Origin: Daucus carota subsp. sativus
Taxonomy: Eukaryota; Streptophyta; Magnoliopsida; Apiales; Apiaceae
Direction: 5' to 3'
Length of the DNA stretch: 64,000 nucleotides
Assembly (NCBI RefSeq): GCF_001625215.2
Contig: NC_030383.2
Coordinates: 56,782,949-56,846,948 of the forward strand
Shown here one piece after another: positions 1 through 64,000 of the stretch. Both the position numbers and the translations under genes were made by a program. How positions within the stretch are numbered: the stretch's first letter is position 1; each line of letters begins with the position of its first letter. The notes beneath the pieces were generated by a model. That model had not been told where the DNA came from. It did not search any database and saw only the letters and a program-made list of their open reading frames with translations.

Positions 1-720
1 GGCTACACGGGCATCTCCACTCAGTTGAAAAATGGAGTCCATGTATGTAAGTTGGTGTCTAATTGGGGAACATGAGCATGCAGTAGTTTCGGGTTTGAAT
101 CCCACAGGCCTTCACAGGTTATACTTAATATGTACTCAGATTTAACGCCTGCTAGTAACGAAAGCTATACGTTCTTTAAGGTTCAACAGTATTAAGATAC
201 TAATTATGATCAAGAAGGAATCTAAGACGACCGAGTAAGAAGGGCTAAGTCTTGATGGTTTAAGAGAAGACAGGCGTCAGTACAGAAGGTGTAAAACTGT
301 AAGAAATATTACAACAAACAACATAAGTGCTTAGAAGAATAGTGTGTGAGTGTGTGTAATTTATGAAGAGATTTGTGGAGTTGGGAAGTGAGGAGGAAAG
401 GGATGCTGGGTGCATTTGGAATTTTAGGATAGATTATGTGGGGCATGTGGGGCCAGCTTAAGTAGACAAGTAGCACAGCAGCCAGGTAAGAAGGTTGATC
501 ATTAGGTTAGAAAAGTTTTAGTCAAAGTCAAATGGTCAAGGTAGGAAGGCAAAACATTCAAACCATTTATTAATATAAAATGCTTTTCTTTTCTTATATA
601 CATGTAGGAGTTCTATACTTCTATACAATATACTACTTGGTAATATTGCTATTAAAACAAAGCTGGTGGGTGGATAATTTATATGGTGTCCATCTCTACC
701 AACAAAATTTATTAGTTTGC

Positions 721-1025
721 TACTCCCTCCGTCTCAATTTACAGGTCCATTTTGGAATAAACACGCATATTAAGAAAAAAGTTGGTTATATAGAATCTTA
801 TCTCATGTATCATTAATTAGTGCATTGATAAGTGAGAATATAGTTGAGTTTCAAAAAAACCACAATAAATATAGGGATTTAGTGCATTGAGAAATGAGAA
901 TAATGTTGAGTTTCAAAAAAATCACAATTAATATGTAGATAAATTTGTATTGAAAGAAGAGAGGGACAAGTATTTTGGGACAAATTTTTTTTTTCAAAAT
1001 AGACCTATAAATTGAGACGGAGGTA
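721..1025. mobile_element. Stowaway-like MITE
   Basis: The ends are inverted copies: CTCCCTCCGTCTCAATTTA on the left and its complement, ending GAGACGGAGG, on the right. Each is flanked by TA, the Tc1/mariner target duplication. The ~300-bp interior has no coding capacity. The flanking bases 1-720 show no supportable gene. Confidence 0.85.
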
Positions 1026-2689
1026 ATATTATTTTATTCATCTCTAGAAAGGGCGTACAATTGTATTACAATACTGAGAATTTTGTTTTGTGATTTGTTA
1101 CTATATAGAATGGATACTTCTTTTACCTTTCCAATATAAAATTAAAGTTCGAGGGGGAAGATTTGGTGCATGAATAAAGTATACGTGGAATCTCCTTTAT
1201 ATATTCTAAAAACGTAGATAAAAACAATCGTCAAAGCTTCAGAATAATAAAACTGTCAATGATATCAAATTTAAGAATAAACTTCAGAATGAATATTGAC
1301 ATTTTATAATTAACCTTTTTACATAAAAATATACATAGGTCAGCCATGGTTCATCTTCTATATTTGTTTTTCCCATGGAAATGAAAACAGAATGAGTAAC
1401 TAAATAGGATAGATAGATAGACAACTATTTGGGAGGCCTCTGTTATCAAACACACCAACATCCATTTGCTGGTGAAAAGGATTACATATATTGCTATTTA
1501 TTAATAATTTACATATGATTATAAAGTATATGAGATTATGAGTGTATAAAATTTTATATTGCGCATGTTTCACAAGGGCCGCTTCCGGGTTTTTTTATAA
1601 GAAGCCGAATTCTACTTTTTTTTTTTATCATGCTAGTTTTTATTTTAGAATTTTTACTTTTTTTCAAATAATTTAATCATTTATAAATTTTAATTTATTT
1701 CTCATTTTTAATCTGTTTTTTTATTTTAAATAAGAAGCATTTTTTTTTTAAGTTTAATCAAACGTTTCCAATACCTTACTTTAGGTTTAGATTCTGATTA
1801 AAAAATTTGTTCCACGGCTTTACATTCCTACGGGTCATGATGATGTTCCAAATGATACTTAATTATGTCTTTTGATATCGAATTAAAATCCATTTTCATA
1901 TTTTTAAATTCATGTCTTGATGTCTTCAAAGTCATGGAGGGTGTAATCAGTTCTTTCTTGGATGCTGTTAGAGTTGAAATGAAACTGAAAGAGAAGATAA
2001 AACTGGCATATGTGAAAATAAATAGTATTGTGCACGACAGTAAGTCCAGGAAGGTCTTAAAAATTAAAATTTAAGATATCTTATATTAATGAGTGCTTCA
2101 ACAATGTTCCGGTGGTATCTGAAAACACTAGACATAAGACATCCATCGAGTGTCTAATTTTTGAGGCATCACCAGACATGCTTTTGGCTTCTATCAATAA
2201 AAAATTTCTTTCCCTCGACTTATACATCTCTTCTCTTTCATCTTTTCCTTTCCCTTCAATTATAATCAGATATAATATTATTTTAATCATAAAAGCACAT
2301 TTATAGGGTATAAATACACAAAAAATCATGTCTTAAATCACTAGAACGTTATATTTTATTATATTTATGAGATACGACTTTCTTAGAATTATAATATTAA
2401 TAAAATATTGTTGGACTTCCTCTAATATATTGACTAAATACTTTCTTAGACTAAATACTTTCTGAAATGACATTATTATTCGGCTAAACAAACTTAATGA
2501 AAGGTATTCATTGCTAATGGGCCTTGAGGCTTGAAATGAAAGGTATTCAGAAACTAGGCTTCACCAACTATTTTCATTAGTCAATACTGGCCCAGTCTTT
2601 TCTTGATAAGTTCTCCACTCTTATTCAGTCCTGGACTCCTCAAGTCCTGAGGAAAAATATTACTGCTGTCATGCCAAGGTTGAATGATA
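1026..2689. other. AT-rich spacer without recognisable gene
   Basis: Only short chance ORFs without recognisable domains are present. The sequence is AT-rich with poly-T runs. I see no convincing TIR pair, tRNA or gene fragment here. Confidence 0.6.
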
Positions 2690-2840
2690 TACTCCCTCAG
2701 TTTTCAAAAATAAAGATATGTGATTAATATTATAATTTAGATTTTTTTTTAAAAAAATAACACTTTTAATTAACCGGTCAAACAATTTAAAAGTGTGCAC
2801 CAAAACGTAAAGTGACCTATATTTCAAAATGAAGGGAGTA
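2690..2840. mobile_element. Short Stowaway-like MITE
   Basis: The left end TACTCCCTCAGTTTTCAAAA is mirrored by a right end reading TTTCAAAATGAAGGGAGTA, with TA at both borders. It is about 150 bp long and non-coding. Confidence 0.75.
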
Positions 2841-3094
2841 ATAAGTACTGATTTGATCGTAAATGAAATCAACGATATGACTCGGTCTTTTTTTTTTAAG
2901 AAATAATAGGATTCGGTCTGATTACAAGTAACTTAAAACAGAATCAAAATTCATTTCTTAATTTTCACCACTAAAATGCATATACATGTGATTTATGTGA
3001 CATTACAATATCTATGAGAAATTGTATAATAAATTAATTATAATTTATATAAATTTTTAAGAGAACTAAATAAAAAATTACTTTTGTGAATACC

Positions 3095-3476
3095 AGAGCA
3101 TGTTTGCCTAGGCTTGAAACCGGTTTTAAGTCATCTCTGACTTTAACCTGAAAAATTTTGTTTGTGTGATAAGTCCGAAGTTGGCTTAAAATCATAAATA
3201 AGTCGAAAATTGACTTAAACCCAGAAGTTAGTTTGAGTTATTTTTTTCAGTGGCTAATTTATTTTTTTTGAATTTTTTTTGATAAAAATTACTCCGGAGT
3301 CATAAATTATTCATAAATCACTTTTATTTTTATAATTAAATTTTTAATGACTAATAAGTCATTAATAAGTCAAAATTACCTAAACAAACATTTTAAACTC
3401 TCAATTTATCAAATAAATCACGTTAAGTCATAAATCACATAAAGTCATAGGTTATGAGCTCAGCCAAATAGGCTCC
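3095..3476. mobile_element. Probable hAT-like MITE
   Basis: The left end GAGCATGTTTGCCTAGGC is imperfectly complementary to the right end GAGCTCAGCCAAATAGGCTC. The interior is rich in 'ataagtcat' motifs, as is common in plant hAT-derived MITEs. I could not define a target duplication. Bases 3477-4400 beyond it are AT-rich and show nothing I can name. Confidence 0.5.
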
Positions 3477-4429
3477 AAATAATATCAAGATCTTGATTGC
3501 GCATTAACTAAGATAAAATTATCTAAAAATTCCTCTAATAAATTAGTTTCAACTAAATTTAAAAACATATTTTACTATAACTTCGGGTCATAATGTATAA
3601 ATATAGCTATATCATCTCATATGATAATATATGATTTAAAATTTTACAACATAAATTTAAATGTATATATCCACATAATGTTGGATATAATAAAATCTTC
3701 ATATATTTTTATAATTTTTATAAAATTTTAGATAAGAAGATATTTCATGAGCGCAGTTGAAGAAATCAAGAAGGAAAACTATAAACAAAGATTAGAAAAA
3801 CCGATTCTAATCCGAACGGATGACAGGTGATAGCGAAAATCAAGAATGAAAATAAGAATATGAAGTGGAAGAGGTTCTCATTCCTCTAACAAAATTGTAA
3901 ATCAAAATATAAAGACATGGTTGCGGGTTCTTATTTCCATTAATCTAAATATTCCCTAATTATGATGCAATAATTTGAATCGAGTTAACAATGTGTTAGA
4001 GCATATTTATATTTTAACAATGACAATAATATAATATATTTTGATAATTTACATTATACACGTTTAACTTTTTTCGTTTTTTCAATATAAATCACATAAA
4101 TGTATATTTTTTGTAAAAATAGATAACTAATATTTGTAAATAAAAAATATTAAACGCCAATCAAATATTTAAAACATTCATCGTGAACACTAACCAAAAC
4201 TAAAAATCGAAAATAAGGATACATAAGAAATAAAAGTATATAATCATATAAAATAATATAAAATTGATTACACATATTCAATCTTTTCACATTTAGAAAA
4301 AAAAATTTATTACATAATTATACCTAATCATGAAAAATTAGCATATGAATCACGTCACAATAATATATACAGTAAATTAATCAATAATCACATAAGGATA
4401 ATAACGTAATTTTATGTTTTGGAAAGATC

Positions 4430-4740
4430 ACACTTGTTTTCCTGTTTTTTTATTGTATTTCCGCTCATCACCATCAGTAGTGTCCATCAGAGCGATCATC
4501 ATCGCATACCCAATTCCGATTCCGGCGACAAATCAGTGAGAAAGCAAAATTTGTGGCGCAGCCATAACTATATTTTCGGCGAAAAAGATGCTCCGGCGAG
4601 AACCTTCGTGTATCTGAGATGGTTGATTGCAGCTTAAAGCCTCCATGTCGTCTTAAAGAGCCAAGAGATTTTCTATACACCTGGACTTGATTCGCATGAA
4701 AAGGCATTTTTAAAGATTGTAGAACCATTCCTCATACTAT
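4430..4740 (+). pseudogene. Unrecognised coding-like fragment, frameshifted
   Basis: A GC-richer island stands out from the AT-rich surroundings. From an ATG at 4619 it reads a plausible protein start (MVDCSLKPPCRLKEPRDFLY) and then hits a stop. Shifting by one base near 4680 gives another coding-like run (GLDSHEKAFLKIVE). It looks like the 5' leader and first exon of a plant gene carried here as a broken fragment, abutting a MITE end. I do not recognise the parent gene, and the coding interpretation is an inference. Confidence 0.3.
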
Positions 4741-4959
4741 TTTGAGGAATAAAATATTCACTTTTTTCTTTTTTCCCACTATTTCCCTCCTTTCTCTCTC
4801 CTTATTCCAAGTTGAATATAATGTTATAATAATAATAATAATGAATGTAAATAGGGAATGTTGTTCGAGATCCCATTCAATAAAATGTAGTAATCCCTTA
4901 AAAGATACATATTTTATTATATATTTAGGGAATCGGTTAGGACTCTGCTCGAGATGCTC
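4741..4959. mobile_element. Right part of a Tourist-like MITE
   Basis: The right border ends in GAGATGCTC followed by TAA, the same terminus and TAA flank as the complete element at 34723-35106. The interior also shares 'attttgaggaata'-type sequence with that element. The left terminus is missing or replaced by the coding-like fragment upstream. Confidence 0.5.
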
Positions 4960-5046
4960 TAACCAAAGATCCTTCTTTGGTTGAGACTATATTTTTTTTT
5001 TAATCTTAGGAAATATATCTACACATTTTTAAAAATATTTTTTTTA

Positions 5047-5886
5047 GGGAAAATAGATTTTTTTGCCACCCAACTTATTATTTATTTAGAAACCCACCAC
5101 TGAACTATAATTTTTTCTTTTTTTGTCACTAATGTTAGGTTCAGATTTTTTTTATCACTAACGTTAGGTTCAGATTTGATTATTAACACTATATTATATT
5201 TTTTAGCATTATTAAGATATAGTGTTAGTCTGCAATATTATGGTGATCTGATATGTGTCTATATCTTTATACTTCCTCTGTCTCCTTCATTTTTTTACGT
5301 TACTTTTTGACACGTTTTTTCACGATCATTTAAAGTATAGTTCCATAATATATTTTTTAATAAAATTTTCTCTGAATAAAAATTTGATGTTTAAACTTTT
5401 ATTCAAAAAAAGAAAATTTTAAAAAAAAATACGAAACTATACTTTATAGGCTCCTAAAAAATTTGGTTTCAAAAATTATTTTATTTTATTTTTTCCAGAA
5501 TAAAATTTAACGTTTGAATTTAATGTTGATTTTTTTCCTTAAAAAAAAAACTTTGGATTTTCTTAGCGTTATAACAATATAGTGGTAGTCTGCAATATTA
5601 TGATGATATAGTCATCTATATGTCCTCTAAGATAAACTACCTAGGATACATATGGCGTACTACATATAAAGATGACACATATCAGATTACCGTTATATTG
5701 TAAACTACCATTATATTTTAATAATGCTAAAATAAATAATATAGTGTTAACAATCAAATCCGAACCTAACGTTAGTGACAAAAAAAATCCAAACTCAACA
5801 CTAGTGACAAAAAATAAAAAATTATAATTGAGTGGTAAGTTTCTAAATAAATAATAAGTTGGATGGTAAAAAAAATCTATTTTCCC
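5047..5886. mobile_element. Long-terminal-inverted-repeat (foldback) element
   Basis: About 220 bp at the left (GGGAAAATAGATTTTTTTGC onward) is repeated in inverse orientation at the right, ending AAAATCTATTTTCCC. The arms also share the 'aacttattatttatttaga' and 'cactaacgttaggttc' blocks. The long arms suggest a MULE-like or foldback non-autonomous transposon. No clear target duplication is visible because both flanks are T-rich. Confidence 0.7.
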
Positions 5887-6332
5887 TTTTTTAATAATTT
5901 GTGTAATGTATATGACTTTTATATTTGAACTTATGTTCTACTTATTTCGTTTGTTTTTTTGCAGGATTCTTGATAGAGATTTATATGGATTTTTCCTCTC
6001 AGACATTAAAGTACTATTATCTAAACGTCTGGAAATATCTTGCATAATTATTGTGAATGAATGAAATCCTTTACAGTGGTTATTGTATCTGGAGATACAA
6101 CTCATCTACGAATATATAGACCATGATACAAAAAAATAGTATGTTATTAATATTTGGATTGTTATAAATAGAATATATCAGTTTAATATGGTAATAAATG
6201 ATGTTTAACCTTTCCACAGATTCCGTACAGACTTGTAAAAGTTCGACAAATATTAGATAATGGATAGGTGTGATTGGAGTGTCTATTTTCGAAGAGATTG
6301 ACTATAATTTTTATTTATGATATGCCAAGTAA

Positions 6333-6680
6333 GAGCATCTCCAACGGCGTTGTCTATAATCGTTGGCTAAATTAGAACTGTAGAACATTATGTAAAATTT
6401 GTTGAACCTGTAAGACATTTTGCTTCAATCGTATTCGCTATATTAGTTGGCTATAATTCAAAAATAGTATGTTATTAATATTTTAGATTGTTAAAATAGA
6501 ATATATCGGTTCAATATGGTAATAAATGATGTGCAATCGTCCTACAGATTTCTTATAGACCTATAGAGGTTCGACAAATTTAGCCATCCACAGGAGGTTG
6601 ACTAAAATTATAGACAACAGCTGAGTATAGTTGGAGTACGAGTTTTCGAGCTGTTGGCTAAATTTTTTTATTTTTTTTAA
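6333..6680. mobile_element. Tourist-like (PIF/Harbinger) MITE, right end lost
   Basis: It begins GAGCATCTCCAACGGCGTTG after TAA and is nearly colinear with 32739-33145 and, inverted, with 39212-39602. Shared blocks include 'gctataatcgttggctaaat' and 'ggtaataaatgatgtgcaat'. The terminal GGAGATGCTC on the right is absent, so this copy is truncated. Confidence 0.7.
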
Positions 6681-7032
6681 TTTGAGCACACAATTTAAGG
6701 TGTTATTTGATTGAATAACAATATAATTTATTATAATTTTTTTACAAATAAAAATTTGAATATGCAATTTTTTTGCTAATTTTAAGTATGTATATTTCTT
6801 ACAAAAAGAATTAGAAAAATAAAATTACACGTCAATTGCGTGCCCGTCAATATTGAATCTGTATTAACACACCTGACCTAATTGTAATGCAGCAGCAATT
6901 CTACATACACCATGTTTTCAATTAAATCATCTATTTTCCCCCAATTCCCAATTTTTCAAATCTAGGGTTTCATCAATCTTGGCATAAAGTTTCAATCTTT
7001 ACACTTTTCATCACATATAGTAGTGTGTATAC

Positions 7033-10000
7033 ATGGCATCTGAGGTTAAAGACGAAGGCTTGAAGAAACTTGAGTATCTTTCATTGGTTTCAAAGGTATG
7101 CACTGAACTTGAGTCTCATTTAGGGTTTGGTGATAAAGTTTTGGCTGAATTTATAACTGAGTTGGGTCGTGATTGTGAATCTGTTGATGTTTTTGATGCT
7201 AAATTGAAAGAAAATGGTGCTGAGATGCCTGATTATTTTGTTAGGACTCTTTTGACTATAATTCATGCCATTTTGCCTCCTAGTGTTGGGAAGTCGAAAA
7301 AGGGTGGGGAGGGAAAGAAGGGTGAGGAGGGGGGTGATTCAAAGTTTCCGGCTTTGAATATAAGTGATAGTAGGGAGAGGGTTAAGGAGTTGGAGAGGGA
7401 AATTGCGTTGGAGGCGAAGGAGAAGGCGAGGAAGGATGGGGGTGATGATGAGAGGAGGTATCGGGATCGGGGTGGGGAGGATAGGGGTGGGGGGAGAGGG
7501 AGAGATAGGGAGGGGGGAGGGGATGAGAGGGATAGGAGGGGTGATAGAGGGGAGAGAAGGAGAGATGATAGAGGGGATTTTAGGGGTAAAGAAAGGCATA
7601 GGGATCGAGGTGATAGGAATAGGAGAGATGGGTATGATGAAGATGGGGAAGATGATAGAGGGGATTTTAGGGGTAAAGAGAGGTACAAGGAAAGGAATGA
7701 CAGGAATCGGAGAGATGGGTATGATGAAGAGGGGGAAAGGGGTCGTGATAAGTCGATGTCTGGTGAACCGGAGTTGTATCAGGTTTATAAGGGGAGGGTG
7801 CAAAGAGTGATGGATACTGGTTGTTTTGTTCAGTTGAATGAGCTTAGAGGTAAAGAGGGTTTGGTTCATGTTTCACAAATGGCGACTAGGAGGATTTCCA
7901 ATGCCAAGGATGTTGTGAAACGGGATCAGGAGGTGTATGTGAAGGTAATATCGATTTCGAATCAGAAGTTGAGTTTGTCCATGAGGGATGTTGATCAGAA
8001 TACAGGTGAAGATTTGTTGCCTCTGAAGAAGAGCTCAGAGGATAGTAGGATGAATCCTTCAGGGTCGAATAATGGAGGGCCTACTACACGGACTGGGCTT
8101 TCAGGGATTAGAATTACTGATGATGATGCCCCTCTTCCATCGCGTCGACCCTTAAAAAGAATGAGTTCGCCTGAGAGATGGGAAGCACAGCAGCTGATTG
8201 CTTCTGGTGTTTTAAGTGTCAAGGAGTATCCTATGTTTGATGACGAAACAGATGGTCTACTATATGAAGAGGAAGGTGCTGATGAAGAGTTAGAGATTGA
8301 GATGAATGAGGATGAACCTGCTTTTTTGAACGGCCAAACCCGATATTCTATGGACATGTCCCCGGTTAAAATTTTTAAGAATCCCGAGGGTTCACTAAGT
8401 CGTGCAGCAGCTCTTCAGTCAGCTCTTATTAAGGAGAGAAGAGAAGTGAGGGAGCAGCAGCAGAGAACCATGCTAGATTCAATTCCTAAAGATCTTAACA
8501 GACCATGGGAAGATCCAATGCCTGAAACGGGTGAGAGGCATCTAGCACAGGAGCTTAGAGGTGTTGGTTTGTCTGCATACGACATGCCTGAATGGAAAAA
8601 AGATGCTTTTGGTTCAGCTCTCACTTTTGGGCAGAGGTCAAAGCTGTCCATACAAGACCAGAGGAAGAGTTTACCAATATACAAATTGAAAAAAGAACTA
8701 GTACAAGCAGTACATGACAATCAGGTTCTGGTTGTTATCGGGGAGACAGGTTCAGGCAAGACAACTCAGGTGACACAGTACTTAGCTGAAGCAGGTTATA
8801 CTACCAGCGGTAAAATTGGATGTACTCAACCTCGTAGGGTTGCTGCAATGTCTGTGGCTAAGAGAGTGGCTGAAGAGTTTGGTTGTCGTTTAGGGGAGGA
8901 AGTTGGGTATGCCATTCGGTTTGAGGATTGCACAGGTCCGGACACTGTTATTAAGTACATGACTGATGGTATGCTTATGAGAGAGATTCTTATTGACGAG
9001 AACTTATCTCAGTACTCTATTATAATGCTTGATGAAGCGCATGAGAGGACGATCCACACGGATATTCTTTTTGGGCTACTCAAAAGACTTGTGAAAAGGC
9101 GACCAGATCTTCGATTGATTGTAACATCTGCCACATTGGATGCTGAGAAATTTTCAGGTTATTTCTTTAGTTGCAACATATTTACGATTCCTGGAAGAAC
9201 TTTTCCTGTAGAGATATTGTATACCAAACAGCCGGAAAGTGACTACTTAGATGCAGCACTGATCACAGTCATGCAGATTCATTTGACAGAACCGGAAGGA
9301 GATATCCTTGTCTTCTTGACAGGTCAAGAGGAGATCGATCATGCATGCCAATGTCTTTATGAAAGGATGAAAGGTCTGGGCAAGAATATACCTGAACTCA
9401 TTATTCTACCAGTCTATAGTGCTTTACCTAGTGAAATGCAGTCTAGGATATTTGATCCTGCTCCTCCAGGAAAGAGGAAAGTGGTCGTTGCAACCAATAT
9501 AGCTGAAGCTTCACTGACAATCGATGGTATATATTATGTCATTGACCCTGGATTTGCAAAGCAAAATGTTTACAATCCTAAACAGGGGCTTGATTCACTG
9601 GTTATAACTCCCATCTCACAAGCATCGGCAAAGCAACGAGCTGGGCGTGCAGGACGAACTGGACCAGGTAAGTGTTATCGCCTGTACACAGAGAGTGCTT
9701 TCCACAATGAGATGTCCCCTACCTCAATACCTGAAATCCAGAGAATAAATCTCGGAGTCACTACCTTGAACATGAAAGCAATGGGAATAAACGATCTTCT
9801 ATCATTTGATTTTATGGACCCTCCTTCTCCTCAAGCTCTCATTTCTGCTATGGAACAGCTATATAGTCTTGGAGCTCTCGATGAAGAGGGGCTTCTCACC
9901 AAAATGGGTAGGAAAATGGCAGAGTTTCCAATGGATCCGCCACTCTCAAAGATGCTCCTAGCTAGTGTAGATCTTGGTTGTAGTGATGAGATTCTGACTA

Positions 10001-11679
10001 TCATAGCAATGATCCAAACTGGAAATGTTTACTACAGACCCAGGGAAAAGCAAGCTCAAGCTGACCAAAAAAGGGCCAAGTTTTTCCAGCCTGAAGGTGA
10101 CCATCTTACATTGCTTGCTGTATATGAGGCTTGGAAAGCAAAAAATTTCTCGGGTCCATGGTGTTTCGAGAATTTTGTCCAATCTCGATCGTTAAGGAGG
10201 GCTCAAGATGTGCGGAAACAGCTCCTTTCCATCATGGACAGGTATATATATCTTTCTGCTGTCTTTACTTACACTCTAAACCATTTATTATCTAGTGGTG
10301 TACCTGATTTTGCAATGCTAGGCATCATAGTTCTAATTTGATAGGTCATTTGTGATCTGACATACACGCACCTGCATGTTTACTAACTATAGCAGAATAA
10401 ATATTTTCTGCAAGGGCGATATTTTGGAGTATGTTTATATATAAGTATTCCAGCTCATAGAATCCCAATAGATTCCTTGTGGAATTGTTGAATTCCTTAG
10501 TATAATTGATGCTTTTTGGAGTATGTTTATATATATTCCAGCTTATAAAACCCCAGTACATTCCTCGTGGATTTCATAAATTTCAAGTATAATCGATTTG
10601 TTTCCAGTATGTTTACACATATATTTCAGCTTATAGAATCCCAAATCTCAATAAATTCCTTGTGGATTTCATAAATTGCCAAGTATAATCGATGTTTTTT
10701 GGTCATGCATGCTTGCTTGAAGTAGTTCAGGCTCTCTAAGGTGCAACATATATAATGTACTCTTGGCTGAAGTTTGTATTTATTAGTAGTAGTGCCAAGT
10801 TCTTAATCCTTGTTATATGTTAGCCTGTTCACACACAAAACATTGAAGTTATATGTTGCCTCCCATCTCTTTCTTTATGTTAAAAGCCTAAAATAGGCAA
10901 CATCTTCTAAAAAAGATAGTAACTTCTAATTTCCTAGAACTCTTTTCATGAATTAAAGGATCTTAAGGATATAGTGTTTGCAAATTTCATCCCTACTGCA
11001 GTAGTATTTAGAAAGGAAGAATTCATGGCAATAGAATTCATTCTATTATAATTGGTAAGAGTTGAAATATGCTCACAGATTGACTACCCACTTTTATAGA
11101 GCATGTTTTTTGGTGGTCCCAACTTCTTTTAGAAATGAGAGTCCTTTTAATTGAAGTAATGAAAATACTAGTATTAAAATTTTGTTTTTGGCTAATATTA
11201 TGTCTCGAGTCATCTACTGACCCTGATGAAAGGGCACACCTGGTATGTTTTGCTTTATGTTCTGACACTTGTTTTGGTTATTCAGGTACAAATTGGATAT
11301 CGTCAGTGCTGGGAAGAACTATATGAAAATCAGAAAGGCGATAACAGCAGGATTTTTCTTCCATGCAGCCAGAAAAGATCCACAGGAGGGATACCGTACA
11401 CTAGTGGAGAATCAACCAGTTTATATTCATCCTAGCAGTGCTCTTTTTCAAAGACAACCAGATTGGGTCATCTACCATGAACTGGTAATGACAACAAAAG
11501 AGTACATGCGTGAAGTTACTGTTGTTGATCCCAAATGGCTTGTGGAGCTTGCACCCCGATTCTTCAAAGTCGCAGATCCTACTAAAATGAGCAAACGCAA
11601 ACGTCAAGAACGTATTGAACCACTTTACGACAGATATCATGAACCAAATTCTTGGCGTTTGAGTAAAAGGCGTGCTTAG
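7033..11679 (+). CDS. DEAH-box pre-mRNA-splicing RNA helicase, Prp22/DHX8 type
   Basis: Two exons, 7033-10241 and 11286-11679, joined across a GT-AG intron in phase 2, encode about 1200 residues (Arabidopsis DEAH5 is of similar size). Members use ATP to release spliced mRNA from the spliceosome in the nucleus. Order of parts: an N-terminal helical region (1-85); an Arg/Asp/Gly-rich low-complexity tract (about 119-242); an S1 RNA-binding domain (about 250-322), diagnostic of the Prp22 class; then the helicase core with Walker [10 protein letters not shown] (570-578), DEAH (667-670), SAT (699-701) and QRAGRAGR (868-875). The short second exon supplies the rest of the C-terminal OB-fold region, ending RLSKRRA. 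The ATG at 7033 heads a conserved family start ([17 protein letters not shown]). All catalytic motifs are intact. Bases 11680-12124 downstream show 3'-UTR-like sequence only. Confidence 0.95.
10423..10702 (+). repeat. Three imperfect tandem copies in the helicase intron
   Basis: A unit of about 90 bp with 'gtatgtttatatat', 'ccagcttatagaatccca', 'attccttgtggatttc' and 'aagtataatcgatg' occurs three times in a row, starting near 10423, 10513 and 10600. It is non-coding. Confidence 0.75.
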
Positions 11680-12124
11680 TTTCTGCTCCCTGGATTATAT
11701 TTCATTTATATGTTGTTAATGCACCATAATGTCATTTGCACTGTATTAAACACAGCGGCGGGTTTCTGCAGTATTAACGAACGGAGCTTTGTTTTTCCAC
11801 AATCTTTTCTGCAGTTTGAAAATGTGATATATAGAGGATGAAAATGCAACATTGTTGCCTTTCACTTATGGTTTGTGTACCAACCAAACTTTTATTAACA
11901 GGAAGGCATGATTGCTCTGACATTAAATTTTTATATTAGTCGAAACCGATAGGTGATAACATAAATATTGAACCATAAAGAGTAATATATATAAACAATA
12001 ATTCCAGTTCTTTCAGAGTCATAAAGCCCCACCTAAAATATACTAGTAGATGTTATCCATTTGTAACTTCAATAATCCTCAAAAATTTTCTAAAAAAAGT
12101 GAATAAAATATTAAAATGGCAATG

Positions 12125-12788
12125 TAGGGGTGATCACGGTCTGGTTTAAACCGTAAAATCCGCATAAATCAATCCGATATTAATCCGATCCAAACCGAAA
12201 CCGAAGTGAGGTTCGACTAATTTCAAAAACCGTGGTTTGTGGGTTGGTTTCGGTTTTATATTAAACCAACCCGTTATAAAACCGAACCACCCCCCCAACA
12301 CACACACATAGATATTTAATATTATATATATACAAAATATTAATTTTATATAAATATATTAATTTTTTAGTTTATACTTGCTTGTTTAGTTGTTTACCTT
12401 ATCAATACCAATTACAAGTCATATCAATTCAGTAATCCACGACTTCGATTCAACTTTAAGCATTTTATTAGACTAAAATTTGTATTCAACTTTATGCATT
12501 TTATTAGACTAAAATTTGTATTTTAATTTAACTATGTGAAATTATGTAAATGGAGACAAAATGATCCTCTATTTTCTAGTACTATTCATGGATCCTCGTC
12601 TCTGATTATAAGTCTTAGTCATAAACCGATCAATCCGCTTAACCGAACCATTAAAAACCGCACCGCTTGATCTGGGTTAATTGGTTTGCGGGTCGCGGGT
12701 TGGTTTGAGATTTTAAAAAACCGCTAATATATGGTTTGGTTCCGGTTCTATCTCCAACCCGAACCAAACCGGACCGCGATCACCCCTA
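12125..12788. mobile_element. Non-autonomous hAT-like element
   Basis: The ends are inverted repeats, TAGGGGTGATCACGGTC and GACCGCGATCACCCCTA in terms of their own strand. Subterminal regions are rich in 'aaaccgaacc' and 'ggtttggtt' motifs, typical of plant hAT MITEs. No transposase ORF is present. The flanks share 'gcaat', possibly a decayed 8-bp duplication. It lies about 140 bp upstream of the first hydrolase ATG. Confidence 0.75.
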
Positions 12789-12928
12789 GCAATAAGGGCT
12801 ACACTAAATAATTTCCATTAAAATATTATTATTACCAAAAAGGCTTCTACATCGGATTATCAGATTCTTGAACAGGTAACTTCTGCAAGGTATCTTCACG
12901 CAATCGCAGGTCACGCAAGACACTGAGG

Positions 12929-15900
12929 ATGACTTACTCCAGTTCCACTCACTCTGAACAAACCCCAGGTTAGAACTTTCTTGTTTTCCTCAATTCAAAA
13001 CTTTTTTTGTCGAAAGATTGTATTTTTGAATGGCCCATGTGTATATAACAACTTGGTTTGTCTAAAGTTTGATTTTTTTTTTATTTTTTTTTTATGGCTG
13101 AAATGTGCATAAGAGTGGTTTATGTATGATTCTGAATTTCTGATATAACCATATATGCACACATATACATGAATTTGTGGATTTTCATTAGTTTTACGGT
13201 TTGCAGGGATCCTATTGATTATCCTTAAATCTAGATTGCGGTTTGATTTTTAATTCTGGAAATTTTGAATTTAAAGCAACTAGTAAGTGTAATGTATGCA
13301 ATTCAGTTTGATACATATGAATGTGTTTATAGTGTACTATGGATAGTGGAGTTTTCTGGGATTAAAAATGAATGTGTTTATAGTGTACTATGAATGTGTT
13401 TATGAATGTGCTTATGATTTATTGATCTTGCTAGTTAAATTGGTTTAACCTTGCTCCTTTTCTAAAGTTGATGCTTGTACATTCCAAATTTTATGAATAA
13501 TTAATTCTTTTTCGTCTTTTTATTTGTACCTTTATCTTGAATTGATCCCTGAAAAACTTATTTGTCGTGAACAGAAAGTCCTTTTTTTTTCCTGAATAGA
13601 CAAACCTTTGTGATTTTGTTAGTTTGTTACTCAGACTGGTTCTTTCAGTAATATAGTTTAATTGGTATTAAGTTTTAGAACATGCAATCCCCTGTATAAA
13701 AGATATTTATCTTTTGCTGATATTGCATTACAGCTTTGGTTAGTGCTGAGTAACTACTGTAATGTTTTCTCTTTCCATTTTATTTTCAATGTTTCAGAAA
13801 AACAGCATCAGAGAATTATTGTACGAAACAACTATGGTGAAAAGCTTGTGGGTGTATTAAGTGAAAGTGGGACACTGGAGATTGCAGTCTTGTGTCATGG
13901 TTTTCAATCAACAAAGGTCTGTAATTCAGTTTGTAGGTGCAAATTATCCTCCATTATCATTGGGTGGGTGGGTGGGGGGTTGTTACTTTACATTTGTTAT
14001 CTCACTTTGTGTCATTTCATCCTTAAAAAGTCTCAGTTTTGATTGGTTAAGCAATTTCCAAGAACAAGGAAGTAAGTTATTGTTTCTCTTTAAATCGCAA
14101 AAGTACTTCACTTCTGCATCTTGACTGCGCCCATGGTTGTTCAGTAGTTCCAAATTGCACTAGTACACATCCCCGATCTATTCTTTAAAAAAAATCATCG
14201 CCAAAAGACAGGAACAGCCTCATTGACTTTATCCTGCAAAATCAATTCATGAAACCTACTTTTTATGAAATAAATGTGGATCTTTATTTTTCTTTAGACT
14301 CGTAATCTAACATATATCCTCAACTAGTTCTTCAAAAGTCATTATTGTAAATTGCTAATTTTTGCTAAATAATTGCTATCTATCTTCAGGAAAGTAGCAC
14401 AATTGCAAGTATTGCAGGCGCTTTAGAAAAAGAGGGGATTAGCGTGTTCTCCTTTGATTTTGCTGGAAATGGGTCAGTTTGTGGTTTTGTACAACTGACG
14501 GGAGTAATATTTGAGATTCTAAGACATTGCCCAAAATTCCAAAAATATACTTATATTAGGAAACTTTTCAAATAGGGTTAATTATCTAATTGGGCACTTA
14601 CTTCACACCAACATATCATCTGGGTCACTCTCAAATTTTCGGTCTCATTTAAAACACCGTTTTCAGAAATTGGATTAGTCTTAAAAATAAAAAGTTAAAT
14701 TCGATAACAAATCAACAGTTTGAGCAGTGTTACTCATGGGGATCTAACACAATAGGCTATAAAGATTATATAGGTACGATTAATTGAATTTTCGCGTCCA
14801 AAAAATGGCTGTATATGGATTATTAGGGTTCTTCATAACCCATCTCTTCCACCATCAATTTTACCCTTTTTTTGGATGCAGAAATTCAATTAATCGTACC
14901 TACATAATCTATAGTCTACTGTGCTAAATCCCCTTGAGTAACACTTCTCAAGCTGTCGATTTGTTTTTGAATTTAACCTTTTATTTTTAAGATTGATATA
15001 ATTTCTGGAAACTGTGTTTCAAATGAGACCGAAAATTTGTGATTGACCCGGATGATATATTGGTGTGAAGCGAGTGCCCAGTTAGATAATTAACCCTTTT
15101 CAAATATGAATCAGGTTAAGGCAGCTTTTGAACACTTCAATGTTGATGCACAACTTATTATTTTCATGTTTATATGTGAATTGTGAACATACCTTCACAA
15201 GTTAATTTGTGGCCTTTCTGCATCAAAAAATAGCAGCATATAATAAACATTTTCCTGAATAATATTGTATAAATAAAATTAATATAGTGTTTTATTGTTT
15301 GACGTGAGCATTATTATATACTGCAGCATATAAAAAATTATTGTTTGTAGTTTTGTTATATATACTTACTTTTCAGGGAAAGCGAAGGCACATTCGAGTA
15401 TGGTAACTATTGGAGAGAAGCTGATGACTTGAGTGCTGTAATTAAACACTTAAATGGAATGAAACGTGTAGTAACTGCAATTGTTGGGCATAGCAAAGGT
15501 GTGAACTTTTGTACTATAAACCATTTGTACACAACTTTTCTCTCCTTTCCATTTGGGAATTATTCAACATTCCCATTATCAGTTAAGAGGAAAACCTCCC
15601 GTTTTATTTGATTGAAGGATTTATTTATGTCACGTCAAAAAGTATAATGTGGTATGGAACCATAAGCTATGTTTAGTTGTACAATTCTGGTGCTTGCACA
15701 TTCACTTAAGAGGAGAAATGCATAGATATATATCACTTGCTGTTCGATTATTTTCCGGTTGTATGTATGTAAAAACTAAAAAGTCAGTATACTCATTGTG
15801 TGCATTATGAGTTCTTTCCATGTCGTCAATTTCTGATCTTCATTGGAAAAAGAAAATACTACAATCTAATTGAAAACTTTATGGTTAAAGAGCCTTGACG

Positions 15901-18310
15901 GTCAGTAGCTTCGATTTTAATAAAGGGAGTCTGGTTATTTATTGCATCTTTGAATTTGTTTTTATTTGGGATTAGCCAGAAACTATAGATTTTGATATAT
16001 TGTTGGGGAGTTAATTGTTGTGAGCAATCCTTCAGGGGGTGATGTGGTGCTTCTTTACGCATCGAAGTATCACGATATCAACAGAGTTGTTAATGTTTCT
16101 GGCCGCTACAATCTAGAGAGAGGCAATGAAGATCGTTTGGGTAAAGACTTTCTGCAAGTGATCCAGAAGGATGGATTCATTGATATTAAGAATAAAAAAG
16201 GTTTGTGAGTTCTTATCCAACAAATGAACCGGTTTCAGATTTCTAATTAGACAATCACATGCATATTCAATTTACTGTTATGTAGTATCTAAAATTCTAT
16301 GCATCATTTAGTGCTTTGAATCTACAAATTGCTCTTACGGACAATGCTGTAGTCCAAGTTCGCACCGGGTTTCTTTATATTTTGGTGAAAATCGGTGTTG
16401 TAAGTTCTCACAGATGTGTACTAGTCTTGGGAATGGTGTGGACGTTGCTTTTGGCTTAACTTTTGTTAATGCATCAATTCTAAATATATTTTCTGTTAAT
16501 CCTCCGAAGCAATTTACTTTAAGCTATGTATTAACACAAGAATGTTGTATATATCTCTGCATGGCAGTCATTGGCTATGAAATGGTCAAACTCTACTGGT
16601 CTTGGGACATTCGAGCCCCCCTATACGAAGCAGCCAGGCACCATTGGGTTGCATATTAGTGTCTTTAGTAGACGATGAGCTGCTCCATATGTAGTATTGT
16701 ATTTTAGTGTCTAGCCAATTAATAGTCTTTTCTATAACAGGGGATACTCAACGAGTTACCAAGAAAAGTTTGATGGAACGCTTAAATACCAATATTCACG
16801 AGGCTTGCCTTAATATTGACAATACATGCAGGTCAGATGAAGTTTTTTAATATCTTTAATATTTGGCTGTTTGTTGTTGTTTCACTGAGTTATGACAATT
16901 AGTGTTCCCTACTTGCCAACTTTCATCTAATAAAAGAATTTGCAGAAAGTTAAAAGTTTAAAATTTCTACATCCAATGAATCCAATGATTATACCAGTGA
17001 CAAATCACTCTATCAAATATGTTTATTGGAGTTTGCCTGGATTGTAGATTCAATCAGTTACAGTGTCGTGTCCATCAATGTTTAATTGTGGGTAAGTTCT
17101 AGACAGTGGTCCTGTTTAGGGGATTAACTGACAAAGGTACATTAGATATATGGATATTACTGCAGCCTCTAAATCTCTAATTAGGGACAAAACTTACTCT
17201 AAAACCATGATAAGTTCTCATCGTATCAAAACCTTAGGTGCTTTTACTACATAGATTGAATATTCTTTTAACAAATTTAATCCAAAAGATTAGATAGAAG
17301 CTGTGGGGTAATAAACCTACTCATTGTTCTTCTGATGTAAAAGTCTCTTACCCCGCATGTCTAGTTTTGAAAGAATTTGTCCAAGACTGTTCAGATGGTG
17401 GGGAAGTCTATTACTAATGCAACGTTCTATTGCCAGTGAGTTCGGTACTTCAGTTTGTTAAGATGAAGCTAGTGAGCCTCGCGAAGGTGCTGATTAAACG
17501 ATAGAGTTGCTTTTTGAAAATCAATGAAAAACAAACATTATATTGTATAATTCAAAGGATTATAATTTACATTGCTTGATTCTCTTAAACAGAGATATAA
17601 GTGCTCTATATCTTATTATTAAAATATAATGAAAAATGGGTAGAACTTTTTATTTTAAGTATGTAATTCTGTTTTTGTTTCACATGCTTGTTATTCTCAT
17701 GCCAACCTGCAAGATGATATATATGTAATTTCGTTTCTTGAAAAAATCTACGTCACTCTGGTGTTGATGCTGGTGGTATTGTTTAATTAGAATTACACTC
17801 CTTGAAGTTTGATTAAAATTTTGGCGTGTGCGTTCAATCAATTTAATTAGTTTGATCAAAACTTGAGCCAACTTTATGCTGCTACAACTTCCCATGAACC
17901 TTTTGCACTAGCAGAACCATGACTGTGCAGCATTTAATTTCACATACAACATAATGAAATTGATCGAACATGAGGAAGCTCTGGGATATGCTGAATTTTT
18001 AAGATTTTATGATATAGAGAAACCAAACCGTTGCCTGTTTAATATTAGTCATAAATATATGTCTTATATGATTATGTCAAAGTCTATATTAGTGCATAAT
18101 AGATGTTTGTGGCACAGGGTTTTGACAGTCCATGGATCTGATGACGAAGTCATTCCTGTCGAAGATGCTATGGAGTTTGACAAAATCATCCCGAACCACA
18201 AATTGCACATAGTAGAAGGAGCCAATCATTCGTACACGTCACACCAAATCGAATTAGCTTCTGTAGTTGTGCCTTTCATAAAGGATGGTATTGAGCACAA
18301 AGATGCATAA
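12929..18310 (+). CDS. Alpha/beta hydrolase (serine aminopeptidase-like fold), tandem copy 1
   Basis: Seven exons: 12929-12968, 13798-13916, 14390-14472, 15377-15498, 16036-16200, 16741-16831 and 18118-18310. All introns are GT-AG and phases match throughout, giving 270 residues. The catalytic triad of the alpha/beta hydrolase superfamily is visible: nucleophile Ser120 in GHSKGG, Asp216 in HGSDDEVIP and His244 in EGANHSY. 'AVLCHGF' after the first strand and 'FDFAGNGESEG' are further family blocks. The sequence resembles small Arabidopsis hydrolases of unknown substrate, so no reaction beyond likely ester or peptide hydrolysis can be claimed. No signal peptide is seen. The start ATG is supported by the aligned start of copy 2 (SEQTP shared). 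Intron 3 carries a MULE-like insertion absent from copy 2. Confidence 0.9.
14575..15096. mobile_element. MULE-like foldback MITE in hydrolase intron 3
   Basis: The ends are perfect inverted repeats (GGGTTAATTATC) and the two arms of about 200 bp pair almost throughout. A 10-bp direct repeat TTTTCAAATA lies at 14565-14574 and 15097-15106. The length of the duplication fits Mutator-like transposition. The equivalent intron of copy 2 (about 20560) has a single uninterrupted copy of this site. Confidence 0.85.
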
Positions 18311-19057
18311 GCAAGGTTTAAAACTTATCACACTGTTCCTTGCTTAATTGTACCATATCATAGTGCAGCTCGGGGAGCTGAACCACGCATGATTCAACAA
18401 ACAATATCGGAATTCTAGTTCTGCTTTTGATCGTTTTCAGTTTGAGGCGTACAAAGCATTGGTTGTTGTACAAATTCTAGGTACCTGAGTTTTTGGGGTT
18501 TGGTCTGTTTGGCCCTTTGTTCTATTGTGGTCTGTATTTTTAGTACACCTTATCAAGACTTTTGTATCAAAACTATGTGTACCATCCATATTCGGCTTGT
18601 TTCCGGGTTTGTAAGTAATTTTTGATTCAGAACTGTTATTTTATTTGGCTCAATAAATTCTCATCAGATATCAATACAGATCGAGAGTTCGAGTATCAGT
18701 GGGTCCCGAGAGCTCGAGATTCATAGTACTAATGAATCATAATACATGCTTTAATGATGCATATAATCTCCAATCTGAAAAAAAATAAAAAATTACCTCG
18801 AAGGTATAAAGAATGATAAATAACAAAAAATAAGTGGAAATCTTGTCAGTTTCGTAACACCCCATCTGCTAATGTATGTATCCAGTTGGTACTTAAATAT
18901 TTCTTAATAGTTTTCTTAAAAAGGGAACAAAATGGTCATGGCTACGGGGGCTATTCTATATAATTTTCCATCGAATCTTGTTATTACCAAAAAGGCGGCT
19001 CCATTAGGCTGCTGCACAGTACCGTCACGCACTCAGAAATTGCGCAACGCATTGAAG
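18311..19057. other. Spacer between the two hydrolase copies
   Basis: It contains the 3' flank of copy 1, similar to bases 25181-25590 after copy 2, and the promoter and 5' leader of copy 2. The leader shares 'ttattaccaaaaaggc' with the leader of copy 1 near 12830. The duplicated unit therefore includes flanking regulatory DNA. No other gene is seen. Confidence 0.7.
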
Positions 19058-22000
19058 ATGGCTCACTCCGAGCAAACCCCAGGTTCGAACTTTCTTGTTT
19101 AACCACAATTTACAGCTTTAATGGCCTAAAGATTGTATTTTTAAATGGCCCATGTGTGTATAACAGTGATATATGTATGATTCTGCTACAATTATATGTA
19201 TAAATACATATACATGAATTTATGGATTATTATTTGCTTATGTTGGTAATTTAACTATTTGAAGGGTTCCTATTGATAATCCTTATAGCTCTAGATTGTG
19301 GTTTTATTATTAATGTTGAAAATTTTGAATTTAAAGTTACTGTGTATACTGTTATGTATGCAATTTAGTTTGATACAGATGAATGTGTTTATAATGAACT
19401 AGGCATAGTTGAATGCTCTTGAATTTTTAGTTTGATACATATGAATTTTTAGTTTCACCTGGCTCTTTTCCTTAAAATTGGTGCTTGTAACTTGGAGTCT
19501 TGGACATTCCAAAATTTATGAATAATCAGATTCTTCATTGTCGATTTTGCGCCTCTTATCTTGAATTGAACCCCGAAAAGCTTAATTAAGGGGAAGAGAA
19601 AGTCCTTTTCCTGGGTAGACAAACTTATGTAATATGTGGTGCTCTTGGTTCCTGGCTGGTTCTTTGAGTACTGTAATTTAATTGGTTTTAAGGTTAAGTA
19701 CATGCGATCTCCTTTATGACAGATATTTATTGGTCATCACACATTTGGTTACTGCCGAGTAACTACTGTAATGTTTACTCATTCCTGTTATTTGCAAAGT
19801 TTCAGAAAAACATCAGAGAATTATTGTACAAAACAACTATGGTGAAAAGCTCGTGGGTGTATTACGTGACAGTAAAACGATGGAGATTGCAGTCTTGTGT
19901 CATGGTTTCCGATCATCAAAGGTCTGTTGTTTAGTTCTTGGTGCAAATATCCTCCACCACAAGGGGGAAGTTTTAATATAAAAATGTTAAGTTAAAATAC
20001 TAATTAGGTATTTATAATTGTCATGTGTTTTTCTATTGATATTGCGAACATGTGAATAGATTTTTTTACGGGATATGTACATTATCACATGTCATCTTAA
20101 ACAGAGAAATCAATTACAGAGTATGCCAGTGGAAGAGCTAGAACTGGGTTGTTCAGTAGTTCTAAATGGCACTAGTACGCATCACCAATTTATTCTGATA
20201 AGAATATCATCAGAAGACAGCCTCATTGACTTTAACCTGCAAAATCAAATCACTGAACGTACTTTTTGATGAAATACTTGTGAATCTTTATTTATCTTTT
20301 AACTCTGGGTCTAACATATATCCTCAAATAGTTATTCACAATTAATTCTTGTGAACATGCTAGTATTCACTAAATAATTGCGATCTATCATCAGGAAAGT
20401 AGCACGATTGCAAATCTTGCAGCCGCTTTAGAAAAAGAAGGGGTTAGTGTGTTCTCCTTCGATTTTGCTGGAAATGGGTAAGTTTCGTGGTATCTTACAA
20501 CTGATAGGAGTAATGTTTGAAGTTCTTTGACATTACCTAGAAATATACTTAGAGTAGTAAACTTATCAAAAATGAATCAGGTTACAGCATCTTTTGAACA
20601 CTTCCATGTTAATTCACAGTTTATCCTTTTCATGTTTTATGTGAAGTGTGAACATACCTTTAGATGTTATTTGTGGCCCTTTTGCATCAAAACATAGTAG
20701 CATTCATCAAACTTCTTCCTAATTAATATTGTATAAATAAAATTAATACGGCGTTTTATTGCTTAACAAAAAACGGCATTTTTTTAAATATAATGCGACA
20801 CTCTAAAATATACTGCATCATATCAAAAATCAGTATTTGTAGTTTCATTATTAATATTCACTTTTCAGGGAAAGTGAAGGCACATTTGAGTACGGTAACT
20901 ATCAAAGAGAAGCTGATGACTTGTGTGCTGTAATTAAACACTTAAATGGAATGAAACGAATTGTAACTGCAATTGTTGGGCATAGCAAAGGTATGAGCTT
21001 TTTTACTATAATTTGTCACCATTTTTATGCAACTTTTGTCTCCTTTCCGTTTTAGGAATCATGCAACCTTCCCCCTTTAGTCATAGAGAAAACCTCCACT
21101 TTATCTAATTAGACGATTTCTTTTATTTGTCATGTCAAAATTTATAATGTGGTAATGAACCACTACTGAATTGAAAGCTATGTTAATCCTACAGTTATCT
21201 TAATTGCAACATGTTCCTAGCTGGAGGTATGTGTATATATATGTCATATCACTTTTACATGCCATTTGATTAATGTAAAAGTTCTATGTAAAAATTTACT
21301 ATACTCATTGTATGTTCAACGAGTTCTTACCAAGCCATCAATTACTAATGTTCATTGGGAACATTAAGATACTAAAATATAATTGGGAGAAGAGTTTGAT
21401 GGTGATAGAACCGTAAAGCTAAGTATCACGATATAGATAAAAGCAAGTCTGGTTATTTATCCCACCCAATATACGTGATTCTTCATTTTTCGTCAAGGTA
21501 GATCATCACTCTGCTTCCATCAAATGTTAAGCTCCATGGAGAAGATTTAGGAGAAGATTTTGGCCGCTGCTAACTTTTTGTTTGAATTTATGGTTTGATA
21601 AACCAGTGACTTAGATGAAGTCTCTGTTTTTGTCATTGATTAGAAATACGGGTGAAATTGATCTGAGGCTGCAGTTTAAAGTTTAAACTATTAGACCGAG
21701 CTTTCTTAACCTGAAAACAGGTCAATAGATCCATATTCCAAAATCGAATTCAGCTGCATGAAAAGATAAACATATGGCCCTAGTAATCTTCATTATATAA
21801 TATTTTTTATGTGAAAACTTTTCGTGACATATAAAAGTGAGGCAGGAAGCAAGATGCAAGTAGCAAATTGACTGCTACCAGATAGCTGCATCTATTATAT
21901 ATAGGCTAGTGATCAAATACAAACCAACCCTTAAATAAAAACTAAAAAACCAGTACAATTTAGTGATATTTACTTTAGAAATTAGTGATTTGTGTTGCAA

Positions 22001-25000
22001 AAATTGGTGAAAACCTCCAGAAATTTCAATGCGGAGACAAGTGGACATCAATGCAGCGGCAGCTCGAGGAGGCGTCTCGTTGGATATCCCTCAGATGAAG
22101 TCATCGGGAAAAATTGTGTTCCAGAGTTTGGAGAGGATTTCAATTAGTCCGAGTAGCTTCAATGGCGGTTCTCGACACAAGCACCGCAGAGTTGAAAGAT
22201 CGTACTCAGCTAATGTTAGGATTACTACTGTTCTCAATGTTCCCGTTTGTTCAATTCGTTGATCTTCGAAGTCTGTGGCGTGTAAGGGTTCCCTGTTCTT
22301 GACTCCTCTGCACAAAAGAGATAACGGGAGCAGTACCAACAGAAGCTGTAACCACCACCACCGGCTGTGGTTGGTGTATAGATGACAATGGTGGAGGTTT
22401 TGAGTATTGATGGTGGGTTGAAAGAGGTGGAAGGGGTCGCCGAACTGGGGTTGCAAAGTGAAAGGCGGCGGAGGCGGAGGCGGAGGTGGTGGTGGCGGAT
22501 GTGGAGGTGGAGGGGGCGGGGGAATTTGTGACATTTTCTTTAAAATAGTGATATTCCAGCTGGGTTGTTAGTTTGTTGAATAAGAGAGTTTGTAGTTGAA
22601 TAAGACTCTATGTATATATATTTATCTATTTTTTAATCTTTAAAATTTGTTTTTATAACTGGGATAGCCAGAAACTATTGAGTTTGACATATTGTTGCGT
22701 AATAAATTGTTGAGAGCTATCCTCTCAGGGGGCGATGTGGTGCTTCTTTACGCATCAAAGTATCGCGATATCAAAAGAGTTGTCAATGTTGCTGGTCGCT
22801 ACGATCTAAAGGGAGGCATTGAAAAACGTTTGGGTAGAGATTTTCTGCAAGTGATCCAGAAGGAGGGATTCATTGATGTTAAATCTAAAGGTCTGTGAAT
22901 TCTTATCCAGCAAATAAACTGATTTTATATTAAGAGATTTTTTAAATTTCTAATTACACAATCACATGCATATTCCAGTTCCCGTAATGTAGTATTTAAA
23001 TTTCTATGCATCATTTAGTGCTTTAAATCTACAACTTGCTGTTACGGACAATGCTGTAGACCAGGTTCAAACTGGGTTTCCGTACTTTTTTGGAGAAAAT
23101 CAGTGTTGTAAGTTCTCACAGATGTGTGCTTGTCTTGGGAATGGTTTGCTTTTGGCTTAACTTCTGTTCATGCATCAATTCTAGATGTATTCTTTTAATT
23201 TTCTTAAGCTATATACTTCAGGGTCATGTTCAAGAGAGAACCATTAGATTTCTAGTATTAGTTAGGGTTCAGTAGCATAACTTCACGTGCAAAAAATGTC
23301 AATATCTATGTATTATATTTTAAAATTATTTTTGAACACACACAACGATGAAAAAACATGAAAAAAACATGTATTTAGATTTAAATCCTAAAAATCTATT
23401 TAAAATTTAGGGTTCTGCAGCAGAACCTTAGTGGTTCTATGGTTCTATTTTAAGGACGGGTTCTCTCTTGAGCGCGACCCATATACTTCAAGCTATCTAA
23501 TACTGCAAGAATGTTCTATATATCTGCATGACATTGGCTATGCAATTGTAAAACCTGGTCTTTCACATTTTAGCCCCTATATCGAGCAGCCAGGCACCAT
23601 TGGGTTGCGTAGTAACACTTTTAGAAGATGATAATTGGACCATCTGTATCATCATATGCTATTGTATAGCCAAATAATAGTTATTCTTTTGCAGGGAGTA
23701 CTTATCGGGTTACCAAGGAAAGTTTGATGGAACGCTTAACTACCAATATGCATGAGGCTTGCCTTAATATTGACAGCAGATGCAGGTCCGATGAAGTTTT
23801 TAATATTAATAATATTTGGCTGTTTGTTGTTGTTTAAGTTATGACAATTAGTATGTTGTACTTGCCAACTTCCATCTAATATAAGAATATGCAGAAAGTA
23901 AGATTTAGAGAGAGAAATGTAAGGAATGAACTACAAATCTATATCATCAAATATTCAAATGTGAGTACAAATGTGTTTATACAAGCTGTGAATAGAAACT
24001 AAAATGACTAATCTATCCTTACAACTAACTAACATTCTAACTAACAACTAACTATACTTAGCTTGCTGTACAAGTTGATATAAGCTTAATATAAGAAGTT
24101 CACAAATTTTTGACACCCGATGATCATACTAGTGACAAGTCACCCTTCATCAAATAGGTTGAGGGGAAATAATAGATTGTATAGTAAATATAAACAGTGG
24201 TACCCTTTATTCATTTTAAGTTTGCATTATGATATACTATACTCTTTATATTATATTTATATTTATATTAAACCCAAATTTGATTATTGAAATAATTTGA
24301 AATTTAAAAACTGTATTATAATATAAATTCTTTCAAGGTTCCCATCAAACTTGTTTTTTATATTTATCCTTACAAAGATGGGTTAATTAGAATTTACTGA
24401 TACTTCAATTTATAATAATAAAATTATTAAAAATTCAATATAAATATATAAATTTTGTAAATTTATATTATAATAGTGGTTACTGCAATGCCACGCCATG
24501 CTTTGCTTACTGGCTAATTTCATGTAATGACAGAACTCTAATTCACTTTGATGTGCAGGGGACAATGTTTAATTAGAATCACACTTTCATTGAAGTTTAG
24601 ATAAAAATTTGGTGTCTAAGTTCAATTAACAAAAAGAGATTGATTAGTGCTTTAGCCAAAGTTCTATGCTGCTACAACTTCCAGTTAAGCTTTTGCGTTA
24701 GCAGAACCATGATCAGTTTGCTGTCTTTGATTTCAAATACTGCCTAATTGATCTATTGAAACATGAATGGCCTTTTCCCAGATTCAGTTGAGGAAGATTT
24801 GACAATTCAATAATATGCTGGACTACTCGTTATATAAGTAGAAAGTTGAGTTAATTCAAATGATCGCTGTATAGACTTCACATATATGGAGAAACCAAAA
24901 CTTTTGCCTGTTTCTTTTTGATAAATACACGTCTTATACGATTATGCCAAGGTCTATATGAGCACATAATAGATGTTTGCGTCACAGGGTTTTGACAGTG

Positions 25001-25180
25001 CATGGATCTGACGATGAAGTCATTCCAGTCGATGATGCAATGGAGTTTGACAAGATCATACCGAACCACAAATTGCACATAGTAGAAGGAGCTGATCACA
25101 AGTACACGTCACACCAAGCTGAATTAGCTTCAGTAGTTGTGCCTTTTATAAAGGATGGCTTGGAGCACAAATATTCCTAG
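19058..25180 (+). CDS. Alpha/beta hydrolase, tandem copy 2
   Basis: Seven exons: 19058-19082, 19806-19921, 20395-20477, 20869-20990, 22729-22890, 23695-23785 and 24988-25180, giving 263 residues with exactly the same intron positions and phases as copy 1. The triad is Ser114 (GHSKGG), Asp209 (HGSDDEVIP) and His237 (EGADHKY). Differences from copy 1 are mostly conservative; the N-terminus is five residues shorter, and one residue is missing in each of exons 2 and 5. Both copies look functional. Introns 4, 5 and 6 carry insertions not found in copy 1. Substrate unknown; cytosolic location is likely because no targeting signal is evident. Confidence 0.9.
21463..22636. pseudogene. Insertion with two gene fragments in hydrolase copy 2, intron 4
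   Basis: Aligning the two intron 4 sequences by eye, both share 'gtctggttattta' on the left and 'tttgtttttat..ggga' on the right. The intervening ~1.17 kb exists only in copy 2. On the plus strand, 22029-22259 reads an open frame with a Ser-rich tail (RSYSANVRI, LNVPVCSIR). It stops at TGA (22260-22262), then continues in the same frame with SSKS. That tail resembles a conserved plant protein family I remember but cannot name reliably. On the minus strand, from 22534 a frame begins MSQIPPPPPPP, a polyproline start, with a frameshift near 22390. Both look like broken gene fragments. Confidence 0.5.
23221..23480. mobile_element. MULE-like MITE in hydrolase copy 2, intron 5
   Basis: The ends GGGTCATGTTCAAGAGAGAA and (inverted) GGGTCGCGCTCAAGAGAGAA match over about 22 bp with few differences. 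They are flanked by a perfect 10-bp direct repeat ATATACTTCA at 23211-23220 and 23481-23490. Copy 1 has no counterpart at this place. It is 260 bp long and non-coding. Confidence 0.85.
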
Positions 25181-25812
25181 TCAAGTTTAGTGTGTCCCCG
25201 AGGTAAATTTTGAACAGTCTTAGAATTGTTACACTGTTCCTTGCTCAGTTGCTCAATTGTGCCGTATCATGGTGCAGCTGAGGGGCTCAACCACACATGA
25301 TTCACTATACAATACTAAATTTTCAGTTTTGCTTTTGATTGACTTCATGTTAAGGCATTCAAAGCATTCATTGTATAAAAAACAAGTATCGAATTTTCAC
25401 GGTCTGGACCTTTGTTCCATTGTACCCTGTAATCCGAATCTCATCATGACTTCTGTATCAAAACTATGTGCACTGGCCATATTTGAATTTGACTTATTTT
25501 TGGGACTATTATTATTTCTTTTTGATTCAGAACTGTTATTCTCTGAGAAACAGATTCTCAGCAGATAATGACAATTGAGAGTTCAGACAGGGAATCATAG
25601 TACATGCACTATCTTCAGTGCCTTGCTGTGTGATTCTTAGAAAGAGATGCATGCAGTTAAGTCATAACAGAGACACTAAAATTAACTTTGTATCAAACTA
25701 GTACTACTACTAAATGATAGTACCACTGTGCTAAAACATAATTCATCTTCGGATGGAAAATACGTATTCACCTAAGTTATCTAAATACGTAGTACGTGTG
25801 GGACATAATGCT
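25181..25812. other. Spacer between convergent hydrolase and cytokinin dehydrogenase genes
   Basis: It holds the 3' flank of hydrolase copy 2 (similar to the 3' flank of copy 1) and the 3' end of the opposing cytokinin dehydrogenase gene. No additional gene is seen. Confidence 0.6.
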
Positions 25813-31796
<5,984 letters not shown>

Positions 31797-32273
31797 GGGG
31801 CGTTTGGCTTAACTTAAAAGTGTGACTTATATTAAGTAAAATAAAGAAGTGGATTAACAGGCATAATCACAAATTCTGCTCCCTTCGGGAGTCGAACCTG
31901 TGACCAAGAGGATACATGTCCTCTCTTTAACCAGCTAAACCAACCCTTGCGGGCTGAATAACTTTTTCTTATAAGTCAATTGAGTGTTTGGTAATTTAAA
32001 TGTATAAATTTTAAAAAAAATCAAATTATTAAAATATTAAAAACTTTATTAATAAATAAAGTTTATTATATATTAAAATTTTTAAAACTTCATAATAAAT
32101 GCAAATCACGGGAAAAGCTCAAAAAAAGCTAGCATGTCTAGCTTCCAGCTTCTGGCTTAAAAACCCAAAATAAGCATTTCTGCTTATTTTTGCCAAACAC
32201 CACGTAAAAAATAGAAGCGGCTTAAAGTGCTAAAAGAAGCCCGGAAACACTTATAAGAAGCTTAGCCAAACAC
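31797..32273. mobile_element. hAT-like MITE
   Basis: The left end GGGCGTTTGGCTTAAC pairs with a right end ending TTAGCCAAACACCC. The flanks share ACAAT, perhaps part of an 8-bp duplication. The interior contains a tRNA-like segment described separately. Confidence 0.6.
31880..31950 (-). repeat. tRNA-like (SINE head) segment nested in the MITE
   Basis: Read on the minus strand it shows a Pol III A-box-like block (TTGGTTTAGCTGGTTA) and a perfect B-box-like GGTTCGACTCC at 31898-31888. Spacing is tRNA-like, but no proper acceptor stem is visible, so it is more likely a SINE-derived fragment than a tRNA gene. Confidence 0.5.
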
Positions 32274-32738
32274 CCACAATCTCTTCAGTAGTTTTTATGG
32301 ATGGTTGCTTTTATCCGGTGATTTTAGCGTTTTTCTTGTAATGTTATATTTTCATACTACAAGGCACTTGTAATTTTTCTAAAAAAATAAATAATGCTCC
32401 TTTCTTGTTCATTTTTTTCTGAATAGATCGAATTTTCACAAATTTAGGACGGACTGGATTTAATTTACATGATTTGATTTAGCTTGCCGTTTGGTTTTGG
32501 TCATCTCTGCGTGTAGTCATTTACCAAAGCAACTTATTTCTAAAAAAATCTATTAAATTAAAGTAGCTGGATTCGTGATAATGCTAGTGAAGTTATCTTA
32601 AATGGTTATATTCGAGCTACAATAATGGATATGGTACATTTTATTGATCGCGCAACACCTAGTTATCAACTTTACATAAATATGATATTGTCAATATGTT
32701 GCATATATTTATTTTTAAACATCTAATAAAAGACCTCA

Positions 32739-33145
32739 GAGCATCTCCACCGCCGTTAGCTATAATCGTTGGCTAAATAGGAATTGTAAGACATTATGTA
32801 AAATTTGCTGAATCTGTAAGACATTTTGCTTCAATGATATTGGCTATATTGGTTGGGTATAATTTAAAAATAATATGTTTTTAATAATGTTAGATTGTTA
32901 AAATAAAATATATCAGTTCAATATGGTAATAAATGATGTGCAGTCTTACTACGTCTTACTACAGATTTCTTACAGACCTGTAGAAGTTCGACAAATTTAA
33001 TCATCCATAAGAGGTTGGCTAAAATTATAGACTAACAACCGGGTATGGTTGGAATATGGATTTTTCGAGCTGTTGGCTAAAATTCTTTATTTTTAATATG
33101 CCAACTCACTTTTTGGCTAAAGGTTTTCAATGGTTGAAGATGCTT
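32739..33145. mobile_element. Tourist-like MITE
   Basis: It starts GAGCATCTCCACCGCCGTTA and ends GGTTGAAGATGCTT, flanked by TCA on both sides. The interior is colinear with 6333-6680, for example 'gttggctaaat' and 'atggtaataaatgatgtgca'. The ends have diverged more than in the 39212 copy. Confidence 0.7.
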
Positions 33146-33274
33146 TCAGCTCGTGAAATTATCTTTCCATTTATATTCTATATATCTGCGTTTTTCATAA
33201 TCGATATATAGGACAATCCTAATAATAATAACGAGCATATAGTATCTTTTATGTGAATAAAGGAAGTTAATGTA

Positions 33275-33934
33275 CACTACAAGAAAACATGTCAAAACCG
33301 ACCGACACAATCGGTCGGTTATAAGGCTAAAACCGACCGATACAGGTGGTCGGTTAAACCCCGGTCGGTTACGTCAATTGGTCGTGTTTAACACTTAAAA
33401 CCGACCGTATGGGTGGTCGGTGGTCGGTTATGTGCTGTTGCATTCCCAGGAAAATGGTCCCACTTGATGTCACCTGTCATCGAAAATGTTTGCAATCAAT
33501 ATTTCTTCCCCACTTTAGTTCCTTTGTTCTCCTTTGATTTTTATTTGAAGTGAATGGGAGCTCACTACTAGCTAAAAGTGATATAAAAGCTGCAGGTTAA
33601 AACCGACCGCCGTGTCAGTCGGTTTTGGTACCAAACAAAAAAAACGACGTCGTTTTAAGAGACTGACGCACATATATTTTTATATAAATTGTTTTTTTAT
33701 TATTTTTTCACAGAACACAAAACTGACCATAGGGAACGGTCGGTTATGCGTGTGCCATGTCATACACATAACCGACCAGGGTCAACGGTCAGTTTTATGG
33801 GTTGCCACGTCACACAGTCCGTACGTCGTCGTTTTGTTGTTTTGACGAGGTAAAACCGACCACGCGACCGTCGGTCGATTTTATTCGTGACAGTCGGTTT
33901 TAGGTGGTCGGTTTTGACCTGTTTTCTTGTAGTG
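33275..33934. mobile_element. Non-autonomous CACTA (En/Spm-like) element
   Basis: It starts CACTACAAGAAAACATGTCA and ends with the inverse, ...GTTTTCTTGTAGTG. Many direct and inverted subterminal copies of 'aaccgacc' and 'ggtcggtt' lie within 150 bp of both ends, as in CACTA transposase-binding regions. It is 660 bp with no transposase ORF. Flanking trinucleotides do not match, so the target duplication is decayed. Confidence 0.85.
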
Positions 33935-34722
33935 ATGGCTACCATCGATTTTGTGTTAATTTGTTATCCATTTTAGAATTTTTGCCCTTCTGCACAAAAT
34001 ATCATTGTGAGAGATAATCAACAACAATCAATGGATATTAAAGATATTCTCAACGACGTTGTAGAATGGTTAACCTGCAACGGCCTTATCTCGATCAAAA
34101 AATAAGTTGCCCAGTTTAAACTGTAATTCGTTAAGCTCCATCGATGGTGACATGGTGTAATTGTATGCTGGTTTTAGCACTTGGCGCTTTTAGCCTACTC
34201 TGTGTACAGTACATGAGCCCAACATATTTTTCCTAGCTTCATCATTTAAAATATACTCATCTTAATTTTCTTATATTCAAAGCAGTATAGGCTGTAAAGC
34301 ATTAGGGTTTATTAAAATGATAAAAGAGACGGAAGTTGGAGAAATAATATATTAGAACGAATTTGCTTTAAGATTAGTGTCTATATGCCAGTATTCAAAA
34401 GCCTAATCTAGGGTTGCCATTTTGAAATGATAAAAGTAGAAAGTTTGGCCGAAAAGAAAAAAGAGTACAAAAGGTCTTATATATAGTGTTTTTCATGACT
34501 CATCAAAACCCTATTGTTTTGAATCAAGAAATAGAATAAGAATATAAGAAAGTATCTTAAATCTGCATCATAAGAGTATATGTCTATCAATGAAACAGAC
34601 AAAATTGTTTAAAAATTGATGAATGTGAATATATCTTTCCAAAAAATACAAAAATACCAAAAATTTATTACTAAAACGAATTACGAACCTTGATCTATAT
34701 GTCATGAATTAACCGACTATAA

Positions 34723-35106
34723 GAGCATCTCCAGCAGATTAGCTATACCATGTCTAAAACTAAAATTTTGAGGAATATGGACATAAATTCACTCCAGTAG
34801 AGTCTTTATTCATTTCCTAAATTTTAAGATCCACTTTTCATTCCTCATATGTAATCCCTAACCCATTCCTCATTTGTTTTTTAATGATTAAATATTTAAC
34901 TCTCAATTTTTGGACACTCTTTCCCACATTTTTCTTAATATCTTTTTGTTGAAAGAATTTGAATTTAATACTATAATAATAAAGGGAACACAAATAAGAA
35001 TTATTGTTGGAGTTGTCAATCAATATAGAATCCTTATATTTTAGAATTTGAATTGTTTAGTATATAGTATTTAAGAAACTTAGTTGGGACACTGCTGAAG
35101 ATGCTC
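34723..35106. mobile_element. Tourist-like MITE, second family
   Basis: It begins GAGCATCTCCAGCAGATTAG and ends CTGCTGAAGATGCTC, with a TAA duplication on both sides (34720-34722 and 35107-35109). The interior differs from the 39212 family but resembles 4741-4959. Confidence 0.8.
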
Positions 35107-35139
35107 TAATTCTATTATATTTATTATATTTAATGGACC

Positions 35140-35335
35140 GGTCCAACTAGAAAAGCGGGCATTTCTGACCAAAATTTCCGACCGACCAAAGTGGTCGGAG
35201 AAAAAGCGGTCATTTCCGACTGACTTACCGACCAAACGCGATCGGTCGTAAAAAATGGTGTCATTTACGACCGCCATTACCGACCGCACCAAATCGGTCG
35301 GTTATAACGGGCGTGGGTCCCGGCGTCCCGCTCAC
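35140..35335. mobile_element. Fragment of a CACTA-like terminal region
   Basis: Densely repeated 'ccgaccgacc', 'ggtcgg' and 'cgaccg' motifs in both orientations resemble the subterminal arrays of the element at 33275-33934. No CACTA terminus is present, so it is a remnant or a related element. Confidence 0.5.
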
Positions 35336-36178
35336 CAACGTTCTTAGGGGTACCCCTATATTCTTAATAATCTCACTGATTAAAATATTCGGACTAACCT
35401 ATTAATTATGAACGCAATATCATTTGAGAATAAATTACATATCTATTTATAAGCACAGTATCATTTGAAATTATTTACATACCTAATTTGGATACACTAC
35501 TTATTTTGTTCGTTCCGACTCCTTTTTCATTTTCCGGCGAGATCTCATGTTCATAAAGATTGCGAAATCTGAAGAATCAGTATAATCATTCGTCCTAATA
35601 TTCCTCGATCAATTTGCAATTTACATGCAATGAATCCAAATGATGTGTTTCTTTTTAACCTTGCACGTCCATAAACAAGAAAGGTAAAAAGTATTTAATT
35701 GAGTTCCAAACCCATCATGACACAAGTTATAAAATTCGAACGAGATCAAAAGCAAAAAAAACCCATGATCATTTCAGTAAATCGTGCGAGATCTAATATT
35801 CTATACACATGCAAATCATTCTCAATAATTCTGATCCCACGAGAGAGTACAAAAGATGAATCTACGTCTCGGGACAAGTAAACAAGCACTTGAGTATCTG
35901 GTGAACTTTTCCGCAACTTTTAGTTTGGAAATTAAGTCTTTTTGAGACAAGTGTGAGTGTGTAACAGGGAGCAAATCTCGCCAACTTGGGCTAAAAGACA
36001 TTCTAGAATTTGTGTTAGTCCATATATTCACACTATGTAGGTCTATTTATATGTGTAATGTAGCATATGAAATTATGAATCAAATATTCTGTGGGTCTAG
36101 GAACATATATATAGTCGATGGTCCGGTTCGACTCTCTGCAAAATTTACCGATTAAAATCGTTTGTACTCTTTTGCAAT

Positions 36179-36446
36179 TATTCCCTCCGTCCCATTTTAG
36201 TGGTCACATTTGGTTGGTTTTATGTCGGTCAAATTAACTAAAGTTTGACTGAAATTTATTAATATTTTATTAATTGATAAAATTAAAAAAATATATCATC
36301 GGAAATAACTTTTAATCTCCTTTAAGATGTAATTTTCAGTTTTTTAAAATAATGAAAGAGTGATTCATAATCTTTGATCAAAATTTAGTCAATTTGACCA
36401 ACAAAAATAAGAAATGAGACAATTAAAATGGGACGGATATGGAGTA
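36179..36446. mobile_element. Stowaway-like MITE
   Basis: TA-flanked ends TTCCCTCCGTCCCATTTTAG and, at the right, AATGGGACGGATATGGAG followed by TA. Bases 35336-36178 to the left and 36447-37534 to the right contain nothing else I can support. Confidence 0.8.
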
Positions 36447-37534
36447 ATATACAAGGACAGACAAACCAAATCGGGTCCTTCATAAAATTTTAATATTGAA
36501 TCCGTTTTTTTAATTATATATATATATATATATAGATTTAAATATTTTTTTATAATAACATAAACTATCAAAATATATCATAAACAAAAAATATATACCC
36601 AAATTTCACATAACTAGAAATACTCATCGTTTTTCAGAGTATGTTAACTGGCTATTATAGTTCTCTTCCCACTAATTGTATACGTTCCTCCGTTAACACG
36701 TAATTGGAGTTGGTATTTTATATTAACCTACAATATTATAGTTAAATCTCGATTACTTTTTAATTAATTAATTAAACATTATAATTTCAAATTCGAAATA
36801 TAGATTTATTTTGATCCTATTTTTATAGTGACAGTGTATATTTAATTTTGATTAATTAGTGATTTTGATAAACTAATAGAATTTAACGCATCTTATATTA
36901 TTATTAAATTTATAAAAAAGTTACTATAATATACTTGATAAATTACACACCCAAAACATGCCATAGACTGCACACCCAAAACATGCGTTGATATATGCAT
37001 GTGATTAAGAATCTTACCAACTAGGTAGAATATTGCTTCAAAAAGAAATTAATCTTTGAATATTTAGTAAAAATCTTACCAAAGTGAGCTAGACCACTGC
37101 TTTTCTAATCAGACTGATCTTTGATTTTTTACCTACCAATCAACTACTAGCAATTTCAGTAATACACCTTCACTGTTGTCGAGGTATTACTCGCCGAGTA
37201 GCCGGTATCGCATTGTCAATTTGGCATGTATAAAAGACCTTATTTTGTAGTATTGGTTTAATGAATTTTCGTGTTTGTGATTATGGGCAGACACTAACAA
37301 TAATTTTTAGGTAGGTGTTGAATTTTTTTAGGTTCAATCGATCAATTTTAATAATAATAAAAAATGACATTAATTAAAATATTTCATCTAAATTAAAAGT
37401 TATTGTTATTGAGTTTTCATAAAAACATGGTAGAAAGCTCTTTGTTTTTAGGATGTTTAAAGAAACCAAGAGCTTATGTATTCAGTTGCAGTTGTGTGTA
37501 AATGTGTGACACGATGCCTGCACACACATTCTAA

Positions 37535-37761
37535 GGAGCTGTTTGGACAAATTTAAAAAAAGTGATTCTATGCTTAAAGTAAAAAAGTGGATTAGAAGTG
37601 AAAAGTAGATAAGTTAATAAAGTGTTTGAAAAAAAAGTAGAAACTCTGATAGAGAAGTTAACATTTCTCAACTTATTAAAAGTGCTTCTGCTTATTTACA
37701 CAAATGGGTCAAGAAAAGCAGAAGCAAGAAGCAGGTTTGCTTCTTCTATACAAACAGCTCC
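37535..37761. mobile_element. Short hAT-like MITE
   Basis: The ends GGAGCTGTTTGGACAAAT and ...ATACAAACAGCTCC are inverted copies. The interior contains paired 'agaagc' and 'gcttct' motifs. No clear duplication. Confidence 0.65.
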
Positions 37762-38417
37762 ATAAACTGCTATTCAGGTGTCGTTTTGGATTGTTCACGC
37801 GTAGGTATGACACGTCCTCTTATAATATCTATTTTAATAAATTATTTTTATTTTTTTGAACAAATTTAATATTTTTATTTGAAATTTTTACAATAAATAA
37901 ATTATATTTTATATACATCAATAAATATAAAGAATTGAATAAAAACTTCTAACAGATGTATCAAAAGGAGGGAATAATAAGTATCCTTGAACTTAATAAA
38001 AAAATGAATAATCAGCGACAATTTACGGAAAATTGACAAATTGACTATGTCCTATGTTGTAATGGTTCCTGGAGCCCAGGATAATTTGGGCCTCCGCCCC
38101 AATTCTCTCTTGAGTCCAGGATCCACCGTAACTTCATGGAACTTGAGTCGAAACTCGTAAGAGCTGGGCTTCAATTTTCTTTTCCTTCGAGGTATATATC
38201 TTTTTTCCCTTTTTGAAATAACTTAGGTATATTTCTAGGGACCTGATAACTCATAAGTGAATTTCTATATTTACATGTTTCAGAACAGGGATTCCAAATC
38301 TGTCGTCAATTTCTTTTTTTTTTTTTAAATGACGTGACAGTCATGTGGAGAATTTAGTTAGATGGTTTATGTGTACACAGAGATCCCGTTACCTACCTTA
38401 CTTATTAATATTTAATA

Positions 38418-39141
38418 CTAGCCTTTAATCGGTGCGAAGCACGGACGGTTATATAATTCGTAATTTATTTTTTATAATTTAAATTGTAATATCATTTTAC
38501 TAGTATTTTAATATTAATGAACTTAACTTTAATTAAATTATATTAACCAACGGATTATATTTTCTAACAAAAATTTAGTTTTTACAATTTATTATCAATT
38601 TAAAAATACTTTTTTGTTATTAATATGGAATAATTTATTATTCAATTAATTTTAAATCATATTTTCCATATTTCGTATATCTTCGTATGTATGAAAAAAA
38701 GATATTTGTCGTGTAACAGATTAAAGTTAGAAAAAATTATGTAATTATTCGTATTTGTATTGAAAAAAAATATTCAAAAAAAATATTTATAATTTTATTT
38801 TATCGTCATTATAACTTTTTTAATGAAATAATAAAGCAAGCTGAAGGCTCGAAAGTTGTATGACTATGGTGTTTTGAATCTGTTTAAGACCTGTATTTAT
38901 TATGAGATACATTTTTAGTGTTTGTAGTTTATTCAAAACTTGTACTTATAAAAGATAGATTTTTAGTCTTATAATTGTTTAAGATTTTTCCTATTAAGAG
39001 ATAAATTTTTAGTGTGATTATTTTTATCTTTAGCAAGATAATAATACAAGAATGACTAAAAAAATATGACCAAACCAAAAATCATGAACAAAATTTAAGA
39101 CTATAAATTATACCCACGTTGGCTTATTATTATAGTATAGA
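38418..39141 (-). mobile_element. Non-autonomous Helitron
   Basis: Read on the minus strand it begins TCTATACTATAATAATAAGC after an A. It ends with a short hairpin (GTGCTTCGCAC) followed about ten bases later by CTAG, then a T. The 5'-TC, 3'-hairpin-CTAG and insertion between A and T are the defining marks of Helitrons. It is 724 bp with no RepHel ORF. Confidence 0.75.
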
Positions 39142-39211
39142 TGAGTGTAACCAATCACATGTTGCCACATAAATTTGTAAAACAAATTTGGGAACAAATT
39201 TTTGATACTTA

Positions 39212-39602
39212 GAGCATCTCCAACCATCTAAAGCCCTTGGCTAAAAAGTTAGGTGGCATACCTAAAATAAAAAAATTTAGCCAACAGCTCCAAAAATCCA
39301 ACTCCAACCATGCTCAGCTGTTGTCTATAAATTTAGCCAACCTCCTATGGATGGCTAAATTTGTCGAACCTCTACAGGTCTGTAAGAAAATCTGTGGGAA
39401 GATTGTACATCATTTATTACCATATTGAACTGATATATTCTATTTTAACAATTTAAAATATTAATAACATACTATTTTTAAATTATAGCCAACCAATATA
39501 GCCAGTACCATTGAAGCAAAATGTCTTACAGGTTCAGCAAATTTTACATAATGTCTTACAGGTCCAATTTAGCCAACGATTATAGCGGTGTTGGAGATGC
39601 TC
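39212..39602. mobile_element. Complete Tourist-like (PIF/Harbinger) MITE
   Basis: Perfect termini GAGCATCTCCAAC and GTTGGAGATGCTC are flanked by TTA on both sides (39209-39211 and 39603-39605), the Harbinger target preference. It is an inverted relative of the copies at 6333 and 32739. It lies about 400 bp upstream of the LOB-domain ATG. Confidence 0.88.
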
Positions 39603-40009
39603 TTAGTATTTTCCTACTTATTTTGATATAAAAAAGAGAGAGAGATTTAATTTCTCCAAAAACATCCGTCAGTGATATTTTGAGAAAGAAAAGGTATATA
39701 AGTCTAAATTATCAAATAAAAAAAATACCTTAAGATCAACTTATACCAACTATGGATGCGATGACGGAACAATCAGTGGTGTGAGAGCAAGGAGCAAGAT
39801 CAACATAACCCCATAAAATCAGAAGTTTGATATATACCATATTAAATAATTATTCTATTATTTTATTTCTTTAATTAAAACCATATTTATAGGGAAGAAA
39901 TTTTTTTGTTTCTCTCTTTACACGTCTCATTAAAAGCAATTCCCTAGCTAATCGTCTGTATCCAAAATCTTTACTAATCTCGAATGAAATATTTGTGAAA
40001 ATAACAAAC

Positions 40010-40429
40010 ATGAAAGGCACAACAGCTGCTAACACAGCTTCATCTTGTGCCGCATGCAAGTACCTACGTAGGAGATGCGATCAAAGCTGTTTTCTAGCAC
40101 ATTATTTTCCAGCCTCAAAGAGCCAAGATTATCTCAGTTGTCACAGAGTTTTCGGCACCTACAACCTTGTTAAGATGATAAAATCAGTCCAGGAACACGA
40201 GCGCCACGAAGCTGTGGCAACATTAGTGTTGGAGGCCCGAATGAGAGTGTCGAATCCGGTGCATGGCTGTTTGATGATGCAGAGAGTTTTGCAAGCCCAG
40301 ATTGATGAGCATTTGGAGGAACTAGATGCTGTGAAGAAGAAAGTGTTTTTGTTTGAGAGTTTGCATTCCCAGATTGAGCTTTTAGATGATCAGTTGATTA
40401 ATACTTCACTGGCGGTTGTGCCAGAGTGA
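40010..40429 (+). CDS. LOB-domain (LBD) transcription factor, class I-like small member
   Basis: A single exon of 139 residues. The LOB domain fills residues 9 to about 105. It has the zinc-binding C block CX2CX6CX3C (CAACKYLRRRCDQSC), a GAS-like block starting FPASKSQDYLSCHRVFG, then VLEARMRVSNPVHGC, and a coiled-coil-like stretch rich in Leu. LBD proteins are plant-specific nuclear DNA-binding factors acting at organ boundaries and in lateral organs; the overall form is closest to the short LBD22-24-like type, which is a memory-based judgement. The ATG at 40010 is used because the frame upstream has no other ATG. The region after the LOB domain is short (about 35 residues). The gene ends before the convergent DC1 gene. 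Confidence 0.88.
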   Translation: MKGTTAANTASSCAACKYLRRRCDQSCFLAHYFPASKSQDYLSCHRVFGTYNLVKMIKSVQEHERHEAVATLVLEARMRVSNPVHGCLMMQRVLQAQIDEHLEELDAVKKKVFLFESLHSQIELLDDQLINTSLAVVPE

Positions 40430-40923
40430 TGTGGAGTAAGATGGTGATAGATTTATGTTTTTGGTGAATTGTAATTGTTTGCTTAGATTATGTTAAATGT
40501 ATGTTATTCGACATTAGCACGAGAAAAGGCCCCATGTCAGAAAACCCATAAAATAACAGAGTTGGGAGAAATGGTACCAAATACCATTTATTAACGTCAG
40601 ATAATCTAGTCTTTTGGTTTTTGGAAGAAGACGCTATATGGTGTTGCGTTTTGGTCTGAAAAATCTTACAAGACGTAAGACGATCTTGCGTTTGGATTGC
40701 AAAATGATAGTTGATGCCTTGATGACCATCTTCTCCGACATTGATATTTGAAGCCATTTTCTTCAAATATGTGACAATGAAGCCAACACCCCATTAGCAT
40801 TTGAGGTAGTATGATTATTTTGCGGCATGATTCATATCTCATTCACATACGCGCACTGCAGGTGAAGAAATTTACATACAATGATACTTTGTCAAATTGA
40901 AAATATTACATTAGAAAAGGTGG

Positions 40924-42895
40924 TTACATAAGAGATAAGCTGCACGATAGACAGAAAATGGTTTTACAAGGTGCACATCGGAGGACAGGCTCAGCTAGTT
41001 GTTCTTTGCCACATCTTTCACATCTCTGAAATCTTTTGTTGAAATCAAAGGTTAGGCTGTGAGGATGGAGTTTGTAGCTAAGTATGTCCTTAGCCCCAAA
41101 CTTGACATCCGAGTAGTGGCGATTACATAATTTTTTTAAACATTTAGGATGAAATGAAAGATCACAAATGCTGCAATGATAGAACCACCAGTTTGTGTCT
41201 ATTTCATTGGAGCAATACTCGCAACTGAACTCATGCTCATGATCTTCTCTCACCATGCCAACTTCGTATATTAAGCGGAGAGGGTGAGAATCCCACCTAT
41301 GATTTACTGTGCTGGCGTTCATTATACATCCATCACATATATAGAATTGACAATGTCTACACCTGTGCAGATATCCACGCTTATCATCTCCACATGCCTT
41401 GCATTGCCATTTATCAATTGTCGCATAAATTTGTCCAAGGGGGTGAATGTGAGTTTCGTGTTTGATCGTTACAGGCAACACCGCACATCTAATATGAAGT
41501 TTGGTATGCTCATGATCGGTGAAAAATATACAATTACCCGCGTCTTCACAAGCAGAACAAAAGAATAAGTTGTATGGTTCAATGCACCTTTCTGCATATA
41601 GCTTCATCCCGACCTTACGAATTTCCCTAAATTCTTTCGGCAACAGGGCACAGAATTTATGCAGAAAGATGTTACAAGGGACACAACCATAGGCCTGATC
41701 GCGATCTGTTTGGACGGGCTTAGCACATCCATCGCATAACAATAGTATATCATCATTAGCACCGTCTTTCAGATCATTTAACTCATTGGTTGTAATGAGT
41801 TTTAGATGGTGCTGAGCATGATACCAATGTTCAATAGAGCTCCGGATGATATTATCTTTGTAGAATTTAGTGTATTTAGTACTCATATCCGTGACAAATT
41901 GCTGAAGTAATAGATTTACCGATGATTCGTCAGCTGCAGGGAGGTGCACCAAATTGGGATATTTATTATGCTCCCAAGAGCTGAGTTTAACAGTACTACA
42001 AAACACGGAAAATTAGTGTTAGTATAAAGAAGAAAAAATAGTAGACACAAAAATGCTGCAAAAAAAAAGTGTTTAAAGTAAGTACCGCTTTGATAATTGA
42101 CTATAACTTGATCTAGTGCATTGAAAATGCACGAAAAATCTGCATTTTGGACAATAATAAAGCCAATTTGATCGGCTCATTGTTTGATCGCAGACTTTGC
42201 AATACTGAGTAAATTTGTGATAGGCTTCTGGAAGAGAAAACGCGAGGACAAGAGGGTGATCTTGGTGGAAGTGGAACTGGAAAGATGTAGGAGCATCCCC
42301 GCAGCTCTTGTGAATCCAAAACTGACATTTGCTGCATTTATACGACATGTCTTGAAAATCCTTCTTCACTCTGCAAGCGTCACATTTGAATGAGGAGGGA
42401 CGCTGGATTAAGGCCATCGGGTGCTGACTATGAGCCGCGTGCTCAAACTTGTGATCCTCCAAAGAATGCACTCTCAAGACGGCACATCTGAGGCAAATAC
42501 GGAACTCAAATTCCAAACTGCGCGCAATAATTCCAAGGCATCTCATCGTAACATATGTTGCAGTAACAATGTGTGCATGCTTCCTTGATTGCTTGTTGCG
42601 AAAATAGGACAAGGACTTGATTCGGGTTGGTCGGGTTTTCGATCTTTTGGGGTAATTCTGCACAGGTCTTGTGGAATAAGAACCTGATGCAATCTTCATC
42701 AGCACCAGTAGTATTTTGTCGGTAAAAATAAAGATCCGAACCCCAGGTTTCAAAAGCAGTGATGCGGTTGGTGCAAGTATAAATGAATGATTTACATGAG
42801 ATTATATCTTCGAGGCAGCCATTACACTTATCACCCTCCCCTGCAATGTAATTCTCATTCAGGATTAGTGAGTGTTGGTGGCCAAAGTGCTTCAT
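40924..42895 (-). pseudogene. DC1 (Cys/His-rich C1) domain protein, broken by a one-base frameshift
   Basis: Two exons in coding order, 42895-42086 and 41995-40924, with a GT-AG intron that keeps frame (SKR then TVKLSS). DC1 proteins carry repeated zinc-binding Cys/His modules; plant members are linked to hormone and stress responses. Modules are visible as HX(n)CX2C patterns, for example CKVCDQTMSRSNWLYYCPKC in exon 1 and CEYCSNEIDTNWWFYHC in exon 2. The reading frame from ATG 42895 stops at 42506. The downstream frame resumes at once with FEFRICLRCAVLRV, exactly where a DC1 module should continue. The break lies in a run of three A on the plus strand (42508-42510); with two, the module would be continuous. 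This may be a real lesion or a sequence error. If error, the gene would encode about 626 residues. Confidence 0.8.
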
Positions 42896-43382
42896 TTCTG
42901 TATCTTTTTCTTGGTCTCAGTTGTTGTAAACTGAGGGGAATTATATGTACAAAATCTATAGGTGCTTGTCACCAAAGGTAGAAATATAGCAAGACAAGCA
43001 AAGAATTAGAAAAGACACAGACTTGGGACATACTCCACAAGTACTTTGGAATGTGGTACCTTGAGTACAGATGTGTTTTACTGTATCTTCTTCTAAAAAT
43101 CGGCGATTAATCATAATTTTTCGGTTAATCTTTGCTTCTTAACTCGTCAAACCGATTAAATGTTCGATTATTTAATTTTTTTTTTGAAAGGCCAAAGATT
43201 ACATTGATAAAAGGGTTACAAGATTTTCTGCCAGTACCATAATATAACTAGAGACTAGAATCTAGAGACCCTACAAAGATAGCAATCATATCAGCTAAAT
43301 TTGCATGCTTTACTCTATCCCATAAGACCTTGGAAATTACCTAATAACTAGACACAATCTAATCTCCACTGACAAAAGCTAG

Positions 43383-43443
43383 AACATTCCCCATGCAAAC
43401 TACACGACTCCCCCCATACAAACTACACGAATCCCCCCATGCA
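43383..43443. repeat. Short tandem repeat after the third LINE ORF
   Basis: A unit of about 24 bp containing 'catgcaaactacacga' and 'tcccccca' occurs two and a half times with small changes, directly downstream (in element sense) of the RNase H-like ORF. Confidence 0.7.
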
Positions 43444-43444
43444 G

Positions 43445-44134
43445 TTAGTCAAGAATCTCTATCACTTCAACCATTTCCTCCCCAGCGAGCATCTGGGCAC
43501 CATCGTCGACCTCAGGGACAACTTGCTCATCGTCGTCCACCACAGCAGGTACAATATCTTCTTCATGAACTGCCATAAACAGGGGGTCAGCAGGGCCCAA
43601 CCCCATATCCCGATTCCAGAGTTCGAACACCTGCCCAAAGGGCTGCGCCATGATAACCATTTGTTTGTAGTGCTCAGCTCCATGATGAGCAAGATAAATA
43701 GCTAGCTCATTGGCATTAGTCTCACAGAGCCTTACTTCCATGTGGAAGTTCCTGTCTGCATTTCTTTGGTTCAACTGCTGAACTATTTCAGCGTGATCTG
43801 GATGAACCCCTTCGAGAGAGGAGTTCCTCCATTCCCAGAAGGAGTCCACATGGTTACTTTCCAGCACAAAATGCTCCATTTTCTCTACATACGCTCGTTT
43901 GCACCCCTCTAGCATGGCCTGATACTCATTGATCCTGGGGTTAGTGATCCCCAACGAGCCTGACAGCATACGGATGATTTTGCCACGACAGTTTCTGATG
44001 ACCACACCAATGCCTGAAACATTACCATTTGGCAAAGCATTGACGAAAAAACAGCCGTACACGTTAATTTTGACAAATCCAGGTCTAGGCATAATCCACC
44101 TGGGGTTAGCATCGACATTTTCGACCTCAGCCAT
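43445..44134 (-). CDS. RNase H-like (RVT_3 fold) protein, third ORF within the LINE
   Basis: An intact frame of 229 residues starting MAEVENVDANPRW in a good context (CACCCATGG). Residues about 20-150 have the layout of plant RNase H-like domains: FVKINVYGC for strand 1, then GIGVVIRNCRGKIIRM, NEYQAMLEGCK and a VLESNH segment. The catalytic Asp expected in strand 1 is Tyr (NVYGC) and the one expected in strand 4 is Asn (ESNH), so nuclease activity is unlikely. The C-terminus is acidic (EEDIVPAVVDDDEQ). It lies in the same orientation as the LINE ORFs, between the ORF2 stop and the poly(A) tail, and has its own TATA-like sequence upstream. It may be a captured host gene or a family-specific ORF; function unknown. 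Confidence 0.65.
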   Translation of the reverse strand: MAEVENVDANPRWIMPRPGFVKINVYGCFFVNALPNGNVSGIGVVIRNCRGKIIRMLSGSLGITNPRINEYQAMLEGCKRAYVEKMEHFVLESNHVDSFWEWRNSSLEGVHPDHAEIVQQLNQRNADRNFHMEVRLCETNANELAIYLAHHGAEHYKQMVIMAQPFGQVFELWNRDMGLGPADPLFMAVHEEDIVPAVVDDDEQVVPEVDDGAQMLAGEEMVEVIEILD

Positions 44135-44236
44135 GGGTGAGGAAAGAAGCAAGGAGAAGAGGGGGAGAAAGTACAGAGGTATTTGGTAGAGGAAAAAAGC
44201 AAGAGATGTGAATGAACACATCTCTCAACTGGTCTG

Positions 44237-44244
44237 TATAAATA
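44237..44244 (-). promoter_or_regulatory. TATA-like box upstream of the third LINE ORF
   Basis: TATTTATA on the minus strand (TATAAATA on the plus strand), about 100 bp before ATG 44134 and followed by a CT-rich leader without upstream ATGs near the start. It could serve as a promoter for the third ORF; use is inferred. Confidence 0.4.
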
Positions 44245-44414
44245 GCCACTGAGGAAGTGTGTTGGAAATCCAAGAAGCACGCCTGGGCGGACAAATACTA
44301 TCAGGCTTGAAGCAGGATTGGGTGAGGCGTAGAGGCTCTGCAGATGATTCTAGAAATAATCATTACTCTAGAAATTTATGTACAAGTTTTAAATCCCTCC
44401 CATATTTGAATATA

Positions 44415-47400
44415 TTAGGAGAAAGCCCAAGATAAAGATATATCCAGCTTATGGGCCCCAGATTTAGCCAATAAGTCTGCCACGTTGTTGAGCTCTCTAG
44501 GAATTAATTTTACATATATTTGTCTCGAGGCTAATTGCATGGCCAGCTCGGTATCACCTTCTCCCCCTGCATGAGAATATAACTCCAAGAACCTGTTAAT
44601 AAGTGACTTGCAGTCCACATACACCAGTAGTGATTTGTCTGCCCAAACTGACTGTGCAAAATTTTTTATCAAAAAACATAATGCACTCCATTCCGCTTCC
44701 AATGGAGAATTAGCATTGCAAGGCCCTGAAAAAGTAAAAATGGCATTTCCATTTTGTTTTTGAATGAACCCTCCTATACCAGCTTTACTTTGCCCATTCC
44801 TAGACTTCAACGATCCATCAATGAAGCCTATTAATTCTGATTGAACTTGGAGCAGAGACTGTCTTTGTAGTGACTCTGAGTTGGTGACTGTACCCATTGG
44901 ATTTGAGTACCACCACCGAGAGGACTCTTTAACTAATAAGTCTGATGCTAAGCACCAGTCTAATGACTGTTGTTTCACCAGTGCTAGCATTTCTCCAACA
45001 CTTTGGTTCTTGCCTCTGAATATTACTGCATTTCTTGAGAGCCAAATGATCCACAAAGTGGCACATAAGACTATTTTCCATACCATCCTTGCCTTTTTGT
45101 TTGTGAACATCTTTGCAGAATTCCATAGCGCCTCCAAGGAGTTGAGATGCAAATAGTCAGGATGAATTTGCCACCAAAAGCATACAAGATTCCACATACA
45201 CATAGCCCGAGGACATCCTTGAAAGAGATGAAACTCTGTTTCTTCAGAATAACCAAAAAGCTACACGCATTGTTTTCATTTGTGTGAACCCCTCTCTTAG
45301 ACAGAAGATCCCTGGTGGGAAGGACATTTAGATGAAGTTTCCACAGGAAGAGCTTGATCTTATTAGGAACCTTCATCTTCCAAATAAATTCCCATTGAAT
45401 TCTCTCTTCAGAATAAGTAAGTTCTTGTGTGGCTTTTTTAGCAGAGTACTCAGCCCTCGCAGCCTTCCATATGAGTCTGTCCTCTTTGTTTGATAATGAC
45501 ACATCCTTCACTATTATTGCTAGCTTGTCTAAATCCTCTAGTTCCTAGGCCCTAAGAGCCCTTCTCCAGATGTTGTCTTTAGCAGAGCTTGATGCAAACC
45601 AACTCTGAATAAAGGAGCTTACAGTGTGTTCTTTGAGCTTGGATAGGCTGTACAACCTGTTAAATTTCTCCATTAGTGGGCTGTCCTCAAACCAGCAATC
45701 CACCCAAAACAGTATCTTGTTACCATTGCCCAAGACCCATGTGAAATTCTTATGTTTAACAGTCTGTTTGAATAGAGAATGATGAGCTGTCCTGACAATT
45801 GCCTCCAGACTATCTGACATATTTTTATGGCTCAGGCCCTCACTGAGACTAACCTTGCTGGTGCAGTTGTACTTCCCTCTAATCCAGATATTCCAACTTC
45901 TGTGCCTTTCTTTTTCCCACCTGTAAGACCATTTTCCTAATAGGGATAATTTTTTTATCTTGATGGGAGTCAAACCAAGACCACCCTGATATCTTGGTTT
46001 GCATACTTTAGCCCAGTTAACTAAATGTAACTTCTTCTGTGTCCCTTCTTTGCCTTCCATCTGCCCCCACAGAAAATCTCTCCTGATCTTCTCCAATTTG
46101 TTGCATATAGATGAGGGAATAGAGTGTAAACTCATCCAATATACTGGCAAGCTGTCCAGTACCGATTTAACAAGCACTGATCTTCCTGCTTGATTAAGAT
46201 AGTCAGCCTTCCAACCTGCCAATTTTTGACTAAACCTCCTAATTAATGGATCCCAGAATACCTTCCTTTTACATGAGACTCCTATAGGAATTCCTAGGTA
46301 CTTCATTGGCCACACGCCAAGTTTGCATTTGAGGATCTGAGCACCCTCATATTGGTTAGTATGGCAGCACTTATGTGCAAAAATTTCACTCTTGTCAAAA
46401 TTTATCTTGAGCCCCGAGATTAACTGGAAGCATTGCAGGACAGTTTTCACACCCTTTACAGATGTTACAGAATCTTCCACGAAGATTATCGTGTCATCCG
46501 CGAATTGTAAGTGTGTAATTGGAGGAGATGATTTATCCAGCGTAATCCCTCTAAAGATTCCTTTATTTGCTGCTTCGTTTAACATTGAGCTAAGCACTTC
46601 TGCAACCAGATTAAAGAGCAGAGGGGATAGGGGGTCTCCTTGCCGCAACCCTCTACTCGGAGAAAATTCTTTCGTGGGTGATCCGTTAACTAGGATAGAT
46701 ATTCTTGAAGTACTCAGCAAGGATTTAATCCAGTCTAGCCATTTAGTATTAAAATTCATTTTCTCCAAGACTGAAAACAGGAACTCCCACTTGATAGTAT
46801 CAAAAGCTTTTTCAAAATCAAGCTTGATCACCATCCCCTTACACTTGTTCTTCTGGAGAGAGTGAACTAACTCCTTGACCACCAAGATACCCTCAGAAGC
46901 TTGTCTTCCCTTAGTAAACCCCGATTGAGTGTCACTGGTCAAATAACCCATATGAGCGGCAAGCCTACTTGCTAGGACTTTTGTGAGGACTTTGATTGAG
47001 GTATTAACAAGGCTGATGGGTCTATAATCCCTAACTGTTGATGGATCTGCGTTTTTAGGAATCAATGTCACAAAGGAGGAATTTAGGCCAGCTGGAATTG
47101 CAGCAGTGTCATGGAATGCAAATATGAAGTTCTCCATCTTGGAGCTGATAAAAGGCCACAAAAATTTTAGACTACGAACGTTAAGGCCGTCTGGCCCAGG
47201 TGCTTTGTCATCCCCCATGGAACCCAGCGCAGCTATCATTTCTTGTTTGTGAATGGGTCTAACCAAATCCTGGCTATCTTTGTCCGACAACCTTGGTAGC
47301 GTTAGGAGACCCAAATCTAACAGACTATCTCCCCTACTCCTAAAGAACTCTGAATAATGCTCAAAGAAGGCTTGCTTGATCAATTCGTGCTCGGTTACCC

Positions 47401-48529
47401 ATTTGCCGCCCCAATACAATTTGGTTATTGTATTCCTGCTTTTCCGCCTTTGTACCGCTTGATGAAAGAACTTTGTATTACCATCCCCCAGCTTCAGCCA
47501 ATTTATTCTTGCCTTTTGGCTCAACATAGATTCCTTGTGATCGTATAGAGTTTTTAACCTCCTCCTAATCTCTAGGAGCTCTATCTCTGGGCTATCATCT
47601 AGTATGTCCTGCTTAAACTCTAACTGCTGTATTTCCTCATCAATTTTCTCCTTGGCTCCTTTAGAACTCCGCTTAATAGTAACTTTAATATCCCTCAGAG
47701 CTTGCTGAATGTTGGCATTTTCCCAACCCTTTTTGCTTTTGGATAGACTCTTCACCTCTTCTAGGAGACTATCAGTTAGGAAGCAATTAAATATCTTGAA
47801 AGGTTTGGGGCTTACATCCCTTGTCCCTGATGATACCAAGAGCGGTTTATGATCCGAATGCTTCCTACCTAGAGCCACCACCTGCCACCTTGCCACCTGG
47901 AACCAATCTGCGTTAACTAGAACTCTGTCCAACTTGCTCTTTTTCCCCTCAGGGCCAAACCAGGTGTAGCTGGCATTCTCAAAACTAATATCTATCAGGT
48001 TACAATCAGAAATGAAATCATTGAAATCTGTTGTGTCTATACTTCTGTACACACATCCCCATCTCTCATTAGCTGAGCGCACACAGTTGAAATCCCCCAT
48101 GAAAGCCACAGGTTCGTTTTGCGACAGGCTTAAGATAACTCTCATTTCTTGCCAGAGCTCTTTTTTCATTGACGATGAGAGCGGACTATATATATTAATA
48201 ACATGGAACCTCCCCCCATTTCCTCCAATAATCCTAAAAGTCGTCCATACCCAGTGTCTAGCTTGAGCTATCGCTAAACATTTCACACTATTTAAGTACC
48301 AAAAGGTTGCTACCCCTCCTGATAAACCGACTGAAGGCTGAGCAGCCATACCATAAAAAACCTGGCTTAAGGGGGGCCTATTTTCCAACACTAATTTGTC
48401 TTCACATTTCGTCTCCTGCAAACAAACAATGTCCACCTTATTTGTTCTAACCAAGTCCTGCAGATTCCTCCTGGCCACACTATTATTCATACCCCTAATA
48501 TTCCATGAAAATAACTTTAAACTGATCAT
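44415..48529 (-). pseudogene. LINE ORF2: endonuclease, reverse transcriptase, zinc finger, RNase H; two lesions
   Basis: From ATG 48529 (MISLKLFSWNIRGMNN) the frame stays open for 994 codons to TAG at 45545-45547. It contains an apurinic-type endonuclease (WNIRGMNN, QETK, GDFN, SDHKP), the linker NWLKLGDGNTKFFH and a non-LTR reverse transcriptase with YRPISLVN and the catalytic FADD. The same frame resumes after the TAG with the zf-RVT linker region, then shifts at an A5 run on the plus strand (45255-45259). Beyond it the frame reads the knuckle (CPRAMCMW) and an RNase H with GFIDGS, LEAEWSAL, VYVDCKSL and NNVADLLAKSG, all catalytic acids present. The product would be one polyprotein in an active copy. 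About 58 bp separate it from ORF1. Confidence 0.88.
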
Positions 48530-48587
48530 CTGAAAGCATCTCAACTACAACAAAACTATCTCTCTAAACTAGATTAGCCAAGAAACT

Positions 48588-50618
48588 TCATAGTACACCA
48601 GTTTCTAACTGTTTGGCTATTTCCATGATTACCTTCTCTCTGTCACCCTTAATGACTAAACCCATATTTTCCGCACTACTAATGATTTCTAAAGCTTCCT
48701 GCACCGTCTTGCCCGTTAAGCCTAAAGGGACTATATGCAAACAATTCTCAGCATTCTGCTTGCCCCTTGGTCTAACACAGCTTCTGCCACCTCCCCCCTT
48801 TTTCCTTTTGTTTTTAAACTTGATGCCTATTTCAAAGGGGTTGCGAATTACACTGGTAATTTTTTTTGGCCTCCCCCTGTTACTTTTGACTTTGAGCTTC
48901 TTGCAAACATCTGTACACAGATCTGTCTGCAAACTCAATATCTTTTCTGGGGCGCATATCTCCGATTTAGATGATGCATCTATCATCTGAGTGGCATCCG
49001 AGCTGATGTCTGAGCTAGACTGAATATTCCTAAATTTATCCTTAGAGTTCTGTTTACTCGCGGAATGATTAGAATGCAAAGAAGTCTTAACACTCCTAGC
49101 TTCTGAACTGTCATTTTGATAGACTTCTTTAGCTTGGTCCTGAAGGTCGTTCCTCTGCTCATGCTCATTCTGCTGCTGCTCACCTCCAACTTGAATTCTC
49201 ACCTCTTCCTTGACACTAGTGTCCTTATTTCCATTACATCTCGAAATTTCCCCCTCCTCTTCCTTCAAAGGGCTACTTGAGAATTCCATGGGGAGAACTT
49301 TCCCTACCAGATAATCCCTATCTGTGACTTCCCTCAAGACTATGTTTTTATTTATCCCTTTATATAAGATCTTCATCTCATCATAGATTGGTTTCATCCA
49401 AGAGGTATCCACACAGACTAGGGGGTTGAAGAATTCACTAAGATCATCACCCTGATAGGACCAGCTGATCCACTCTCCAAATCTACTTGTTAATGCCTTT
49501 AGATTCTCCTCTTTCCAGGCAGGCATTGGGAGCCCTATGCATTCTAGCCACACCGCTTTCGAAATAACATGATCATTTTGATTGTAATCCCGGATTTTAC
49601 AGAACCAAACAGAAAGGTCTGTGTTGATAAGCTCATCCCAACTGTCTTTGCTATCCTTTCTGATTAAAAATTTCCTTCCAGATAGAGATGTAACTCTGTA
49701 TTGCTCCAAACCAATATCATTTAGTTTACTTTGAAGGTCTTTAGCATTTTCTTCAAACCATAGGTAGCCTATTTTGCAATCCATCAGTGCCAACTCCACC
49801 TCTTCATCCACTTCAATTTCCGTAAACTCAAAAAGTTTCTTCCCAAAATCCACTTTTTCCTCTTCCTCTTTATCCTTACCCACCTTGTCCATCTTGGCCC
49901 TAACTTCACTATTGTCTAATTTTCTTGCCCCATTTCCTAAGTTAGTACCCAGCTTCTCTTCCTTTTTCCCATTAATGGTCATTCGAATTCTACTCCCCAA
50001 CTTTTTGTCCATCTTGGCGTTATTTATAATAGCTCCAGCCTCTAGTTCACTGCAAGTGTGGACAAAACCGAATCTTTTCCCAGAAATATCCCTCTTCTTG
50101 GGCAAGATAACATCTAGCACTTTACCACATGATTTAAACAATTCCCACATTTGTCTACCCGTTGTATCCTCTGGAATGTTGTGTAGGAAAATGGTGGTGA
50201 CAGAATCCCTTTTGTTTTTGTCTGGAAGAACCGATCGCCTTTTCTTGTAAGATACAGTATGCCATTCCTCTTCCTCTTTTCTTGGATGGAAAGCTGCATC
50301 CATCACCATTCTAGCTTCACCATGATCCTCCATCAGTGTAGATCTATACGTTTTCCGATCCTCCTTAGCCTTCTCCATTAGGCTTCTAGAATGTATTTGA
50401 TCCAAGGCCTCTTGTATCACACTCTCATCACCGATATTAAGCTTTTCTAAGATATCTTTCTCTACCCAATAGTTATGTGCCCATATGAAGTTTTTAACTA
50501 GCTTGGCCTCATCTAGTTTCATCTTTCTGAATCTGCCATGGTTCCTCTCACGAGCCGTTGGGAAGTTCAAATTTTGAAAATCGCCCCTGAAGTCGCCCCG
50601 GAAATCGCCTCTCTCCAT
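48588..50618 (-). CDS. LINE ORF1 RNA-binding protein
   Basis: An intact frame of 676 residues. An RRM lies at about 141-220, with RNP2-like TIFLHNIPE (142-150) and RNP1-like KRFGFVHT (181-188). It is followed by a charged linker and a region resembling the DUF4283-type domain of plant L1 ORF1 proteins (VWLECIGLPMPAWKEENL). The C-terminal third is Ser/Lys-rich with basic patches. The N-terminus begins with three RGDF-type repeats. In L1 elements ORF1 binds the element RNA and acts as a chaperone. Its intactness, against the broken ORF2, suggests the element is not very old. Confidence 0.85.
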   Translation of the reverse strand: MERGDFRGDFRGDFQNLNFPTARERNHGRFRKMKLDEAKLVKNFIWAHNYWVEKDILEKLNIGDESVIQEALDQIHSRSLMEKAKEDRKTYRSTLMEDHGEARMVMDAAFHPRKEEEEWHTVSYKKRRSVLPDKNKRDSVTTIFLHNIPEDTTGRQMWELFKSCGKVLDVILPKKRDISGKRFGFVHTCSELEAGAIINNAKMDKKLGSRIRMTINGKKEEKLGTNLGNGARKLDNSEVRAKMDKVGKDKEEEEKVDFGKKLFEFTEIEVDEEVELALMDCKIGYLWFEENAKDLQSKLNDIGLEQYRVTSLSGRKFLIRKDSKDSWDELINTDLSVWFCKIRDYNQNDHVISKAVWLECIGLPMPAWKEENLKALTSRFGEWISWSYQGDDLSEFFNPLVCVDTSWMKPIYDEMKILYKGINKNIVLREVTDRDYLVGKVLPMEFSSSPLKEEEGEISRCNGNKDTSVKEEVRIQVGGEQQQNEHEQRNDLQDQAKEVYQNDSSEARSVKTSLHSNHSASKQNSKDKFRNIQSSSDISSDATQMIDASSKSEICAPEKILSLQTDLCTDVCKKLKVKSNRGRPKKITSVIRNPFEIGIKFKNKRKKGGGGRSCVRPRGKQNAENCLHIVPLGLTGKTVQEALEIISSAENMGLVIKGDREKVIMEIAKQLETGVL

Positions 50619-50668
50619 CGTGTTGGTTTTTCTTAATTATTATTAACCACCATGTTCGATTATTTAAT

Positions 50669-51241
50669 TAATCATCTGATTAATCTTCAATCAATTCAAT
50701 TAATTTTTTATTAATTTTTATTTCATGTCTTCACCGATCCAAGTTCGTACCATTTTTCACGACACTAGTTCACGCAAGAAGATTCTTGCAACTTTTACAA
50801 ATTAATTTTAATTAATTTTAATAGATTTTAGATAACCCGTTTTAATTGTATCTTGACCAAGCACTCTAATTTCATCATTAGTTCAATCCCACTACACTCC
50901 AGCAGAACTAATAATTTTACGCACTTTTGTTGTAACATTTCTGTTTGGAATCGATATTGTTTCAATCCTTTCATTTAATTAAATGAAGTTTATTGTTATG
51001 TAAAAAATAATTATTCACTCATTTTTATGTGAGAGTTACTTATCAAAATAAGTGATTCTCGAGACATCAGTTTATTGATGTACTAGTCTATTGTACTTTT
51101 ATCAAGTGATAGGTGTTTATTGGCGGTTAGATTACTATACCAGCCCAAGCCCAAGAAAGAACTGGACTAGTATCCATCTATTTTTCCAGTCCACTTTTGA
51201 ACCCATTTCATCAAATCGGATCTTTCTCCCGTTCCTCTGCA
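50669..51241. other. Spacer between LINE and CWF19-like gene
   Basis: AT-rich 'attaatc' sequence continuous with the flank at 43090-43178 (the pre-insertion site), followed by the promoter and short leader of the CWF19-like gene. No separate gene is seen. Confidence 0.6.
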
Positions 51242-51398
51242 ATGTCCCCTCCCAGAATCCTTCTCGCCGGCGACGTTCTCGGCCGCCTCAATCAACTCTG
51301 CAAACGCGTCTCTTCGGTAACTCACACATATGCATCTCTCTCTCTCTCTCTCCCCCTCCTTCCCTCTCTCTCTCTCCCTCTCCTCCTCTCCTATTGCC

Positions 51399-51449
<51 letters not shown>

Positions 51450-54400
51450 CACACACACACCAAAAAAAATAAAAAATTGCGCATCTTAAGTTATATTTTG
51501 TGATTATTAGTTGACTGCTGACACACACACTAGTGATGCAGTTTAATGTATGTGATATTAGGTTAACAAATCAGCTGGTCCATTCGATGCGCTTCTATGC
51601 GTTGGCCAGTTTTTTCCGGATAATTCTGACCGGCTCGAAGAGTTCATGAACTATATAGATGGACGGAGCACTTTTCCGTTGCCTATTTACTTTATCGGAG
51701 ATTACGGAGCTGGAGCTCCCAAGGTTTTGTCTGTTGCAGCAAAAGATTCCGCCAATTTAGGGTTTAAAATGGACGGTCTTAAAGTCTGCGATAATTTGTT
51801 TTGGTTGAAAGGCAGTGGCAAGTTCACTCTCCACGGTATGTGTTCGAATTATGTTTTGGTTTATTATTATGTTGACAATTTTGTCAAAAGATATATATGT
51901 ACATTGTGCTATTTGTTATGTTGTGAGTCGTGATAAACTTATTAACTCCGATACATAAGTGCATTGTGCTCCTTTTTTATATCGTAGTAATTATATTTTG
52001 TTATTTTAATATGCTAGTAATTTTGGCGAGTAGCCATATGTACATTATGTTCATTTTGGATCATGATTCGTTATGATTATTTATAATTTGGTAACTATCT
52101 TAGTATAGTAATTTTTAACGCTCCAGAGATACTAAAACAGCAGTAATATTAAAATTCTGTCAGAGTCAGGCAGTTTTAGTAATTGTATTTTGTTATTTTA
52201 TTATGCTATTTATTTTGGCGAGTAGCCATATGTACATTATGTTCATTTTGGATCATGATTCGTTATGATTATTTATAATTTGGTAACTATCTTAGTATAA
52301 TAATTTGTAATGCTCCAGAGATACTAAAACTGCAGTAATATTAAAATTCTGTCAGAGTCAGGCAGTCAGCTAAAAGCAGAAGTATAGAAATCGTATAATA
52401 TCTTGGTTAGGTGTGGAATAATGAATTTGACATAAAGTTAATGGTGATATAATTTGTATGGAAGCCATCAGCAGATGCACTAGGATAAATGATGCTGCAA
52501 TATGTTACTTCTGTATGTTAGTATCAGTTTCAGGTTTTAGAATTTGGATTGTTAAGAATTAAAGTGCTAATGAACGTAGAATGTCATTTTATGTTGTACC
52601 TTTGGTGTACAAGGCCTGTGTTGATATTGTTAGATTAATTTGGATTCCTTAGAGGAATCGATCAGGTACATGAAGCTTCAGTGGATGCTACACAGAAGAG
52701 AATCTTTTCTGCAAGCTTTGTTATTTGTTAGTGATGGAAGATAGAATTTTTACAAATTACAAGAAAACTTGACTTAGTTTTATCATTTTATTTAACTTAC
52801 TGTTCAACTAAATAACAAAACGATAAATCCATTAATTTTTGCCCACCAAGTGTCTATCTGTTTGTCATATTTTACTAAGGCAGTTTTCATAGTACGTGGT
52901 ACTGTAGTTGTAGTCAAGGTCTCAATCTTTGGAATTTGCAGAGGAAATTAGTCTAGGTATCTGCATCATGATTGATATATTATTTTTATATAACAGAGTG
53001 TTCCACAGTGAATTTTTGGAAACTGGAAAATCGTGTTGTCTTTTTTTTTCCCCATTCTGCCAAAGAAATTAGATTCATTACTAAATCAAATCGTTCGCCA
53101 ATACATGACTGAACTCCTGGTGAATAGCGCACACCCTCCGAGTACGATCAGCTATAGAACTACTATACCTCGCTAAGTAGTGAGCTATGTGGTTCGCAGA
53201 CCGTTTTACAAATTTAATTGTCACTCTCCTTACACTCCCGGATCAGTCTGCCAAAGTATGCAGCAAAGGGGAGTCGCTATGGATTGCCTGAACAGCAACA
53301 ATGCAATCTGTTTCGACTGTCACAGCCTCTCGGTTTTGTTCCTTGATCCAGCTTAGAACCTCCCTAATGCCAATGGTTTCTGCAATTTTTGGATTTACCT
53401 TACCCAGACAACACTTCGATCTAGCTTCTATTAGTTTCCCAGCAGAGTCACGAACCACAAAAGCATAGCTAAAGCAGTTAGAGGCTTCAAAAATCGCAGC
53501 ATCTGAATTAACCTTAATTGTATCAACCGTTGGACAGACCCAGTGCTCGTCACCATCTATTGGATTCATTAAACCCAGATAGTGGCCAGAAGTGTTGTCT
53601 TTATGTGTAACTGATATTATAATTTTTTTACTGATGTTGACCATGTTATTTATGGATGTAGCATAATTTAGGGAAGCAATCTTAGTTACAGGGAAAAACA
53701 TATTACTAGAAACTTGTGTTAAATAGATTTTATGTAATCGTGAATGCTGATCACATTTATATTTAGGACTATCTGTCGCATACCTATCTGGTAAGCAATC
53801 AGCAAGTGGGCAACCATATGGAACATATAGTCAAGATGATGTTGATGCTTTGCGGGCTTTAGCTGAAGAATCCGGAATAGTAGATATATTCTTAACATAT
53901 CCTTTCCGTTGTTTATTTATTTATAATTTATAATTCTCCGTCCCCCCTCCCTTTAAATCTTTCTTTCGACTTAGTTGATCGAGCTAATGTATTATACTTC
54001 TTGTTTCCTTAACTACATTATACTAATGAGTGGCCGAGTGGGATCCTGAATGGAGTTCCGACAACAGATATTCCTCTTGGGATTCCGGACTTATCTGATA
54101 CTGACTCCACAATCTCGGAGTTAGTTGCAGAAATAAAACCCAGGTACATGATATTAGTACGGAAATATATATATACTTTCAAATTCTTTTAACATTTAAG
54201 GTTCTATTTAATGTTATGAAGGAGTATATTTTCCCTGTTTTAGATAAATACAGACGACTATTTGTTCTTCTCTTCCATCCTGATGCCAGTCAATGATTAT
54301 GTCTTTTAGATAATATATGATAACCACTTGTTTCCTTTATATACTGGTGTGTGACAGGTATCATATTGCAGGAAGTAGAGGGGTATTTTATTCTCGAGAA

Positions 54401-57400
54401 CCATACGCAAATATTGATGCTGTCCATGTGACTCGTTTCATTGGTCTAGCTCCAGTTGGAAATTCAGATAAACAGGTATTTCACTTAACTTTAACTTAAG
54501 CTGCTTCCGAAGCTTTTGATGCTTTTAGATTAATTTAGGTTATCTGCTTTAATAATCTCATTATTAACAATATGACATTCATGTAACTATTTTGATATGA
54601 AAAGCACTATCCATTTTTTTAGAGCATAAGCGAGTGAGTGATCAGTATTTAGATTCCAGGACTACTGGAAAGAAAATGTGGCATATAGTCATATAAGTAT
54701 ATATAAGTATATAACAGCTCCCTTCGAAATCTAAATATTCCTTCATAGTTATATAAATATAGGGGTACCTTAGCTTCATCATGATTGAAGTCCAAACATG
54801 GGAGATTATGGTAACTGAAATAATTCTGAGTGTTTCTAATGTTAAATCTTGTTTTGGCAGTGGTATCATATCCATCTATAAGTCTGTGCAATGTTCTTAT
54901 TTTTTATTAAAGTTCAATTGGGGGAGATTTTGGTATTCCTATCTGAACTGAAATACTTCTGACTGTTTCTAACGTTATTTTTTTTTTTAAAATTAATACA
55001 CTAATGCACACATTTTATTCTTGTCTATGACAAGATTTGGACCCTGGACATCCCATAAGAGAGCAAGGTGGTACCACTAGACCAAATGATTACTCATATA
55101 TAATGGGTGGTATCATTACCATTTGTAAGTGTGAATTGTTCTTATTTCTTTTAGTAGTTGAAAGTTGAGGAACTATATTGGTATATATTTAGGATTTTAG
55201 GTTTATAGTGATCATCTGTGATCCCAATATAGCATGCCTTTGTGGCATAGTATTTTCTTATTGCATTCTGGTTCTAACACTGTTGTCTGATTATAATAAA
55301 TAATATTTGGCTCTTTGCACAAAGACATGGCACATGATGACAATTTATTGTATCTTGTGAGAGTCAGAAGAGCTTTTCACTTCAGTGGGATGTCTTCTAT
55401 TTCTATTTCACAATGTCGTGATATATGGCTTATGCTTATGATTTTCAGAAATTCATCCATGCACTTTCTCCTACTCCAGCAGCTACCATGGTGGCTACTG
55501 AGATATCCATGAAACCGACAAATACTACTTCTAGTCCCTATGCATCTCTGGGCAAATCATCTCATAATGATGGAAAGAGGTCTAGTGAAGATATTTCGGA
55601 CTCACAGTACTGGCGATATGATGTCTCTAAAAAGCGTCAAAAACATGGTGATGGTGATAGGTTGTGTTTCAAGTTCATATCTTCTGGTTCTTGTCCGCGT
55701 GGGGAGCAATGCCACTTTCGGCATGACATGGAGGCCAGGGAACAATCTCTAAGAGGAGTGTGCTTTGACTTTATGAACAAAGGAAAATGTGAAAGAGGTC
55801 CAGATTGCAACTTTAAGCACAGTTTACAAGAAGAAAGCTTGAATGGTTCTGTTAGGAGACCTAAGGGAAACACTGACAGGTTTGTTTTCAGAACACACTT
55901 CAGTCCTTCCTTTACAGTTATTGGTCCTTGTATGTTACTTTAGCTTGTCATTCTAAATTTTTTCGTGCCTCACAGATACGGTATACCTGTGATTGAGGTT
56001 TCACTAAAAAATATGTTGAAGTTATTGAGTCCAGTTATTTGTTCTCTGTGATGTCCTTTCCATTTGCATCTCGTAGTCATAACATTGAAAGTCAATCACG
56101 GGGTTTCAGGTCGAAAGAATGCTGGTTTTGTTTGTCGAGTCCGAACGTGGAGTCACATCTAATTGCCAGCATAGGAGAGCATTGCTATTGTGCTCTTGCT
56201 AAAGGACCACTTGTTCCTGAACATGTGCTCATATTGCCTGTTGAACATCTTCCAAATTCCATTTCTTCTCCACAAGAATGCGAGGTTGATATAGTTAGAT
56301 TTCAAAACAGTCTTCGATCGTATTTCAAAGACCAAGCCAAGGAAGTTGTTTTCTTTGAGTGGATTTTTGTACGTGGAACTCATGCTAATCTTCAGGTACG
56401 ATGAACTTGACCTTGCATTTGATAGTGGTATATTCGTTATCAGCAACTTCCTCTGGTCTATTGCCTGTATGTTCGAACTGACAACATATATCTTGCTGGT
56501 GACTCTTTGGCTTTTGCACGTCTTTTCACCCTCCATTTTCTACCATTTTCATTACATGCTACGCATTGCATCCATGACAGATGTGCTACTAAAAAAATCT
56601 TTAGATGTATTTGTTCTTTGCTTTAAACTGTCACCACAGACATTTGACGCATGCAAAGCAGAAGCATGTGTCTCGGTATATAAATACCTGTAATTGATCA
56701 CAAATTCACAATTCACAACCACCACCCCCTTCCAAAGAAAAGGATTGACTATTGAGAAGCGCATGCCTCGTCTTATCTGGTTTAAACTCCGTCCTTGACT
56801 TTGTTGTGAAGGAAATTTAGAAAAGACTAGTGCAATTGTTTGTAAGCACCAATACTATAAAAGTGTGATTACTATTATAAAACAACGCAATTTTACATTT
56901 CCAATAAAACAAGGCAATTGGACTTTTCCACATTAGTAATGTAACTAGGTTTCAAATAACTTACGCTAACGAAATTTAATGCTAGTTCTTTCAGTACAAT
57001 TTTACTATGTTCATGCTTTTTGAACCAATAGGCATATTCCAAGATCTCAATATCTGTTTATTCTTGCAGGCTATTCCTATTCCATCTTCTAGAGCAGCAT
57101 CTCTCCATGAAGTCTTCAATTTAGCTGCAGATAGAATGGGGTTTAAATTTGAAATCTTAAAACGTATGTTTCTCCTAGTTAATTATGAACTTTGACAATG
57201 GAATAGGAACTCTTTATTTGCTTTCAACATTCCAGTTAGCGAAGTTGCTGATAAATACCCTTTAGTGAAGCGTAATTTGTTTTACCTTATATGTATAATT
57301 TTATATGGTGCTACTCATGTTTCAGCCGATACAAGCTCTGAAGGGAGAAATACATTGAGGAAGCAATTTAATAGAAATTGCAGTTTGTTCTATGTGGAAT

Positions 57401-58318
57401 TACCTGGAGGTACCATATTATCACATGCTGTTGAAGAGAATGAGAAGTTCCCTGCCCAGTTTGGTCGTGAGGTGAGATCACTGGTGTTTTTTTTTGTTTG
57501 TTTGATTCATTATATCTCTTGGTTGTGAGCAGTTGCCTCTTTTTGTTATCGACGCTCGACAAAACTACACAAGAGAGCCATGAAGTACACTCATGTGAAT
57601 TCTCTTCTTGCTTTGCACTAAAAAACTGCTGTATTTCCCTATTATATATCAATCTATTGCATCATTTAAAATTTTTGAAATGAAATTCCAGTCTGTGTGT
57701 TGATCAAGAGACATTCCTAATAAACGTACATACAGGCTGCTGTACAGCAAACAAATTTCTTTAAGAGCACAAATGTGCTGTGCCAACTTAACACAAGTTG
57801 GAAGGTAACACCTGGTAGCGTGCAGTTAAACAATTTTTTTTTGTCTACATAATGTTATATAGGATTCGTCATATAATACTTTTGTTGTTCAGACTTCGAA
57901 ACATAATTTTAACCTCTGTAAAGCATCACATCAAACTGAGGAACGAATATTAGTTGAGTTTACCATGCTTTGGCTGTAATTATGCAGAATAAAACTATTG
58001 AATGATGAAATGTGTGCAACTGTTAACTAATTGGTCCGTGATAAAAGTTTAATTCGTCAAACAATGTCAGTTTGTTCAACCACCCTTTAACAATGATGTA
58101 AAACGCGCACGGATCATCTCTATTTGGTTGTGTTAAATGTTTTTTGAGGTGAGCCAGACATTAATTTATTACGCCTACTGGATATGCAGGTATTAGCGGG
58201 GTTGCTGAACATGGCAGATAGGGCTGATTGGAGGAATTGCAAACTCAGTAAGGATGAGGAAATAAAGATGGTAGAAAATTTTAAGAGCAGTTTTGAAAAA
58301 TATGATCCAAATCAATGA
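51242..58318 (+). CDS. CWF19-like protein with two CCCH zinc fingers (CWF19L1/zinc finger CCCH 64 type)
   Basis: Ten exons: 51242-51316, 51562-51835, 53767-53896, 54024-54143, 54358-54475, 55449-55879, 56110-56395, 57070-57163, 57326-57471 and 58190-58318, giving 600 residues. The N-terminus (MSPPRILLAGDVLGRLNQL) to about 235 is the metallophosphatase-like CwfJ N-domain. Two CX8CX5CX3H fingers follow (Cys312-His331 and Cys344-His363). Residues from 387 form the CwfJ C1 region (CWFCLSSP) with a HIT-like EHVLILPVEH (420-429), and the tail is CwfJ C2. Yeast and animal relatives act in lariat-RNA debranching and late splicing; a nuclear RNA role is inferred. The order of parts matches Arabidopsis At5g56900 as I recall it. 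Intron 3 is of the AT-AC type; all others are GT-AG. Intron 2 contains a LINE remnant and a tandem duplication. Confidence 0.92.
51333..51460. repeat. CT/CA microsatellite in intron 1
   Basis: (CT)n tracts followed by (CA)n directly after the exon 1 donor. On the opposite strand this gives the GA/GT-rich pattern that creates spurious ORFs. Confidence 0.9.
51986..52365 (+). repeat. Tandem duplication of about 190 bp in intron 2
   Basis: Unit 1 (51986-52173) and unit 2 (52178-52365) share long identical blocks such as 'ggcgagtagccatatgtaca' and 'ctgtcagagtcaggcag', with few differences. Confidence 0.9.
53041..53701 (-). pseudogene. 5'-truncated LINE remnant with RNase H domain in intron 2
   Basis: The minus-strand frame from 53701 reads a linker and then an RNase H-like domain (TIKVNSDAA, YAFVVRDSAGKLIEAR, VETDCIVAVQAI). 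The frame stops at 53243; another frame continues LIRECKESDN, and a shifted one resumes VTIKFVKRSANHIAHYLARYS. A short A-run (poly-T at 53041 on the plus strand) marks the 3' end. This is the 3' end of an old non-LTR element, opposite to the host gene. Confidence 0.75.
53897..54023 (+). other. U12-type AT-AC intron
   Basis: The intron starts ATATCCTTTCC, the minor-spliceosome donor consensus. It contains TTCCTTAAC at 54005-54013, an exact U12 branch-site match, 11 bases before the terminal AC. Joining the flanks gives FLT-NEWP in frame, matching the family; no GT-AG alternative gives this join. Confidence 0.93.
54985..55110 (-). repeat. Probable tRNA-derived SINE fragment in intron 5
   Basis: On the minus strand, GGTCTAGTGGTACCACC resembles a Pol III A-box. 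GGGTCCAAATCTTG, about 40 bases later, resembles a B-box. It lies between exons 5 and 6 of the CWF19-like gene, opposite to it. Confidence 0.5.
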
Positions 58319-58968
58319 TTTTCAGGCCACTAGGTATGTATATATTGTCTTATTGATGTCTTTTACTACTGTTTGAAGATAGTATAGATTATCAAGTACT
58401 TTTTCTTCCAGGAGGTGCCTTTCTATGGTAGAATACAGCAGAGCTGATCTCTGTTTATCAACTCCCAATACCCTTGCAGTGGGTTCTGTCCTCTAGGCAG
58501 CTGGTATTGGATAAAGGCCTTTGAGCTGGCATGGTGAGGCTCTGATACCAGCCACCAGCTGGACAAAGGAGTTAGTAATTTGAGCTTGTAATTTGTTGTC
58601 ATGTTAGGTGGGTATTTACAAGTGCAAGTTACTCTGATATTATATGAGAGTAGTGTTACAGTGACACCTTGCGTACATTAGGTCTGTTAGTGGAGGAAGT
58701 CAAGGCTTGTGTTTGATATATATTCAATATCTCAATTTTTGAAAGGTTCTAGAACATCTCCCTGACTTGCGACATGCTGTTTCTGTCGAATTCGTTAGTG
58801 TTGTTGCATAGCCTCATTAAAATTTTTGTTTTAATCTTAAGATATCTGGATCTCCAATCTGACAAGTGAGAACATGTTATAATAAGATGCAATCCGAAAT
58901 GTGAAATGATATCTGTGCTTTCTGACATACTTCTTGATCTAACATGTCTTTTTTTTTTTTTTTGGTAC
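58319..58968. other. 3' flank of CWF19-like gene
   Basis: 3'-UTR-like sequence and spacer. No other coding potential is seen. Confidence 0.5.
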
Positions 58969-59223
58969 TACTTCCTCTGTCCCAATCAATTGTATACGTT
59001 TCTTTTTCACTGCTCGACACGCTTTTTAAGGCACTTATAAAACATAGTTCTACAACTTATTTTTAAGATTTTCTTTTTTTGTATAAAAGTATAAATGTTA
59101 TACTTTTATACAGAAAAAGAAAATTTTAAAAATAATTTACAGAACGATACTATATTGAAGCATTAAAGTCCGTGCCGCGCCCCCGTCCCCCAATGTATAC
59201 TATTGACTGGGACGGAGGGAGTA
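58969..59223. mobile_element. Stowaway-like MITE
   Basis: TA-flanked ends CTTCCTCTGTCCCAATCAAT and (inverted) CTCCCTCCGTCCCAGTCAAT. The inner arms also pair ('ataaaagtataa'). Bases 59224-60569 to the right hold no gene I can support; a small duplicated 'cagttg' region there looks like promoter or leader of the next gene. Confidence 0.85.
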
Positions 59224-60569
59224 TGTACAGAAGGTGAAAAAAAGAGTTGATCATTCGAAACCAACTCATGATGTTTTAGTGTTACCAACCCCAATACTTG
59301 CATATTACAGATGTCAATATGCCGTGCAGCTGTAAAACTTCGGTTGGAAAAATATACCAAGAAAATGATATTCTGTGGTGGACATTTCCACAAGTTTGTG
59401 CTACGAGTATATTGCACTAGTTTGTCATTTAAGAGATGTTAAAATACGAGTGAGTCCATGGAAAACACATTTTTCTGTTAAAACTTTTGGATTAGTATTC
59501 TTTTATCCCCACCTCTTGTCTAATCTTATCAATAAAATCTTTTAACTGTGTTTTACATTCTAGCAGCCTCTTTTTGTCTAAATGTTTCATCTATACAGTA
59601 AAATATTGTGTTTTTTTTTGTTTGTTATCCACTAGTCCAAAAGCTGTGACCTGTGACTGTGACTTGTAAAATTTAACAGTTGTTTTTTCTCCCATTCTTA
59701 ATCCAACTCATTGTTTTTAGTAGAATAAATATCAAGGAGACTTAAGCATGAGTGAGTGCGAGCATCTAATTTTTTCTGTAAAAGCATTTGCATAGCTATT
59801 TATGTTACTTCAATCAAGACTTTTATTTCAAAAATAAGTATTTGAATTAAAATTTATTAGGTCTTATAATTCATGAGCTTTTTCTCACTTACATTTAATA
59901 AAATAATGTATGGTATTGAAAGCTATTAAAAGTAAGCAAAAATACTTTGTGTCAGCACAAGTGATCATTCCAATCATTTTTCCACTAGAGAAGACACAAA
60001 ACAAAATTTGGAATCTTTACTATGTCATCTCTATTATCTTAACAAAAATAGAAAATAAAATTTTACGAAAAGGTAAAAGGCATAATTTGAAAAAATCAAA
60101 TTACTTCTACTCAAAAGATAAAAGACTTAATTTGAAGAAATTAAACCACAAGCCAGTTTTGAAAAATCAACTAGAATTTTGATTTTGCACGTAGATCTGA
60201 AAAATAAAAATATGTAGGTATCATAATATACTACTAAGCAACTAGTCTGTTACTTTCAACTTTTGGTAGTTTATTTTTCAGTTGTTTATAGTTTACTTTA
60301 CTCTCTTAGCTTTAGTTACTCTTCTCATCATATATTTATTTTGTCCAAACTAACAAACCATTTGATGTAACATTAAACTATCTATCGCTGTATGCCTCAG
60401 AGTCAGAGCTTCTTTTCAAGAGTTTCAAGAGACTGTCTCATTTGCTTTGCTTGTTTCTCACTGTTTTTCTTGTGTGTTACAATAATTCTTTTTTGATTTT
60501 CTCATGTTTCTCACCAGGTCTAAAAGTACAGAGTTTTATGATTGTTTTTAATTGTATGGGATGGTTTTG

Positions 60570-63500
60570 ATGGTGCAATTTGTTTACCTGGTGGTGAAAG
60601 GCTTGGCTATTCTATTGTTACTTCAGGAATCCGCAGGTGATTTTATCTTCTTGTTACTATGTTGTTATATGAAATTTTTGCATAGTTGCATGTATGATCA
60701 ACCCATGTTATATTCTTATGTTAAGTTTTCGCAACTATGTGAAAACCTTGTACTAATGTTTAGATTCTTGTTACTATGTTGTTATGTAATCTTTGCATAG
60801 TTGCATGTATGATCAACCCATGTTGTTATATTCTTATTAAGTTTTCGCAACTCTGTGAAAACCTTGTACTAGTTTCATGTTTAGAACTTCGTTCTATTAG
60901 ACTTTTATGAAGCCTTGAAAACACACAAAGTTGTATCTGTATTTAGAAGGGACTAGTATTAAAGAATAAAGATTCTGAATATTGGGATGAAGTAATTATG
61001 TTCGTTTTTTATTTCTGTTCTGTTAACTCGTCATATGCAATTATGTTCAGCCTGGATCAGTTGAAGAATCATGTTTCTGTATGTATCTTCATGAACCCCA
61101 AGTAAAAGGCCATGTATGAGTCATATGTACACAAGTCATCAGTTTGCACTGTTTGTTTTATTTTATTAATTTGTGAGCATTAATTTGTGATTTTGATTTT
61201 GCACTGAATACGATTATAGTAGCATTGAATGTAAAATATAACAAGGATCGATATATATACTTCTTATAGGCATACTTTAGATGAAAAGAACCCTAACCTT
61301 AGAAAGCCACACAGACACAATCATTAGCTGAATTCTACCTGCATATTGTGGTCTTGCTTGTTTGGTCATATGTATCTGAATATATGAAAACACGAGTACT
61401 TGCATCCGTTGTAGATAGGAGCGGTGTATTGCAATAAAGAACATGATCAATTATTAAATTTTTAGGAGTTGAGTACCTTTCTAATGAATCCATTTGCCTT
61501 CATCAAGACATGAAGAAATAGGACTAACCGAATCCAAAACTTAATTTCATGTTAGATAGCACATAAAATGAAGCAAATTTCCCGAGAATTGTGTAATCCA
61601 CAACTGGGAGAGTGAAACTCAGAATCATCTATACATACCATTAAAGTTTTAACATAATATAACACAATAATGTAGTATCTTGCGTCGAACTTCGGGTACC
61701 TATACAACACAACGAATGATGAAACAGGAGGGATGATTCCCCTCCCTGCAATAGAACTCATTTTCTGAAGGGATAAACTTTCAGGAAGTTCAACAGCGCC
61801 ATCACTATCTCAAGCGAATTTCGGTTCCAATCCTATAAGAGAAGAAGTCGTTCACCCTGACCCTCCTTGGAGGCAATCAAGAAGAACTTCAGGCAGTCCA
61901 GAATTTCAGCCGAATGGTAAAGCTCCTCAATTCTGACTATAAAACCTTAATATCCTTTAGCTTATCTTATGATCTAAAAATTAATGTCCGTTCTTCTCCT
62001 CTCCAATCGCTTGTGCAATTATCTCCAAACAATTCAGCTGCACCTGTCAAAAATGTTCAGGGCATTGTGCCATCCTTGTCTTTCAGCACTTCTCATGGGA
62101 AGCCACCACATGTGGAGGGACCTAACTTGGCGCCAGAAGATCCAGGTACAGGTTAATCGTATGTATCCATTTCTGTAACATCACAAGAGCTCTGCTATTA
62201 ACCGGAGTTTCTTCACCTGGATGCATTACCTGCTGCAGCACCTCTGTTCAACTCACCTCAAAATCCACCAGCAACCCAACCTGTTATGCAACAAACTATG
62301 ACCCCAGATAGTAGGGCTCCGCTATATGTACCTATTAATCCAGGTTTAAATTGCATGGTGTTTCATCTTTTAAGTGTTGATTATAAATATGAGACTCATT
62401 TACCACTCCTTTTTTAAATGCAGAACAAATGGCACCACCGCCAGAGGAGATACTACAAATACCACCAAGCGATGATCCTCTTGCACAAAAAATTACGCCG
62501 TCTAGTTTTCCTGGTCTGCCTTATTACATATATTTTTGATGCGAACTTGCTGTAGACAAACGTTCAGTTGATTGATACCTGTGATATATATAATCTTAAG
62601 TGCAGTGCCTGCTGCATCACCTCCTCTCAACTTGCTGATAGAACCATTGCCTAACCAGCGAGGAGCACAAGGAATACCTCCATCGAATTCACCAGGTTTA
62701 CTGAAGTCAAGATACTTTTAATCCTATGATTTGTCCCATAAATGCTTCTATAAATTTTCTGATCCCAACCTAAATAAGTTACGTGTCTGTCACACCTCTA
62801 TCCTTTAAGAATGGTGGAATCATTTCAACTTAAAATTATACTATTAACGAGATAGGGTTACTTATATGCAATATACTTTTCGTTCTCATTTTTTTTACTA
62901 TTGCATAGATGTATACCTGTCAATTGTCAAATGACCTTTCTGATGCAGTTCCTTCTGCATCACCGTCAAGCAAATTGCCAAGTTATTCAGCACCAGTGCG
63001 CCCGTTATTACCTGAATTTCCTCCATCTAATTCCCCAGGTTAGAAAAAAGAGTGTACATGTTATTTTGTGCGTGGGAGGATCAGGAGTTATATTTTAACG
63101 AAATTACTCTTTCCTGAGTGATTGTGAAGTAAATTTTTATTAAGTATAGACTGTCGTGAAGTTAATATATGGAGTAGCATTTTATCTGACAAATTAGTTT
63201 GAGGATTCAAGATATTTCTTAATATACTTGACCACCTCGAACTAATGAATTCAAACAGAGTATTCTCTGGATTTTATAAGTAAAACTAATGCGATGTATC
63301 TGATCTTGGGTTGAGATTCTATGGGTTGGCCTGCTAGATAGAGAGGCAAGGTGGATTAAAAAAAGCTTTACAGATGAATATAGTCCAAGTCTTCTCTAAA
63401 ACCACTTGTACAAGTGAATCTTATAGCGAATATGTTCTTTGCAGGGCCTGATATCTCATCTGTAGCAACTCCTCTACCTATCTTTAAGCAGAAAGGGGGT

Positions 63501-64000
63501 GGGAAACCAATTGCTGCACCATCAAATGGTACTCCTAAGCAGGTATCACCTCTGGACTCCCCCACAAAAGGTATGCTGTGAGTCTGTAACAATGTGCATC
63601 TGTTTTGCATAAGATGTTTGCAGTTGTAACCAATTTTTCTGAGGACTTCTGTAATTTATACATGATATATGTTGCTGTTGTAGCTCCAGTGCAATCCTTC
63701 CCAAAGGGCTCTTCAGTTGCTCCCCTACCTCATTTAAAAATGGAGTCGTCTTCAGCATCAACCAGTAAAGGTTTAGTATTGCGATTGAGACCTGTCCTTT
63801 TAATATGTGAACAAATATATATATGCCATTAACATATGGGACACTTTTCTGCCTTCTGATTTTTCATTACAGACCCTGATGTCGCTCTAGTATCAACACG
63901 TCCACCAAGCTTTGACCAGAAAAGGGTTAAAATGCCAGTTGCTGCACCGTCTAAAGGAATCCTCAAACAGTTGTCACCCTTGGACCATTCCTCCTCAGAA
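60570..64000 (+). CDS. Secreted Pro/Ser-rich protein, possibly a receptor-like kinase ectodomain; 5' part only
   Basis: Ten exons are readable: 60570-60636, 61785-61916, 62038-62145, 62239-62343, 62424-62513, 62606-62695, 62949-63038, 63445-63570, 63684-63770 and 63873 to the edge. Exon 1 encodes a signal-peptide-like start (MVQFVYLVVKGLAILLLL). Every junction is phase 1, and the exons are 29-44 codons of Pro/Ser/Ala-rich sequence with recurring endings (IPPSNSP, FPPSNSP) and openings (APLFNSP, VPAASPP, VPSASPS). Later exons share KPIAAPSNGTPKQVSPLD and PVAAPSKGILKQLSPLD. The frame is open at the window end (341 codons so far). The architecture recalls the ectodomain of ALE2-like receptor kinases, but no kinase lies in the window, so this is tentative. 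Cell-wall or surface location is inferred from the signal peptide and Pro-rich repeats. Confidence 0.65.
60648..60880 (+). repeat. Tandem duplication of about 117 bp in intron 1 of the Pro-rich gene
   Basis: Two units starting near 60648 and 60765 share 'ttcttgttactatgttgtta', 'gcatgtatgatcaaccca' and 'gtgaaaaccttgtacta'. The first begins immediately after the exon 1 donor. Confidence 0.85.

Follow-up and report, generated by a model that had tools for sequence, protein, structure and literature searches.

Evidence for a third gene, encoding a degenerate RNase H-like protein, in plant L1-type LINEs

Introduction

An ORF1 with an RRM is known from some plant LINEs, and Smyshlyaev et al. are said to have described, in 2013, plant L1-type LINEs whose ORF2 carries an archaea-like RNase H. 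A review describes plant L1 LINEs with two ORFs (PMC9033089). The titles and abstract openings of the literature searched, a set that did not include Smyshlyaev 2013 and Heitkam 2014, name no third ORF in plant LINEs, and the excerpts of PMC10368883, PMC3762812 and PMC4838847 do not mention one.

The carrot element described here lies within a window of 64,000 nucleotides, the whole stretch of DNA that was analyzed. It shares with plant L1-type LINEs the RRM of ORF1, the endonuclease (EN), reverse transcriptase (RT), zinc finger and C-terminal RNase H of ORF2, the poly(A) tail and the target-site duplications, but it adds ORF3, a second and degenerate RNase H-like protein, together with a promoter-like spacer. 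According to the excerpts of PMC10508981 and PMC9040795, Tat/Ty3 LTR retrotransposons and retroviruses carry a degenerate “tether” RH beside an active RH, and the carrot element likewise pairs an RNase H that has its catalytic residues with an RNase H-like domain in which they are lost but which selection maintains. In the systems covered by those excerpts both RH domains typically form part of an LTR element's Pol, whereas the degenerate domain in carrot is a separate 3′ gene of a non-LTR element with a poly(A) tail; further points of difference are its match to Pfam RVT_3 and a C-terminal motif and tail of its own. ORF3 also resembles VANC of the VANDAL DNA transposons in being an accessory gene within a plant transposable element, although, as far as the excerpt of PMC5735166 allows comparison, the transposon class and the protein family differ, and a shared role would be conjectural. 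Finally, transduction of host genes by plant retrotransposons has been described for maize Bs1 and tomato Rider (PMC13317346, excerpt), which similarly hold additional sequence within a retroelement; those captures are, in the same excerpt, confined to single elements or families, whereas ORF3 extends across deeply diverged LINEs.

Results

The insertion is an L1-type LINE on the minus strand (Table 1), with the poly(A) tail and target-site duplication of the plant L1 type and an ORF2 that joins an APE-type endonuclease to a non-LTR reverse transcriptase; its three ORFs depart from the two-ORF plan of plant L1-type LINEs. The first-pass annotation had placed the LINE between an 18-bp duplication and a poly(A) tail, and this holds: the two repeats are exact, and the A-run at the end of the LINE counts 10, its final two bases being common to the duplication. 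The enclosed ORFs also agree with that description in their single orientation, on the minus strand, and in the intact reading frame of ORF3; ORF1 is intact as well, but ORF2 is broken. A TAG at 45547-45545 follows its EN-RT part, and one frameshift separates the zinc-finger frame from the RNase H frame, which is open up to a TAA at 44417-44415; in the copies L009 and L011, zinc finger and RNase H share one frame. The earlier reading had overlooked the interruptions of ORF2 and, for ORF3, the missing catalytic residues, the age and the constraint.

Table 1. Parts of the carrot LINE; positions are those of the window, position 1 being its first letter.
Feature	Position	Strand	Evidence
Target-site duplication, element's 3′ side	43160..43177	.	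identical to 50652-50669
L1-type LINE, whole insertion with three ORFs	43178..50651	-	exact 18-bp flanking repeats; EN, RT, zf-RVT, RVT_3 and RRM domains
Poly(A) tail	43178..43185	-	T8 on + strand
3′ untranslated region after ORF3	43186..43444	-	
ORF3, 229 aa, RNase H-like protein with degenerate catalytic site and acidic tail	43445..44134	-	RVT_3; purifying selection
ORF2-ORF3 spacer, 280 nt, putative ORF3 promoter and CT-rich leader	44135..44414	-	
TATA-like box TATTTATA of ORF3	44237..44244	-	about 105 nt before ATG
ORF2 C-terminal RNase H, all four catalytic acidic residues	44415..45203	-	RVT_3 E 2.9e-9
ORF2 zinc finger (zf-RVT), EN-RT frame, then frameshift	45071..45511	-	zf-RVT 5.5e-9
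ORF2, endonuclease and reverse transcriptase part, TAG-ended	45545..48544	-	RVT_1 E 1e-40, Exo_endo_phos E 5e-15
ORF1, 676 aa, RRM	48588..50618	-	RRM_1 E 9e-8
Target-site duplication, element's 5′ side	50652..50669	.	identical to 43160-43177

ORF3 begins in the start context CACCCATGGC, and an upstream in-frame extension brings its frame to 258 codons; when the 1.24-kb stretch was shuffled 1000 times by single bases, the longest same-strand open frame had 187 codons and none reached 258. The protein matches Pfam RVT_3 (E 1.9e-7, or 2.7e-7 with the extension), as do all 19 ORF3 proteins scanned (best 8.7e-14). ORF3 may go back to a duplicated ORF2 RNase H or to a gene acquired from the host. 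Its relation to the RNase H of ORF2 is remote, with an hhalign probability of 94.9 and no significant BLASTP match between the two RNase H-like proteins of the window (E 2.2), and the best match to a solved structure, Ribonuclease H 3u3g/4h8k, is weak (E 0.011). On these sequence profiles ORF3 is predicted to be a protein of RNase H-like fold; it has a conserved C-terminal motif, DMGLG, and tail.

The two RNase H-like proteins differ in their active sites. Residues D129, E171, D197 and D243 of the ORF2 RNase H are invariant in all nine aligned sequences, and across 33 ORF2 RNase H domains D1, E2 and D3 are present in every one and D4 in 29. Among 28 ORF3 copies, by comparison, the first catalytic Asp is replaced by His in 26 and retained in none, E2 is Glu in 17, D3 is Asp in 22, and the fourth catalytic Asp is lost throughout (28/28). 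ORF3 does not have the DEDD set of an active type 1 RNase H and, judged by these residues, is very probably non-catalytic.

The distribution of ORF3 was followed in one plant genome at the best-scoring 46 of 1429 candidate RT loci. Within this set, ORF3 lies downstream of the LINE RT on the same strand at 39 of the 46 loci, directly adjacent in 37 and at distances of 11 and 15 kb in the other two, and it is present in 12 of the 15 loci whose RT is just 39–42% identical; some of the 39 copies are themselves broken. Of the 130 ORF3 rows used, not one had an RT locus of opposite orientation within 25 kb. Seven of the 46 loci, including the subfamily L029-L031, have no ORF3 beyond a fragment, and ORF3 is therefore dispensable at least there. 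This distribution bears out the earlier suggestion that the family normally carries ORF3, and it speaks against relatives that would end right after the ORF2 RNase H, the pattern that had been named as its counter-evidence. Among 10 copies with ORF1, ORF3 is enclosed by clear duplications of 12–18 bp in four; no clear one was found in the other six, where L023 shows an ambiguous A-rich 11-mer and L016 runs into the edge of its locus. Duplications of 14 and 15 bp flank two of seven incomplete copies, with no clear one in the remaining five, and none was found for the distant element of L046/L049 or for the solo ORF3 L048. A search of viral and prokaryotic contigs for relatives gave 11 and 32 pattern matches, respectively, none of which was confirmed.

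Comparison with three close copies gave dN/dS values for ORF3 of 0.099, 0.063 and 0.097 (p against neutrality 3e-4, 3e-10 and 8e-16 in the same order), by which ORF3 is under strong purifying selection. The other parts of the element range from 0.15 to 0.34, a difference that is weak in any single pair (Fisher p 0.51, 0.03 and 0.1). Synonymous divergence is similar in ORF3, ORF1, RT and RNase H, and by this measure ORF3 is of the same age as ORF2. Distances in ORF3 correlate with those in the ORF2 RNase H (Mantel r 0.91, 0 of 2000 permutations). The two trees share 7 of 16 groups, and most of the remaining groups are weakly supported in one or both; a supported conflict concerns the placement of L014/L016 (88 in the ORF3 tree; 79 and 92 in the RNase H tree), and the ORF3 tree lacks two groups that the RNase H tree supports at 98 (L018 with L027) and 93. 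That families had recently shared ORF3 was considered and rejected, because synonymous divergence is alike across the ORFs and the distances correlate. ORF3 sits in the retrotransposed unit and is inherited with ORF2.

The spacer upstream of ORF3 contains a TATA-like box, as had been claimed for the carrot element alone, and this box recurs across the family. It was found in 17 of 22 non-redundant copies, against a shuffle mean of 2.25 and maximum of 7, with interval and motif chosen after inspection of the spacer sequences; five copies have no match before ORF3. Control intervals gave 0/22 at -250 to -170 and 1/22 in the 3′ region. The motif also occurs on the reverse strand of the same region in 13 of the 22, since it is nearly palindromic. 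Past the ORF3 stop, an A-run of at least 8 is located at 175–335 nt in 27 of 28 copies. The recurrence of the box makes it likely that ORF3 has its own promoter.

Discussion

Taken together, these comparisons identify ORF3 as a regular, ancient third gene in a large group of plant L1-type LINEs. That it is a gene of the family, maintained by selection, is almost certain; for the fuller statement of a third gene with its own promoter and without catalysis, leaving function aside, we estimate a probability of roughly 0.85.

Other origins of the stretch must be weighed against this reading. The first-pass annotation had offered 3′ transduction as its alternative, in which a neighboring host gene would have been carried along by the LINE, or by a recent ancestor, through poly(A) read-through. 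Such gene capture is a known mechanism of retrotransposons (PMC13317346, in the excerpt available), and ORF3 does resemble a complete small gene, with its TATA-like box, CT-rich leader, good start context, stop and poly(A). Transduction fails, however, because ORF3 spans deeply diverged elements among the best-scoring 46 of 1429 RT loci, instead of occurring in just one recent copy or a handful of them, and because the spacer of the window holds no A-run above 4 where an internal poly(A) would be expected. No A-run above 6 lies within 200 nt upstream of ORF3 in the 28 copies, and the correlated distances and similar synonymous divergence of ORF3 and the ORF2 RNase H also argue against it; we consider transduction very improbable. 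A single ancient capture that predated the diversification of these LINEs may be the origin of the trait and is not a rival to it. Nor does 43180-44400 appear to be a retroelement or gene of its own, inserted close to the LINE's 3′ end. Stretches with ORF3 but no LINE sequence in the DNA covered do occur elsewhere (L015, L020 and L048), and that of L015 is flanked by a 14-bp duplication; L015 is nevertheless most simply a 5′-truncated LINE, because truncation spares the 3′ end, which is ORF3. Within the carrot LINE, no exact repeat of at least 8 bp joins the edges of the ORF3 stretch, contrary to the duplication of its own that a nested insertion should have left, and the 37 loci with ORF3 directly downstream of RT, among the best-scoring 46 of 1429, leave a nested insertion extremely improbable.

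A different objection is that ORF3 is conserved as RNA rather than as protein. LINE RNAs are recognized at their 3′ part by their own RT, and ORF3 fills the 3′ part of the element. Its synonymous sites, however, have diverged like those of the other ORFs, whereas its amino-acid sites have not, and DNA similarity in the wider family stays near the reading frame: matches of 65–77% fall within positions 249–970 of the query, in which the ORF3 frame occupies 266–955, apart from one short piece at 5–157. Conservation at the RNA level was rejected on the synonymous divergence and is very improbable.

With ORF3 read as a protein-coding gene of the LINE, a predicted Pol II promoter in the ORF2-ORF3 spacer would drive its transcription, and use of the poly(A) signal of the LINE would yield a short, separate mRNA, which would account for the translation of a third ORF. 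Copies truncated at the 5′ end would, if long enough, retain a complete ORF3 gene. Through its degenerate RNase H fold, the ORF3 protein would bind RNA:DNA hybrid or structured RNA and leave it uncut. Working in trans, it would be an accessory factor in retrotransposition, for example by partnering the active ORF2 RNase H, without cutting, in target-primed reverse transcription, or by shielding the element's nucleic acids against host silencing. We put the odds of a nucleic-acid-binding accessory factor at about even, and of its two versions the cofactor is favored. The ORF3 protein would instead be an anti-silencing or counter-defense factor if it acted like VANC of Arabidopsis VANDAL rather than in reverse transcription. 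A separate small gene with a putative promoter of its own, possibly acting in trans, fits such a role, an RNase H fold that does not cut could still bind hybrid or double-stranded RNA, and VANC provides a precedent for such genes in plant transposable elements (PMC5735166, as far as the excerpt goes). No sequence relation to VANC is expected, and a protein engaged in an arms race would less typically show constraint as strong as that on ORF3. We consider this role unlikely.

The broadest interpretation is a tentative one that we hold with well under even confidence. A large and ancient fraction of plant L1 LINEs would consist of three-gene elements, in which ORF3, a dead RNase H with His in place of D1, would have its own promoter, act in trans, be the most constrained protein of the element and be expressible from 5′-truncated copies of sufficient length, serving as a non-LTR counterpart of the tether or as a counter-defense factor; ORF3 would have been overlooked because the region was taken for a 3′ UTR or a host gene. 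A non-LTR element that holds both an active and a dead RNase H-like protein invites comparison with the LTR elements and retroviruses in which a degenerate RNase H has turned into a tether. Some of the RNase H-like “host genes” in plant annotations may also, as a conjecture, be explained by ORF3. A third gene maintained by selection, co-inherited with the reverse transcriptase and apparently transcribed by itself would change the description of the life cycle of plant L1 LINEs.

The window LINE and its open reading frames

The first-pass annotation described an 18-bp duplication and an A-run enclosing ORF1, ORF2 and an intact, RNase H-like ORF3 of 229 codons, and this arrangement is borne out by the sequence. 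The LINE, a plant L1-type element, begins 33 nt upstream of the ORF1 start codon and ends in the A-run. While ORF3 is intact, two lesions interrupt ORF2 in this copy, a TAG after its reverse transcriptase (RT) part and one frameshift between the zinc finger and RNase H, domains that share one frame in copies L009 and L011, where the frameshift is absent. An open frame as long as that of ORF3 arose in 0 of 1000 single-base shuffles of the 1.24-kb stretch (longest, 187 codons).

Features of the window LINE, its surroundings and related loci (C3, C5 and C9, contigs of the searched genome)
Feature	Position	Strand	Remarks
LINE, whole unit	43178-50651	minus	7,474 bp between exact repeats
18-bp exact repeats	43160-43177 and 50652-50669		flank the LINE
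ORF1	48588-50618	minus	676 aa; RRM
ORF2		minus	endonuclease, RT, zinc finger, RNase H
TAG in ORF2	45545-45547	minus	
Zinc finger	45071-45511	minus	
ORF2 RNase H	44415-45203	minus	
ORF3	43445-44134	minus	229 aa; RVT_3 profile match
ORFs past LINE 3′ end	40924-42895	minus	immediately adjacent
ORF	42073-42753	minus	C1/DC1-type zinc-binding domains
ORF	40924-42006	minus	resembles the preceding ORF by eye
Broken RNase H-like stretch	53099-53560	minus	second in window, 2.4 kb from LINE 5′ end; weak similarity to ORF3 (20.8% over 168 aa, E 3e-5)
L048, ORF3 copy	C3:56862957-56863616		~16 kb beyond window end; 65% identical
Insertion in close LINE copy	C5:38674634-38684195		~9.6 kb, in ORF2-ORF3 spacer
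ORF3-like cluster	C9:28.16-29.55 Mb		14 matches, ~48-52% identity (among matches listed)

ORF3 is a family trait

Two readings of ORF3 had been proposed: a regular component of this LINE family, or a host gene carried along by 3′ transduction. The suggested search of the genome (441 Mb in 11 contigs, C1-C9 being chromosome-sized) with the ORF3 region found three close relatives at the DNA level (98, 96 and 90% along its length, one of them split by an insertion) and a further 35 places matching the ORF3 reading frame at 65-77% identity. At 17 of the 19 places examined out of these 38, each with ~7.5 kb of upstream sequence, ORF2 sequence lay upstream in the same orientation; all three ORFs were open at L025, L027 and L028, and ORF3 occurred without LINE sequence in that stretch at L015 and L020.

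Protein searches gave 151 ORF3 matches with 150 of 605 candidates scored and 48 RT matches with 46 of 1429 scored, and the positions of 130 ORF3 entries were compared with those of 46 RT loci. Among the 31 RT loci at 49-100% identity, 25 had a same-strand ORF3 within 2 kb, where about 0.0003 matches per locus would be expected by chance; two had one at 11 and 15 kb, and four had none among the matches listed. One of the four, L038, keeps a 52-aa ORF3 fragment; no ORF3 was found in the 3.2-3.6 kb inspected at L036, L037 and L039, RNase H being likewise absent from that stretch at L037. Among the ORF3 matches listed, none lay within 25 kb of an RT locus on its opposite strand. For the 15 loci at 39-42% identity, listed matches alone placed ORF3 at two, and reading the downstream sequence placed it at 12 (L032-L035, L040-L047); such reading did not find it at L029-L031. 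In total, ORF3 is present at 39 of 46 LINE RT loci, the best-scoring of 1429 candidates rather than all LINEs of the genome. ORF3 is thus a family trait of these LINEs, as the first of the two readings held, and one that reaches wider than could be seen from the window.

Other ORF3-like sequences were encountered. In L048 the match is followed at 272 nt by an A-run; no LINE sequence was found in the 2.8 kb upstream, nor was a duplication found when looked for. In the C9 cluster, 11 of the 14 matches share an identical set of stops (2 TGA, 1 TAG, 1 TAA), as if one dead ORF3 copy had been amplified locally. The C5 copy, like the window copy, has a TAG within its ORF2 match, and the query shows a 5-bp overlap between the flanks of its insertion, as an LTR element would be expected to leave.

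Position of ORF3 within the transposed unit

In 4 of 10 copies tested, duplications enclose the whole unit, ORF1 through the poly(A) that follows ORF3: the window copy (18 bp), L014 (14 bp), L022 (18 bp) and L028 (12 bp). In another set, 2 of 7 copies tested have duplications, L015 (14 bp), which contains ORF3 and almost nothing upstream, and L018 (15 bp), with zinc finger, RNase H and ORF3. These fit 5′-truncated insertions that retained ORF3 because it constitutes the 3′ end of the LINE, which 5′ truncation leaves. In 27 of 28 copies, an A-run of at least 8 is found 175-335 nt beyond the ORF3 stop. Had the ORF3 stretch been a separate, nested insertion, a duplication of its own could be expected, and no exact repeat of at least 8 bp links its edges in the window; the ORF2-ORF3 spacer there contains no A-run longer than 4. 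By these sequence signs, ORF3 lies within the transposed unit.

The ORF3 protein

All 19 aligned ORF3 proteins match RVT_3, and a remote match links the ORF3 profile to the ORF2 RNase H profile (probability 94.9). RNase H requires the residues D, E, D and D, referred to as DEDD in PMC10508981. Across 28 ORF3 copies, with near-duplicates counted, none has Asp at the first position, where 26 have His, L045 has Arg and the window copy has Tyr; Glu occupies the second position in 17 copies and Asp the third in 22, and no copy has Asp at the fourth. The 33 ORF2 RNase H domains all retain the first three residues and 29 the fourth (His in L035 and L043; unaligned in L014 and L017). Beyond the active site, ORF3 conserves NGN and a C-terminal DMGLG motif. 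An acidic tail of 38-68 residues (13-19 acidic, at most one basic) is found in 19 of the 28; C-terminal extensions of ~200-240 residues replace it in L032 and L043, the end looks amphipathic in L034, L042, L044 and L046 and is more basic in L045, and L026 and L047 are truncated. The ORF3 proteins of the distant LINEs L043 and L032 measure 426 and 388 aa.

Selection, co-inheritance and a putative promoter

Between the window ORF3 and three close copies, dN/dS was 0.099, 0.063 and 0.097 (tests against neutrality, p 3e-4, 3e-10 and 8e-16), compared with 0.175 for ORF1 (one pair), 0.15-0.18 for EN-RT and 0.22-0.34 for RNase H, a contrast that is weak within single pairs (Fisher p 0.51, 0.03 and 0.1). 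Across the family, median pN/pS was 0.25 for ORF3 (18 copies), 0.39 for RT (10), 0.46 for ORF1 (9) and 0.53 for RNase H (16), with synonymous divergence saturated and alike between ORFs and domains (median pS 0.76-0.81). By these measures ORF3 is old and under constraint. The ORF3 and RNase H tree distances correlate over 19 elements (Mantel r 0.91, 0/2000 permutations) and over the 13 remaining after removal of close copies and distant elements (r 0.60, 0/2000). The two trees have 7 of 16 groups in common, most unshared groups being weakly supported in at least one; the placement of L014 and L016 conflicts (ORF3 tree 88; RNase H tree 79 and 92), and the ORF3 tree does not recover two groups that the RNase H tree supports at 98 and 93. 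Because the ORF3-less subfamily L029-L031 is placed, weakly (support 60), within ORF3-bearing subfamilies, a loss of ORF3 is suggested there.

Of 22 non-redundant copies (near-duplicates L009, L010, L012, L041, L044 and L047 removed), 17 carry a TATA-like motif, TATAWA or TATTTAW, at −125 to −45 relative to the ORF3 ATG, motif and interval having been chosen after inspection of the regions upstream of ORF3. In 1000 dinucleotide shuffles the count averaged 2.25 and peaked at 7, none reaching 17; the interval −250 to −170 scored 0/22, the 3′ region 1/22, and the reverse strand 13/22 because the motif is nearly palindromic. Since box and CT-rich leaders, the latter present in many copies, recur amid spacers that differ by eye between more distant copies, they point to a selected promoter, and a putative promoter of ORF3's own is well supported.

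Implications

A review describes plant L1 LINEs as having two ORFs (PMC9033089), and titles and abstract openings, including those of a carrot-restricted search, contained no report of plant LINEs having a third ORF or a further RNase H; the novelty of a third gene is provisional. The closest analogy is the tether domain of retroviruses and Tat elements, a degenerate RNase H that accompanies an active one (PMC10508981, PMC9040795), although these are retroviruses and LTR elements in which both RNase H domains reside in Pol. The ORF3 protein may bind nucleic acids without cutting them, either assisting retrotransposition as an accessory factor or giving protection against silencing. The comparisons of sequence made here show a third gene that is co-inherited with ORF2, is under selection and has lost essential RNase H residues, and it is present at most of the LINE loci sampled in the carrot genome.
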